From: Eubacterium sp.
Lineage (GTDB): Bacteria > Bacillota > Clostridia > Acetivibrionales > DSM-1351
Reading direction: 5' to 3'
Assembly: GCA_029266335.1 (NCBI GenBank)
Contig: JAQSXC010000002.1
Location: forward strand, 1 to 64,000
Length of the DNA stretch: 64,000 nucleotides
This document shows, piece by piece, positions 1-64,000 of the stretch. The notes under the pieces are model-generated. The model did no database searches. It had not been told where the DNA came from and saw nothing but the letters and a program-made list of their open reading frames with translations. Made by a program: the position numbers and the translations under genes. The first letter of the stretch is position 1; the number at the start of each line of letters is the position of its first letter.

Positions 1-48
1 ACCCTTTAAGCTTGCCAATGTTTGCTTTACCTGTGAAGCAACTGTCAT
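1..48 (-). CDS. DUF1657-like protein, N-terminus only (runs off window edge)
   Basis: Reverse complement reads GGAGG..ATG ACA GTT GCT TCA CAG GTA AAG CAA ACA TTG GCA AGC TTA AAG GGT = MTVASQVKQTLASLKG, typical DUF1657 start; RBS present. Confidence 0.65.
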   Translation of the reverse strand, partial: MTVASQVKQTLASLKG

Positions 49-259
49 GTTGCAAACCTCCAATTTATCATTATTCTAGCTAATATTTTCTGCTTAATTC
101 TAAAAAAAACGTATGCAATATTTGGTAGACAAAAATCCAAACCTAATAAGTACAATCAATAAATAAAATTTAGTAGGGAAACAATATATTACTATCTGCA
201 TAGAGCTAGTTTCTTCAAAATCATAAACATTAGTAATATAATTACTTTAAGGAGATTGT

Positions 260-958
260 ATGGAAAATGTACTTGTAACATCTTTGAGAACAGCAATTGG
301 CTTCTCTGTGCTGCTGATTTTAACCCGTATCTTGGGGAAAAAACAGATGGGACAATTAACAATATTTACTTATATTACTGGAATAGCATTAGGTAATATA
401 GCCGGGGATATGGTTGTTCACAGGGATATTAAAATTATTGACGGTGTTACTGGATTAGTATTATGGGCAATTTTTACACTAATTGTAGAATTTCTTAGCT
501 TGAAATCATCAAAAGTACGTGTACTTCTTGATGGAGAACCAACCATTGTCATTAAAAAAGGAGAAATAATGTATGAAAAGCTATCATCTCAAAGGTTGAA
601 TCTTGATGATTTAACCATGCTGCTTAGGACAAACAACATATTTTCTGTTAAGGATGTAGAGTATGCTATTTTAGAACCAAACGGACAATTAAGTGTGTTA
701 AAAAAACCTGATAAAGAGCAGGTTACAAGAAAAGATTTAAATATATCTGTTAATGACTTTTTAAATATTCCCACTGAAATCATTGTAGATGGGAAATTAG
801 TAACTGCAAATCTTACTGAAATAGGGCAAAACCGGCAATGGCTGGATCAACAGCTTAAACAAGCCGGTATTACTTCAATAAGTCAGGTTTTATATGCTGA
901 ACTGCAAAGTGATGGCAGTCTCTATATAAAAAACAAAAAGGTTAAAAATAATACTTAA
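260..958 (+). CDS. DUF421 (YetF-like) membrane protein
   Basis: N-terminal TM segments, 'RILGKKQMGQLTIFTYITGIALGNIAGD' motif; RBS aaggag. Confidence 0.85.
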   Translation: MENVLVTSLRTAIGFSVLLILTRILGKKQMGQLTIFTYITGIALGNIAGDMVVHRDIKIIDGVTGLVLWAIFTLIVEFLSLKSSKVRVLLDGEPTIVIKKGEIMYEKLSSQRLNLDDLTMLLRTNNIFSVKDVEYAILEPNGQLSVLKKPDKEQVTRKDLNISVNDFLNIPTEIIVDGKLVTANLTEIGQNRQWLDQQLKQAGITSISQVLYAELQSDGSLYIKNKKVKNNT

Positions 959-1050
959 GAATTTAAATGACTATTTTTAAAAAGAATCTGTCGTACAATA
1001 TAAAAATATTGCAAATAACTATTACTGATTAATGTGGAGGAAGATAAATC

Positions 1051-1446
1051 ATGTCAAATAAAAAATTGATTATGAAATTATTTAAAGAAAGATTTGGAGT
1101 TTGCAGACTTGAAAAAGAGGCATTAATACCTGAATGGGCGATAAATAGCCACTTTTTTTCTATAACAAAAACGGCTGACGAATTATCGATTGTATGTAAT
1201 CAAGATAACATTCCAAAGGGTATTAAATGTGAAAAAGATTGGAGAATTCTTAAAGTTGAAGGAATCTTGGATTTTTCATTAATTGGCATACTTTCCTCTA
1301 TCAGTAGTATTCTGGCATTTAATAATATAAGCATATTTACAATTTCTACATATGATACTGATTATATACTTGTCAAAGAAAAAGATATTTATAATGCCGC
1401 CAAGGCCTTGTCCAGTGAGAAATATGAAATAGTTAGAGAATTGTAA
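1051..1446 (+). CDS. ACT-domain (CASTOR-like) protein
   Basis: 'WRILKVEGILDFSLIGILSSISSILAFNNISIFTISTYDTDYILVKEKDIYNAAKAL' resembles stand-alone ACT_7-type proteins; RBS ggagg. Confidence 0.75.
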   Translation: MSNKKLIMKLFKERFGVCRLEKEALIPEWAINSHFFSITKTADELSIVCNQDNIPKGIKCEKDWRILKVEGILDFSLIGILSSISSILAFNNISIFTISTYDTDYILVKEKDIYNAAKALSSEKYEIVREL

Positions 1447-1617
1447 ATAAAAAGCTCTGCATGATTCCGATTACAAAATCTGCCAATTAAATTAACACTT
1501 TATAAAGCGGTATTTAATTTGAGCTTGACTAAGCTATATTCCAGATATAGTATTAATTGTATTGGGCTGGCTAAAGAAATTATTATTTACAGATATTTTT
1601 TATTTAAAGAGGTTAAA

Positions 1618-2130
1618 ATGGTAAACGAAAAAAGCAATCAATTACTAAGTAGCTTTATATCTGATTTACCTGAGAATTTTCGAGATATTTTTAAAGAAAT
1701 TGCAGAATACTCAATATCCTTAGGATATTTGCCTAAAAGAACAAAATCAAAAGACTTCGCCATTGAGTTTTCAAAAAGTAAAGTTAAGCGGACAATTTTG
1801 AAAATGGTGCTTCATAATGACATTATGAAGCATGGCCCTGAATTAAGATTAAAATTCTATGCAAACAAGGATTATTCAGATATATTTAAACAAGGGATAC
1901 AAACAGTTATTGAAGAATTCGGTGGCAAATATACAGGGTGCTATGGTTGCGGCAGGTGATAAAATGAATTGGAAGGCTATACATATGTATATGCTGATGA
2001 CAGGGAGGTTTTCCGTTGTGGTAATGAACTGATATCAATAAAAATTTTCAGTTATGAAAATACACCGGAAATTAAAGCTTTATTAAAAAGGCAAGATGAA
2101 TTTTTCATGGAAAAAATCCTTGGCAAATGA
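1618..2130 (+). pseudogene. Conserved protein interrupted by in-frame TGA TAA (stops at 1957-1962)
   Basis: ORF ending ...GCYGCGR* continues in the same frame after two stops as NELEGYTYVYADDREVFRCGNELISIKIFSYENTPEIKALLKRQDEFFMEKILGK* ending at 2130. Confidence 0.6.
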
Positions 2131-2209
2131 ACAGCTGTTTTTGTATTTTTGAAGTCTTTCTAATATAAACAGTTAAGGTCTTTAAGTAACCTTTTATTAA
2201 GGAGAAAGT

Positions 2210-2674
2210 ATGAGTATACAGAGACATTTTACAGTATCGGTATATATAGTTCATAAAAATAAAGTTTTATTACATAGACACAAAAAATACGGTATTATCC
2301 TTCCTTTAGGTGGACATATAGAAAAAGACGAATTACCCGAAGAGGCCTGTTTACGTGAAGTGCTTGAGGAGTCAGGATTAAATATAACGCTAATCAGTGA
2401 TAAAAATAGCTGCATTGATGGAATAGATGGTGTTAACAGTAGCGAATTAATCAGACCTATGCACATGAGACTATGCAAGGTTGATACTGATCATTACCAC
2501 ATTGATCTGAATTATTATGCAACCTCCGAGACTTTTGATTTAAATCCTCAAAAGGGTGAAACAAGTGCATTATACTGGTTTGCAAAAAATGAATTAACTG
2601 AAATTCAAAATGCACCCAAGGATGTAATACTGATGACAAATGAAGCATTGGGCTTTTTAGGGGGAGAATCGTGA
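2210..2674 (+). CDS. NUDIX hydrolase
   Basis: Nudix box 'GGHIEKDELPEEACLREVLEESGL'. Confidence 0.92.
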   Translation: MSIQRHFTVSVYIVHKNKVLLHRHKKYGIILPLGGHIEKDELPEEACLREVLEESGLNITLISDKNSCIDGIDGVNSSELIRPMHMRLCKVDTDHYHIDLNYYATSETFDLNPQKGETSALYWFAKNELTEIQNAPKDVILMTNEALGFLGGES

Positions 2675-2799
2675 GCTTTGGACAAACTAAATTGTTTAGA
2701 AATATTTGAAAATGGCAAAGATTTTTTGGACATTAGATAAAAAGGTGAACGTTTATCAAATAGATGCAGGATATGATAAGTCTATAATATTAGATGAAT

Positions 2800-2877
2800 A
2801 TGTATGCTTCAGCGATACTTTTTGATCTGGATGATACATTATTCATGTTGAAGGACAGGACGGATGTTGAGGGATAA
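2800..2877 (+). pseudogene. N-terminal remnant of HAD-superfamily hydrolase
   Basis: MYASAILFDLDDTLFMLKDRTDVEG*: HAD motif I (DLDDTL) followed by a stop after 25 aa. Confidence 0.5.
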
Positions 2878-2961
2878 CTAACGAAATGGATACAATGACC
2901 TATCCTTTCGAGTTGGCCACAATTATAATTCCGTTGGTTCATTTACGGGAGGTATTATATT

Positions 2962-3597
2962 GTGAAACAAAAATCAGTAGAGGGTACATTTCTCGCATCA
3001 GTGGTGATGAGTTCGCCCGGGCCAATTATGGTAGGCGCGGCTCTTTTTTTTGGACGATCGTCTACGCAGCTCGCAGACTTCATTCGCCGCACAGCGGAAC
3101 TGGTTGCGATTATCGTTTCGTGGATAGTGTTCCGCATTCTCCATAAAAAAGGTGAGCCGGATGCAGCGTATAAGAATAAACTGGAACACATTACAAACTT
3201 ATGCGTCGGAGTGGCAATGTGCCTATCCGGCGCGGCTATGCTGTTTATAGCGCTGTTCTCGCATAATGCAAAAAAAGGAAACGTCATACCTGGTCTCGTA
3301 ATTGCGGTGTTGGGTGTAACAACAAATTCGTGGTTCTGGCTACGCTATCGCAAACTGAATCGTGAAAAGCCGGATAGAATACTTTCTGTACAAAGCAGGC
3401 TCTACCGTGCAAAGTCGCTCGTAGATGCCTGTGTAATAACAGCACTGACAGTTGTTGCCTATACTCCTGCTTCGTTTGCAGCGAGGTATGCAGACTTGGG
3501 TGGTTCGATAATTGTTGCAGCATATCTCATTGCGAACGGTATTATTACAATACGCGGTACAAATACTGAGGCTAATTACAATAGTAGCTTACCTTGA
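2962..3597 (+). CDS. Membrane protein resembling the cation diffusion facilitator TM domain
   Basis: 'SSPGPIMVGAALFFGRSSTQLADFIRRTAELVAIIVSWIVFR', multiple TM segments; visibly higher GC than neighbours. Confidence 0.55.
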   Translation: MKQKSVEGTFLASVVMSSPGPIMVGAALFFGRSSTQLADFIRRTAELVAIIVSWIVFRILHKKGEPDAAYKNKLEHITNLCVGVAMCLSGAAMLFIALFSHNAKKGNVIPGLVIAVLGVTTNSWFWLRYRKLNREKPDRILSVQSRLYRAKSLVDACVITALTVVAYTPASFAARYADLGGSIIVAAYLIANGIITIRGTNTEANYNSSLP

Positions 3598-4036
3598 GTA
3601 CAGTTTTTTGTAAGTTCCGGGTGTTTGTATATATATGGAAAACTACTATAAGAGCTCGTTTAGAGGATGTGCATTTTGAATACTTGTTCCACAAATCATT
3701 AGACATCCTCTATAACTATATTTCTTTGAAACAAACCAATATAGTACGAAATACTTCAAACATATGTACATATTATTTTATCTCTACAACATTTCCTCCA
3801 ATGCTGACCTCTTTTACATCTTCAACTTTAATGGCTCAGGTGATAGATATTTACGGATTGTGGTGCTGCTATTTCAATGAATATATAGAGATTTATTTTG
3901 AGGCACATCAAAAAACAAAACTTTCTACTGTAAATATATTATCACCAGGCGGCATATCCATTAAATTGTTATTCTATGGTGTAAAGTTTAAAATGAAAGA
4001 AGATGCATATGATGTTTTACTGGCAGATAATACTTA

Positions 4037-4420
4037 TTACTGCCTTTTTCTATTACAAAAATCTATATACTTATCACCCCAGATTTTAAGACTATTCAGA
4101 ACTTCTGAGAAATCCTTGCCCCAGATTTTAAGACTATTCAGAACTTCTGAGAAATCCTTGCCCATATCACTGAGCTCGTATTCCACCTTCGGAGGGATTT
4201 GGGCATAAACGGTTCTGATAATCATACCGTATTCCTCCAATGTACGCAATTGCTTCGTTAGTGTTGCTTGTGTCATTTCAGGCAATAGTCTTTGTAATTC
4301 ATTAAATCTATGTTTGTTTTCACTTAAATGATGCAGGATAATTAATGCCCATTTTCCCGATAATATTTTTTGAGCGGTTGCATATGGGCATTTTCCGAAT
4401 AGTTCTTCCTGTGTCAGCAT
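4037..4420 (-). CDS. HxlR-family transcriptional regulator
   Basis: 'CPYATAQKILSGKWALIILHHLSENKHRFNELQRLLPEMTQATLTKQLRTLEEYGMI'; start set at MLTQEE behind AGGAGG. Confidence 0.9.
   Translation of the reverse strand: MLTQEELFGKCPYATAQKILSGKWALIILHHLSENKHRFNELQRLLPEMTQATLTKQLRTLEEYGMIIRTVYAQIPPKVEYELSDMGKDFSEVLNSLKIWGKDFSEVLNSLKIWGDKYIDFCNRKRQ
4077..4160. repeat. Perfect 2 x 42-bp tandem duplication inside the HxlR gene
   Basis: ccccagattttaagactattcagaacttctgagaaatccttg occurs twice head-to-tail, 4077-4118 and 4119-4160. Confidence 0.95.
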
Positions 4421-4464
4421 ATTTCCTCCTGTTAGTATCTTTTTAAACATATAGTATTTTTCTA

Positions 4465-4496
4465 AATACATAGTATCTTTTTTAATACTATGTATT
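4465..4496. promoter_or_regulatory. 12-bp inverted repeat, candidate HxlR operator
   Basis: AATACATAGTAT-8 nt-ATACTATGTATT between divergent HxlR and NmrA-like genes. Confidence 0.6.
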
Positions 4497-4643
4497 AAAA
4501 AAGATTGTACTTGTTATACTTAATGTAAGTAAATATAATGTATATATACTAGAGTATATCACTACAAATAGTGAAGAGCAAACATATAAAAAAGAGCAAA
4601 TAAATAATAGAAGTGCAAATAATCATATATGGAGGGATAAACC

Positions 4644-5513
4644 ATGAAAATATTATTAACAGGTGCAACAGGAAAACTGGGAACAAAAGTTGCAGAGAGC
4701 TTATTGAAAACTGTACCTGCAAGTGAGCTTGCTGTCAGTGTTCGTGATCCGGAGAAAGCCAGTGATTTGGCTGCTCGTGGAGTAGAAGTCAGAAAGGGTG
4801 ATTTCGACCGGCCTGAAACATTAACTACTGCCTTTGCAGGTATAGACCGATTATTAATTATATCAGCGGATGGGGATAACGAAACAAGAATCCGACAACA
4901 TACAAATGCAGTAGCTGCGGCAAAACAGGCTCAAGTCAGGTTTATTGCCTATACAAGTTTGGGAAATGCAGATAAAAGCTCATTATTCCTTGCTCCGGTG
5001 CACCGTTCCACTGAAGAAGCCATAAAGAAAACAGGGATTCCATACTCCTTCCTGAGAAACAACTGGTATCTGGAGAATGAGCTTGGAAGTATTCAAGGAG
5101 TGCTTAAGGGTGCACCCTGGGTGACTGCTGCCGGCTATGGAAAGGTGGGCTGGGCACTGCAGCAGGATTATGCAGAAGCCGCCGCAGCGGTACTGTCTGG
5201 AAGTGGGCACGAGAATACAATATACGAGCTTTCCGGAAAGCCCATAACTCAAGAAGAATTGGCAGCTGCACTTGGAAATGCATTGGGCAGGGAAGTACCT
5301 GTTCAGCAGGTGGATGACGCCACATATGCCGACATCATGAGAGGGGCAGGAGTACCGGATTTCGTAGTTCCTGTTCTTGTTGACATCCAGAAGGCTATTC
5401 GAACTGGCGCTTTAGAGATAGAGAGCAATGATTTCGAAAAACTTCTTGGTCGTCCAGTAACATCAATCAACGATGCTGTTGCTCAAATTGTCAGAGAACT
5501 ATCCAAAGCATGA
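4644..5513 (+). CDS. NmrA-like NAD(P)H-binding protein (QorB-type)
   Basis: 'MKILLTGATGKLGTKVAESLL' Rossmann motif; QorB-like length. Confidence 0.9.
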   Translation: MKILLTGATGKLGTKVAESLLKTVPASELAVSVRDPEKASDLAARGVEVRKGDFDRPETLTTAFAGIDRLLIISADGDNETRIRQHTNAVAAAKQAQVRFIAYTSLGNADKSSLFLAPVHRSTEEAIKKTGIPYSFLRNNWYLENELGSIQGVLKGAPWVTAAGYGKVGWALQQDYAEAAAAVLSGSGHENTIYELSGKPITQEELAAALGNALGREVPVQQVDDATYADIMRGAGVPDFVVPVLVDIQKAIRTGALEIESNDFEKLLGRPVTSINDAVAQIVRELSKA

Positions 5514-5640
5514 AATGAAAATTGAAATAAAAGCTGGCCTTTATTATTAAAATAGAGGTCGGCTTTATTTTTGAATCATTTTATTAAATGTTAGTGTTTT
5601 TATATTGTCATATACATCAGAACTGGTATACTATTTATAT

Positions 5641-5653
5641 CCCCCGGTGGGGG
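5641..5653. promoter_or_regulatory. Candidate CsoR/RcnR-family operator
   Basis: G/C-rich palindrome CCCCCGGTGGGGG in an AT-rich leader just upstream of the CsoR-like gene. Confidence 0.55.
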
Positions 5654-5670
5654 TTGCGAAAGGAGAATAA

Positions 5671-5953
5671 TATGACTGCAGAACACAAACATCAACATCA
5701 GGATACAAAGAAAGTAATCGATAGAATGTCCAGAGCAATCGGGCATATGGAAGCAATTAAAAGAATGGTTGAAGAAGGCAGAGATTGCAGTGAAATACTA
5801 ATTCAGATTTCCGCTGTCAGATCTGCAATAAACAATGTGGGTAAAATAGTTTTGCAGGACCATATAAATCATTGTGTGGTAGATGCGGTGGAAACAGGAG
5901 ATAAAAGTGTTTTAGAAAACTTAAACAGTGCCGTCGACAAGTTTTTGAAATAA
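5671..5953 (+). CDS. CsoR/RcnR-family metal-sensing transcriptional repressor
   Basis: 'VIDRMSRAIGHMEAIKRMVEEGRDCSEILIQISAVRSAINNVGKIVLQDHINHCV'; start at ATG behind AGGAG. Confidence 0.9.
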
Positions 5954-6006
5954 ATATTACTTTAAATATGAAATAGTATTGAGAATAAAAGAAGGGTATT
6001 AATATT

Positions 6007-7056
6007 ATGAAAAATAAAGCAACAGGAATATTTATGGCAATACTGGCTGCGGCACTGTTTGGAATAAGTTCACCGGTTTCAAAGCTATTACTTGCAGAAA
6101 TACCGTCTACTTTAATGGCTTCACTACTGTATCTCGGAGCAGGGATTGGAATGCTGGCAATTAATATTGCTAGAAGACTTGGTAAAAGAGAGCAGCTTGA
6201 AGCCAGAATGACAAAAAGAGAAATGCCATATATCATCGGAATGATTATCCTCGATATAGCTGCACCTGTTTGTTTGATGATTGGTCTGTCTATGACAACC
6301 TCTGCAAATGCAGCCCTGCTAAACAACTTTGAGATTGTGGCTACATCTCTTATTGCATTGATCATATTTAAAGAGGCGATTGGAAAGAGAATGTGGATTG
6401 CTATTTCACTAATAACATTATCAAGTATAATTTTATCAGTTGAGGATTTTCATAACATTTCGTTTTCAACCGGTTCGGTATTCATTCTGCTTGCCTGTCT
6501 ATGCTGGGGTTTTGAAAACAACTGTACCCGTATGCTATCTTTGAAAGACCCTTTGCAAATAGTTATAGTCAAGGGATTTGGGTCGGGGGCTGGGGCACTG
6601 ATAATTGCACTTGCATTAAAGCAATACAGCACCAACATATTATATCTGTTTATGTCATTAGTACTGGGCTTCGTAGCCTATGGCCTTAGTATATACTTTT
6701 ATATTATTGCACAACGGGAGCTTGGTGCTGCAAGAACAAGTGCTTATTATGCAGTGGCTCCGTTTATTGGGGTGTTATTATCAATTATAATCTTTAGTCA
6801 ACAATTTACCATATCATTTATTATTGCCTTGGTAATAATGATAACCGGTGCATATTTTGCAGGAGTGGAACATCACAAACATAGCCACATACACGAAGAA
6901 ACTACGCACGAACACAGGCACAACCACAGTGATAGTCATCATAACCATACACATGATGACAAAGTTGAAAGTGAACACAGTCATATTCATACTCATGAAA
7001 AAGTAGAACATATACACAGTCATACACCGGATATGCATCATTCTCATTCACATTAG
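6007..7056 (+). CDS. EamA/DMT-family permease with His-rich C-terminal tail
   Basis: DMT permease TM pattern, then HHKHSHIHEETTHEHRHNHSDSHHNHTHDD...HHSHSH tail. Confidence 0.88.
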   Translation: MKNKATGIFMAILAAALFGISSPVSKLLLAEIPSTLMASLLYLGAGIGMLAINIARRLGKREQLEARMTKREMPYIIGMIILDIAAPVCLMIGLSMTTSANAALLNNFEIVATSLIALIIFKEAIGKRMWIAISLITLSSIILSVEDFHNISFSTGSVFILLACLCWGFENNCTRMLSLKDPLQIVIVKGFGSGAGALIIALALKQYSTNILYLFMSLVLGFVAYGLSIYFYIIAQRELGAARTSAYYAVAPFIGVLLSIIIFSQQFTISFIIALVIMITGAYFAGVEHHKHSHIHEETTHEHRHNHSDSHHNHTHDDKVESEHSHIHTHEKVEHIHSHTPDMHHSHSH

Positions 7057-7075
7057 AGTATGATAGTGGTAAGGA

Positions 7076-7609
7076 TTAACTATGATAATAGTCCTCCTTT
7101 GTAATTGAATAACAGACATCATCATAGACTTTTCCATCATATATTTTACATGCAGACCGTAAGGTTCCTTCATATTTAAAACCACATTTTTCAATAACCC
7201 GTTTGGAGCGTGAATTAAAAGGGAAGTGATAACAGGATACAATATCGAGTTTTTCGTCTTCAAACAGATGTCTTAGGACTTCCTTGACGGCTTCACTTAT
7301 CAGTCCTTTTCCCCAATAGTTCTCCGATAGAACATAGCCGATCATCCTGGCGTTAATTCCAATCCTTTTTGCGTCCTGATGAACACCCAGAGAACCGATG
7401 ACCTTACTGTTTTCCTTAAGAACAACAGCTCTGACTTCATCATCTTCAATGAAGTCTTGTAGTATTTTCTCGGATATCTCTTTATTCTTATGAGGAGGCC
7501 AGCCTGCAGCAGGACCTACATTGGGATTTTTAGCATATTCATAAAAGTCATTCAGATCTTCAGGTTTCCACGGTCTTAAGATCAGTCTGTCTGTCTCCAG
7601 AATCTTCAT
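7076..7609 (-). CDS. GNAT-family N-acetyltransferase (RimJ-like)
   Basis: 'ETDRLILRPWKPEDLNDFYEYAKNPNVG...GYVLSENYWGKGLISEAVKEVLRHLF'. Confidence 0.9.
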   Translation of the reverse strand: MKILETDRLILRPWKPEDLNDFYEYAKNPNVGPAAGWPPHKNKEISEKILQDFIEDDEVRAVVLKENSKVIGSLGVHQDAKRIGINARMIGYVLSENYWGKGLISEAVKEVLRHLFEDEKLDIVSCYHFPFNSRSKRVIEKCGFKYEGTLRSACKIYDGKVYDDVCYSITKEDYYHS

Positions 7610-7625
7610 ATTCACATGACCTCCT

Positions 7626-7907
7626 TTATTTGAGCTTTTCATTAAACTCATTTTTAATTGAATCCAGTTCTTCCTTGGCATCTTTGACTATACATTTTAA
7701 AGCAATCCCCATTATCAGTGAAAATAGCGATATCAGAAAGAAAATTGAATGCAGAATTCCAACTTTTACAAAATTGCCATTACTGAATTCAAATATCTGA
7801 TCAACGACACCGTCTGCCAAAAATAGCTTTGCCGATATAAGGAATGCAACGATACTGATTCCTATTAAAATATTAGACATTTTTCTTGTTCTATCAAAAT
7901 AAGACAT
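7626..7907 (-). CDS. Small membrane protein, unknown function
   Basis: Two hydrophobic segments, RBS, short spacing to GNAT gene. Confidence 0.6.
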   Translation of the reverse strand: MSYFDRTRKMSNILIGISIVAFLISAKLFLADGVVDQIFEFSNGNFVKVGILHSIFFLISLFSLIMGIALKCIVKDAKEELDSIKNEFNEKLK

Positions 7908-7978
7908 AGTTACCTCCTTATTAGTAACGAATTTATATTACAAACCAAAATATATAATAAAGTGAATATTGCTTATAG

Positions 7979-9472
7979 TTATTTTTTATGTGCATGCCAT
8001 TGGTCTATTTGCTGCTGTAAATTATTTTTCAACTCATCAATGCCTGCGGCCTTTAATTCCTTTAAATATTTCGGGAGGATTTTTTCGGGGTCTACAGTAC
8101 CTGTCATCAATCCGGGATAGTATTTAGAGGTTACTCTGGAAACAGCAGCCAGCTGAGAGCTCACTGACGGGCTGGAAATATCGGGTGTAAAATCCAGAGT
8201 CACTGATTTTATTGCGTCACTGTTGAATTTTTTGTATTCCTCCCATTTGTTTGGAGGATCTCCCTTTAGTGTTTTAAGAATAAACCAGTTACCCTGCGTA
8301 TATTGAACTCCTGCATAGCCACTGTCCTTATTAACGGCTACCTGACCTTCGGGAGTAAGATCATAATGAAGTCCTTCAATACCGAAGTTTATTAGATTAC
8401 GGACTTCCGGGTCGGTATTCAGGCAATTTAAAAATTTTATACAGGCTTCAGCATTTTTGGTACGCGAACTTACCACCATAATGCCGCCGCGTGCCGACTC
8501 TGTGGTTACAATCGAAGATGAGACCTGCTGGGCAACAACTTCAAAGCCTGTATCTTTTGACCAGGAAGTGGCGGAATATGGACCGGCGCCTCCTTCTCTC
8601 CAAAATACGTTCTGGTCTTTTCCCAAACCGGAGCCGGCTTTTACCGAAGCATCCTCATTTATATACCCTGCTTTATAGTATTTTCGCAAAGTATTTAAAG
8701 TAGTCCTGGCCAGATCTGTTTCAAATATATTAATGATTTTCAGGGTTTTATCTGTAGATTTAACCATTAATGGAATATCTCTGTTAAGGATATATTCGTA
8801 ATCTTCAAGAGCGAAAAAATTATGTGAGTACTGATCCAGCTCCATAATAGTAAATCTGGGCTCATTCTGCTGTATGGTTTTAAAAACCGGTTCTAGGGAT
8901 TCGAGGGTGGTCAGTTTTGAGATATCTATATTGTACCTGTCTACCAGTTCCTTTTTGTAGATCCACCATTCAGGGACAGCTATCTCCTTGTTTGTAGGAA
9001 CCCCATATATATTATCATTTATCTTTACACCTTCCCATAAAAGAGGGTTTATTGTATCGTACATATCTTTGCCGATGGTTTTTAAATATGAATCAAGTAT
9101 CAGCCATGTACCTTTTCTGGCATTTCCAGAGTAATCTCCCTGATCACCTTCTGTAGAAAATGCAATATCAAAGTTGGTTCCGGAATTTATTATATTGGAC
9201 AGACTTCGGCCGTAATCACTCCAGTTTATCTTGTTATAATCAATATGGACGTTTATTTTCTTTTCCAACAACTTGTTCAGAGTCTCATTAACCTTCTCCA
9301 GATCGGTATCGGGAGTTCCGATTGTATAGTATTTGAGGGTTACGGGAGAAGAGGATGGGTCTGGAGCCGGTACTTTTGTCACAGTATCAGGTGAAGGTGT
9401 ACTTGAGCATGCCGGAATTAATAGAGCAAATATTAATAGAATACAAATTCTGAGAGCATTATGACCCTTCAA
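7979..9472 (-). CDS. Extracellular solute-binding lipoprotein (family 1-like)
   Basis: TTG start behind AGGAGG; lipobox 'LLIPACSS'; ABC sugar-binding-protein-like body. Confidence 0.85.
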   Translation of the reverse strand: MKGHNALRICILLIFALLIPACSSTPSPDTVTKVPAPDPSSSPVTLKYYTIGTPDTDLEKVNETLNKLLEKKINVHIDYNKINWSDYGRSLSNIINSGTNFDIAFSTEGDQGDYSGNARKGTWLILDSYLKTIGKDMYDTINPLLWEGVKINDNIYGVPTNKEIAVPEWWIYKKELVDRYNIDISKLTTLESLEPVFKTIQQNEPRFTIMELDQYSHNFFALEDYEYILNRDIPLMVKSTDKTLKIINIFETDLARTTLNTLRKYYKAGYINEDASVKAGSGLGKDQNVFWREGGAGPYSATSWSKDTGFEVVAQQVSSSIVTTESARGGIMVVSSRTKNAEACIKFLNCLNTDPEVRNLINFGIEGLHYDLTPEGQVAVNKDSGYAGVQYTQGNWFILKTLKGDPPNKWEEYKKFNSDAIKSVTLDFTPDISSPSVSSQLAAVSRVTSKYYPGLMTGTVDPEKILPKYLKELKAAGIDELKNNLQQQIDQWHAHKK

Positions 9473-9689
9473 GTGAATACCTCCTGAAAATAATTTGGAA
9501 CAAGTATTATTATACATCAAAAAACTCTTAAAGTCAGCATATTGGTATGTCCCTGAAGAGGAAGGCCTCACATGGAGGGTATAGCTTTAAAAAATATTTC
9601 TTAAATCAGCCATTTTAAAAAATAAACTCTGTTATAATAGGATTGTCAGCAAAACAGGTTGTTAGAAATTGATTAAGGAGAGTGCGCTA

Positions 9690-10220
9690 ATGAAATCTAT
9701 TGTAGTTTACAGATCAAAGTCTGGTTTTACAAAGCAGTACGCACAATGGATTGCAGAGGAGCTTAAGGCAGATATATTTGAGGCTCAAAAAGTTTCGGCA
9801 GAAATGCTTAAAACTTATGACAAAATTGTCTACGGTGGTGGTTTGTACGCTGTGGGAATAAATGGACTTAAACTTATTACCCGTAATCTAGACCGGCTTG
9901 AAGGTAAAAAAATTGCTGTTTTTGCTACCGGTGCAACGCCTCCAAGAAAAGAAGATATTGAAAAGGTAAGAGATATGAATTTTACTCCTCTTCAGCAAAA
10001 ACAAACAGGTTTCTTTTACTTAAGGGGAGGTTTTGATTACTCTAAGCTAAAGTTAATTGATAAAATATTAATGAATATGCTAAAGCTTAAAATAAAAGGA
10101 AAAAAGAAAACCACACAGCTGGAACCTGATGAAATCGGTATGCTTGCTGCCTATGACAAGCCGGTTGACTTTTCAAGAAAGAAAAACATTGAGGAACTGA
10201 TTGCATATATTAACTCTTAG
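9690..10220 (+). CDS. Flavodoxin-domain protein
   Basis: 'MKSIVVYRSKSGFTKQYAQWIAEELKADIFEAQKV...DKIVYGGGLYAVGINGLK'. Confidence 0.88.
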   Translation: MKSIVVYRSKSGFTKQYAQWIAEELKADIFEAQKVSAEMLKTYDKIVYGGGLYAVGINGLKLITRNLDRLEGKKIAVFATGATPPRKEDIEKVRDMNFTPLQQKQTGFFYLRGGFDYSKLKLIDKILMNMLKLKIKGKKKTTQLEPDEIGMLAAYDKPVDFSRKKNIEELIAYINS

Positions 10221-10359
10221 TACTCACTTTTATCAGTTTCCAGGTATAAATTCATATAGCCTTATAAAGAATTATAAATATGTGTTTTTAAAGTAAATAA
10301 AATGGTATTAACAAAATTATATGTATTAAATGAATTTTAATAACGGGGAGGATTACATA

Positions 10360-11322
10360 ATGAAGGTAAGATTTGGGATTATAGGTCTGGGAGGTATAGC
10401 TGTAAGATTTGCAAAGGTGCTGAACACTGCTGAAGGCGTGGAATTGTCTGCCGTGGCATCTCGTGAGATGGAAAGGTCAAAGGCTTTTGCAGAAAAGTAT
10501 GGTTCCAAGCAGGCTTATGACAATTACAGCGAGTTGATAAAGGATAAGGAAGTTGATGTTGTTTATGTTGCATTAACACATAATTTTCATTATGAAATTG
10601 TAAAAGAGTGCTTGAATAATGGAAAGGGAGTTATCTGTGAAAAGCCTTTTGTACTTCATAAAAAAGAAGCGGAGGAGCTTTCACAGCTGTCAAAAGAGAA
10701 GAATGTACTGTTGATGGAGGCTATGTGGACCAGATTCATTCCTGCCTTCAGGAAGGCAAGAGAATGGGTTGTGAGCGGAAAAATCGGAGCAGTCAGGCTT
10801 GTCAGTGCCTCCTTCTGCTTCAATTTTCCATTTGATCCAAAGAGCAGATTATATGATCCGGCAGTAGCTGGGGGAAGTCTGTACGATGCAGGAGTTTATC
10901 CAATTGAATTTACAACAGGAATTCTGGGTGAAAATCCGACTCGGGTAAATGGTCTGGCAAAGTTCTGCCCTACAGGTGTTGATGAATTTGTTGCAATGAA
11001 TATGAGCTTTGAAAGCGGTGCTCTTGCAACACTTAGCTGTGGTGTGTCAGCAAATACAAACAGGGATGCCAGGGTGTATGGAACTGAAGGAAATATAGTT
11101 GTTTACGATTTCCTGGGCTCAAGAAAATGTGAACTGTACGATAATGAAAACAAGCTGATGGAAAGCTTTGAAGTGGATTTTGAAGATGGTTTTATTTATC
11201 AGATTGAGCATTTCAGAGACTTATATCTCAACAAGAAGATTGAAAGTGAAATCATTCCTCACAAGGACTCTATTGCATGTGCCGATATATTTGACCAACT
11301 TATGGGACAGTGGGGGAAATAG
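10360..11322 (+). CDS. Gfo/Idh/MocA-family oxidoreductase
   Basis: 'MKVRFGIIGLGGIAVRFAK', 'GKGVICEKPF' motif. Confidence 0.93.
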   Translation: MKVRFGIIGLGGIAVRFAKVLNTAEGVELSAVASREMERSKAFAEKYGSKQAYDNYSELIKDKEVDVVYVALTHNFHYEIVKECLNNGKGVICEKPFVLHKKEAEELSQLSKEKNVLLMEAMWTRFIPAFRKAREWVVSGKIGAVRLVSASFCFNFPFDPKSRLYDPAVAGGSLYDAGVYPIEFTTGILGENPTRVNGLAKFCPTGVDEFVAMNMSFESGALATLSCGVSANTNRDARVYGTEGNIVVYDFLGSRKCELYDNENKLMESFEVDFEDGFIYQIEHFRDLYLNKKIESEIIPHKDSIACADIFDQLMGQWGK

Positions 11323-11373
11323 TTTTAAGAAACAGCAGTACTTAAAGCTTTAACAAAAGGGGAATTTGAACTA

Positions 11374-12420
11374 ATGATACGATTTAATTGTGACTATAGT
11401 GAAGGTGCACACCCTAAGGTGCTTCAGAAACTCATTGAAACCAATATGGAACAGACTGCCGGCTACGGTGTTGACCCGTATTGCCTGAGAGCTGCACAGC
11501 TCATAAAAAGCAAATGCGGCCGGGAGGATATTGATGTACATTTCCTGGTTGGAGGTACCCAGGCAAATCTGACGGTAATATCTGCAGCACTGCGGCCGCA
11601 TCAGGGTGTCATCTCTGCTGATACGGGACATATAAATACACACGAAACCGGTGCCATAGAAGCCAACGGGCATAAGGTACTTGCTCTGCCGGCAGTTAAT
11701 GGAAAGCTGTCTGCCGAATCTATTCGGACGTATTTTGAAGCACATTACAATGATGAAACCAGGGAGCATATTGTACAGCCAAAGCTGGTATACATCTCAA
11801 ATCCCACCGAAATAGGAACAATATACACAAAGTCGGAGCTCACAGCCATAAGTCAGGTCTGCAGAAAAAATGACCTGTTTCTTTACCTGGATGGAGCCCG
11901 TTTGGGTTACGCTCTGTGTGCAGAGGATAATGATCTGGATCTTCCAACAATAGCAGGGCTGTGCGATGCCTTCTATATAGGAGGTACAAAGCTTGGTGCT
12001 CTTTTTGGAGAAGCGGTGATTTTATGTAATACCGGCATTAAGAAGGATTTCAGATATATTATAAAGCAGAAGGGCGGAATGCTTGCCAAGGGAAGACTGC
12101 TGGGAGTGCAGTTTGCTGCGCTTTTTGAGGACGATTTGTATTTTGAGATGGCAAGCCATGCAAACAGAATGGCGCTTATGATAAAAAATGCCTTTAAGAG
12201 AAATGGGTACAGCTTCCTGGTAGAATCAACCACAAATCAGCAATTTCCTATTGTACCCCATCATATTCTTATGAAACTTAAAGAAAATTTTGAATATTCC
12301 TTCTGGGAAAAAGTGAATGCTAATAGCAGTGCAGTCCGTTTCTGTACAAGCTGGGCAACTGATCTTCAAGCTGTGAAGCAGCTGACTGAAGAAATTGATA
12401 AACACGGAAGAATTGATTAA
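11374..12420 (+). CDS. Low-specificity L-threonine aldolase / beta-eliminating lyase family
   Basis: 'HINTHETGAIEANGHKVLALPAVNGKL', 'LDGARLGYAL', PLP-Lys region 'FYIGGTKLGALFGEA'. Confidence 0.9.
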   Translation: MIRFNCDYSEGAHPKVLQKLIETNMEQTAGYGVDPYCLRAAQLIKSKCGREDIDVHFLVGGTQANLTVISAALRPHQGVISADTGHINTHETGAIEANGHKVLALPAVNGKLSAESIRTYFEAHYNDETREHIVQPKLVYISNPTEIGTIYTKSELTAISQVCRKNDLFLYLDGARLGYALCAEDNDLDLPTIAGLCDAFYIGGTKLGALFGEAVILCNTGIKKDFRYIIKQKGGMLAKGRLLGVQFAALFEDDLYFEMASHANRMALMIKNAFKRNGYSFLVESTTNQQFPIVPHHILMKLKENFEYSFWEKVNANSSAVRFCTSWATDLQAVKQLTEEIDKHGRID

Positions 12421-12481
12421 TGGATTTGCAGTTTGAACACCAATTATAAAAAAGAGCGGTATTAAGGCGGAAAGCGAGCAT

Positions 12482-12745
12482 ATGAGCAAGAGCTATGAAT
12501 TTGAAGCCGAGATAAAAAAAGTACCTGATATTGACGGAGCATATATTGAATTCCCTTATGACGTAAAGGCCGAATTCGGAAAGGGAAGAGTAAAAGTACT
12601 GGCAACCTTCGACGGGGAAGCTTATGAAGGCAGTCTTGTAAAAATGAAAACACCCTGCCATATAATAGGTATCAGGAAGGATATCAGAGCAAAAATAGGA
12701 AAACAGCCGGGAGATACTATAAAAGTAACAATACAGGAGAGATAA
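12482..12745 (+). CDS. DUF1905-domain protein
   Basis: '[35 protein letters not shown]...[26 protein letters not shown]'. Confidence 0.85.
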
Positions 12746-12774
12746 TTAAAATTTGATATTTTTTAATTTTGTAT

Positions 12775-12818
12775 TAACACAAATTCTTCTGATATAAGCT
12801 GATGGATTTGTGTTTTTA
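12775..12818 (+). terminator. Rho-independent terminator
   Basis: AACACAAAT...ATTTGTGTTTTT. Confidence 0.6.
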
Positions 12819-12900
12819 CTTTTTGCATAGTTGAAAAAATAGGATAAAATATAAAGGTAATTGATTTGATCCCAATAAATATACAGAAAGAGTTGGATAA

Positions 12901-14352
12901 ATGACAGAAGTTAATTTTAGTGATTATCATTTAAGCAGTGAAATTATGAAAGCTATTGAAATGCTAGGTTATAAAAGTCCTACAAGAGTTCAGCAGGAGG
13001 TTATACCCGCTTTGCTTCATCACAGGGATATAATAGTGAAATCCCAGACCGGAAGCGGAAAAACTGCTTCTTTTGCCATTCCCATATGCCATATGACTGC
13101 CTGGGAGGAAAATAAACCTCAGGCACTGGTAATTACTCCTACGAGAGAACTGGCAATTCAGGTCAAGGAAGATATTTTTAACATAGGAAGGTTTAAAAGG
13201 CTCAAAGTTCCGGCCATTTACGGAAAATCTCCTTTTTATAATCAGGAAAAGGAACTGAAACAAAAAACGCATATTGTGGCAGGAACTCCGGGAAGAATAA
13301 TTGATCATCTGGACAGAGCTACCCTGGACACCTCAAATATAAGATTTCTTATTATTGACGAAGCTGATGAAATGCTTAATATGGGTTTCATAGAACAAAT
13401 TGAAGCAATAATAGCAAAATTGCCTGCCGAAAGGATAACTGTTCTGCTTTCAGCCACAATGCCCAAAGGTATACAGGAACTATGTGCAAAATACATGAAC
13501 AGGCCCATAATGGTTGAGGTAGAAGAGACAAATACAACCGCGGACAGAATATATCAGGAACGGTACTCTGTGGAAGCCAGGGATAAGTTAAAGCTGCTGA
13601 AGGATATAACAATTGTTGAAAATCCTGAGAGCTGTATTATTTTTTGCAATACAAAGCAAATGGTAGATGCTTTACAGCACGAACTGGCAAGGAATAATTA
13701 CTCCTGTGAAAAAATCCATGGAGGTATGGAACAGCGTGACAGACTCCGCATAATGAATGACTTTAAACAGGGATATTTCAGATATCTGGTAGCAACTGAC
13801 GTAGCAGCAAGGGGAATCGATATAGATAATATTTCTCTTGTGATAAACTATGACATTCCTCAGGACAGTGAAAGCTATGTCCATAGAATAGGGAGGACCG
13901 GACGGGTAAATAACACCGGGAAAGCGATCTCGTTTGCAACGAAAAATGATGATAAGTATCTCGGTGCAATTCAACAATATATAGGTAAGGAAATTCCCTT
14001 AAAGGACAAGCCCGGCATAGATGCAGTAAAAGACCTGAGAGAGCAGTTTATGGAAAAAATGACTTCGTCACCAGTATTAAAACAAGCAAAAGGTACCCGT
14101 CTCAATAAAGAGATTTTAAAGCTGCATATAAATGCCGGTAAAAAGACAAAAATGCGTCCGGTGGATATTGTTGGCACTCTTTGCAACATCAAGGGAATAA
14201 CTGCTGAAGATATCGGCATAATCAATATTGCTGACGTTTCAACCTTTGTAGAGATTCTTAATAACAAGGGCGAGCTGGTATACAGGGAGCTTCAGAAAAC
14301 GCCTATAAAAGGACGGCTCAGGAAGGTAAGCAAAGCTGATACCGGAAGGTGA
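12901..14352 (+). CDS. DEAD/DEAH-box RNA helicase
   Basis: Q-motif, 'SQTGSGKTASFAIP', 'DEADEML', 'SATMP', 'HRIGRTGR'. Confidence 0.96.
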   Translation: MTEVNFSDYHLSSEIMKAIEMLGYKSPTRVQQEVIPALLHHRDIIVKSQTGSGKTASFAIPICHMTAWEENKPQALVITPTRELAIQVKEDIFNIGRFKRLKVPAIYGKSPFYNQEKELKQKTHIVAGTPGRIIDHLDRATLDTSNIRFLIIDEADEMLNMGFIEQIEAIIAKLPAERITVLLSATMPKGIQELCAKYMNRPIMVEVEETNTTADRIYQERYSVEARDKLKLLKDITIVENPESCIIFCNTKQMVDALQHELARNNYSCEKIHGGMEQRDRLRIMNDFKQGYFRYLVATDVAARGIDIDNISLVINYDIPQDSESYVHRIGRTGRVNNTGKAISFATKNDDKYLGAIQQYIGKEIPLKDKPGIDAVKDLREQFMEKMTSSPVLKQAKGTRLNKEILKLHINAGKKTKMRPVDIVGTLCNIKGITAEDIGIINIADVSTFVEILNNKGELVYRELQKTPIKGRLRKVSKADTGR

Positions 14353-14392
14353 ATATGTAAACAGGTATTTATTACGTAAAAGGTTTAAATTA

Positions 14393-15253
14393 ATGATGAA
14401 TTTGGGTGAAAATATGATTGAAATTGGCAAGGTGCAAACACTGAAAATTATAAGAAAAACTCAACATGGAGTTTATCTGAACTCTCTAACAGATACTGTA
14501 GCTGAAGATATATTATTGCCCCGGAATCAGGTATCCGGCAGTAACAATATAGGGGATTCAATAGAGGTTTTTGTATATAGAGATTCTGAAGACAGGATTA
14601 TTGCAACTATTAACAAACCTTTTGTGGTTTTGGGTGAACTGGCAGTTCTTAAAGTTAAAGAAAATACTGAAATAGGTGCTTTTCTGGACTGGGGTCTTGA
14701 AAAAGATCTTTTTCTGCCCTTTAAGGAACAGGTAGGAAGAGTTGTTGAAAACCGGAGCTATCTGGTGGGATTATATGTAGATAAAAGCAGCAGGCTATGC
14801 GCTACCATGAGAATTTACGATATGCTCCGCACAGATCCGCCGTATAAAATAAAGGATTGGGTTTCAGGTACAATATATAGCATCAATAGCGAGTACGGAG
14901 CATTTATTGCGGTAGACAACAAATACCACGGCTTGATTCCCAGCAGGGAGTTGCACAGGGAAGTAACTGAAGGTGACCTTGTAAATGCAAGAGTAGTAAG
15001 GATAAGACGGGATGGAAAGCTGGAATTAAGTCTGCGGCAGGAGGCGTTCAACGAAATGGAGGGGGATGCCCAAAAAATCATTGAAAGGTTGAAACTCTGC
15101 AACGGTAAAATAGACATAAATGACAGCAGCTCTCCTGAGAAAATCAAGTCAGAACTCAGTATGAGCAAGGCCGCCTTCAAAAGAGCGGTTGGCAGATTGC
15201 TTAAAGAGGGTGCGGTTAAAATCACAGTCGAGGGTATGGAATTAATGTGGTAG
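14393..15253 (+). CDS. S1 RNA-binding domain protein, CvfB-like
   Basis: Tandem S1-like repeats and C-terminal winged-helix 'SMSKAAFKRAVGRLLKEGAVKI'. Confidence 0.88.
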   Translation: MMNLGENMIEIGKVQTLKIIRKTQHGVYLNSLTDTVAEDILLPRNQVSGSNNIGDSIEVFVYRDSEDRIIATINKPFVVLGELAVLKVKENTEIGAFLDWGLEKDLFLPFKEQVGRVVENRSYLVGLYVDKSSRLCATMRIYDMLRTDPPYKIKDWVSGTIYSINSEYGAFIAVDNKYHGLIPSRELHREVTEGDLVNARVVRIRRDGKLELSLRQEAFNEMEGDAQKIIERLKLCNGKIDINDSSSPEKIKSELSMSKAAFKRAVGRLLKEGAVKITVEGMELMW

Positions 15254-15375
15254 GCAAATTGGGAAAATTAAGCAGAGAAACACAACTATGACAGCCTTCG
15301 ACAGATTATTTAAAAATAAAAGCGTATTATAGATAAAAATGTATATCAATTTGTTAGTTGAGCAAGGGTGGATAT

Positions 15376-16509
15376 ATGCAGATTTTCAGCTATATAGAGA
15401 TTAATTTGATAGCTCTTACTATTCTTATAATAATATTTTTCAATATAAGAAGTAAAAAGGAACGTTTTCTGTATGACCAAAAGCTTTTTATGCTATTACT
15501 GTTTTTTAATGCAATGATTTTAATATTTGATACGGTTATGTGGGTACTGAACTTTAAAGATGGAGGGACTGCAAGGGTTTTAAATAATGTTGCTACTACT
15601 GCCTACTATATGCTGAATCCGGTTCCCTGTATGCTTTGGTCTGTATATGCCGATTTTCAAATACATAAGGATGAGCAGCGGACCAAAAGACTGGCTGCTT
15701 TTCTTAGTATTCCTGTATTAATTAACGCTTTGCTGGCTGTTCTGAGTCCCTTTTACAAACTACTGTTTTACATTAACAGATACAATGTTTACCATAGAGG
15801 TAAACTGTTCCTGATTATGGGTATCATATGCTACTTTTATTTTGTGTATACTTTTATCCAAATAATCAGAAACAAAAGCAAGATTGACAGAAAGCAGTAT
15901 CTAGCACTGATTTTTTTTGCTTTTCCACCCTTTATAAGTGCAATTATCCAAATTTTATATTACGGAATATCGGTGATTTGGATATGTATGGCATTTTCTC
16001 TGCTGATTGTATTTATAAATATTCAGAATAATCAGCTGTATACCGATTATCTGACAGGTTTATATAACCGAAGACAGCTGGATAATTATCTGACACAAAA
16101 ATTAAATGGTATAACTTCAAAATATCTGGCTGGCGTAATGATAGACCTGGATTCCTTCAAACAGATCAATGATGTTTATGGGCATACGGCAGGCGATACG
16201 GCTCTCGTTTGCGTTGCAGATATTTTAAAGTCAAGCTTCAGAAGAAACGATTTTATCGCCAGATATGGCGGGGACGAATTTGCTGTAATTATGGAAATTA
16301 GGGAAAAGGATGAATTAATCAGTATTATCGATAACCTGAGAAAGAGCACAGAACAATATAATATTGAAAGCATTTTACCTTATCAAATAAGTCTTAGCAT
16401 CGGTTATGATATTTTTGATACAAAATCAGGCTTAACAATTCAAAAGTTTTATAAACACATTGATAAATTAATGTATGAAGACAAGCGGGGAAGAGATCTC
16501 AATAATTGA
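15376..16509 (+). CDS. Membrane GGDEF-domain protein
   Basis: N-terminal 7TM-like region then 'DYLTGLYNRRQL...RYGGDEFAV'. Confidence 0.93.
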   Translation: MQIFSYIEINLIALTILIIIFFNIRSKKERFLYDQKLFMLLLFFNAMILIFDTVMWVLNFKDGGTARVLNNVATTAYYMLNPVPCMLWSVYADFQIHKDEQRTKRLAAFLSIPVLINALLAVLSPFYKLLFYINRYNVYHRGKLFLIMGIICYFYFVYTFIQIIRNKSKIDRKQYLALIFFAFPPFISAIIQILYYGISVIWICMAFSLLIVFINIQNNQLYTDYLTGLYNRRQLDNYLTQKLNGITSKYLAGVMIDLDSFKQINDVYGHTAGDTALVCVADILKSSFRRNDFIARYGGDEFAVIMEIREKDELISIIDNLRKSTEQYNIESILPYQISLSIGYDIFDTKSGLTIQKFYKHIDKLMYEDKRGRDLNN

Positions 16510-16625
16510 CGGACATTCCTTGTTTTATATTTTGACAATATATGCAATTACATGTTTATGCTATATTATTATGGGTAACTAATATAAAAGAATTTTAAAA
16601 AGACATTAAACCGGGAGGCCCCAAA

Positions 16626-18419
16626 GTGACTAAAAAAATTAAATATAAGATATTGGCAACATTCTTAATAACATCTACTCTTTTCATAATATTTTCAGGT
16701 ACATACAGTATATTTAATTTAATACAACTAAACAAATCTGAAACCTCAACAATTGAACAGATCTTATTAAGTGATTATGACAGTATGATCAAAAATGAAG
16801 TTGAAACAGCAGTAAATGTGGCTGATGCGTATTATAACATATACAAAGAAGGCACTATGTCGGAACAGGAAGCCAAAGATACGGCTATAAAGGTAATAAA
16901 AAAATTAAAATACAGCAATGATGGCTATTTTTGGATAGACGACACCTCGGGAGTTTTGGTTGCACATCCTGTAAAACCGGAAGATGAGGGAAAAAACAGA
17001 CTTGATATTACTGATCCCAACGGAGTTAAACTTATCCGCGAGGTGATTGATGCTGCTGTTAACGGCAAGGAAGCAGGCTATACAAATTTTATGTGGGAAA
17101 AGCCCGAAGATGTCGGAACGGGTAAATTGACACAGAAAAGAGCGTATTCACTGCTGTTCAAACCCTGGAACTGGGTAATCAGCACCGGTAATTATGTTGA
17201 TAATTTCGATAAAATTGTTGACGCAAAAAGTGCTGATTTAAACAGTAATTTGATGAAAAATATTTATGCCATACTTGTTTTTCTGGGGATGTCGATTATT
17301 GCCATGGCAGTAGTCGGTTTAGCCCTCAGCAGGAAGTTATCCGAGCCCATAATTAAGATTGTTAAAGCCTTTGAAAAGGATGAGAACGGACAGATACGCA
17401 TTCAGGAAATCAAATTGAAGTCCAGGGATGAAATCGGAATATTGGCAGGTACTTTAAATGAAATGTCAATGCAGGTTAAAGGTTTTATAAACGGTGTAGT
17501 AAGTGAGTCCGGAAATATCGATGCTTCAGCGAACATTGTCAGGGAAGAAATGACATCTATGCATACATTGATTGAAGATGTTTCTGCAACAACGGAGGAA
17601 ATCTCAGCCGGTATGGAGGAAACTGCAGCTTCGACACAGGAAATGTATGCAACAGCGGTTGAAATAGGAACTGCGGTTGATTTAATGGCTGACAAGGCAA
17701 ATGAGAGCGACAGCTTTGTTAAAGTAATCAGTAAAAGGGCAGGTGAACTGAAATTAAATATAGGTAATGCTATAGAAAACGGTACCGAAATTTTAAATAA
17801 TTCAAGAAACAATTTGCAGAAGACACAGGAGGAAGCAAAATCAGTTGAAAAAATTAATGAACTGGCGGATGCCATACTTCAGATTACCAGTCAAACCAAC
17901 CTTTTGGCACTTAATGCTTCAATAGAAGCTGCAAGGGCAGGAGAAGCCGGAAAAGGGTTTGCAGTGGTAGCTGATGAAATCAGGGTTCTTGCTGAAGATT
18001 CCAAAACTACGGCCAATAAAATTCAGGATATTATCAAGCTGGTAACTAATTCTGTCAACAATTTATCTGCCAATTCAAGTGAATTGCTTAATTTTATTGG
18101 AAGCACAGTAAAGGAAGATTACGATTTGATGTTGAATGCATCGGATGAATATGACAAGGATGCCAGGAATATAGGTGTGTTGGTTTCAGACTTTAAACAA
18201 ACCTCGGACGATCTTAAGGTGTCGGTATCCAACATGATAAAGGCAATAGATGAAATAACATCTGCCAATAATGAGGAAGCAGAGGGCACAAGTAACATTG
18301 CCCAAAGATCGGTTGAAGTAAAAGAAAAAGCAAATGAACTGCTGATTCAGGCAAATAAATCAAAAAAATACTCTGAGAATCTTATGAATTATGTATCTAA
18401 ATTCAAGGTGGAACAGTAA
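16626..18419 (+). CDS. Methyl-accepting chemotaxis protein with single Cache sensor
   Basis: '[11 protein letters not shown]'-type Cache motif ([11 protein letters not shown]), HAMP, signalling core '[35 protein letters not shown]'; GTG start. Confidence 0.95.
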
Positions 18420-18583
18420 TTAAATAATAAATGCCTCCGGGAAATACGAGAGGCATTTATTATTGTAAAGTGTGAGGCACAGCGTACCTATTATGGTATG
18501 CCGGTCAAACAAAAGTGGCTTTGCCACCTTTGTTCTGATAGAATATAGTTATCCAAACAGAAACGATGATGAAGGGAGGAAGT

Positions 18584-19048
18584 ATGTCGTATACCATAGT
18601 TGACTTATTTGACAAGTTCATTACTATAGAACAGGCAGGTTATAAAATGTTTATGGACATCACAACCATGAAGGGTGTTCACGAAAAGGTTAAAACCATG
18701 GCAAAGATATTTGCCATTGAAGAGAAGAAGCACATAGAAGTATACCAGAACCTTAAAATAAAAATGGAAAAAGAACCTGAAATCGAGGTTGATTTTTTCA
18801 TTTATGATAAGGCATCTACCTTAATATTTCAATACTCAAAGATTAATAGAACTGTTGAAACCGAAAGTCCGAAAAAATTATTGGAAGCCTGTCTTGGTTT
18901 TGAAAAGGACAATCTGGCATTGCTTTTAAACATAAGGGGAATTTTTATCAAGTCCAAAGCTGATACCAATTCGCCAAACTACAAAGCTATTTCGGAGATT
19001 ATAACCGAAGAGCAAAAACATATTAAAAGTATTGAAGCCTTTATTTAG
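18584..19048 (+). CDS. Ferritin-like/rubrerythrin-domain protein
   Basis: Two ExxH-like helices: 'FAIEEKKHIEVY' and 'ITEEQKHIKSIE'. Confidence 0.7.
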   Translation: MSYTIVDLFDKFITIEQAGYKMFMDITTMKGVHEKVKTMAKIFAIEEKKHIEVYQNLKIKMEKEPEIEVDFFIYDKASTLIFQYSKINRTVETESPKKLLEACLGFEKDNLALLLNIRGIFIKSKADTNSPNYKAISEIITEEQKHIKSIEAFI

Positions 19049-19159
19049 TTATTATTTATGTTTATTGAAAATATAATAGTTTATAAAACTTTACATATTG
19101 CTGAAAAATTCAAGAAATAGTTAAGGAGGGTAATGCTTTCCGGCTATTTGTGGAGGAAA

Positions 19160-19456
19160 ATTATGAAAAAGCTTATTGTTATATTGTTTCTGTTGCTGTT
19201 TTTACTGGTTGTAACCAATCCCAATCAGTCTGATTATAATTCATGGGTAAGTGAAAACCTTGCAGAAAAATTGAATTACAACTCGGAGGGTGCGTTGGGA
19301 AAAGCCCTTTCACCGCTTTCAGATGTTGTTGTAAATTCAGTTACCGACAGGCATAATTATTTTATATTCTCAATATATGAAACAAATCTGGGAAGCACTG
19401 AGTTCACTAAAACCTTAGGTATCTGTAAATTTTTTATTTCTTTGAATTCAAAGTAA
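19160..19456 (+). CDS. DUF4359-like secreted/membrane-anchored small protein
   Basis: Signal-like N-terminus then 'VTNPNQSDYNSWVSENL'. Confidence 0.6.
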   Translation: MMKKLIVILFLLLFLLVVTNPNQSDYNSWVSENLAEKLNYNSEGALGKALSPLSDVVVNSVTDRHNYFIFSIYETNLGSTEFTKTLGICKFFISLNSK

Positions 19457-19615
19457 GTATATATATCTGTAAATATATGCTTGAGCTCATATAAAAATAG
19501 CTACCCTGAAGATTACAATACAATTGTTAAATAAGACAACCTTAAATTTGTAAACTTATCCGTATGTAAACATATAATGATTACATACGGTATTATGGAA
19601 TGGGGTAAGTATTGT

Positions 19616-20587
19616 ATGAGTACAGGATTATTTGATGAAATCAGGGTTTTTTACGGCAGTGACCAGTTAACAACTATTTTTAATGATCTGGTAAACAATA
19701 ATGTTGAAGAGGCTGTAAGGTCTATTAATCACAAAAATTTACAATTTCCTTCTTTGTTTATACTTCAGCACCAGATAAACAAGTCAGGACTTGCTGACCG
19801 TTTAAGTCCTCGTAACAAATATGCCTTGGACTTGATAAATCAATTGTCGGCAGATGTACGTTTGGATTCTGACAGATTATTATCTGAATATACGCAGGCG
19901 AACTATTCCACAATCAGGTGGATTGTGGAAACAGGTTACGCAGATGATGGTTTAAGCGAAGAATACGATGAGGTGCTTGATACTGCTGCCATAATACTCA
20001 GCAGGGTTTATAATGACAACAGCTGCTTAAAAATCATGGATGAATTGATTTTTAACAGGCACAGAAAAGGTGCATATATTTACGATCTTGTATGGGCCTT
20101 TTTTGAAACAATAACTCCTCAAAGCATTAATATGGTGGCGAATCGTTTACGTTCTGCAAATCCAAAAGATATCGAGCTGGCACAAAAATTTCTGAATTTT
20201 ATACCCTGTATGAATAGAGAAGATGATCCTCTGAAACAATATCAATGTTGTGTAAGATGGATTAACCAAAATGAAAATTTTCTATATTATACGGGTGCAA
20301 CCAACCAACAGACTACCAATCCCTCCAGGTACGCTGTTTCACTGGAAGCCAAGTATTTACAGAAGCCTGCCGGTATTATTCTTTCAGATCAAACCAGATC
20401 ACTAAGAAAAGAAGAACTTTCATACATGGATATTTTCAAAAGTCTGGATGATGATTCAAGGCTGCTGCTTGCGAACTATTCGGATATGTTGTATCGCACT
20501 AACAAATATCGATGGAATAGATGGCTTCAAAGTCCTGTTGAAAAGCAGCTTGTGGTTGCCAGAAAGACAATGGGGGGAGAGCAATGA
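19616..20587 (+). CDS. Uncharacterised protein translationally coupled to tgl
   Basis: Long ORF; stop overlaps start of next gene (ATGA at 20584-20587); family not recognised. Confidence 0.8.
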   Translation: MSTGLFDEIRVFYGSDQLTTIFNDLVNNNVEEAVRSINHKNLQFPSLFILQHQINKSGLADRLSPRNKYALDLINQLSADVRLDSDRLLSEYTQANYSTIRWIVETGYADDGLSEEYDEVLDTAAIILSRVYNDNSCLKIMDELIFNRHRKGAYIYDLVWAFFETITPQSINMVANRLRSANPKDIELAQKFLNFIPCMNREDDPLKQYQCCVRWINQNENFLYYTGATNQQTTNPSRYAVSLEAKYLQKPAGIILSDQTRSLRKEELSYMDIFKSLDDDSRLLLANYSDMLYRTNKYRWNRWLQSPVEKQLVVARKTMGGEQ

Positions 20588-21399
20588 TAAGGATTAAGGG
20601 AACTATAATAGACCCCAATACTATTTCTAGTCAGTATCCGTCTAACAGTGTTGAAAGAAAGATAATAAACATTTTGGCATCAAGTGACACGGTATACTCC
20701 TATGATTCACAAAACCAGCTTGATTTTGAACTTAAATTGAGAAAGAGCCTGGTTAATGCGTCAAAGGATCTGAATAGAAGTCGTATGGAATTCAGGGTTT
20801 TCAGGAAGTCAAAATGTAATCCGGATTACTGGATCAGAACGGGTGAAGGAGGTTTTAGCCTGCGAAACGGAGTAAAACCTTCTGATGCAATAAAAGATAT
20901 TTATATACACAGTTCAAAATATGGTACCGAATGTTCAACTGCAATGGTAATAGTATATTACAAAGCGCTTGTAGATATTTTACCTGAGCAGCTTTTTAAC
21001 AGATTATTTCCAAATATATATTTGATGAACTGGCAGCAACTGGATTACAATCTCGGCATAGTGGATTATATGAGAGTAGCAGATTACCTGCCCGGTGACT
21101 GCAGATATTTTAAGAATCCCGATGTGGATCCAATGAATCCCGAATGGCAGGGAGAAAATGTTTTTCTGCTGGATAACGGGCTTTATTACGGCCATGGCAT
21201 AGGAATAACAACCGGTGACAGAATTATTGAAGTGTTAAATAAAAAGAGAAGAAAAGGGTCCCAGGTTTCGGCTTTTTTGTTACCATCAGTAAAACGACCG
21301 AATTTTAAATTTTTAGCGAACAAGTATTATAGTTTTTCACCACGTTTTGAAGATAATCTTTATTCTTATAGCGACATTAATGAAAACCAAACTATGTAA
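20584..21399 (+). CDS. tgl: Protein-glutamine gamma-glutamyltransferase, spore-coat Tgl family
   Basis: Active-site region 'YGTECSTAMVIVYYKALVDILPE' and 'NGLYYGHGIGI' resemble Bacillus Tgl. Confidence 0.85.
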   Translation: MIRIKGTIIDPNTISSQYPSNSVERKIINILASSDTVYSYDSQNQLDFELKLRKSLVNASKDLNRSRMEFRVFRKSKCNPDYWIRTGEGGFSLRNGVKPSDAIKDIYIHSSKYGTECSTAMVIVYYKALVDILPEQLFNRLFPNIYLMNWQQLDYNLGIVDYMRVADYLPGDCRYFKNPDVDPMNPEWQGENVFLLDNGLYYGHGIGITTGDRIIEVLNKKRRKGSQVSAFLLPSVKRPNFKFLANKYYSFSPRFEDNLYSYSDINENQTM

Positions 21400-21530
21400 G
21401 CTGGTGGCCCTCGAATACTCTTCTGTTTTATCAGATAAAATGATAATATAGAAGAGTATTTCTATTACGGATGGTTTCGGCAGATTTATTCTGCGATGCA
21501 GAAAAGTCCGTATTAAGGCAAGGGGGTAAA

Positions 21531-21713
21531 ATGAAAAGTAAAACTAATTGTGAATGCTGCATAAACTATATCTATGATGAAGAATACAGTTGCTATGAAT
21601 GCCAGGTAAATCTGGATGAAGACGAAATGAGCAGTTTTCTGAGAAATACCTTTGATAATTGTCCGTATTTTCAGTTTAATGATGAGTATAAAACTGTAAG
21701 AAGACAGATTTAG
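21531..21713 (+). CDS. Small Cys-rich protein (DUF6472-like)
   Basis: MKSKTNCECCINYIYDEEYSCYECQVNLDEDEMSSFL; RBS aaggggg. Confidence 0.7.
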   Translation: MKSKTNCECCINYIYDEEYSCYECQVNLDEDEMSSFLRNTFDNCPYFQFNDEYKTVRRQI

Positions 21714-21783
21714 CATAGGAATAGAAATCATCAATTTTATATGCAGCATCAATCTTATAGGTAGCATAAATCTTTTAGAAAGT

Positions 21784-22455
21784 TCAACGGGAATTATATA
21801 TCAGTCTATAGGAACCGGTATTCAAAAGCCTGACGAATTCATTTTCATTTCTCAGAGGATATTGAGTTTCTATTCCGCCCCTGGCAAGATCTTCGGGCTG
21901 ATGAAAATCCGAACCGGATAATTGCTTCAGATTATTCCTTTTTGCTAGCTGTAAAGCCAGGTGGTTTTGAGAATCATGTCTTGGATTTCCGTTATAAACT
22001 TCCACTCCATCAAGCAGCTTGGGATCTACAGGAGAGATATACTTTCTGAAGGGGTGAGCTTGGATTATTTTTATGTCCGAACCCTTTGTAAAGTCCTTAA
22101 AACTTTTTAACCCCAAACTGCATAGTCCTGTATTGTCATATAGAAAACTTTCCTCAAAGCCGTATATCAGATAATCATTAAAGTTTTCGTCAAAAAGTAT
22201 TTCCATTCCCAGGAATACTTTTAAACCGGTTCTTTGGCCGATCTCAAGCGCCTTTCTGTAACCTGCCAGATACTGATCTACTTTTGAAGACCAGGTCCCG
22301 GCGCTAAGGGAGTCAAAATATGAGTTGCAAAAGTGATCCGTGATAAAAATTCCATCGTAGCCTGCATTTTTGTATAGCTTGACAACATCTTCAGCTGATA
22401 CTTTGCCGCATCTGCTGGTTTGACTGGTGTGTACGTGTGTATCGTATTTGAACAT
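21784..22455 (-). CDS. PHP-domain metal-dependent phosphoesterase
   Basis: 'YDTHVHTSQTSRCGK', 'IFITDHF', 'GMEILFDE', 'LSGSDFH'. Confidence 0.9.
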   Translation of the reverse strand: MFKYDTHVHTSQTSRCGKVSAEDVVKLYKNAGYDGIFITDHFCNSYFDSLSAGTWSSKVDQYLAGYRKALEIGQRTGLKVFLGMEILFDENFNDYLIYGFEESFLYDNTGLCSLGLKSFKDFTKGSDIKIIQAHPFRKYISPVDPKLLDGVEVYNGNPRHDSQNHLALQLAKRNNLKQLSGSDFHQPEDLARGGIETQYPLRNENEFVRLLNTGSYRLIYNSR

Positions 22456-22630
22456 TGTTTACCTCCATATATGCTTAGTACTTTTAAAAACATTCAGTTA
22501 AGTTCAAGCCCTGTTTTGAATATTATAATGAAACTTTTCATTTACATCAATAATATAACAAAAACTGCAGGATAAAAACAAAAAACTACCGGATAAAAAT
22601 TCCAGTAGTTTTTATTCGTATATTTGAATT

Positions 22631-23245
22631 CTATTTGCGAAGTATTCCAAAAGGCTTACCAACAGGTAAAAACACTTTGCCAAGATGACCGTTAAAAACG
22701 GAAGCGGCTGATCCATAAAAGGACAGCAAAGCAATCGCAAACTCAGACCAGGCGGCAAGTTTGTGGGTAAATTCCTCCATTATGCCAAAGGAACTCAAGG
22801 ACAGACCTATAAACAGAAAATCAATCAAAAGAAATATGAAGAAAAGTACTTTGTTGGTTTCGGTTGCTAATATTGTCATAAAAAATGTGAAAATCAAATA
22901 TCCTACAAAAGCAAAACCAAGTTGCCTGCTGTCTGCGGCAGCTGTGAGTTTTTCTCCGAAAAAGCCAAGTTTTACAAGCCAGGAAAAAGCAACTCCAAAC
23001 CAGAATAATGCATATCCTCCGAAAGCAGTGGTTCCAAATACATTATTGCGTTTAGCATCACCTATACAGGCGAACAACTGTGCAAAACCTCCTAAAAACA
23101 AAGCCCATGGTATAACCATTGAAAGACCTTCGGTCCAGCCCAGTTTTTGTGATGAGGCAACAAGAGTTACCATAGCCAGGCCAAAAAGACCGAGTGCAGA
23201 AGGATCTGCAAAAATAGTTTTAATTTCCTGCGGTTTCTGATCCAT
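22631..23245 (-). CDS. GPR1/FUN34/YaaH (SatP) family acetate transporter
   Basis: 'DPSALGLFGLAMVTLVASSQKLGW', 'NVFGTTAFGGYALFWFGVAFSWL'. Confidence 0.92.
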   Translation of the reverse strand: MDQKPQEIKTIFADPSALGLFGLAMVTLVASSQKLGWTEGLSMVIPWALFLGGFAQLFACIGDAKRNNVFGTTAFGGYALFWFGVAFSWLVKLGFFGEKLTAAADSRQLGFAFVGYLIFTFFMTILATETNKVLFFIFLLIDFLFIGLSLSSFGIMEEFTHKLAAWSEFAIALLSFYGSAASVFNGHLGKVFLPVGKPFGILRK

Positions 23246-23324
23246 TAATAAAATTCCTCCAAATAATATAAAATAATTACTTAATGTGAGTGATGACTCA
23301 AGTTCCAACATATGTACAATAAAA

Positions 23325-23357
23325 AAGTAATCAGCACTTTGTACTGATTACTTTTTT
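23325..23357. terminator. Terminator hairpin downstream of tRNA-Leu
   Basis: AAGTAATCAGcactttgtaCTGATTACTTTTTTT. Confidence 0.75.
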
Positions 23358-23360
23358 TGG

Positions 23361-23441
23361 TGCGATCGATGGGACTTGAACCCATACGGTCTCCCACACG
23401 CCCCTCAAACGTGCGCGTCTGCCAGTTCCGCCACGATCGCA
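23361..23441 (-). tRNA. tRNA-Leu (anticodon GAG)
   Basis: Reverse complement TGCGATCGTGGCGGAACTGGCAGACGCGCACGTTTGAGGGGCGTG...GGGTTCAAGTCCCATCGATCGCA, followed by encoded CCA. Confidence 0.95.
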
Positions 23442-23794
23442 TATATCGTGTTTTGATGCGTTCCCGCATCAGCAAGTATGATTATACTAGGATATCCTGA
23501 GTGTGTCAATATAATATTTATAAAAAATATGAATTTGGTTAAAAATATTCCTGAACATATATATACTTGACTTCTATCGGTACAAATCTCTCAAGAAGTG
23601 ACCGGTAATGGTTGGAACTAGCTGTGCTAAGACAAATTAACAATTTGTAAACAAATTCAGGATTTTAATAAAATGTGTTGAAGTAAACCAATAGTATTGG
23701 TAAAATACATATTATCATATTAAATTGCGGCAAATACTGCAATTACAAAACACAGTTCACTGTTAAGGTGAAAGAGAAAAGGAGAGAGTTTAGC

Positions 23795-24682
23795 GTGGGG
23801 TTTTTCAGTATAAATTACAATAAACCAGGCCCGGGAGTAGATAAAGACGCTCCACCAAAGCCACGATTTTTTATTTTTTTTGAGGTTCTAAAGCGCAAAT
23901 TCTGGCATCTGCTCAGAGTTAACATGATGTTTGCTTTGTTTAATATCCCTGCTCTATTGATTGCTTTTATAATAGCTTCGGTATATTTGCAAAAGATACA
24001 GTTTGACGACGGGATAGGGGATTTCTACCTTCGGTTCTTTTTAGCAGCGCTGATGACTCTTTTGCCAGTTGTTACATTGGGACCAGTTCAGGCAGGCTTT
24101 ACCTATATTCTCAGAAACTATTCAAGAGAAGAACATTCTTTTATCTGGTGGGACTTTAAAGAAACCTTTGCAAAGAACTTTAAGCAAGGTATGGCCATAA
24201 CTGCAATTGATATTGTTGTCATGTATATTCTTGGTATAGCAATTAATTTCTACACTAGCCAAAGCGGTCTTATATCAACGGCAGCTACTTCGTTTGTGGT
24301 TTTGTCACTGGTGATTTTTTCAATAATGCATTTTTATATTTACCCAATGTTGGTTACAGTTAAATTGAGTGTAAAGGATATCTATAAAAATGCTTTTATA
24401 TTTTCCATACTCAAGCTGTTTCCCAATCTGCTGTTTTTTGTATTAAATGTAGCAATAGCCTACGCAGCATTTTACAATATTTTGATAGGTATCATTCTTT
24501 ACTTATTCCTTCTTCCTAGCTTTATTGGCCTGATGAACAATTTCTATGTAAATCCGATTATAAAGAAGTATGTTGTTACAGAACCTGAAACCGGAGAGCA
24601 GGATGAGCTTGAGGAAGCTGAAGATGATAATGACGGTGAAAGCTTCTATAAAAAGGATTACAAGGAAGACGACCAGGAGTGA
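23795..24682 (+). CDS. DUF624/YesL-family membrane protein
   Basis: TM pattern and 'NPIIKKYV' with acidic tail; GTG start behind GGAGAG. Confidence 0.8.
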   Translation: MGFFSINYNKPGPGVDKDAPPKPRFFIFFEVLKRKFWHLLRVNMMFALFNIPALLIAFIIASVYLQKIQFDDGIGDFYLRFFLAALMTLLPVVTLGPVQAGFTYILRNYSREEHSFIWWDFKETFAKNFKQGMAITAIDIVVMYILGIAINFYTSQSGLISTAATSFVVLSLVIFSIMHFYIYPMLVTVKLSVKDIYKNAFIFSILKLFPNLLFFVLNVAIAYAAFYNILIGIILYLFLLPSFIGLMNNFYVNPIIKKYVVTEPETGEQDELEEAEDDNDGESFYKKDYKEDDQE

Positions 24683-24764
24683 GTAAAAAGTGACAGCTTT
24701 AAAAACTGAGTTGTAAAATTATTTTATATTACTCTACAATAATAAAAGTAAAATATACAAAAAT

Positions 24765-24801
24765 AAAAGCACTGTCTTTCCATGGGGAGACAGTGCTTTT
24801 A
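24765..24801. terminator. Terminator for the ACT/dapB/dapA transcript
   Basis: AAAAGCACTGTCTttccatgggGAGACAGTGCTTTT. Confidence 0.75.
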
Positions 24802-24815
24802 ACTTTATATAACTT

Positions 24816-25286
24816 TTAAAGCCTAAACTCTTCTCTTATAGCTGAAATAGTCTTTCCGGTGTCCCCATCATAAATAAGGAAGGAAATATCTACTTCTGAA
24901 GTAGTAACAAGTTTCAGCTCAATTTCATTAGCTGCCAGAAGTCTGAACAAACGGGCCGCCACTCCGGGAATCTCCCTCATGGCTTCACCGAATACGCTTA
25001 TTTTCGTGCTGTCTGAATCAATACCTATTCTGAGGTTTGGAACAGAACCCTTATATGTATTTAAAAGTACGATTACCTTTGCGATGCTGTTTGTCGGCAT
25101 ACTGAATGAAATATTGATCTTACCCTTATAAGGAGGGGATTGGCTGATCATATCAATATTAATATGATCAGCAGCAATTTTTGTAAAGATATCTGATATC
25201 ATTGTCATATCATTTGGAAGATTATCAACTGTCACCAGTGCTACATTGTACAGGGTACTCATACTTGTAACCGAATTATTGGACAT
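24816..25286 (-). CDS. Stand-alone aspartokinase-type ACT-domain protein
   Basis: Two ACT-like repeats: 'DNLPNDMTMISDIFTKIAADHINIDMISQSPP...ISFSMP' and 'ISVFGEAMREIPGVAARLFRLLAANEIELKLVTTSEVDISFLI'. Confidence 0.88.
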   Translation of the reverse strand: MSNNSVTSMSTLYNVALVTVDNLPNDMTMISDIFTKIAADHINIDMISQSPPYKGKINISFSMPTNSIAKVIVLLNTYKGSVPNLRIGIDSDSTKISVFGEAMREIPGVAARLFRLLAANEIELKLVTTSEVDISFLIYDGDTGKTISAIREEFRL

Positions 25287-25312
25287 AAGAATTCCCTCCT
25301 AAGAAATAATAA

Positions 25313-26083
25313 TTAATTAATTTCAGCAATGAGGTCTGTCATTGAATATAGTCCAGGCTTCTTTGCTGCCAGAAACATTGAGGCTTTTAATGCTCCTACG
25401 CCGAATATTTCTTTTGACATTGCAGTATGGTTTATTTCAATGATTTCATCATTGCCTGCAAATATTACAGAGTGATCACCGACTATTGTACCGCCGCGTA
25501 CAGCATGAATACCGATTTCCTGTTTACTGCGTTTTTTTCTTCTGGAGTGTCTGTCATACATATATTCACACTTTTCTTCCAGAGTTTCGTTAATAGCATC
25601 GGCTATTGCCAGAGCAGTACCGCTGGGTGCATCAATTTTCTGATTGTGGTGCTTTTCAACTATTTCAATATCAAACTGTCCTTCAAGAACCTTGGCAGCT
25701 TTTTTAACAAGATCAATAAGTAAGTTGACACCCAGTGACATATTAGCTGAGAAAAATACTGGAATATTTTTGGAAACTTCTTTTTTCAAGGTATTTGTCT
25801 GCTCTGCAGACAGTCCTGTAGTAGCCACAACAATGGGTAGCTTTTTTGCCTGGGCGAATTCTACCAACCCGCTGAAAGCTTTTGGATGGGAGAAATCAAT
25901 TATAACATCTACCTTTACATTGCACTCCTTCAGGGTGCTGAAAACAGGGTAGGGGTTATTTATGTTGTTGTTCAGATCAATACCTGCAGCTATCTTAAGT
26001 CCATTAAAATTTTCAGCCAGTCTTGTTATTACCTGACCCATTTTTCCGTTACATCCACTTAGCAAAACATTAATCATTTGCAC
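25313..26083 (-). CDS. dapB: 4-hydroxy-tetrahydrodipicolinate reductase
   Basis: 'GCNGKMGQVI', 'EKHHNQKIDAPSGTALAIADAI', 'IGIHAVRGGTIVGDHSVIFAG'. Confidence 0.96.
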   Translation of the reverse strand: MQMINVLLSGCNGKMGQVITRLAENFNGLKIAAGIDLNNNINNPYPVFSTLKECNVKVDVIIDFSHPKAFSGLVEFAQAKKLPIVVATTGLSAEQTNTLKKEVSKNIPVFFSANMSLGVNLLIDLVKKAAKVLEGQFDIEIVEKHHNQKIDAPSGTALAIADAINETLEEKCEYMYDRHSRRKKRSKQEIGIHAVRGGTIVGDHSVIFAGNDEIIEINHTAMSKEIFGVGALKASMFLAAKKPGLYSMTDLIAEIN

Positions 26084-26142
26084 TACACATCCTAATCTAT
26101 AAAATAAGTATATTAATCTTACTGCAATATAAATAACTATAT

Positions 26143-27024
26143 CTAAGAAATTAAACCGTATTTTTTCAGTTCATTCTTTAGAATATCTAAATTTTTGTCA
26201 GATATATCAACTAAAGGTAATCTGCAGCTTCCAACATTCATACCCAGCAGATTCATGGCAGCCTTTATGGGGATTGGACTTACTTCTATAAACAGCGCTT
26301 TAATAAGATCCAAGGTCTTTAACTGAAGTGCTCTGCTGCCTTCAACATCTCCGGCCAGATACTTTGCAACAATATCATGAGTATCTTTTGGAATAATATT
26401 TGCCATTACCGAAATAACTCCCTTTGCACCCATTGAAAGAAAGGGAACAATAGCTCCGTCTTCACCAGAGTAAACTGTGAAAGCTTCTCCACAAAGGTTT
26501 ACCACATCGCCTACCTGAGAAAGATTGCACTCTTTTATAGCTACTATATTTTCAATTTCTGACAATGCCTTTACAGTTTCAGGAGCTATGTTCAGATTGG
26601 TTCTCGAAGGAACATTGTAGAGAACAGCAGGAATCTTAATGCTCTCGGCAATAAGTCTGAAATGCTCATATAAACCCTTCTGTGTGGTTTTATTGTAGTA
26701 GGGGGTAACAGTAAGTATTGCGTCTGCACCAGCCTCTTCGGCATACTTGCTCAATTCAATGGCGTGTACGGTGTGATTGCTGCCGGTACCCGCTATAACA
26801 GGAACCCTGCCGTTTACTTTATCAACAGTATATTTTATAGCTGACTTATGTTCATCATCATACATTGTTGATGCTTCGCCGGTTGTACCTGCAACGATAA
26901 TTGCATCTGTTCCTTCCTTGATTTGATACTCAATTAATTCAGCAAGTTTATTGTAGTCAGTACCTTCGTTTGTAAATGGGGTAACAATTGCAACACCTGA
27001 TCCTGTAAAAATGGGTTTTCTCAT
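26143..27024 (-). CDS. dapA: 4-hydroxy-tetrahydrodipicolinate synthase
   Basis: 'AGTTGEASTM', 'YYNKTTQKGLYEHF', 'LYNVPSRT'. Confidence 0.96.
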   Translation of the reverse strand: MRKPIFTGSGVAIVTPFTNEGTDYNKLAELIEYQIKEGTDAIIVAGTTGEASTMYDDEHKSAIKYTVDKVNGRVPVIAGTGSNHTVHAIELSKYAEEAGADAILTVTPYYNKTTQKGLYEHFRLIAESIKIPAVLYNVPSRTNLNIAPETVKALSEIENIVAIKECNLSQVGDVVNLCGEAFTVYSGEDGAIVPFLSMGAKGVISVMANIIPKDTHDIVAKYLAGDVEGSRALQLKTLDLIKALFIEVSPIPIKAAMNLLGMNVGSCRLPLVDISDKNLDILKNELKKYGLIS

Positions 27025-27150
27025 AATCTGACCTCCATCTGCGCGCCCTGCACGCGATTATAGTGTAAAAAACTGTATTGTTATAACGCGAAAATGTTAT
27101 TTGGAACTTGAATGTTTCTCCGCGTTTAGCGCTTACTTCCACATATAATT

Positions 27151-27176
27151 AAAAAACGTTGGCAAGAACCAACGTC
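27151..27176 (-). terminator. Riboswitch-linked terminator hairpin upstream of dapA
   Basis: Minus strand ACGTTGGttcttGCCAACGTTTTTT. Confidence 0.85.
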
Positions 27177-27214
27177 TGTTTAAAACATTATAATTGAAAA
27201 AATTATAATAAACA

Positions 27215-27385
27215 GATAGCGCTCCACCACATCATTATGATGACAGTCTCAAAACTCTTAACCTTGAAACCAGGAATTACATGTAAACTTGGGATGTAAT
27301 AACCTTCGGCGTTTTTTCCTTTCCATGCAAATCATAAGACCCCAAAATCTTCATTGCATTTACTGATAAAAAACGCACCTCTATC
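27215..27385 (-). ncRNA. Lysine riboswitch (L-box)
   Basis: Minus strand GATAGAGGTGCG...AAAACGCCGAAGG...GGTTAAGAG...GAGACTGTCATC...GATGTGGTGGAGCGCTATC: conserved L-box core and pairing P1 ends. Confidence 0.9.
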
Positions 27386-27602
27386 TAAATCTATTCATTT
27401 TTATAATAATATCATTGGTAAATATGCTGTGTCAAATATTTTATAGTCTTGAGAGCATAAAGTACAAATTTTGAAAACTTATAAATATTATATGCCGGAT
27501 ATTTCAATTCTGTTACAATTTGATAGCCAGGCAGGATGTATAATATATTATGTCGAAAAGATGTTTAAGATAAATGAAGAGAAGATAAGGAGTCAGTTAC
27601 TA

Positions 27603-29249
27603 ATGAAGAAAATTTGCTTATTATTAAGCATAGTGTTACTTTTTACGATGTTTTCCGGTATAAATTACAATGATGTTTATGCAGCTTCAAATCCAATAGT
27701 AAAGATAGGTTTGTATTACGGCTCAACAGCACAGAGTCAGATTGCCATAAGTGCCGACAATGGTGTTTCCTATAATGCATATGATGCAGAAACAAGCACA
27801 TATTCTACGGTATATAACTCCGGACCCGGTCAGGTTGTTAATATAAGAAAAGATAGTTACTTTACAGGCAGTGAGGTCAAACTTACACCGGTTGCATCAA
27901 CGGCTGGTCCGACCATAGGACCGTATCACATAAAGCTTCAAAGCACCTACAATACATATGATAATACAATAAAAGTCATAAGTACTTACAAAACAAAAGG
28001 AATAACTGCGTATCCTGTTTATACCGATGCAGGCTGGGAGATATGGACTGGTTTCTACATTGATCAGGCAACTGCTCAAGCTGCAATAACTGAAGTTAAA
28101 GGGAATTTGGGACAAGTGGCGTGTTCCGTAGTTGACAAGGTTGATACGAGAATATGCGCAGTCGACAGCAATACAGGTGAAATAATATTCATGTATGCTG
28201 CTGCTCAGAAGCTTATGAGGGGTAAGCCTGCAGCAGATGAAGATGCCATAATAATCGGAACAGGAAAACTCAATACTTTCAGAGGTCAGGTAGAGTTTTT
28301 CAGAAAAACGGGAAGCGACATGACAATAATAAATGTATTGCCTATGGAGGAATACCTTTATGGAGTTGTTCCAAATGAAATAGAAGCTTTCTCAAATCCT
28401 GAGGCTCTTAAGGCACAGGCAATTGCTGCCAGGACATACTCGTATGTTTATCTTAACAAACATGCAGCCTATGGTTTTAATTTATGCTCGACAACAGATT
28501 GTCATGTTTACAAGGGTAAAAGTTCCGAGAGCCCCATAACAAACAAGGCTGTAGATGATACAAAAGATATGGTGGTTACATACAATGGCAAACTGGCTGA
28601 AACACTTTACTTTTCTTCCAGCGGAGGTATGACTGAAGACTCCGTCAATGTATGGGGCAGTGATATAGCATATCTTAAAAGTGTTGAAGATAAGTATGAA
28701 TCGGGAAAATCCTATAAATACAACTGGACATTGACCTTTACAGCAGATGATCTGAGCCAGAAACTAAAAAACTATAATCTTGGAACTGTGACAGGAATGG
28801 AGATAACCAAGAAATCAGAGGCAGGACGCCCCATAGAAATAGTTGTCAAGGGAACACTTAAACCGGAAGGTGTTAAAATAACAAGAGATAAATGCAGAAC
28901 CTTTTTAAGTTTATACAGCCAATGGTTCACAATTTCGACAAATGCTGATGTAAATATTGAGGTAAACGGTGAGGAACAGAAAGCACCGCTCAGCCAGGTA
29001 AAGGTTGTAACAAAAGACGGTGAAACAAAAATTTCAGATCCGGGTGAAAAGGTTACTATTGTTGGAGCGGACGGAAAAAATACGACAGTATCCGCAGTTC
29101 CCACGGAGTATTACTTTGCAGGGAAAGGTTGGGGTCATGCAGTCGGAATGAGCCAGGAAGGAGCCAAAGGCATGGCAGATGCCGGGTTTACATATGATCA
29201 GATATTGGCTCACTATTATCAGGGAACTGCTATTGAACTGAAAAGATAA
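27603..29249 (+). CDS. SpoIID/LytB-domain protein
   Basis: Signal peptide; 'MEEYLYGVVPNEIEAFSNPEALKAQAIAARTYSYVY', 'GWGHAVGMSQEGAKGMA'. Confidence 0.93.
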   Translation: MKKICLLLSIVLLFTMFSGINYNDVYAASNPIVKIGLYYGSTAQSQIAISADNGVSYNAYDAETSTYSTVYNSGPGQVVNIRKDSYFTGSEVKLTPVASTAGPTIGPYHIKLQSTYNTYDNTIKVISTYKTKGITAYPVYTDAGWEIWTGFYIDQATAQAAITEVKGNLGQVACSVVDKVDTRICAVDSNTGEIIFMYAAAQKLMRGKPAADEDAIIIGTGKLNTFRGQVEFFRKTGSDMTIINVLPMEEYLYGVVPNEIEAFSNPEALKAQAIAARTYSYVYLNKHAAYGFNLCSTTDCHVYKGKSSESPITNKAVDDTKDMVVTYNGKLAETLYFSSSGGMTEDSVNVWGSDIAYLKSVEDKYESGKSYKYNWTLTFTADDLSQKLKNYNLGTVTGMEITKKSEAGRPIEIVVKGTLKPEGVKITRDKCRTFLSLYSQWFTISTNADVNIEVNGEEQKAPLSQVKVVTKDGETKISDPGEKVTIVGADGKNTTVSAVPTEYYFAGKGWGHAVGMSQEGAKGMADAGFTYDQILAHYYQGTAIELKR

Positions 29250-29307
29250 ATTATGTTTATTATGAAATTTTGCACTGAATAAGATTTATACCAAACTAAA
29301 TAAATAA

Positions 29308-29354
29308 AAAATACAGAACCTGTTTTATAGTGAAAACAAGTTCTGTATTTTTTT
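29308..29354 (+). terminator. Rho-independent terminator
   Basis: AAATACAGAACCTGTTTTatagtgAAAACAAGTTCTGTATTTTTTT. Confidence 0.8.
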
Positions 29355-29441
29355 GAAATTATTGAATTAAATTACATAATATGGTAATATATTAACAACA
29401 GGTATTAGTATCAGGTGACAATAAAATTTAAGGAGGTTTAA

Positions 29442-30422
29442 ATGCAGTACAAATCAAGTTCAATAATTACAGCGGCAGGTGCATATCTGCCAGATAGGAT
29501 ACTCAGTAATCATGATCTTGAAAAACTGGTAGAAACATCTGATGAGTGGATAGTACGACGTACTGGAGTAAAAGAAAGAAGAATTTCAAAAGAAGATGAG
29601 TTTTCAAGCGACATGGCAATAAAGGCTGTTGAAAATTTGTTGTCTGTCAATAGTTCAAGTATTGATGATGTAGATATGATAATTGTCACAACATTTACTG
29701 CCGATCATATAACTCCTGCTGTTTCTGCCGTGGTACAAGGACATTTCGGTATTCCAAATGCCGGAACAATGGATATAAACTCTGCTTGTGCAGGATTTGT
29801 ATATGGACTTTGTGTAGCAGATTCTTTAATAACATCAGGAAGCTTTGATAAAATACTTCTAATATCATCAGAGACCATGTCTAAAATAATTGACTATACT
29901 GATAGAAATACTTGTATAATATTCGGAGATGCAGCAACCGCTGTAATCCTTGAAAAAACAGATAAAAAAGGGTGTATTCTGGCATCAAACTTCAACACTG
30001 ACGGAAAACTGGCAGAGAATATAACCTGCAGCAGCTTATCATACAAGGTAAATGACCGGTTGATAAAAAAGAACAGACTGTTTGAGCAGGAGGGTAAATT
30101 CCTATATGAATACATTGTAAGGAATATACCTGATGGTATTGAACGCTTATTAAAAAAAGCTGACCTGACACTGGAGCAAATTGACTGGTTTGTCCCGCAC
30201 AGTGCCAATTTGCGGATGATAGAAGCACTATGCAAAAGACTGGACTTTCCTATGGAAAAAACTTTAATCAGTAATGAGTATTATGGAAATACTTCATCAG
30301 TATCAATTCCTCTGGCAATATGGATGGCATTACAGGAGTCGAGGATAAGACCGGGGGACAAAATAGTTCTGTATGGATTTGGAAGCGGCCTGACTTATGG
30401 AGGTATAGTACTTGAGTGGTAA
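29442..30422 (+). CDS. fabH: 3-oxoacyl-ACP synthase III family
   Basis: 'TSDEWIVRRTGVKERRI', 'DINSACAGFVYGL', 'PHSANLRMIEA', 'YGNTSSVSIPLA'. Confidence 0.92.
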   Translation: MQYKSSSIITAAGAYLPDRILSNHDLEKLVETSDEWIVRRTGVKERRISKEDEFSSDMAIKAVENLLSVNSSSIDDVDMIIVTTFTADHITPAVSAVVQGHFGIPNAGTMDINSACAGFVYGLCVADSLITSGSFDKILLISSETMSKIIDYTDRNTCIIFGDAATAVILEKTDKKGCILASNFNTDGKLAENITCSSLSYKVNDRLIKKNRLFEQEGKFLYEYIVRNIPDGIERLLKKADLTLEQIDWFVPHSANLRMIEALCKRLDFPMEKTLISNEYYGNTSSVSIPLAIWMALQESRIRPGDKIVLYGFGSGLTYGGIVLEW

Positions 30423-30425
30423 ATA

Positions 30426-30460
30426 AAAGACGAAGGACTTAATTGTCCCTCGTCTTTTTA
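30426..30460 (+). terminator. Rho-independent terminator
   Basis: AAAGACGAAGGACttaattGTCCCTCGTCTTTTTA. Confidence 0.75.
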
Positions 30461-30491
30461 ATAATTAATCATTATTTAAAAACATATTTTA

Positions 30492-31847
30492 TTACTTGTG
30501 AAAAAACTCATTATAGAGAGAAATAACTGCCTTATTTGATTCTTCTTCCTTTACTGCAAACATCATGGTTATTTCGGAAGAACCCTGATTTATCATTTCA
30601 AGGCTGATAGAAGCCTTGGCTAATGCCGAGGTTGCTCTGGCTGCCGTGCCTACGGTGTTCTTCATACCTTCACCGACAATAATTACAATAGCAAGATTAT
30701 GTTCTATGGATACATCATCGCAATTGAGCTCATTCTTAATACGGTCAAGAATCTTTTGTTCAACTGCTGCAGTTTTAAATTGGCTCTGCTTCAAAATTAC
30801 AGATATATTGTCAATTCCTGAAGGAGTATGTTCATAGGAAATACCTTCTTCCTCAAGAATTTGCAGGAGCTTTCTTCCGAAGCCGACTTCTCTGTTCATC
30901 ATAAATTTGCTTACATATATGCAACAAAAGCCTGAATCGCTTGCTATACCAACAACATGATTTGGTGTGAAATCTCTTTTAAGAACAATTTTTGTTCCTG
31001 GGACTGTCGGGTTATTTGTATTTTTGATACAGACTGGTACACCTGCCATAAATACAGGAACCAGAGTGTCTTCATGTAACACTGAGAAGCCGGCATAGGA
31101 CAGTTCCCTCATCTCTCTGTAAGTAAGCTCTGAAATTGCAACCGGGTTATGAACCAGACCTGGGTGAGCTGCATAAACAGCATCTACATCGGTGAAGTTC
31201 TCGTACAAGTCTACATTCAAAGCGGCGGCAAGTATTGAACCTGATATGTCTGAACCTCCACGGGGGAAGGTCGCTACCTTGTCTTCCAATGTATAGCCAA
31301 AGAAGCCGGGGAAAATAATTATTCCATCATAATCATTAAGCATTTTGAGATTTTCATAGGATTCAGGCAGAACCTGGGCATTTCCGAACTCACTGCTCAT
31401 TAGGAGACCGGCCTGTTTGGGGCTGATGTAGTGTGCCTTATGACCGATACTGTTCAGGTAAGCAGCTACAAGCTTTGCACTGTTGTCTTCTCCCGCCGCT
31501 TTCATGGCATCCATAAACATGCCTTCATGACTGGTATCAAGTTTCAGCCTTTCTTCAAGGTCTTTTCTGATTTCTGTTACTATACTGCCATCAAGCTTCA
31601 GGTCATCTGCAATATCTTTAAATCTTTTAACTACAGCTTCAAGCTCATCAGATGCACTACCCGTTTCCAACTGTTTTTTTGCACAGGCTATAAGTAAATC
31701 CGTAACTTTTGTATCCTGTTTATCTCTTTTACCAGGTGCAGATACCACTATAACTCTTCTGTCACTATCTGATAGAATAATATCGCAAACCTTTTTTATT
31801 TGTTCGGCATTAGCCAATGAGGTTCCTCCAAATTTTGCTACCTTCAT
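30492..31847 (-). CDS. lysC: Aspartate kinase
   Basis: 'MKVAKFGGTSLANAEQIKKV', C-terminal ACT repeats. Confidence 0.93.
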   Translation of the reverse strand: MKVAKFGGTSLANAEQIKKVCDIILSDSDRRVIVVSAPGKRDKQDTKVTDLLIACAKKQLETGSASDELEAVVKRFKDIADDLKLDGSIVTEIRKDLEERLKLDTSHEGMFMDAMKAAGEDNSAKLVAAYLNSIGHKAHYISPKQAGLLMSSEFGNAQVLPESYENLKMLNDYDGIIIFPGFFGYTLEDKVATFPRGGSDISGSILAAALNVDLYENFTDVDAVYAAHPGLVHNPVAISELTYREMRELSYAGFSVLHEDTLVPVFMAGVPVCIKNTNNPTVPGTKIVLKRDFTPNHVVGIASDSGFCCIYVSKFMMNREVGFGRKLLQILEEEGISYEHTPSGIDNISVILKQSQFKTAAVEQKILDRIKNELNCDDVSIEHNLAIVIIVGEGMKNTVGTAARATSALAKASISLEMINQGSSEITMMFAVKEEESNKAVISLYNEFFHK

Positions 31848-32257
31848 GTGTTGCATCCTCCATCCATCAATACTTATAGTTTTATACCTGAAAGGAGCTA
31901 TCAAAAATAGCAGTGCAGAATATTATAATAAGCAGCCGGCCAAAGGCCGGCTTTCTATAATTTTTAACTCTTCACTTTTCACTAAATTGAGATATCCCCC
32001 AGTATTTTCTTACAGGAATAATATCTCATAAATTATACAAAAAAACAGTATATATGGCAATAAGTATTTGTAATATAAACAATTATAATGTATGATATTT
32101 ATTGTTTATTTGCTACTTGTTTTATCGAAGTCAAATACTGTATAATTTTTGAGATAAATTCAAGTATTGGTTGAGTAGCATTTACTTTGGCAATATTACT
32201 TATAATTATTACATATAATAAAAGAATAAATTTGCAAAACACTTGGAGGAATTGTTG

Positions 32258-33286
32258 GTGAATTTAAAGGAGTTTGATTATTTTTTGCCTGAAGAGCTTA
32301 TTGCTCAGCATCCACTGGAAAAGAGGGATATGTCAAGGCTGATGGTATTGGATAAGCAGTCAGGGCAAATTGATCATAAGCTGTTTAAAGATGTGGTCGA
32401 GTATTTTAATGAAGGAGACTGTCTTGTTTTAAATAATACCAGAGTCATTCCTGCAAGACTCCTTGGAGAAAAGGAAGGAAGCGGCGGGAAAATAGAGTTT
32501 GTCCTATTAAAGCGGTTGAGTGATGATGTATGGGAAGTGATACTAAGACCGGGTAAAAAAGCAAAACCAGGGGCCAGATTTATTTTTGGAAATGGAGAGC
32601 TCAAAGCTGAAATACTGGAGGTTCTTGAGGAAGGAAACAGACTTGTAAGGTTTATATATGAAGGTGTGTTTGAAGAAATACTGGACAAGGTTGGAATAAT
32701 GCCTCTGCCGCCATATATAACCGAGAAGCTGGAAGATCCCGAGAGATACCAGACAGTCTATGCAAAATACAATGGATCGGCGGCGGCACCTACTGCCGGC
32801 TTGCATTTTACCCAGGAACTGCTGGAAACCTTGAAAAATAAAGGCGTTAAAATAGCATATGTTATGCTCCACGTGGGACTGGGTACCTTCAGACCTGTCA
32901 AGGTTGAAGATATCACCCAACATAAAATGCATTCGGAGTATTATTCTGTAGGTCGGGAAACCTGTGATACCATAAACTCTGCCAAGAGAGACGGCAAGAA
33001 AGTAGTCGCTGTGGGCACAACCAGCTGCAGGGTGCTGGAAACCGTTGGAAATGGAAACGACGGTGAGCTTATAGCCTGTGACGGCTGGACAGATATATTT
33101 ATATATCCGGGCTATGAATTTAAAATAGTGGACAGGCTTATAACAAACTTTCATTTGCCGGAATCCACTCTTATCATGCTGGTCAGCTCCCTTGCAGGCA
33201 GAGAAAATGTTCTGAATGCATATTCCGTTGCTGTTAAGGAACGTTATAGATTTTTCAGCTTTGGAGATGCAATGTTTATTAAATAG
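32258..33286 (+). CDS. queA: tRNA preQ1(34) S-adenosylmethionine ribosyltransferase-isomerase
   Basis: GTG start behind GGAGG; '[27 protein letters not shown]', '[10 protein letters not shown]', '[10 protein letters not shown]'. Confidence 0.97.
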
Positions 33287-33310
33287 AAAGAAAATATATC
33301 ATCAAATTAA

Positions 33311-34462
<1,152 letters not shown>

Positions 34463-34522
34463 AAACGGATTAATACAGTAATTCTGTATTAAATAAATAA
34501 TTTTTACGGAGGTTTATATTTT

Positions 34523-34801
34523 ATGGAACAAATACTAGTTGGATTTGTCCTGCCTATGGCATTAGTTTTCGGGCTTATGTACGTAATGCTTATTCTTCCA
34601 CAAAAGAAGAAAGAAAAGAAAACTAAAGAATTGCTTAATTCTTTACAGGTTGGATGGGCTGTTACAACAATAGGAGGTATCGCAGGAAAGATCGTTAATA
34701 TTAAAGACGATGAGGTCACTATTGAATCCGGTGTCGAAAAAACAAAAATCCTTGTCAAGCGTTGGGCTGTCAAAGATGTTGTTAAGCCTGTTGAGGGATA
34801 A
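34523..34801 (+). CDS. yajC: Preprotein translocase subunit YajC
   Basis: 'LILPQKKKEKKTKELLNSLQVGWAVTTIGGIAGKIVNIKDDEVTIE'. Confidence 0.92.
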   Translation: MEQILVGFVLPMALVFGLMYVMLILPQKKKEKKTKELLNSLQVGWAVTTIGGIAGKIVNIKDDEVTIESGVEKTKILVKRWAVKDVVKPVEG

Positions 34802-34902
34802 TAAAATTATAGAACAAATTTAGCTACAGCTTGTTCTAAGGAGCCTGCCTCAAAAATAAGATATATAGAAAACATTTATTTATTTTATTTTGGAGGTACA
34901 AT

Positions 34903-35307
34903 ATGGCCGGACAGACATCAGGATTAAAAAAGCAGCTTGATGAACATGTAAATTTTATCAGGGTTTTGAAGGGATTGATCATATCTTTTCTAATAACTCT
35001 GCCATGTTTTCTTGGCTTTGCTTTATTTTTGACTTATACGGATTTTCCTGAAAAGCATACATTTATTGCTGTTCTTATTACTACTGTAATAAGTGTTCTG
35101 ACAGCATCCGCATACTCTACTAAAAATGTGAGAAGTAAAGGGTGGATGAATGGCTGTGCAGTTGGCGTATTATATGTAGCAATACTTTATCTGGCAAGCA
35201 GTATAATTTTCATGAATTTTGCAGTAAATGTTCAGGTTCTTCTGACAGTTGTAATCGGCGCCATTGTGGGCTGCCTGGGAGGAATATTCGGAATTAATCT
35301 CCGTTAA
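34903..35307 (+). CDS. TIGR04086-like membrane protein
   Basis: Four TM segments; position between yajC and SCIFF locus matches this family's usual neighbourhood. Confidence 0.7.
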   Translation: MAGQTSGLKKQLDEHVNFIRVLKGLIISFLITLPCFLGFALFLTYTDFPEKHTFIAVLITTVISVLTASAYSTKNVRSKGWMNGCAVGVLYVAILYLASSIIFMNFAVNVQVLLTVVIGAIVGCLGGIFGINLR

Positions 35308-35423
35308 CCCTGTTGTTTACGGCAACGGGATTAGACGGTACTATAGCTATACAAATTATACCTTTTCAAACCATTTGAAATGTGCTATAATCTGCTAAGA
35401 AAATTAATAGGAGGGACTAAGGG

Positions 35424-35564
35424 ATGAAGCATATAAAGACAATTAACAGCGCTACACTTAAAGAAAGCCTTGCTCATGGTGGTTGCGGAGAATGCCAGAC
35501 TTCATGTCAGTCAGCTTGTAAAACATCATGTACTGTTGCAAACCAAAGCTGCGAAAAGAAGTAA
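35424..35564 (+). CDS. scfA: SCIFF-family ranthipeptide precursor (not in ORF track)
   Basis: MKHIKTINSATLKESLAHGGCGECQTSCQSACKTSCTVANQSCEKK*; six Cys in the SCIFF pattern, RBS aggaggg. Confidence 0.95.
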   Translation: MKHIKTINSATLKESLAHGGCGECQTSCQSACKTSCTVANQSCEKK

Positions 35565-35600
35565 TAAACCATAAGAATATATTGGTATAAGATATTGACG

Positions 35601-35637
35601 GTGAAAGGTGTTTATAAAGAACACTTTTCACTTTTTT
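35601..35637 (+). terminator. Terminator-like hairpin between scfA and its maturase
   Basis: GTGAAAGGTGTTtataaagAACACTTTTCACTTTTTT. Confidence 0.75.
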
Positions 35638-35777
35638 ATGGGTCTTTAGGAGGACACAGCGTGAATAAAAAGTATTGATAATCAACGCTAATTTGACACC
35701 TCAAAATGCAAACGTTTTATCACTGATTTTTAAGCGGGCATGTGTGTTTACACTTCAAGCACGCGGATGGAGAGACA

Positions 35778-37121
35778 ATGATTCACAAGTACAAGATGTA
35801 TGATACAAACATAGTCATGGATATTAACAGCGGAGCAGTGCATGTTTTTGATGAAGCTGCCTATGATGTTGTTGATATGTATAAGACCAAGTCCAGGGAA
35901 CAGATAGCTGATGCTTTGATATCAAAGTATAATGCGCAGGATATTTCTGATGCTTATAATGAAATTTCAAATCTTGAGACTCAGGGACTGCTTTTTAGTG
36001 AGGATTCCTATTCGGAGGCAATTGCAAAGTGGGAGAGAAAGCCCGTTGTAAAGGCTTTGTGTTTACATATCTGTCACGACTGTAATCTGCGCTGCAAGTA
36101 TTGTTTTGCTTCTACAGGCAGCTTTGGCGGACACAGAACCATGATGGATGCTGAAACAGGAAAAAGGGCAATAGATTTTCTTATTGAAAAGTCTGCCGGG
36201 AGGCGCAATCTGGAAGTGGATTTCTTCGGTGGCGAACCACTTATGAATTTTGACGTGGTTAAGCAGATAGTTGAGTACGCGCGAATCAGGGAAAAGGAAA
36301 CTGGGAAGAATTTCAGATTTACTATTACCACCAATGCTTTATTATTGAATGATGACAATAAAGACTTTATCAATAAAAACATGCATAATGTGGTTCTGAG
36401 TATTGATGGACGGCGTGAAACAAATGACAGAATGAGACCAAGAGTCGACGGCTCGGGTACCTATGGCAGCATATTGCCAAAGATAAAAGATATGGCTGAC
36501 TCAAGAAATCAGGATAATTATTATGTAAGAGGCACATTTACCAGGGAAAATCTTGATTTTGCAGAGGATGTTCTGCATCTGGCGGATGAGGGCTTTAAAC
36601 AGGTGTCTGTTGAACCTGTTGTGGCAGCAAAGGATTCCGGCTATGATATCCGTGAACAGGATCTGGACAAGCTTTTTTCAGAATATGAGAGACTTGCTGG
36701 TGAATATGTAAAGAGAGGGAAGGAAAATAAAGGTTTTAACTTCTTTCACTTTATGATAGATTTACAACAGGGCCCTTGTGTAATTAAAAGACTTGGAGGC
36801 TGTGGTTCCGGCCATGAATATCTTGCAGTGACTCCGGAGGGAGATCTTTATCCCTGCCATCAATTTGTCGGTGACAAAAAATTTAAGATGGGAAATATCC
36901 ATGAAGGTGTATTTAATTCTGATTCCCAGAAGGATTTCCAGAAATCAAATGTTTATACCAAGAAGGATTGTGCCGAATGCTGGGCAAAATTCTACTGCAG
37001 TGGAGGTTGTGCTGCCAATGCATATCAGTTTAACAATGATATAAATGTTCCATATAAAATAGGTTGTGAGCTTGAAAAGAAAAGGGTTGAATGTGCAATC
37101 TGGATAAAAACTCAAGAATAG
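35778..37121 (+). CDS. scfB: SCIFF radical SAM maturase
   Basis: Radical SAM CHDCNLRCKYCFAS, SPASM Cys region 'CGSGHEYLAVTPEGDLYPCHQF...CAECWAKFYCSGGC'; directly downstream of scfA. Confidence 0.95.
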   Translation: MIHKYKMYDTNIVMDINSGAVHVFDEAAYDVVDMYKTKSREQIADALISKYNAQDISDAYNEISNLETQGLLFSEDSYSEAIAKWERKPVVKALCLHICHDCNLRCKYCFASTGSFGGHRTMMDAETGKRAIDFLIEKSAGRRNLEVDFFGGEPLMNFDVVKQIVEYARIREKETGKNFRFTITTNALLLNDDNKDFINKNMHNVVLSIDGRRETNDRMRPRVDGSGTYGSILPKIKDMADSRNQDNYYVRGTFTRENLDFAEDVLHLADEGFKQVSVEPVVAAKDSGYDIREQDLDKLFSEYERLAGEYVKRGKENKGFNFFHFMIDLQQGPCVIKRLGGCGSGHEYLAVTPEGDLYPCHQFVGDKKFKMGNIHEGVFNSDSQKDFQKSNVYTKKDCAECWAKFYCSGGCAANAYQFNNDINVPYKIGCELEKKRVECAIWIKTQE

Positions 37122-37135
37122 AAGAGGTAAACATT

Positions 37136-37636
37136 GTGATAAGAGATTTTAACAATATTACACCGCAAATTCACGAAACTGCTTTCATTGCACCAAACAG
37201 CACTGTAATAGGTGATGTGATTCTTGGAGAAAATACTACTATTTGGTACAATGCAGTTTTAAGAGGAGATATTGACAGCATAGTTGTTGGAGATAATACA
37301 AATATTCAGGAAGGCTGCATTCTGCACTGTAAAAAAGGTGCGGATGTAAAGATTGGTTCTAATGTAACGGTGGGGCATGGAGCTATTTTGCACAGTTGTC
37401 ACATTGGAAATAATACACTTATTGGAATGGGTGCCATTGTACTGGATGACTCAGTCATAGGTAATAACTGTCTGGTTGCTGCCGGAAGTGTTGTTACTCC
37501 AAGAACCAAAATACCCGATGGAAGCTTGATCGCCGGTAGCCCTGCAGTAGTTAAAAGAGTTTTGAACGAGCAGGAGATAGAAGATATTAAACGAAATGCG
37601 AATGAATATATCAATCTTCTAAAATACTATAAATAG
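37136..37636 (+). CDS. Gamma-carbonic-anhydrase-family hexapeptide-repeat protein
   Basis: GTG start; left-handed beta-helix repeats, 'VGHGAILHSCHIGNNTLIGMGA'. Confidence 0.93.
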   Translation: MIRDFNNITPQIHETAFIAPNSTVIGDVILGENTTIWYNAVLRGDIDSIVVGDNTNIQEGCILHCKKGADVKIGSNVTVGHGAILHSCHIGNNTLIGMGAIVLDDSVIGNNCLVAAGSVVTPRTKIPDGSLIAGSPAVVKRVLNEQEIEDIKRNANEYINLLKYYK

Positions 37637-37896
37637 CCATATTTCACTTTCATTATTTTATTTAATGGGTATATATTCCATAATATAGGAATATATGTTA
37701 AAAAACTCTAGTATTTGGTGTTTTTAGTTGTAAATTTCTAGTGAACGATGATATATACTTGTTGACTAGCATTTTTCTTAGTTATATAATGGCGTAAGTG
37801 GAATGAATCTTTACCGCATGACAAGTATGCAACAGTGCCTTTTTTTTGCAGAAAACAACTAAAGATTCATATCAAAAATAAGGGGGAATTCTACAA

Positions 37897-39252
37897 ATGA
37901 GAGGAAGCAACGCGGTTAAATTTTTCTCTATATTAATTATCACAGGAATTTTTACCTGGATAACAGCTTTTGGCTCTATCGCCGGATTCGATATTCCAGG
38001 TGCGAAAGATATCAGACCGGGTATTGATATTCAGGGTGGAGTAGACGCAAAGCTATATGCAATAACTGATAATAAAAAACTGCCTTCTGAAAAGGATTTG
38101 GATGCAGCCAGGTACACAATTGAAAAGCGATTGGATGCAAAAAATATTTTTGATAGAGTCGTAACCGTTGATTACCAAAAGGGGTATGTTTTAGTTCAGA
38201 TTCCTCATAAAAAAGGTGAGGCTTTTGATCCTCAGAAGTCCATTGAAGAAATCGGCAAGACTGCACTTTTAACCTTCCAGGAAGTTGATGAATCCAAGAA
38301 GAATGCAGATGGAACATATATTCCTGCTGATACAAGCAAGGAAGATGAAAAGAAGAGAATCATACTTCAGGGTACTGATATTGAAGATGCAACTGCGGAG
38401 CCATCTCAGGAAGGTGCCGGATTCCAGGTATCCCTCAAGATGTCAGAGGCAGGGACAAAAAAGTTTGCTGAAGCTACTGCAAGACTAGTTGGAAAGCCAA
38501 TAGCAATATTTATGGATAATAAGCAAATCAGCGCTCCTGTAGTTGATGAGCCTATTCCTAACGGTACAGCCAGAATACGTCTTAATGGTGACGCTAACTC
38601 ACAGAAAGATGAAGCTAAAGAGCTGGCAGGACTTATTAAATCCGGTGCACTTCCATTCAAACTGGAAGCAAAGCAGGTTAATAATATCAGTCCGACGCTT
38701 GGATCAAATGCGCTTGCAGTAAGTATAGATGCATTTGTTGTAGCTTTTATCCTGATTTGTATATTTATGATCGCTTATTATAGATTGCCGGGTTTCATTG
38801 CCTGTATAGCACTTTTCCTGCATACAGTCATGGAATTATTAGCTCTTTCATGGTTGAACATCACAGTAACCTTGCCCGGTATCGCAGGTTTGATTCTTAC
38901 AATCGGTATGGCTGTTGACGCCAATGTTATCATCTTTGAAAGAATCAAGGAAGAAATCAAGGCTGGAAAGACCTTGAGAGCGGCTATAGACGTTGGATTC
39001 AAGAGGGCATTTGCTGCGGTACTTGACGGTAACGTTACAACCCTTATATCTGCCGTTGTGTTATTAAAGTTTGGTACAGGTCCTATACAGAGCTTTGCGT
39101 ACACCTTGGGAATCGGAGTTATTCTGAGCTTCGTTACTGCTGTAACAGCAACCAGATTGATGCTGAAAGCAGTATCAGATCTGGATATAGCCAAGCATCC
39201 TGTTTTATACGGTGTAAGTGCGAGACTGAAAGGAGGCAAAGCAAATGGTTAA
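37897..39252 (+). CDS. secD: Protein translocase subunit SecD
   Basis: 'PGIDIQGGVDAKLYA', 'IGMAVDANVIIFERIKEE'. Confidence 0.97.
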   Translation: MRGSNAVKFFSILIITGIFTWITAFGSIAGFDIPGAKDIRPGIDIQGGVDAKLYAITDNKKLPSEKDLDAARYTIEKRLDAKNIFDRVVTVDYQKGYVLVQIPHKKGEAFDPQKSIEEIGKTALLTFQEVDESKKNADGTYIPADTSKEDEKKRIILQGTDIEDATAEPSQEGAGFQVSLKMSEAGTKKFAEATARLVGKPIAIFMDNKQISAPVVDEPIPNGTARIRLNGDANSQKDEAKELAGLIKSGALPFKLEAKQVNNISPTLGSNALAVSIDAFVVAFILICIFMIAYYRLPGFIACIALFLHTVMELLALSWLNITVTLPGIAGLILTIGMAVDANVIIFERIKEEIKAGKTLRAAIDVGFKRAFAAVLDGNVTTLISAVVLLKFGTGPIQSFAYTLGIGVILSFVTAVTATRLMLKAVSDLDIAKHPVLYGVSARLKGGKANG

Positions 39253-40213
39253 TTTATATTCAAAAAGATACTACTTTTTTATACTGTCAGCTATAATTAT
39301 TCTTGCAGGTGTTGTTTCATATTTCGCATGGGGCTTTAAACTGGACATACAGTTTGAAGGCGGTACGGTTATTGAATTAAGAGCCAACAAGGATATGTTC
39401 ACAGAAAGCAATACTCAGGAGCTGCAGTCAAATATAGCAGACTTTGTAACTAAAACAGTTAATAAGTCTGCCTATGTTCAGAAGTCATCTGCATTTGACA
39501 TCAGTGGTGCAAATGAAAGCTATGATGTTATAAAGATAAGCATTGGTAGTGAGAATACACTGACAAATGATGAAATTACAAAGGTCGAAGAGGCTGTAAT
39601 TAAAGAGTTTAAGCTTACAGCGGAAGATCCTGTAATAAATGAAGAAAGTGTAGAGCCATTTATAGGTAAAGAAATCATGCAGAATGGTTTTAAGGCTGTT
39701 GCCATTGCCTTTATCTTAATTATCTTGTATGTATGGGTAAGATTTAAAACAATGTCAGGTTTGTCAGCCGGTGTATTTGCAGTAGTCGGTGTACTTCATG
39801 ATGCTATTGTAATGATAGCAGTTTATCTGATATTCCAGATACCGCTTAACGAGTCCTTTATTGCGGCTATACTGACTGTTGTCGGTTATTCAATGAATGA
39901 TACAATCATTATTTATGACCGTATCAGAGAAAACAGCAGATTATTGAGAAAGATGCCATTGCCTGAATTGGTAAACCAGAGTATATTACAGACTTTAAAC
40001 AGATCTATCAACACTGTTGTAACAGCTTTGATAGCAATCACTACTGTTTATATTTTCGCCAAAGTAAACGGTATAATATCAATAGAAGAATTCAGCTTCC
40101 CACTCATAATCGGTTTGGCAGCAGGATGTTATTCATCAATCTTTATTACAAGCCCATTATATGTAATGTGGAAAGAAAGCCAAAAAAAATCAAAAGTAGC
40201 TGCAAAAGCTTAA
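39245..40213 (+). CDS. secF: Protein translocase subunit SecF
   Basis: 'FKLDIQFEGGTVIELRA', 'VVGYSMNDTIIIYDRIREN'; overlaps secD by 8 nt. Confidence 0.97.
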   Translation: MVNLYSKRYYFFILSAIIILAGVVSYFAWGFKLDIQFEGGTVIELRANKDMFTESNTQELQSNIADFVTKTVNKSAYVQKSSAFDISGANESYDVIKISIGSENTLTNDEITKVEEAVIKEFKLTAEDPVINEESVEPFIGKEIMQNGFKAVAIAFILIILYVWVRFKTMSGLSAGVFAVVGVLHDAIVMIAVYLIFQIPLNESFIAAILTVVGYSMNDTIIIYDRIRENSRLLRKMPLPELVNQSILQTLNRSINTVVTALIAITTVYIFAKVNGIISIEEFSFPLIIGLAAGCYSSIFITSPLYVMWKESQKKSKVAAKA

Positions 40214-40223
40214 AATATTTACA

Positions 40224-40270
40224 AACAAAAAGAATCCGGGGCGTAGTTAGTCACGGATTCTTTTTGTTTT
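40224..40270 (+). terminator. Terminator after secDF
   Basis: CAAAAAGAATCCGgggcgtagttagtcaCGGATTCTTTTTG. Confidence 0.85.
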
Positions 40271-40358
40271 AACAGAAATAAAAAAGAACCTGCTTTCTTT
40301 ATAAACATACTAAAGAGGTTCTTTATTAAAAAATGCTATTTTAGCTCTTTACGGATTT

Positions 40359-40655
40359 TTATTGAGATTTTTTCTTAATAAGAATATCTATAACCAATGA
40401 GGCTATTATAAATTCGGCCAATACAAAAATACTGTTGGTAATTAAAGTAGTGGTTGTAAATTCAAATACGCTGCTGAAGTTGTTGCTTGTCTTGTTGGCG
40501 ACAAATAATGCTGTTGCTATAGCAAGTAAGGTTATAGCAGCCGGGGTAGCGTATTTCAGTATTTTTTTGGGAAATTCCGACATTTCACATATTGCAGAAT
40601 TTACCACTTTTAAGATGTTAAATTTGGTTGTTTTGTTATTTTGCTTGCCTTCCAT
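40359..40655 (-). CDS. Small membrane protein
   Basis: Hydrophobic segments; RBS aggggg-like upstream. Confidence 0.65.
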   Translation of the reverse strand: MEGKQNNKTTKFNILKVVNSAICEMSEFPKKILKYATPAAITLLAIATALFVANKTSNNFSSVFEFTTTTLITNSIFVLAEFIIASLVIDILIKKKSQ

Positions 40656-40959
40656 GGAATACCCCCTAAAATATTATTAAAAAATAAAATAGAATATCAC
40701 GCTATTTGGTGTATTCTGTAGAATATACAAACTTTGTGTAAGAAAGACTTGGCTCACGTAAAATATTAACACCTATAGGCCTTAAGTTCAATGTAAATAA
40801 TTGATAATATTGCATACTTCGACACCATAATTACAGACATTGGAATTAATTTATGTAAAGTGGTCGAATTAGCTAAAAACTTTTGTGTAGATTGATTTAT
40901 TAGCGATGTATTATAATTACGCTATAAATCAATGGGAAGAAAATTGAGGAGGTAATGAA

Positions 40960-41241
40960 ATGGAACTGGTTTGCTCAAAGAAACTTGAAATTAATGAGTC
41001 AGTGGAATACCAATGCAAAGAACTTAATTTAGAGTATTATTTGTTGTCTTGTGAAACTGATAATTCCTGTACATATGGGATACAGATCAATATGACTAAA
41101 GATAGCGGTGAATCAGAAACAGCTGTAATAAACGATGTTTTACCTTCAAAAGCAAGTATGATGGAACTTATAAATCTTATGTACAAGAATTCGGTAACTC
41201 CTGTAAGTGCCCATGATGTGATATATGACTGTATTTCCTGA
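40960..41241 (+). CDS. DUF6514-like small protein
   Basis: Length and '...SGESETAVINDVLPSKASMMELINLMYKNSVTPVSAHDVIYD' ending; RBS gaggagg. Confidence 0.7.
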   Translation: MELVCSKKLEINESVEYQCKELNLEYYLLSCETDNSCTYGIQINMTKDSGESETAVINDVLPSKASMMELINLMYKNSVTPVSAHDVIYDCIS

Positions 41242-41397
41242 TTATAGAGTAATTTACCATATTCAGTTTGAAAATTATAATTTCAAAGTAATAAAAGCTG
41301 TAAGTTGAAATATTAATATGGAAATGAATATATAATAGAAAATATTAATATAATTAAAATATTATAGTATTAAAATAAAAATATAAAAAAATGTATA

Positions 41398-41450
41398 AGT
41401 ATACTTAAAGGCAAATGCAATAATAATTCCTTTAGGTATACTTTTTTTTA
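41398..41450 (+). terminator. Long-loop terminator upstream of dnaG
   Basis: AGTATACTTAAAGG...CCTTTAGGTATACTTTTTTTT. Confidence 0.65.
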
Positions 41451-41656
41451 TCAAAAAAGAAGGAATATTAATAATAATGTCGAACAATTATTAAGTCAAT
41501 TACTATCGGATGTTATCGATAATTCCAAGAAGTATTTAGCGGAGCTGTTATTGGCAGTTATTTTCGAAAAAACGAAAATAATTAGTAGTTTAAGTGTTTA
41601 TAATATTTGATAAATAATATTTATGTTTATCAAGGTAGATTGGAATGTAGTGCATA

Positions 41657-43510
41657 ATGGCAAATTTATTTCCTGATGATCTGATTGAGGAAATTCGAGT
41701 AAGTAATGATATAGTTGAAGTAATCTCCGAATATGTTAAGTTGGATAAAAAGGGAAAGAATTATTTTGGCAGATGTCCTTTTCACAATGAAAAAACCGCG
41801 TCTTTTTCAGTCGAGCCTGTAAAACAAATATTTAATTGTTTTGGTTGTGGAAAAGGTGGTAATGTAATTCATTTTATAATGGGAATAGAAAATCTCGATT
41901 TCCCTGAAGCATTGAAATTACTGGCGGACAGAGCCAAGATATCATTGCCTGAAAATAATGAAGGTGTTCAGGATGATGAAAAGGCCAGGATGAAAAAAGA
42001 GTTGCTGGCTATAAATGTAGAAGCGGCAAGGTTTTTTCATAACAACCTTATAAATGGTAAAGACAAAGCACCACTGGCGTATTTGCTGAATAGAAAGATA
42101 GACAAGCAGACTATAATCAAGTTTGGTCTGGGCTATGCGATCGACAGCTTTGATGCTCTTTATAAGCAGCTGAAGAGTAAGGGTTACAGTGAAAAGTCCA
42201 TTATAAGCAGCGGGCTGGTTATTTATAAGGAAGAAACAAAGAAAATTTATGATAGATTCAGAGGAAGGGTAATGTTTCCCATATTTGATATAAGGGGGAA
42301 TGTAATTGCCTTTGGCGGGAGAGTAATGGATTCCTCCCAGCCAAAATATATGAATTCTCCTGAAACAGAGGTCTATCATAAAGGTAAGCACTTGTATGCC
42401 ATGAATTTTGCCAAGAACGCCTGTGCCAAGCAGATTATTTTGGCAGAAGGCTATATGGATGTTATATCCTTACACCAAAGTGGAATAATAAATGCAGTTG
42501 CACCACTTGGAACAGCATTAACCGAGAATCAGGGCAAGCTTCTAAAGAAATATACAGAAGAAATAATTCTTTCATTTGACTCGGATAATGCAGGACAGGC
42601 TGCTGCAATTAGAAGCTTGGATTTACTCAATGATATCGGTTGCAATGTCAAGGTTTTAACAATACCGTCAGGAAAGGATCCAGACGAGTTTATTAAGACC
42701 AGGGGTGTTGATGAGTTTAAAAGGATTGTTAATAAGGCTAAAAGTCTTGTTGACTTTAAGCTTAATATTTTAGACAACAAAATAGACACCTCCACAAATG
42801 ACGGAAAAGTCAAGTTTATCGATAATGCTATGGTTATATTAGGTAAAATTGACAATAATGTAGAAAGAGAGCTGTATATAAAAAAATTGTCCAAAGAGCT
42901 GGGTGTAAGTGAACAGTCCATTTATTCCGAGTTATCCAAGAGACAGAATAACAGGGTTAAAAACAGTATTAATCCTGTAAAAAACGTTGGTATTAAGAAA
43001 GGCAGCGTAAATAACAGCACTGACACATATAGCATTAAGAGCAGCAATAAAAGGGAACGCACCAGCGAATACAGTGACGAAAGGCTTATGAAACTGGAGT
43101 TGATGTTGTTGTCCACCATTTGTCTTGAAAATAATATTTATTTTCAGATAAAGGACTCTATAAAACTTGATACCATTAAATCAGGTGAAATCAGACAGGC
43201 TTTCAGTTTTGCACTTGAGCGTATTGAGAACAAATCAGGGGTTTTAGCAGGGGAGATATTAAATAAACTTTCACCGGCACTAGCCGAAAGTTTTGCAAAT
43301 ATAATTCAATCTCAGAGCGTTTTTGAGGATAATAAAAAGGCTGCTCTGGATATTCTTAAAAGAATCAACCTAATAGGGTTGGAAACAAGAAAAAATGAAA
43401 TTATTGAATTAAAAAAGAGATCTGATCTGACAGAAGGAGATGTTGAGTTATTAAATCGGGAATTAAGCAGTATTGTATTGAATATAGCTGTAATGAAGAA
43501 AGGTTTATAA
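41657..43510 (+). CDS. dnaG: DNA primase
   Basis: Zn finger 'CPFHNEKTASFSVEPVKQIFNCFGCGKGG', TOPRIM 'ILAEGYMDVISLHQSG'. Confidence 0.98.
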   Translation: MANLFPDDLIEEIRVSNDIVEVISEYVKLDKKGKNYFGRCPFHNEKTASFSVEPVKQIFNCFGCGKGGNVIHFIMGIENLDFPEALKLLADRAKISLPENNEGVQDDEKARMKKELLAINVEAARFFHNNLINGKDKAPLAYLLNRKIDKQTIIKFGLGYAIDSFDALYKQLKSKGYSEKSIISSGLVIYKEETKKIYDRFRGRVMFPIFDIRGNVIAFGGRVMDSSQPKYMNSPETEVYHKGKHLYAMNFAKNACAKQIILAEGYMDVISLHQSGIINAVAPLGTALTENQGKLLKKYTEEIILSFDSDNAGQAAAIRSLDLLNDIGCNVKVLTIPSGKDPDEFIKTRGVDEFKRIVNKAKSLVDFKLNILDNKIDTSTNDGKVKFIDNAMVILGKIDNNVERELYIKKLSKELGVSEQSIYSELSKRQNNRVKNSINPVKNVGIKKGSVNNSTDTYSIKSSNKRERTSEYSDERLMKLELMLLSTICLENNIYFQIKDSIKLDTIKSGEIRQAFSFALERIENKSGVLAGEILNKLSPALAESFANIIQSQSVFEDNKKAALDILKRINLIGLETRKNEIIELKKRSDLTEGDVELLNRELSSIVLNIAVMKKGL

Positions 43511-43534
43511 AAATCCATGAAGGGAGGGGAACTT

Positions 43535-44614
43535 ATGAAGCATAATCAGGAAACAAGAAAAGCAATACTGAAGGATTTGATAGATAAAGGCAAGTCAAAG
43601 GGAATGCTCACCTATAAGGAAATAATTGATGCTTTTGAGGAAATAGAGCTTGAACCGGAACATATTGAAAAAATCTATGAAACCCTCGAAAATATGGGTA
43701 TTGATGTTATCGGGGATATAGAAGCTGAAATGGAAGAAATTCAGCTGGCTGATGAAGAACTGGACATTAGTATACCTGAAGGTATAAGTATTGACGACCC
43801 TGTTAGAATGTACCTTAAAGAAATTGGTAAAGTACCCCTTTTGACTGCAGATGAAGAAATTGATCTGGCACACAGAATGGAAAATGGTGATATTGAAGCC
43901 AAAAGAAGGCTTGCCGAAGCAAATCTCAGATTGGTTGTAAGTATTGCAAAGAGATATGTTGGAAGAGGTATGCAGTTCCTTGATTTGATACAGGAAGGTA
44001 ATCTGGGTTTGATAAAGGCTGTTGAGAAGTTTGATTACAGAAGAGGCTTCAAATTTAGTACTTATGCGACCTGGTGGATCAGGCAGGCAATAACCAGAGC
44101 AATTGCCGATCAGGCTAGAACTATTCGTATTCCTGTTCATATGGTAGAAACCATAAACAAGCTGATAAGGGTATCCAGACAGCTGCTTCAGGAACTTGGA
44201 AGAGAACCTCAGCCTGATGAGATAGCTAAGGAAATAGGCATGTCTGTAGACAAAGTAAGGGAGATAATGAAAATATCGCAGGAGCCTGTTTCTCTTGAAA
44301 CACCAATAGGTGAAGAAGAAGACAGCCATCTTGGAGATTTCATTCCTGACGATGATGCTCCGGCACCAGCTGAAGCTGCTGCATTTACATTATTGAAAGA
44401 GCAGCTTATTGATGTCCTTGACACTTTGACAGCCCGTGAAGAAAAGGTTCTGAGGCTGAGATTCGGCTTGGATGACGGACGTGCCAGGACTCTGGAGGAG
44501 GTTGGTAAGGAATTTAATGTTACCAGAGAACGTATCCGTCAGATAGAAGCAAAAGCTTTGCGTAAACTGAGACATCCAAGCAGAAGTAAAAAACTTAAGG
44601 ATTATCTGGATTAA
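43535..44614 (+). CDS. rpoD: RNA polymerase primary sigma factor
   Basis: '[49 protein letters not shown]' and sigma 4.2. Confidence 0.99.
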
Positions 44615-44638
44615 TAATATTAAAATAGAATAGGGTAA

Positions 44639-44665
44639 GAGACTCGAAAAACCGGGTCTTTTTTC
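44639..44665 (+). terminator. Terminator after rpoD
   Basis: AAGAGACTCGaaaaaCCGGGTCTTTTTTC. Confidence 0.6.
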
Positions 44666-44763
44666 TTTATTCCAGGTAATATCTATACAGGAATAAGCCA
44701 TTAAATAAGCTGTTATACGGAGTATGTAATTTTTAGCAAGACTTAGCATGAGGTATTAAATTA

Positions 44764-44889
44764 ATGAAATCAAGAGACAATCTTTCTAAATGGTCAAAAA
44801 ATGGGTATTTTGCTGTTGACCTGCTGCCAGTTCGTAAGTATAATATTATTTGTGCTCAGGACGAAACACTCCTGAAACACACTGAGTAA
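44764..44889 (+). CDS. Possible 41-aa small ORF
   Basis: MKSRDNLSKWSKNGYFAVDLLPVRKYNIICAQDETLLKHTE*; weak gagg upstream; no family recognised. Confidence 0.25.
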   Translation: MKSRDNLSKWSKNGYFAVDLLPVRKYNIICAQDETLLKHTE

Positions 44890-44923
44890 GCGGTATTAAG
44901 CCAATTGCTCAAAATAAAAATAT

Positions 44924-44996
44924 TCCTCAATAGCTCAGTCGGTAGAGCATGCGGCTGTTAACCGCAGGGTCGTAGGTTCAAGTCCTACTTGAGGAG
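44924..44996 (+). tRNA. tRNA-Asn (anticodon GTT)
   Basis: TCCTCAATAGCTCAGTCGGTAGAGCATGCGGCTGTTAACCGCAGGGTCGTAGGTTCAAGTCCTACTTGAGGAG + CCA. Confidence 0.97.
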
Positions 44997-45003
44997 CCAC
45001 AAC

Positions 45004-45077
45004 GGGCCTTTAGCTCAGTTGGTTAGAGCAACCGGCTCATAACCGGTTGGTCCGGGGTTCGAGTCCCTGAAGGCCCA
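45004..45077 (+). tRNA. tRNA-Met (anticodon CAT)
   Basis: GGGCCTTTAGCTCAGTTGGTTAGAGCAACCGGCTCATAACCGGTTGGTCCGGGGTTCGAGTCCCTGAAGGCCCA + CCA; tRNA-Ile2 not formally excluded. Confidence 0.93.
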
Positions 45078-45082
45078 CCAAC

Positions 45083-45117
45083 AAAAAAGAACACTCATTT
45101 GAGTGTTCTTTTTTTGT
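45083..45117 (+). terminator. Terminator after tRNA pair
   Basis: AAAAAAGAACACTCAtttGAGTGTTCTTTTTTT. Confidence 0.9.
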
Positions 45118-45284
45118 TGGTGGGCCTTTCCACGCTGCCGCTCGGATAGGGTTTGACCATAAACTTGCTTTTCATGATGTTTTTAGGTAAATGGGAAACA
45201 ATAAATAGAATTTTTTTCCGGGTTGTAGTATAATGGCAATTATTGATACATACTCTTCTATTTACCATTCGGAGGAATTTACTT

Positions 45285-46397
45285 ATGCGACATATATATA
45301 TTACGGCGCAAAGTTGTGTTGCAGGAATGCTTTTGACAGAGGATATTTGTACTGAGGCTGGTGCCTGTCTGATTCCTAAAGGTACGCTTGTTACCGAGGA
45401 TCTCGAGAAAAAAGTCAAACGATTTAGACTAAAGCCCATTCAGGTTGAAATATATGATGATAATCTCGTCGTAGAGGAAATAAAGGGCTTTGAAAAAAAC
45501 ATCACAAAAAGAGAAATGTCGCCTGAACTTACTCAATCTTATAGTGAAGCCAAGCAGGAGGTAAAAGAGGTTCTGGATGCCATAAATTCAGGGAAAAGTC
45601 TGGATAGCAGAAATGTTGACAATGCATTGGTAAATATAAGGAAAAATGTACACGATTCCTTTGATGTTTTAAAATGTATTGATTCAATCCGTACCGTTGA
45701 CGAATATACATATGCCCATTGTGTGAATGTATCTCTACTTGCTATGACTCTTGCAAGGTGGTTGGGTTTGGACAGCAAGGTGGTCGAAGAAATCGCCAAA
45801 GCCGGCCTTCTCCACGATGTGGGAAAAGCTAAGGTTGATACCGGTATATTGAACAAGAAGGGTAGTCTTTTACCCGAAGAATATGAAGAAATCAAGAATC
45901 ATACAACATATGGCTACCGTATGGTGGAGAATATGCATGATATCAGTAAAGGGATTAAGATGGGGGTACTGATGCATCATGAACGGAATGATGGCTCAGG
46001 GTATCCTCTGGGAGCAAAAGGTGATCAGATTCACCAATATGCAAAAGTGCTGGCAATAGCTGATGTATACGATGCAATGACCTCTGACAAGGTATATTCA
46101 AAGAGGAGATCGGTATTTGAAGTTTTAAGATATATGCAGGAAGAGATGGTGAATCTTCTGGATCGGATAATGTTGAACGTATTTATTGAAAGGATTGTCT
46201 GCCATTATATAGGAGATTTTGTCATGCTAAATACCGGTGAAATCGGAGAATTAATGCATGTCAATCCATTATATCCTCTAAAACCCATAGTAAAGATACA
46301 GAATGTTTTCGTGGATCTGTTTTACGAAAAGGATGTGGAACTGAGCGAATTATTGTGGGATTACAGCAAATATATGTATATTGATAACGAGAGATAG
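45285..46397 (+). CDS. HD-GYP domain protein (putative c-di-GMP phosphodiesterase)
   Basis: 'GLLHDVGKAKVDTGILNKKGSLLPEEYEEIKNHTTYGYRMV...HHERNDGSGYPLGAKGDQIHQYAKVLAIADVYDAMTSD'. Confidence 0.94.
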   Translation: MRHIYITAQSCVAGMLLTEDICTEAGACLIPKGTLVTEDLEKKVKRFRLKPIQVEIYDDNLVVEEIKGFEKNITKREMSPELTQSYSEAKQEVKEVLDAINSGKSLDSRNVDNALVNIRKNVHDSFDVLKCIDSIRTVDEYTYAHCVNVSLLAMTLARWLGLDSKVVEEIAKAGLLHDVGKAKVDTGILNKKGSLLPEEYEEIKNHTTYGYRMVENMHDISKGIKMGVLMHHERNDGSGYPLGAKGDQIHQYAKVLAIADVYDAMTSDKVYSKRRSVFEVLRYMQEEMVNLLDRIMLNVFIERIVCHYIGDFVMLNTGEIGELMHVNPLYPLKPIVKIQNVFVDLFYEKDVELSELLWDYSKYMYIDNER

Positions 46398-46498
46398 CCG
46401 TTTTGCATGGTTATGCAAAAGCAGTGCTTCCTCCGTATTTGAGTATCACATCTCATTAAGATGAGCCACAATTGCCGAAAATGGTAAATGTGGCCGTT

Positions 46499-46672
46499 TT
46501 ATTTGATTTTTCTCATATAATCCATGCTAAGCTCTTCATCCTGAATATCTGTACTTGTCTTATTAACGGCAGAAATGTTGGGATTTATCCCTAGAATATC
46601 TCTGCCAAGCATATTGCTTGAAATTGGTTTCTCTATGTCGCTTACTTTATTTGTCTTTTTATATGGAGACAT
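46499..46672 (-). CDS. Small 57-aa protein of unknown function
   Basis: MSPYKKTNKVSDIEKPISSNMLGRDILGINPNISAVNKTSTDIQDEELSMDYMRKIK with GGAAGG RBS. Confidence 0.5.
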   Translation of the reverse strand: MSPYKKTNKVSDIEKPISSNMLGRDILGINPNISAVNKTSTDIQDEELSMDYMRKIK

Positions 46673-46778
46673 TTCTCTGAATACCTTCCTTTTTAGTTGA
46701 TAATTCATTAATATTATGTGTATAATTTACTTTGGCAATACAACAATTGATAAAAAAGTTTTTAATACGGAGGCAATA

Positions 46779-47471
46779 TTGAACTTGGAGCTTAAAGGAA
46801 GATTAAAACTTATTGCTGATAAAGTTCCGGAGTGTAATACAGCAGCTGATATCGGAACCGATCATGCATATCTTCCCATTTACCTTGTTAAACAGGGAAG
46901 ATGCCAAAGGGCTGTTGCATCAGATGTAAGGATGGGGCCGGTTCAGGTGGCAGATAGAAACATTACAAAATATAAACTTAATGAACACATCGAAACTCGT
47001 TTGGGAAGCGGACTTGAAACCTTGAAAAATGGTGAGGCTGATTCTATAATAATTGCCGGGATGGGCGGAACACTTGTTTCAGAATTATTAGAGGCAGATA
47101 CAGAGAAAGCTCTAAGTGCAAAAGCTTTGATTTTGCAGCCCATGAATGATCTTGATATTGTCCGAAAGTGGCTCTATGACCATAAATTTGATATATATGA
47201 CGAGGAACTTGCCGCAGAAGGAAATAAAATATATTGTGTATTAGCTGCCAGATATGATGGTATGGATAAGAAATACCAGGAATTCCAATTACATGTGGGT
47301 GGAAAATTGATTAACAATCGGGATCCGTTGCTTTTAGCATATTGTGAAATGAAGGTCCGGCAAATAAACCGTGTACTAGGGCAACTTGAGGATATGGAGG
47401 ATAATGTACGCTTGTTTGATTATTATAATAGTCTTAAAAAGGATTATGTGAAGTTAATAAGTGAACTATAG
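46779..47471 (+). CDS. trmK: tRNA (adenine(22)-N(1))-methyltransferase
   Basis: 'LKLIADKVPECNTAADIGTDHAYLPIYLVKQGRCQRAVASDV', 'IAGMGGTLVSELL'; TTG start behind GGAGG. Confidence 0.93.
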   Translation: MNLELKGRLKLIADKVPECNTAADIGTDHAYLPIYLVKQGRCQRAVASDVRMGPVQVADRNITKYKLNEHIETRLGSGLETLKNGEADSIIIAGMGGTLVSELLEADTEKALSAKALILQPMNDLDIVRKWLYDHKFDIYDEELAAEGNKIYCVLAARYDGMDKKYQEFQLHVGGKLINNRDPLLLAYCEMKVRQINRVLGQLEDMEDNVRLFDYYNSLKKDYVKLISEL

Positions 47472-47553
47472 TACATTAACATACGATAAATAATATTATG
47501 AAATCGGTATAAATATAAAAAAGGCTATTGTACTGACAAGGAGCAGGAAGCTT

Positions 47554-48348
47554 ATGAATGTAGGACAGATACTGAGTTTTTTTAATGAAATAGCACCCTG
47601 GGGTTATGCTGAAAGCTGGGATAACGTCGGATTGATGGTAGGAAGCCGGCAGATCCGGGTTACAAAAATTCTGTTGTGCATGGATGTAACCTCAGCAGTC
47701 ATAGATGAAGCTATAAGCTGTGGTGCTGAACTTATAGTATCCCATCATCCATTTCTGTTTTCAAAGCTTAACAGACTGGATTTTGACACAATGAAAGGGC
47801 ATCAGATACAAACACTGGTCCAAAACAATATTAGTGTAATAAGTGCCCACACAAATCTTGATGTGGCGGTTGGCGGAGTTAACGATACTCTTGCCGAAAC
47901 TTTGGGACTTTCAGGGTGTAGCCGGCTTAAATCTTATATTCCCGAAGGTTATGATTCCGATCTGGGTCTTGGTAAATTAGGTATAACTTCAGGTGAAATA
48001 ACTTTTAATGATTTTATTTCGGATATAAAGAAAAAGCTGAATATATCAAGCTTGAGAATTATTGGTAATGTGCCTGAAAAGGTCAGGCATGTGGCAGTGT
48101 TTTGCGGAAGTTTTGATGTGGACCTTTTTTATCTGAAGAAATTGCAGCAGGATGTTATTGTGACCGGTGACATAAAATATCACACTGCATTGGATGCCAG
48201 GGAGATGGGACTGTGCATTGTTGATGTTGGTCATTTTGCATCTGAACAAATAATTCTGAACAAACTTCAAGATCAGATTAAAGACAGGTTTAAAAATATT
48301 GAAGTAATCTGCAGTAAAATGGAAAACGATCCATTTATTTTTTCTTGA
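47554..48348 (+). CDS. Nif3-like dinuclear metal centre hexameric protein
   Basis: 'ESWDNVGLMVG', 'ELIVSHHPFLFSKL', 'SAHTNLDVAVGGVNDTLAE'. Confidence 0.95.
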   Translation: MNVGQILSFFNEIAPWGYAESWDNVGLMVGSRQIRVTKILLCMDVTSAVIDEAISCGAELIVSHHPFLFSKLNRLDFDTMKGHQIQTLVQNNISVISAHTNLDVAVGGVNDTLAETLGLSGCSRLKSYIPEGYDSDLGLGKLGITSGEITFNDFISDIKKKLNISSLRIIGNVPEKVRHVAVFCGSFDVDLFYLKKLQQDVIVTGDIKYHTALDAREMGLCIVDVGHFASEQIILNKLQDQIKDRFKNIEVICSKMENDPFIFS

Positions 48349-48434
48349 CATATGTAGTGCCAGCTTCTATAATAAATAATTCAGGGGATCGGAATTACTA
48401 TAATACCTGTACCTTGAACACAATTAAAAAAATA

Positions 48435-48778
48435 AATGAGTAAGCCAGATGATCGCAGGTACAGCCTGAAAAGGCGTAAATGAGGAAAGTCCGGGCTCCA
48501 GAGGGCAATGGTGCCGGGTAACTCCCGGTGAAGGTGACTTTAAGGAAAGTGCAACAGAGATATACCGCCTGATCAGTCAGGTAAGGGTGGAAAGGTGAGG
48601 TAAGAGCTCACCAGCGGCATGGCGACTTGCCGGCTATGTAAACCCCACCTGGAGCAACGCCGTGGAGGGACGCAATGACTGCCCGTCAGTCCCGGGGAGG
48701 TGGCTTGAGCATTGCAGAAATGCAGTGCCTAGATAGATGATCATCAAATACAGAACCCGGCTTATAGACTTACTCATT
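48435..48778 (+). ncRNA. rnpB: RNase P RNA
   Basis: 'GAGGAAAGTCCGGGCTCC' core, 'ACAGAGATATACCGCC', closing AATGAGTAAG/CTTACTCATT helix. Confidence 0.96.
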
Positions 48779-48784
48779 TTAAAC

Positions 48785-48817
48785 ATCAGAAACACCCGCT
48801 TAATCGGCGGGTGTTTT
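48785..48817 (+). terminator. rnpB terminator
   Basis: AAACACCCGCttaatcGGCGGGTGTTTTT. Confidence 0.85.
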
Positions 48818-49067
48818 TGCTATGCGATAGTCATGTTTCGTAAACAATCTGTGTATGCGCCAAAAGGAATGTTTCGATTTCCGGCATCAATTGAAACATA
48901 TTTTGAAAGATGCGCAGGTGGGCGTTTGTATGAATACCAAAAAGCATTGGGAATAAAACTGAAGATTAAGTCAGTTGATGTGTCTCCCCTTAGCGAAAAT
49001 ATTGTAAAGCCCGTTGTGTTTACGTTTGACATAGTGGATTAATAACACACTTGCCGAATATGCATAA

Positions 49068-49244
49068 TACCGTTTAGAGCCACTAAAGGCTTTGCTGCTT
49101 GGTTATGTAGTTTTTCTGCGTTTCAGTATTCGTTCTAAGCGTCAAACAATCAAAGAGGTAGCTGTAAACGCCGCGTATCAGTGGTATACATGCTATGGAA
49201 GAATAGTCTATCCCCTTTACTTTTTCGCTTGTTTGTGTCAATAA
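49068..49244 (+). pseudogene. IS1182-like (DUF772) transposase N-terminal fragment
   Basis: YRLEPLKALLLGYVVFLRFSIRSKRQTIKEVAVNAAYQWYTCYGRIVYPLYFFACLCQ*, resembles 'LLGYLFGIRSERRLEEEIQLNIAYRWFLGL' of DUF772; no plausible start. Confidence 0.55.
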
Positions 49245-49325
49245 TTGAAGTTCTTGAAGAAATTTATAACGAAATTGTAATGGCTTCTTAATTTTTAGCA
49301 AACCAAACAGCCATAAGTCAACAAT

Positions 49326-49357
49326 CTGAAACACCCGCTTAAAAGGCGGGTGTTTTG
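49326..49357 (+). terminator. Second hairpin nearly identical to rnpB terminator
   Basis: GAAACACCCGCttaaaaGGCGGGTGTTTT. Confidence 0.8.
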
Positions 49358-49617
49358 TCATAAATAAATAGAATTATTGGTAGAAATAAAAGCAAATTGA
49401 AATTAATTATGTAAATTTAGTAAACTTATAGAAAATATTGTTTAAGAATAAAAAAATAGTGGTATCTTTTGAATATTATAGGCATTTTGTTTATTTTTTC
49501 TAGAATTTAACTGAAAAAATAACAATATCAAGATATTATCATTTAAATCTTTACACTAAGCAATTTTCTAATATTACATGCAGTATAAATACAATAATTC
49601 ATGTGAGGGATTAGGCT

Positions 49618-51810
49618 ATGTTAAGACTAAAGGACACGGTAGATGAAAAGACATTGTCAATTATTCAGAGAATGTTAATGCAGTTCCTGCATAGTTCCAC
49701 AGCTTTATATGAGGCTGATGGGTCATGTGTTTATAACATTTTCGAAGGGGAATATTGTAATTTTTTAATTGACGGAAGTAATGCAGAAGTTGCAGAAAAT
49801 GAAGGCAGGAACTCTTGCAATTGTATATGCCGGAAAGATAGCTGGCGTATATCAAAAGAATCCATGGAAAAAAGAGAACCGGTGGAAAGAGAATGCTCTG
49901 GTGGTATCAGAATATATGCTGTTCCAATAATGTATAACGAACAGGTAATAGGGAGTATTAATGCCGGAATAACAAATCCTCCGTTGGGAAGAAGAAAACT
50001 TGAACAAATTGCTCAGAACTATGGTACAAATACAAATGAAATACTTTACCATGCATATTCCTGTAAAAGACTTACCAATGAGGAAATTGAAATTGCAAGA
50101 TTGCAGTTAAGAATGTCAGCATTACTCATATCTTCCTTATATGAGGCCAAAATCAAACAGCTTGAAGCAGAAAATGAATTGAGGAAGAAGTCCAAACAAC
50201 TGAAGGCTATTATTAAAAACGTCTCAAGCGGTATTTATACTATTAATTTGGACAATTCGGTAAATTTATTAAATGCAGCTGCCTCAAGATTTTTATATAA
50301 GCCATCTGATTATGTTACATTTGGAGATACCTTTAATTATACCTCATATTTTGATATTGAGGGCAGAGAGGTTTTACTTGAACAAATGCCGGGGTATAGG
50401 GCATTGAAGGGTGAAAAAGTCAGGGAGATGTTTTTGACAGCAAAGAGGCCTGATGGAATAATGCACTATAGCATAAATTCAACGCCTATATTTGATGAAT
50501 ACGGAAATATTTCTTATGCACTGGTGTGCAGTAATGATATAACAGGACTTGTCAACAGTGAAAGGAGTATTACAGAGCAGAAGGAACAGCTGGAAATAAT
50601 AATCGAGAATATCTCTGATGCTCTGACCATATCTGATTCTACAGGAAGACTTATCAGAATAAATAATGCAGCGAAAAATATGTTTTATAATATTGATAAT
50701 TATGAATATATTGGAGAGACCTTTTCTACGACCAAATATCTTGATTTGGATGGAAATGAAATTCCTTTATGCAATATGCCCGCTTCAAAAGCAATACGGG
50801 GTGAGACAGTAAAAAACGAAAGAATACATGCAAAGCGTCCGGATAAGGAATTCTATATTGATATCAATGCCAAACCTGTATTTGATAACAATGGTAATGT
50901 GCTTTTAATGGTTTCATGCTGCAGAGATATAACCAAACAGGTACTTCAGGAAACGGAAATAAAACAGCATCAGGAAGCAGTTTTAAAAGCAGAAAGAGAA
51001 AAAAGTGAAGCTTTGGCAAATGCAATAAAAATGAAGGACGAATTTTTATCCATAGTTTCTCATGAATTCAAAACTCCTCTTACAGTTATCAATTCAGCAA
51101 TACAGGCAATGGAGCTTATATGTAGAAATGAGCTGACAGACAAGTCCAAAAGCTTTCTTAATAAAATACGGCAGAATTCATTCAGGCAGCTGCGGCTGGT
51201 AAACAATCTGTTGGATATAACCAGAATAAATGCAGGTAAAATCAAAATCAATAAAAAGAATATTGATATAGTTTTTATTTCAAAGGCAATAACCGAAACA
51301 GTATATTTATATGCATCAAACAAAGGTATAAAGCTGACTTTTGATTCTTCCTTAAGTAAAAAAATTATTGGGATTGATGAAGAAAAGTTTGAACGGATAC
51401 TTCTTAACCTTTTATCAAATGCAATAAAATTTACACCTGAAGGTAAATCCATCCTTGTAACTTTAAGAACCAGAAAGGGCAAAATATGCATTCAGGTAAA
51501 GGACTCGGGTCTGGGAATACCTAAAGGCAAAATGGAGCTTATTTTCGAAAGGTTTGGACAGGTTGACAGTTCCTTGTCCAGACAGGCAGAAGGTACGGGG
51601 ATAGGCCTGTCTCTTGTTAAGTTAATGACTGAAGCTCTGGGAGGAACCATAGAATTGAAGAGCAGGGTGGGAAAGGGAAGTACATTTACAATACTCTTAC
51701 CGGCAGAAAAAGTAAGCGATAGTGAATCTGCAACCGATTTGATTGAGATTAATGATAAAAGACTGATTCAGGCAACAGCAGTTGAATTTTCAGACATTTA
51801 CCTGGGATAG
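49618..51810 (+). CDS. Sensor histidine kinase with N-terminal PocR-like domain and PAS domains
   Basis: 'CSGGIRIYAVPIMYNEQVIGSINAGI' PocR-like; two PAS repeats; 'SHEFKTPLTVINSAIQ', 'LLSNAIKFTPEG', 'GTGIGLSLVKLMTEALGG'. Confidence 0.92.
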   Translation: MLRLKDTVDEKTLSIIQRMLMQFLHSSTALYEADGSCVYNIFEGEYCNFLIDGSNAEVAENEGRNSCNCICRKDSWRISKESMEKREPVERECSGGIRIYAVPIMYNEQVIGSINAGITNPPLGRRKLEQIAQNYGTNTNEILYHAYSCKRLTNEEIEIARLQLRMSALLISSLYEAKIKQLEAENELRKKSKQLKAIIKNVSSGIYTINLDNSVNLLNAAASRFLYKPSDYVTFGDTFNYTSYFDIEGREVLLEQMPGYRALKGEKVREMFLTAKRPDGIMHYSINSTPIFDEYGNISYALVCSNDITGLVNSERSITEQKEQLEIIIENISDALTISDSTGRLIRINNAAKNMFYNIDNYEYIGETFSTTKYLDLDGNEIPLCNMPASKAIRGETVKNERIHAKRPDKEFYIDINAKPVFDNNGNVLLMVSCCRDITKQVLQETEIKQHQEAVLKAEREKSEALANAIKMKDEFLSIVSHEFKTPLTVINSAIQAMELICRNELTDKSKSFLNKIRQNSFRQLRLVNNLLDITRINAGKIKINKKNIDIVFISKAITETVYLYASNKGIKLTFDSSLSKKIIGIDEEKFERILLNLLSNAIKFTPEGKSILVTLRTRKGKICIQVKDSGLGIPKGKMELIFERFGQVDSSLSRQAEGTGIGLSLVKLMTEALGGTIELKSRVGKGSTFTILLPAEKVSDSESATDLIEINDKRLIQATAVEFSDIYLG

Positions 51811-51871
51811 CTTTGTGTGTAAATTAAGCTTCTTTACATTATAAATCATAAACAATACATACTATAAATAT

Positions 51872-51898
51872 ATCGCACTCTTTTAGTGCGATTTTTTT
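51872..51898 (+). terminator. Terminator after histidine kinase
   Basis: ATCGCACTcttttAGTGCGATTTTTTT. Confidence 0.85.
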
Positions 51899-51981
51899 AA
51901 AAATGACATTTTAGATTATTGTGAAATACTTTAAACAATAATTTCAACTTTAAGGATTACAGGTATATAATTGTACAATCA

Positions 51982-52164
51982 GGTCTCCTTATAATTTCTT
52001 TTTCAGATTTTGTATATGAAAATATTATAGACATGAGATATTGGGCCTTTAAAGTATATCACTACTGTGCTTTTCCCATGGAGGTTATATTACCGGTAAT
52101 TATTTGGATTTTAGCCGAGATAAAGCATAGAAAAAGCCGGGCAGGCAACAGGATATTAGGCTAG
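51982..52164 (+). pseudogene. C-terminal fragment of GerAB-type spore germination permease
   Basis: GLLIISFSDFVYENIIDMRYWAFKVYHYCAFPMEVILPVIIWILAEIKHRKSRAGNRILG*; no start codon or upstream domain. Confidence 0.6.
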
Positions 52165-52258
52165 GTTAATTTATGAATATTGGTAATTTTACAAATATGG
52201 ATAGATATAATAGAATAGAGTAATATAACGTAAAGCTGTTATAATCGGTTGGAGTGTT

Positions 52259-52825
52259 TTGTATTATGGAGGTTTTATGAATAGGGGTTCGTTTGATAAA
52301 CTCTCTTTAGGATTTTTGTTTGTATTAATTGATTTTAGAATTCAAGGGTTTGATATTTTACCCGATATTATAGGCTATGTTCTTTTTGCCATAGGTTTTA
52401 GCCGGCTTACAGCTTATAGCGATTATTTCAGAAAAGCTTCATATGCTAATATCCCAATGCTGATTATTTCATTATTTTCAATTTATGAGAAACCGGCTCA
52501 AGACAGCGGAATTACTTTTGGACCTTTGGGTCTTATGGGGATTCCGTTATCCATTGCCACGTTTATATTAAGCCTGCTGGTAGTATATTATTTATTTATG
52601 GGAATTATTGAAATGGCGCAAAGTAAAGGACTGGGTGAAATAGTTCAGGAAGCAGATACCAGATGGAAGCAGTATTTGTATTTGCAGCTGGCCGGATTAC
52701 TCATATTTATATTTATTTTTGTTCCGCTGCTGGGAATTGCTTTCATTATCGGGTTATTGATTATATCGGTTGTTCTTACATTTGCAATAATGAAATTTAT
52801 GAAAATTTGCGGAGAGCACCTGTAA
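52259..52825 (+). CDS. Conserved multi-pass membrane protein
   Basis: Several TM segments, 'LLFVLIDFRIQGFDILPDIIGYVLFAIGFSRL'-like N-terminus. Confidence 0.8.
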   Translation: MYYGGFMNRGSFDKLSLGFLFVLIDFRIQGFDILPDIIGYVLFAIGFSRLTAYSDYFRKASYANIPMLIISLFSIYEKPAQDSGITFGPLGLMGIPLSIATFILSLLVVYYLFMGIIEMAQSKGLGEIVQEADTRWKQYLYLQLAGLLIFIFIFVPLLGIAFIIGLLIISVVLTFAIMKFMKICGEHL

Positions 52826-52892
52826 TAATGATAATGTTTGTATATGAGTAACAATAAGACAATATTTTAACTATATAAATGGGGATGTACTT

Positions 52893-53486
52893 ATGAAAAA
52901 TGAAAGATTAATGAAACAGATACAATTTATAACCGAGATTGACAGGCTTAAGCAAATTTTCCGCCAGAACGTTGTCATAGGTACAACGCGCAATGAGAAT
53001 GATGCTGAGCACTCATGGCATATGGCCGCAATGGCAATTCTACTTTCTGAATACTCGGAAGAAAAAAACCTGGATATGCTAAAGGTACTTAAACTTATTC
53101 TGATACATGATTTAGTGGAAATAGATGCCGGAGATACCTTCTGCTATGACGAAAAGGGGTATGAGGATAAGGCAGAAAGAGAGAAAAAGGCAGCAAACCG
53201 TTTGTTCAATGAATTGCCCGAAGACCAGGCAGAAGAGATTTATAAGCTGTGGAGGGAATTTGAAGAACTGCAAACCCCTGAAGCCAAATTTGCAGCGTGT
53301 CTGGACAGGCTTCAGCCTCTTATACTGAACTTCAATACTAATGGTCATACCTGGCAGAAACCCGGAGTTACCAGTGAGAAGGTTATAAAAAGAAACAGTA
53401 TGCTGGAGCAGTATGCGCCTGAGCTTTGGACATTGGCAAAAGAAATAATAGAGGAATCCATTGAGAAAGGTATTCTTAAGCGTTAA
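52893..53486 (+). CDS. HD-domain protein, YfbR-like nucleotidase/hydrolase family
   Basis: 'NDAEHSWHMAAMAILLSEY', 'LILIHDLVEIDAGDTF'. Confidence 0.9.
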   Translation: MKNERLMKQIQFITEIDRLKQIFRQNVVIGTTRNENDAEHSWHMAAMAILLSEYSEEKNLDMLKVLKLILIHDLVEIDAGDTFCYDEKGYEDKAEREKKAANRLFNELPEDQAEEIYKLWREFEELQTPEAKFAACLDRLQPLILNFNTNGHTWQKPGVTSEKVIKRNSMLEQYAPELWTLAKEIIEESIEKGILKR

Positions 53487-53572
53487 AAACTATTTTACAA
53501 AGGTATCTTTAGTGATAAATGTTCTATACTTGAAAATGAATTCAATAAATATTTTATAAACGGAGGTCAGTT

Positions 53573-54037
53573 ATGTTTAAAGAAATGAGAAGAAACGACA
53601 GACAAATAAGCGACGAAGAAGCAAGAAAACTTTTGGAGGAAGGTCAATACGGAGTTTTATCAACTGTAGGCGAGAATGGGTATGCATACGGTATGCCACT
53701 AAATTATGTTTACCTGGATGGCAATATTTACTTCCATTGTGCCTTGGAGGGAGCGAAGCTTGATAATATAGAATTTAATGACAGGGTCTCATTTTGTGTA
53801 GTTGGGAATTCAGAGCCTATTCCTGAGAAGTTCAGTTACAGATATATCAGTACTGTTGTTTTCGGAAACTGCAGTGAAGTAACTGATGATGAAAAACAGA
53901 CTGCATTGGTGGCACTGATAAAGAAATATTCCGGTGATTTCATGGAAAAGGGTATGGCATATATCAAGAACGACATTGCTTCCACCAAAGTAATGAAAAT
54001 AACTATTGAACATTTAAGCGGAAAAGCAAGAAGATAG
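53573..54037 (+). CDS. Pyridoxamine 5'-phosphate oxidase family (flavin-binding split barrel)
   Basis: 'MRRNDRQISDEEARKLLEEGQYGVLSTVGENGYAYGMPLNYVYLDGNIYFHCALEGAKLDNI'. Confidence 0.92.
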   Translation: MFKEMRRNDRQISDEEARKLLEEGQYGVLSTVGENGYAYGMPLNYVYLDGNIYFHCALEGAKLDNIEFNDRVSFCVVGNSEPIPEKFSYRYISTVVFGNCSEVTDDEKQTALVALIKKYSGDFMEKGMAYIKNDIASTKVMKITIEHLSGKARR

Positions 54038-54056
54038 CAAAGAAAGAGGGGATAAA

Positions 54057-54674
54057 ATGGACGTAGAAAAAATTATAAAGGAAAGGCGTTCTGCCAAAAA
54101 TTTTATTGAAGGAGAACCAATAAGCAGAGAGGAACTAAATGACATATTTGAACTTGTAAGATACGCTCCATCCTGCTTTAATCTGCAACATGCCAAATAT
54201 ATTGTAATTACCGACCCATTAAAAAAAGACAAATTGATGGAAGCGGCATTTAAACAGTATAAAATACATACAGCTTCTGCAGCAATTTTAGTTCTGGGTA
54301 ATAAGGATGAATATCTTAATGCCGAAAACTTATATGAAGGCATGTTGAATCTGAACATTTTAAACAAGCAGGAATACGATATGACCATATCAACAATTCA
54401 TGGTTTATATAAGGGACGTGGAGACGAATTTAAAAGAGATGAGGCCATAAGAAATGCTTGTTTATCAGCAATGCTGTTTATGCTTGCCGCAAAAGACAAG
54501 GGCTGGGAGACATGCCCAATGATAGGCTTTGATCCCGATAAAATAAAAAATATGCTGGGAATACCTGACAATCTTGTTCCTGCACTGCTGATAACATTAG
54601 GAAAAGCTGATCCTTCTAAGCAGGGAACCAGAGGCTACAGAAAACCTACTAATGAATTCGTAGAATTTGTTTGA
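54057..54674 (+). CDS. Nitroreductase-family protein
   Basis: 'KERRSAKNFIEGEPISREELNDIFELVRYAPSCFNLQHAKYIVI'. Confidence 0.93.
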   Translation: MDVEKIIKERRSAKNFIEGEPISREELNDIFELVRYAPSCFNLQHAKYIVITDPLKKDKLMEAAFKQYKIHTASAAILVLGNKDEYLNAENLYEGMLNLNILNKQEYDMTISTIHGLYKGRGDEFKRDEAIRNACLSAMLFMLAAKDKGWETCPMIGFDPDKIKNMLGIPDNLVPALLITLGKADPSKQGTRGYRKPTNEFVEFV

Positions 54675-54771
54675 TTTGTCATAATATGAGCTGAATAAAA
54701 ACTTATAATAGCCAAATAATATTTTATGGAAAGTAGTTATTTAAATAAATATTATTTGGAGGAATGAAAAA

Positions 54772-54948
54772 ATGAAAGCTACAAAAATGGATTATCCGAA
54801 TCAGGGCATAAAATGTGTTGTTAATACTTGCACTTATTATATGCAAGGTGATCAATGTTCAGCTGACAAAATAGAAGTTCAGCCAAGAAACGCTTCAAAT
54901 TCCCAGGATACCGACTGCTCGACCTTTGCACCTGGAGCGAATGCTTAA
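54772..54948 (+). CDS. DUF1540 small Cys-rich protein (not in ORF track)
   Basis: MKATKMDYPNQGIKCVVNTCTYYMQGDQCSADKIEVQPRNASNSQDTDCSTFAPGANA*; RBS ggagg. Confidence 0.88.
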   Translation: MKATKMDYPNQGIKCVVNTCTYYMQGDQCSADKIEVQPRNASNSQDTDCSTFAPGANA

Positions 54949-54961
54949 GACCTGACGACAA

Positions 54962-54998
54962 GCCTGTTAAGATACACTTAACAGGCTTGTATTTTTTA
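54962..54998 (+). terminator. Terminator after DUF1540 gene
   Basis: AAGCCTGTTAAGatacaCTTAACAGGCTTGTATTTTTTATT. Confidence 0.85.
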
Positions 54999-55125
54999 TT
55001 GTCTAGGTAGATAATAAAGAGAGTATTAAATTGTTTGCTGATAGGATGAAATCTTTGCTCCAGTTGCTAAAATGACATATAAATTAATATATTTGATAAT
55101 TTACATATAACTGGGAGGGCTGAAA

Positions 55126-56085
55126 ATGAAATATTTTGAAATAAAAGATGCTAACGGAATGCCTATAAGAATGTCCAGAATTATACTGGGCGGAGTACCC
55201 TTTGGAACAACACTTGATAATAAACAATCCTTTGAAATGATGGACAGGTACTTGGAAGCAAAGGGTAATACCATTGATACTGCAAGAGTTTACTGTGACT
55301 GGCTTGAAAATGGTCATTCAGCCAGTGAGCGCACAATAGGAGAATGGATAAGGGCCAGAAATAACAGGAAAGAGGTCATTCTTGTGACTAAAGGCGGACA
55401 TCCCGGCAAAGATGGGGTTACCCGCTTATCAGCAAATGAAATAATCTCAGATATGGAAACAAGTCTGAAAACACTTCAAACAGATTATGCAGATTTATAC
55501 CTGCTTCACAGAGACGATGCCAATATACCGGTTGACGGGATAATGGATACTTTACATACTCTTGTGCTTCAGGGGAAAGCAAGAGCGGTAGGAGTATCAA
55601 ACTGGAGCTGTGAAAGGATCAAACAGGCAAATGAATATGCTGAAAAAAATAATAAGACAAAACTTGTTATTTCACAGATTCAATGGAGTCTTGCAGAATG
55701 CTTTCCAAAGAATTTTAATGATGAAACACTTGTTTGTATGAATGACAGAGAATATGAACAATATCTTGAGATGGGAATGCCGGTAATGGCATTTTCCTCC
55801 CAGGCTAACGGCCTGTTTTCAAAAGCCGATGACAAGGGTCTGGTAAATGTATCTGAAAAGCTGCAGAAGTTTTTGACACTGGAGAATATCAACCGGTACA
55901 ACAACCTGACCAAATTGTGTCAGAAAAAAGGCTACAGCAAAACAGCAGTTGCATTGAATTATATTATGGACAATAAACTTAACGGTTCTGCTATTATTGG
56001 CTGTACCAATATTGCACAGCTGCAGAATTGCCTGGAGGCTGCCGATATTACGCTGACTGAAGAGGAAATCCAATGCCTTATATAG
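55126..56085 (+). CDS. Aldo/keto reductase
   Basis: 'NTIDTARVYCDWLENGHSASERTIGEWI', 'DLYLLHRDD', 'GKARAVGVSNW'. Confidence 0.94.
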   Translation: MKYFEIKDANGMPIRMSRIILGGVPFGTTLDNKQSFEMMDRYLEAKGNTIDTARVYCDWLENGHSASERTIGEWIRARNNRKEVILVTKGGHPGKDGVTRLSANEIISDMETSLKTLQTDYADLYLLHRDDANIPVDGIMDTLHTLVLQGKARAVGVSNWSCERIKQANEYAEKNNKTKLVISQIQWSLAECFPKNFNDETLVCMNDREYEQYLEMGMPVMAFSSQANGLFSKADDKGLVNVSEKLQKFLTLENINRYNNLTKLCQKKGYSKTAVALNYIMDNKLNGSAIIGCTNIAQLQNCLEAADITLTEEEIQCLI

Positions 56086-56144
56086 GTGTATCGGGGAAGC
56101 TAACCATACTAATTTATTCGGAACCGATTTAGGGAGAAATAATT

Positions 56145-58253
56145 ATGAGCTTTATCAATATAAATGAAAATAATATTAATATGGTACTGGAAATAAACAG
56201 GGAAAATGAGGTGAAATTGCTTCACTTTTCGGCATTGCCGTTAAATGAGACTGACATAAAAGAGGGGCAAAAAGAAGGCTTCAGACTCGTAGAGGTAATG
56301 GTTTCCGGCCTTGACAGACCGCTTGAAAGACATGGAACAAAGTATATAGTTACAGCACCCGGATACAGGCTCAAATATGACAGCCATAAGGATTATAGAA
56401 ACAACAGGGGAAGGAAACTTGAGATTGTAACCTTTGATGCCGAAACAGGCATATATGTTACAAGCCACTTCCAATTTTATGATGGCATAGCTGTTGTCGG
56501 AAGCTACAGCGAGGTTGTGAACAAAGGCAGCGAAGTGCAGTGTCTTGAATACATTTCATCATTTAATATAAATGGTATAGAAAAGGAAGGTATTCTGGCA
56601 CGTGACGACAAGATGTCCCTGATGATCCCACACAACTCCTGGCAGAGAGAAATGCAGTGGGAGACCTATACTTTTGAGCAGATGGGACTTACACAGACTC
56701 AGCCTGACTCCATACAGAGATCTTCAAAGGTAATAGCTGCAACCAACACAGGAAACTGGTCCACAAAAGAATATCTTCCCATGGGTTACGTAGAAAATAC
56801 CGAAACCGGTTCAAACATATTCTGGCAGATTGAGCATAATGGCTCCTGGCACTGGGAGATCAGTGACCAGACCGGCCATATCTATTTACAGCTCAGTGGG
56901 CCAACCGAAACCGAGTCCCACTGGTTCAAGTATCTTAAGCCGGGAGACAGCTTTACATCTGTGCCAGTGGCCGTCGGCGTCAGTGCAGGCAATTTCAGTA
57001 CTGCAATGGGTGAACTGACCAGATACCGCAGAGCAATAAGAAGACCAAATAAAGATAATGACAACCTCTCGATTATATTCAATGACTATATGAACTGTCT
57101 TTGGGCAGATCCGACTACCGAGAAGGAATTGCCATTAATTGATGCGGCGGCAAAGGCCGGATGCGAATACTTCTGTATTGATGCAGGCTGGTATGCTGCA
57201 GGTCCATGGTGGGATTGGGTCGGAGAATGGATGCCCAGTATAGAAAGGTTTCCCAACGGCCTTAAAGAAGTAATTGATTATATCAAAAGCAAAAATATGA
57301 TTCCCGGTGTATGGCTCGAGCTTGAGGTTATGGGCATAAAATGTCCAAAAGCTGCTCATGTGCCTGACAACTGGTTCTTTATCCGCCATGGAAAGAAGGT
57401 ACATGACAGAAGCCGCTATCAGTTGGATTTCAGAAATCCGGAGGTTATAGCCCATGCCAATGAGGTAATTGAACGCCTTATATCTGAATATGGTGTAGGG
57501 TATATAAAAATGGATTATAATATTGAGCCGGGGATAGGAACAGAAATTGATGCGGATAGCATCGGTGAAGGCCTTTTAGGACATGAAAGGGCTTATCTTG
57601 AATGGCTGGATCAGATATTCGAAAAATATCCGGAACTGATTATTGAGAACTGCTCAAGCGGCGGACTAAGAATTGATTATGCCATGCTCAGCCGTTACAG
57701 TATTCAATCCACAAGTGACCAGGATGACTACAGAAGATATGCAACAATAGCAGCCAATTCACCATCAGGCCTGACTCCTGAACAGTCGGCCATATGGTCA
57801 TATCCATTAACGGAAGGTGACCGGGAAGAGGTTATTTTCAATATGGTAAATGCAATGCTGCTGAGAATACACCAGAGCGGCCATCTTGCAAACCTGAGTG
57901 AAGAGAGAAAGCTGCTTGTGAAAGAAGCACTGGACTATTATAAGACTATAAGGGGAGACATTAAAAAGGCACTTCCATTCTGGCCCCTTGGACTTTCCAG
58001 ATTTTCGGATACCTGGTTGAGTCTGGGCTTAAGGTCTGATAATATTAATTATGTTGCCGTTTGGAGAAGGAATAGTGAAAAGGATACCTGCATAATACCA
58101 ATTGAGCATCTGAAAGGACAGGAGGTACAGGTAAAGTGTGCATATCCTGAAGCAGAATGGTGCAGCTACAGCTGGAACAGTCATGTTGGGACTTTAAGTG
58201 TTAAACTGCCCGATCAGTATAGTGCCAGGCTGTTTGAAATAGTTAAAAAATAA
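56145..58253 (+). CDS. Alpha-galactosidase, GH36-like
   Basis: 'YIKMDYNIEPG' nucleophile region, 'ENCSSGGLRIDYAMLSRYSIQSTSDQDDY' acid/base region. Confidence 0.93.
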   Translation: MSFININENNINMVLEINRENEVKLLHFSALPLNETDIKEGQKEGFRLVEVMVSGLDRPLERHGTKYIVTAPGYRLKYDSHKDYRNNRGRKLEIVTFDAETGIYVTSHFQFYDGIAVVGSYSEVVNKGSEVQCLEYISSFNINGIEKEGILARDDKMSLMIPHNSWQREMQWETYTFEQMGLTQTQPDSIQRSSKVIAATNTGNWSTKEYLPMGYVENTETGSNIFWQIEHNGSWHWEISDQTGHIYLQLSGPTETESHWFKYLKPGDSFTSVPVAVGVSAGNFSTAMGELTRYRRAIRRPNKDNDNLSIIFNDYMNCLWADPTTEKELPLIDAAAKAGCEYFCIDAGWYAAGPWWDWVGEWMPSIERFPNGLKEVIDYIKSKNMIPGVWLELEVMGIKCPKAAHVPDNWFFIRHGKKVHDRSRYQLDFRNPEVIAHANEVIERLISEYGVGYIKMDYNIEPGIGTEIDADSIGEGLLGHERAYLEWLDQIFEKYPELIIENCSSGGLRIDYAMLSRYSIQSTSDQDDYRRYATIAANSPSGLTPEQSAIWSYPLTEGDREEVIFNMVNAMLLRIHQSGHLANLSEERKLLVKEALDYYKTIRGDIKKALPFWPLGLSRFSDTWLSLGLRSDNINYVAVWRRNSEKDTCIIPIEHLKGQEVQVKCAYPEAEWCSYSWNSHVGTLSVKLPDQYSARLFEIVKK

Positions 58254-58349
58254 GTTCTGAAACTGCTTTATCATTGAGAATCGCTTTGTTCTAAATATAT
58301 ATGCCAAAATTATACACTAATAATATAATCTTAATATACAAGGGGTTTT

Positions 58350-59294
58350 ATGAAGGGCATAAACATAAGCAGTGCCATACTGCTGCTGATAATTATACTG
58401 AATCCGGCCATATTTATGTTTTTGAAATACAGAAAAAATAAACAAGGTGCCAAACACTCTGCCGGAATAGGAGCTATGGTAATTCTGGTTTTAAATTCAG
58501 TATTGATTTTTTGTCTGGTTTATTTTTCAACAGTTATAGGTATCACAAGATATACTGTCAGCTCCGAGAAAATACCCTCAGAATTTGACGGCTATAAGAT
58601 ATTGCAAATATCTGATTTCCATACAGGAACCTTCCATGGTGGTACCGAAAAGCTTATCAGAAAAGTAAAAAAAGAAAAACCGGATATTGTTGTATTGACC
58701 GGTGACCTTATAGATGACAACAAAGTGAATTTAGAGCCTGTTACAAGGCTTGTATCACAACTGACCCCAACGGCACCTGTTTTTTCTGTCTCAGGAAATC
58801 ATGACGTCTGGTATTATAATTTTGACAAATATCAGAATTTGCTTAAAAAACTTGGAGTAACTATTCTTGAAAACAATAAAGTTACTCTTCAACGGGGAAA
58901 ATCAGTCATAAATCTGTATGGAATAGGTGATCCATACACCTGGAACGATAAAAGCGCCGAGGAGTACCTGAAAGATGCAATATCCGGTTTAAAGCCATCC
59001 ACGGGTTATAATATTCTGCTTTTTCACAGAGCAAATATGTTTGATGAAATAAAGGGAAAAGGCTTTCAACTGGTTTTTTCAGGACATATGCACGGCGGGC
59101 AGCTGCAAATTCCGTTCAGGGGAGGTTTGATCTCTCCACAGCAAAATCACAGATGGTTTCCCGAATATACTGATGGACGATGGACTGAAGCCGGTACTAC
59201 TATGCTTGTAAGCAGAGGGCTTGGTAATAATGCACCTGTTCCAAGGCTTCTGAATCCTCCGGAAATTGTAGTTGCAACACTCAGAAGTAAATAA
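58350..59294 (+). CDS. Membrane-anchored metallophosphoesterase
   Basis: 'QISDFHTGTF', 'VLTGDLIDD', 'VSGNHDVWYY', 'FSGHMHGGQLQIP'. Confidence 0.94.
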   Translation: MKGINISSAILLLIIILNPAIFMFLKYRKNKQGAKHSAGIGAMVILVLNSVLIFCLVYFSTVIGITRYTVSSEKIPSEFDGYKILQISDFHTGTFHGGTEKLIRKVKKEKPDIVVLTGDLIDDNKVNLEPVTRLVSQLTPTAPVFSVSGNHDVWYYNFDKYQNLLKKLGVTILENNKVTLQRGKSVINLYGIGDPYTWNDKSAEEYLKDAISGLKPSTGYNILLFHRANMFDEIKGKGFQLVFSGHMHGGQLQIPFRGGLISPQQNHRWFPEYTDGRWTEAGTTMLVSRGLGNNAPVPRLLNPPEIVVATLRSK

Positions 59295-59402
59295 CCCTCC
59301 ACTGTTTACTGCAAATGAAGTATAATTTAATATATTCACATGGAAAACCAACGGAATATGAAATTATACTTGATAGAAAAAATAGACCAATAAGGATAGC
59401 CT

Positions 59403-61760
59403 ATGGAAAAAGCTCTGATAAAAATTTCTATACGAAATCTTGTAGAACTGGTATTGCGCTCGGGAGATATAGACAACCGGCTTGTTTCCTCAAACCGGAT
59501 GCTGGAAGGCACGAGAATTCATCAAAAGATACAGAAGGAAAGCGGCGATAAATATGCCAAAGAGGTTTATCTGTCCTATGATTATCAGGCAGAAGGCTTT
59601 ACAATAAAGCTGGAAGGCAGGGCCGACGGCATAATAACCGAGCAGGAAGGAATAGTTATCGATGAAATCAAGTCAACGGCAAGACCTCTGGAATATATCG
59701 ACGAAGCATTTAGCCTGCTGCATTGGGCGCAGGCTAAATGCTATGCCTTTATTTACTGTATTCAAAATGACATGGACAATATATTCGTTCAACTGACCTA
59801 TTTCCAGATAGATACAGAAGAGAGGAAAGTCATCAGAAATCCATATAATTTTCAGGAACTTAAGGACTTTATGAGCCAGCTTTTGGACAAGTATCTTGTC
59901 TGGGCCAGAATGTCTGATATCTGGAATACACAAAGAGATAATTCCATCAGAGAGCTGACATTTCCCTTCGAAACTTATCGTAAGGGCCAGAGAGAGCTGG
60001 CTGTTGCAGTTTATAAAACTATAGTGCAGGAGAAAAAACTATTCGTACAGGCCCCCACCGGAATTGGAAAGACCATTTCAACGCTTTTTCCGGCGGTAAA
60101 AGCCTTTGGGGAGCAGCGTATATCAAAGATTTTTTACCTGACTGCCAAAACAATAACAAGGCAGGTTGCCGAGGAGGCTTTTGTAAAGATGAGAGCCGGG
60201 GGCCTGAAATTCAGAACTTTGACATTGACGGCAAAGGATAAGATTTGTTTTCAAAACGAAGTTATTTGCAATCCTGACTCCTGCGAATATGCCAGAGGAC
60301 ATTTTAACAGGGTAAACACAGCTTTGATAGATATTCTTGAGAATTCAGAAAATTTATCTAGGGAAATAATTGAGGAGTATGCGGAGAAACACAGGGTCTG
60401 TCCCTTTGAGTTTGCACTGGATATATCCCTGTGGGCCGACTGTGTTATCTGTGACTACAACTATGTGTTTGATCCAAGAGTTTACCTGAAGCGCTTTTTT
60501 CTTACAAACGACGGGGATTATGCCTTTCTCATTGATGAGGCACACAACCTTGTGGACAGAGCAAGAGAGATGTTCTCGGCACAGCTGAGCAAAGCTGCAT
60601 TTCTTGAGGCAAAGAAGGCAATGAAAGGCCATCAGCCGAAGATTGCAAAAGCACTTAACAAGATTAACACCTATATGATTACTTTAAGAAAACAGTGCGA
60701 TGAAGCCGGATTTTTGATAAACAAGGGTGAACTGAAAGATTTGTACAGATTGCTCAGTACTTTTGTTTCTGAAGCGGAAGAATGGATAGTAAAAAATCAG
60801 AACAAGGGTATTGAGGGTTTTGATCAGCTCCTGGAAGTATACTTTAGCTCAATTGCCTTTCAGAAAATAGCGGAATTTTTTGATCAGAGATATGTAACCT
60901 TTATAGAAACCGTTGGCAGCGAGGTCAGAGTAAAACTGTACTGTGTTGATCCATCCTTCCTCTTGTCGGAGGCTGTTAAGAGAGGTAAAACTACAGTATT
61001 CTTTTCAGCCACCCTGACACCTCTCAGTTATTTTATAGACATTCTTGGAGGTAACAAGGAGGATTATAATATAAATCTTTGTTCTCCCTTTGATAATGGA
61101 AAGCTATGCCTGCTGGTGGAGGATGCTGTTTCTACAAAATATAAAAATCGTGAAAACAGCTATGATGCTCTTGTAGAAATAATAAAAACTGCAGTAGATA
61201 AAAGAACGGGTAATTACCTGGTTTATTTTCCGTCCTATAAATACATGAATGAAGTTTATTGGAGGTTTGTGGAGAAATATCCTGACTCAAATACTTTTGT
61301 ACAGGAAAACTCCATGACTGAAGAAGAAAGAGAAACCTTTTTAAACAGGTTTCAGCCTGGTAATACTACCTCTATGATATGTTTCGGAGTATTGGGAGGT
61401 ATATTCTCGGAAGGTATTGATTTGAAAGGGGATAGATTGATAGGAGCAATTATAGTTGGAGTGGGGCTTCCTCAAATCAGTATCGAACAGGATATAATAA
61501 TGGATTACTTTCAAAAGAAAAATGGTATGGGTTATGAAAATGCATATATGTATCCCGGCATGAATAAGGTTCTGCAGGCTGCCGGCCGGGTCATACGCTC
61601 GGAAACTGACAGGGGAATGGTTTTGCTGGTAGATGAAAGGTTCTCTCATCGTACTTACAAAAACCTGTTTCCGAAGCATTGGGAGCACAGCATAAGAGTA
61701 AGGAGTACCGGTGAACTTCAGACAAAATTGGAGAAGTTCTGGGATACCCGGGATATTTGA
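59403..61760 (+). CDS. DinG/XPD-like ATP-dependent DNA helicase with N-terminal PD-(D/E)XK-like domain
   Basis: 'GRADGIITEQEGIVIDEIKSTARP...HWAQAKCYAFIY'; 'QAPTGIGKTISTLFP', Fe-S-type Cys cluster, 'DEAH', 'QAAGRVIRSETDRG'. Confidence 0.9.
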   Translation: MEKALIKISIRNLVELVLRSGDIDNRLVSSNRMLEGTRIHQKIQKESGDKYAKEVYLSYDYQAEGFTIKLEGRADGIITEQEGIVIDEIKSTARPLEYIDEAFSLLHWAQAKCYAFIYCIQNDMDNIFVQLTYFQIDTEERKVIRNPYNFQELKDFMSQLLDKYLVWARMSDIWNTQRDNSIRELTFPFETYRKGQRELAVAVYKTIVQEKKLFVQAPTGIGKTISTLFPAVKAFGEQRISKIFYLTAKTITRQVAEEAFVKMRAGGLKFRTLTLTAKDKICFQNEVICNPDSCEYARGHFNRVNTALIDILENSENLSREIIEEYAEKHRVCPFEFALDISLWADCVICDYNYVFDPRVYLKRFFLTNDGDYAFLIDEAHNLVDRAREMFSAQLSKAAFLEAKKAMKGHQPKIAKALNKINTYMITLRKQCDEAGFLINKGELKDLYRLLSTFVSEAEEWIVKNQNKGIEGFDQLLEVYFSSIAFQKIAEFFDQRYVTFIETVGSEVRVKLYCVDPSFLLSEAVKRGKTTVFFSATLTPLSYFIDILGGNKEDYNINLCSPFDNGKLCLLVEDAVSTKYKNRENSYDALVEIIKTAVDKRTGNYLVYFPSYKYMNEVYWRFVEKYPDSNTFVQENSMTEEERETFLNRFQPGNTTSMICFGVLGGIFSEGIDLKGDRLIGAIIVGVGLPQISIEQDIIMDYFQKKNGMGYENAYMYPGMNKVLQAAGRVIRSETDRGMVLLVDERFSHRTYKNLFPKHWEHSIRVRSTGELQTKLEKFWDTRDI

Positions 61761-61836
61761 GATTCACTACCCTCTATTGACAGCGTGTTCTACATTGTCA
61801 ATAGGGTATATACTTTAAGCCGACAGGAATGATTAT

Positions 61837-63975
61837 TTGAACTTATTTGAAACCTTGAAAAAAGAATATAATATTGATTTAAATATGGAACAAAAAGCTG
61901 CAGCCTCTCATGTGAACGGTCCGGCACTGATTCTGGCCGGACCGGGTTCTGGAAAAACAACAGTAATAACGGCTAGGGCTGCATACCTGATAAAAGATAT
62001 AGGCATAAAGCCGTTCAACATACTTACCTTAACTTTTAACAAGGTAGCTCAACTGGAAATGGAGAAGCGCTTTAACAGGCTTTATGGTGCCGGAATATCC
62101 GATAAAGTGCATTTTGCCACACTCCACAGTTTCTGTAACAGGGTGATCCGGGATTATGAAAGAATGAAGGGAAAGAGCCTCAGAAGAATAGAAGGCAGTG
62201 ATCAGGAGATCAGCAAGCATCACTTGCTCAGAGAAATATATTCAAAAGTTAATAATTCAAAAATTAATGATGATGAGCTTGAAAATCTGATAAATGAAAT
62301 CGGACTTGTGAAAAATAAACTGATCAGGGATTTTGACGGAATGACCTTTTCAACGAAGAAGTTTCCGTATATATATAAAGCGTATGAGGATTATAAGAAA
62401 AATAACCTTCTCATTGATTTTGATGATATGCTGACCTATGCACATAGTATTCTGAACAGGTATCCTGAGCTGCTCAGCCATTACAGGAGCAGGTACAGGT
62501 ATATTCAGGTTGATGAGGGGCAGGATCTTTCAAAAATCCAGTTTGAAATAATAAAGCTTCTTGCTGCCGAAAATGATAATCTGTTTATTGTGGCAGATGA
62601 TGATCAGTCAATATACAGCTTCCGGGGTGCAGAACCCAAATACATACTGGATTTTGAGAAGCAGTACAAGGACTGCAGAATATTCAGACTAGAGAACAAC
62701 TACCGTTCAACTGAAAACATTGTAGGTCTCAGCAGCAGCTTTATCAAACAAAATAAAAAGCGATTTGATAAAAATCATGTTACCCGGAATCATAAGCTCA
62801 GAGACCCTGAGATAATAAAAGCAATTGATCAGAAAGAGCAGCTGAAGTTTATTATGGATAAGATAAATCCACAAGTTTCATCCGCCGGCTCTGCAAGAAC
62901 TGTAACAGATCACGCGGAGAAAGACGGGAAAAAGCAGCTTGCCATATTATTCAGGAACAATCTTTCCTCTATTCCTATTGCTGATATGCTGGACAGAACA
63001 AAAACTCCTTTCAAAATCAGACAGAACAAGCTTTACTTCCTTAGGCACTGGCTGGTTCAGGAGGTTATGGCCTTTTTGCTTTTTGCTTTGGATCCACAGG
63101 ATGTTGAGGCCTTCTCAAAGATATATTACAGAATGAACAGGTATATATCTAAAGCAATGCTGGAATGCGCCCTGGCAGGAAACTGTTCCAAGCCGGTTAT
63201 CGATTGCATTATGAACGGAATAGATCTGAAGCCTTTTCAGATAAACGGCTTGCAGGAACTGAAGCAGGAATTTGCAAACCTGGCTAAAAAGAGGCCCTGG
63301 AGTGCGCTTGAATACATAAAAAATAATTTCAATTACCTTGATAGTGTTAAGGAATACTGTGAAATTGTAGGGTTGTCATACGAGTATTTGTGCAGGTTGT
63401 ATGGCATACTTCAGGAGATTGCTTTCAACTGTCAGACTATTGTGGAATTTTTGGACAGATTGTCTGAATTGGATAGTATGTTTGAAGGAAATACTAGTAC
63501 TGATTATGAAAGCGAGGACTGCCAGATCACATTAAGCACCTTACATTCTTCAAAGGGCCTGGAATATGACAGTGTTTTTATGATAGACCTTATGAACAGT
63601 GAAATTCCGGGGGAAAAGGCATTGGAAAAAGCTTTGGAAATAAAGGATCTCTCACTGCTTGAAGAAGAAAGAAGGCTTTTTTATGTGGGAATGACCAGAG
63701 CCAAAAAAGAATTATACCTGTTGTGTCCGGATCAACAGGACAACAATAAACTTATGGTTTCCACCTTTGTAAAAGAAGTTTCTCAGTTGTTGAACAATGA
63801 GGTCGTCAGCGGGTTGGGAGAAGGGGCAGTTGTAAGGCATGAAAAATTTGGAAGGGGAGTTGTTATTAATTCCTCAACAGGAGGACCAACCATTGAAATA
63901 AAATTCTTAAACGGAGTGGTAAAAAAACTTGATCTGCAGATATGCCTGGAAAGCAAACTGCTCAGTATAGAATGA
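61837..63975 (+). CDS. UvrD/PcrA-like superfamily I helicase
   Basis: TTG start; 'LAGPGSGKTTVITARAAYLI', 'QVDEGQDLSKIQFEI', 'FRLENNYRST', 'STLHSSKGLEYDSVF', PcrA-like C-terminal 'VVRHEKFGRGVVI'. Confidence 0.94.
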   Translation: MNLFETLKKEYNIDLNMEQKAAASHVNGPALILAGPGSGKTTVITARAAYLIKDIGIKPFNILTLTFNKVAQLEMEKRFNRLYGAGISDKVHFATLHSFCNRVIRDYERMKGKSLRRIEGSDQEISKHHLLREIYSKVNNSKINDDELENLINEIGLVKNKLIRDFDGMTFSTKKFPYIYKAYEDYKKNNLLIDFDDMLTYAHSILNRYPELLSHYRSRYRYIQVDEGQDLSKIQFEIIKLLAAENDNLFIVADDDQSIYSFRGAEPKYILDFEKQYKDCRIFRLENNYRSTENIVGLSSSFIKQNKKRFDKNHVTRNHKLRDPEIIKAIDQKEQLKFIMDKINPQVSSAGSARTVTDHAEKDGKKQLAILFRNNLSSIPIADMLDRTKTPFKIRQNKLYFLRHWLVQEVMAFLLFALDPQDVEAFSKIYYRMNRYISKAMLECALAGNCSKPVIDCIMNGIDLKPFQINGLQELKQEFANLAKKRPWSALEYIKNNFNYLDSVKEYCEIVGLSYEYLCRLYGILQEIAFNCQTIVEFLDRLSELDSMFEGNTSTDYESEDCQITLSTLHSSKGLEYDSVFMIDLMNSEIPGEKALEKALEIKDLSLLEEERRLFYVGMTRAKKELYLLCPDQQDNNKLMVSTFVKEVSQLLNNEVVSGLGEGAVVRHEKFGRGVVINSSTGGPTIEIKFLNGVVKKLDLQICLESKLLSIE

Positions 63976-64000
63976 TTTTTACTGTTAAAAGATCTTCATG

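Follow-up and report, generated by a model that had tools for sequence, protein, structure and literature searches.

The window analysed here, a stretch of 64,000 nucleotides, contains a precursor gene (scfA) and a radical SAM/SPASM maturase gene (scfB) which with a probability of about 0.95 form the only SCIFF system of a bacterium resembling Ruminiclostridium, with its own scfA promoter, partial termination, and thioether chemistry like that of CteB and Tte1186. The assignment is based on the matches of both partners to curated models, the full-length match to CteB together with the CteA leader match, and cysteines that are all in place. It is further based on the close spacing of the two genes in 74 of 76 named loci (scfA at most 700 bp ahead of scfB), the presence of one copy in the genome, the detection of the SCIFF peptide in 209 of 243 sampled class genomes, and a conserved promoter and terminator. 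An earlier note on this DNA had proposed a SCIFF precursor and radical SAM maturase pair, an interpretation that is supported by both partners passing curated equivalog cut-offs.

Precursor and maturase genes

The scfA gene (35424 to 35564, forward strand) encodes a SCIFF ranthipeptide precursor of 46 aa. Its leader spans approximately residues 1–20 and ends in GG, and is followed by a Cys-rich core (residues 21–46). The earlier note had reported a six-Cys peptide of this length, and the ORF was found at that place with exactly the sequence given. In profile searches, the peptide scored 85.8 bits (E 1.3e-24) against TIGR03973 and 86.9 bits against PF13165, with curated cut-offs of 50 and 27 bits, respectively, which bears out its identification as a SCIFF precursor. 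The cysteines are found at the family positions C21, C24, C28, C32, C36, and C43, the first of which is immediately preceded by the GG of the leader. Six Cys residues are found in 98 of 106 precursors, including this one, and seven in 8 of 106. Moreover, the peptide contains Cys32, Thr34, and Thr37, at which cross-links have been reported in CteA and Tte1186a. A whole-genome search revealed a single SCIFF peptide in the window's genome and no second copy. Small SCIFF ORFs are prone to omission from annotation (PMC5300114).

The scfB gene (35778 to 37121, forward strand) encodes a radical SAM/SPASM SCIFF maturase of 447 aa. It lies on the same strand as scfA, with 213 bp between the scfA stop codon and the scfB ATG. 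The radical SAM/SPASM protein noted earlier downstream of the peptide was thus recovered as an ORF ending at 37121, and its profile score of 714 bits against TIGR03974 (SCIFF maturase) passes the curated cut-off of 425 bits by nearly 290 bits. The radical SAM CxxxCxxC motif was read in the sequence as C102-C106-C109, and the SPASM cysteines are C342-X17-C360, C398-X2-C-X5-C-X3-C411, C430, and C439. Both Pfam domains scored above their cut-offs (Radical_SAM, 51.7 bits; SPASM, 31.2 bits). The N-terminus (RRE region) gave a weak PqqD-like match to PF05402, at 20.5 bits against a cut-off of 23.4. Translation most likely starts at ATG 35778 (MIHKYKM...) rather than at GTG 35742, because the alignments with homologues begin there and that with CteB spans residues 1–447. 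The GTG start, taken from the ORF track, adds 12 unaligned residues and is a mechanical ORF start.

The HMM search had been named beforehand as the check, with the lack of a SCIFF-model match as the outcome that would count against the pair; peptide and enzyme both scored above equivalog cut-offs. Since their scores are far above the TIGR03973, PF13165, and TIGR03974 cut-offs, scfA and the maturase ORF are confirmed at the sequence level as real genes rather than chance ORFs. It was also considered whether a look-alike radical SAM/SPASM system (a PapB-type ranthipeptide, nif11, CcpM, or an orphan 'not_ScfB' enzyme) could be present instead of true SCIFF. scfB does match such models, namely the exception model NF040492 'not_ScfB' (614.6 bits), PapB (281.9 bits), and the nif11 maturase (266.6 bits); however, each score lies under the model's own cut-off (855, 340, and 518.7, respectively). 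Together with the wide margin on TIGR03974 and a precursor that passes TIGR03973, this makes a look-alike extremely improbable, and these other systems were ruled out.

Only one maturase above the TIGR03974 cut-off is encoded in the window's genome, where the remaining enzyme matches, C265 and C38, are weak relatives of the SPASM/radical SAM type. Elsewhere, maturases were seen at L068 6001-7350 (686 bits on TIGR03974), with no scfA detected in approximately 6 kb upstream, and at L063 760-2103 (774 bits), with no scfA detected in the approximately 760 bases upstream. These are possibly orphan maturases or enzymes with distant precursors.

Expression signals and gene neighbourhood

A candidate promoter for scfA is found at 35363 to 35391 (forward strand), where TTTTCA is separated by 17 nt from TATAAT with a TG (extended -10). 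This is a consensus match only, with 10 of 12 positions matched. TTTTCA and TGCTATAAT are identical in 9 of 9 aligned genus members and the DNA just 5' of them diverges; the site is probably the scfA promoter. The ribosome-binding site read in the sequence (TAGGAGGGA, 35409 to 35417, forward strand) lies approximately 6 bases 5' of the ATG and is a purine-rich GGAGG-like element conserved in the genus alignment.

The scfA-scfB spacer contains a predicted intrinsic terminator or attenuator (35600 to 35632, forward strand), in which a 14-bp stem is followed by TTTTTT. The hairpin folds at -17.6 kcal/mol (z -4.6 vs shuffles), and 6 of 6 aligned genus members retain both stem and T-run in an otherwise divergent spacer. 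The spacer is longer in the window than in Ruminiclostridium hungatei, with the extra DNA located downstream of the terminator. A pattern scan found terminator-like sites in at least 22 of 105 scfA-scfB spacers, with 2.2 expected from shuffles; the scan missed genus relatives other than the window, and the count of 22 is therefore a lower bound. As read from these signals, scfA would be transcribed from its own promoter, and the intrinsic terminator after it would pass just part of the transcripts on to scfB. We infer that the precursor may be made in excess over the maturase through partial termination.

The scfAB pair is situated within a queA-tgt-yajC-TIGR04086-secDF arrangement common to many relatives. 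Directly upstream of scfA is a small membrane protein gene, TIGR04086/DUF3792 (34903 to 35307, forward strand; 99.4 bits, cut-off 30), preceded by yajC, which encodes a translocase subunit (34523 to 34801, forward strand; TIGR00739, 66.6 bits, cut-off 44.2). Downstream on the same strand is secD-secF (37897 to 40213), named as such in the earlier note. That note had described the flanking genes as core ones (yajC, secDF) and had suggested comparing neighbours across genomes; yajC was identified by TIGR00739, 47 of 61 named loci have a homologous secD no more than 3 kb downstream of scfB, and the yajC/secDF setting proved common to many relatives. A gamma-carbonic-anhydrase-like gene with hexapeptide repeats directly follows scfB (approximately 37136-37636, forward strand; NF050158, 188.2 bits, below the cut-off of 250). 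It is probably unrelated to SCIFF, because only 7 of 71 named loci have it immediately after scfB.

This neighbourhood would be accounted for if the Sec accessory proteins (YajC, SecDF, and the TIGR04086 membrane protein) handled the SCIFF product. The frequency of the nearby secD agrees with this, as does TIGR04086, which immediately precedes scfA in 61 of 93 class genomes among the matches listed, counting the better-scoring part in which both genes appear. However, queA-tgt-yajC-secDF is a widespread bacterial operon in its own right, so that the peptide may simply have inserted there. TIGR04086 is likewise found without SCIFF (e.g., G043, G045, G047, and B. subtilis), about a third of genomes among the matches listed have scfA at a distance from it, and no Sec signal peptide is evident in the scfA leader as judged by reading the sequence. 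Handling by Sec proteins is thus unlikely. Because the operon is itself widespread, the neighbourhood is compatible with an ancestral insertion of scfAB into queA-tgt-yajC-secDF, and is no proof that Sec handles the peptide.

Other features were observed in the window. Between secF and dnaG is a small conserved gene (40960-41241, forward strand; DUF6514, PF20124, 61.7 bits), found at the same place in R. hungatei (L034). A lysine riboswitch aptamer (27209-27391, reverse strand; RF00168, 117.5 bits) lies a few kb from an aspartate-kinase-like gene (30492-31904, reverse strand), and a class A RNase P RNA is encoded at 48437-48780 (forward strand; RF00010, 285.6 bits).

Distribution, processing and possible role

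The window's genome is a 5.5-Mb Ruminiclostridium-like assembly in 356 contigs. Its closest named locus is that of R. hungatei, with a maturase of 88% identity and genes arranged identically between queA and dnaG. The SCIFF core GCGECQTSCQSACKTSCTV is nearly invariant among sampled members. Across 106 precursors, a set biased toward the query's relatives because most were found via the window's own maturase, residues G20 to V38 are invariant except T26 (A in two), while leader positions 7–18 are mostly variable, with L12 constant. Such a frozen core is unlike antibiotics, and wide spread among Clostridia has been argued to speak against an antimicrobial role (PMC8326336).

The earlier note had seen no dedicated peptidase or exporter nearby, and this held for C39 peptidases across the whole assembly (92.6% complete), in which none was found. 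The same was true of two genus members with scfA, G001 and G009, both listed as 100% complete. Moreover, 63 of 84 SCIFF-positive class genomes had no C39 match. Because most SCIFF-positive genomes also lack C39, the missing C39 peptidase/exporter is a general trait of SCIFF and not peculiar to the window's locus, and a C39 peptidase/exporter is not required for SCIFF. The peptide might still be cut after Gly-Gly and secreted as a signal by an ABC exporter that contains a C39 peptidase and is encoded at another place in the genome. The position of GG right before the first core Cys, the invariance of G20, and the presence of C39 domains in 8 of 11 genus genomes are in line with this. Its absence from the window's genome, from the two complete relatives, and from most carriers makes such export rather improbable, and C39 was rejected as the missing processing step.

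With regard to function, disruption of SCIFF changed sporulation in C. beijerinckii, with lower expression of sporulation genes and higher expression of agr, and a cell-density or quorum-sensing role was reported for SCIFF of C. beijerinckii and C. ljungdahlii, according to the account of this work in a later article (Chen et al. 2020 via PMC8102284). Of the published proposals for the SCIFF product, such a cell-density or regulatory signal is the best guess. In contrast to the sporulation reading from C. beijerinckii, the class sample includes 22 SCIFF-positive genomes without a full-scoring Spo0A, among which two had borderline scores (G080, 199 bits against a cut-off of 200; G100, 178.5). 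Spo0A is present in 10 of 11 SCIFF-negative genomes, and the association between SCIFF and Spo0A was not significant, leaning the opposite way (Fisher p 0.29). Since SCIFF persists in those 22 genomes, sporulation control cannot be its only conserved role, and this candidate was rejected as the sole function. In the class-level sample, Spo0A-less families were seen to keep SCIFF. Separately, several SCIFF-negative Clostridia are very small (e.g., G043, G076, G123, and G144, at 0.8–1.1 Mb) yet keep Spo0A.

A further suggestion, advanced tentatively and with clear doubt, is that the SCIFF peptide may stay inside the cell and serve a basic function in clostridia, instead of being exported as a signal or antibiotic. 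It draws on a core that is almost frozen while the leader varies, the gene's own promoter among core translocase genes, the lack of a C39 exporter in most carriers, and persistence without Spo0A. The wider question is that of a modified peptide preserved with hardly a residue changed throughout the class, though most carriers are without an obvious processing protease or exporter. Comparative counts narrow the possible answers: C39 and Spo0A are mostly uncoupled from SCIFF, there is an own promoter and attenuator, and the core is more conserved than the leader. The interest that remains is that of the whole family, namely how the product is processed, where it is located, and what it targets.

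Comparison with known systems

PapA/PapB (freyrasin, Paenibacillus polymyxa) is likewise a ranthipeptide system with a radical SAM/SPASM enzyme. Unlike PapB, scfB is below the PapB cut-off, and unlike PapA, the scfA core is without any Asp and therefore has no Cys-X3-Asp repeats.

Among the closest known systems is CteA/CteB (thermocellin) of Acetivibrio/Clostridium thermocellum (PDB 5WGG, 5WHY), to which scfB aligns over 447 of 447 residues at 758 bits. The CteB structure was solved together with a leader peptide (5WGG), and this CteA leader (residues 1–21, chain B) is nearly the same as that of scfA (MKHIKxxNxxTLKxSLxxGGC). Cys32, Thr34, and Thr37 are common to CteA and scfA. Only ordinary sequence divergence was seen between the two pairs, with no feature found to distinguish that of the window. 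Tte1186a/Tte1186 of Caldanaerobacter subterraneus belongs to the same family, and its Cys32 and Thr37 are also present in scfA.

In vitro, Tte1186 and CteB formed one thioether, from Cys32 to Thr37, while CteA and CteB made in E. coli gave a Cys32 to Thr34 link at the gamma carbon (PMC8326336, PMC8172795). The acceptor residue, Thr34 or Thr37, is disputed between published accounts (PMC8326336). By analogy, ScfB would bind the leader via the recognition region at its N-terminus and, with the iron-sulfur clusters of its radical SAM and SPASM domains, would link Cys32 in the core to Thr34 or Thr37 by a non-alpha thioether. Thioether formation on the window's peptide is thus inferred from CteB and Tte1186 (PMC8326336). 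The SCIFF ranthipeptides of C. beijerinckii and C. ljungdahlii also have precursors and maturases of these families. The locus is an ordinary representative of a family that has been well described and whose pair is carried by most clostridia, and adds one more example of a near-universal clostridial peptide system.
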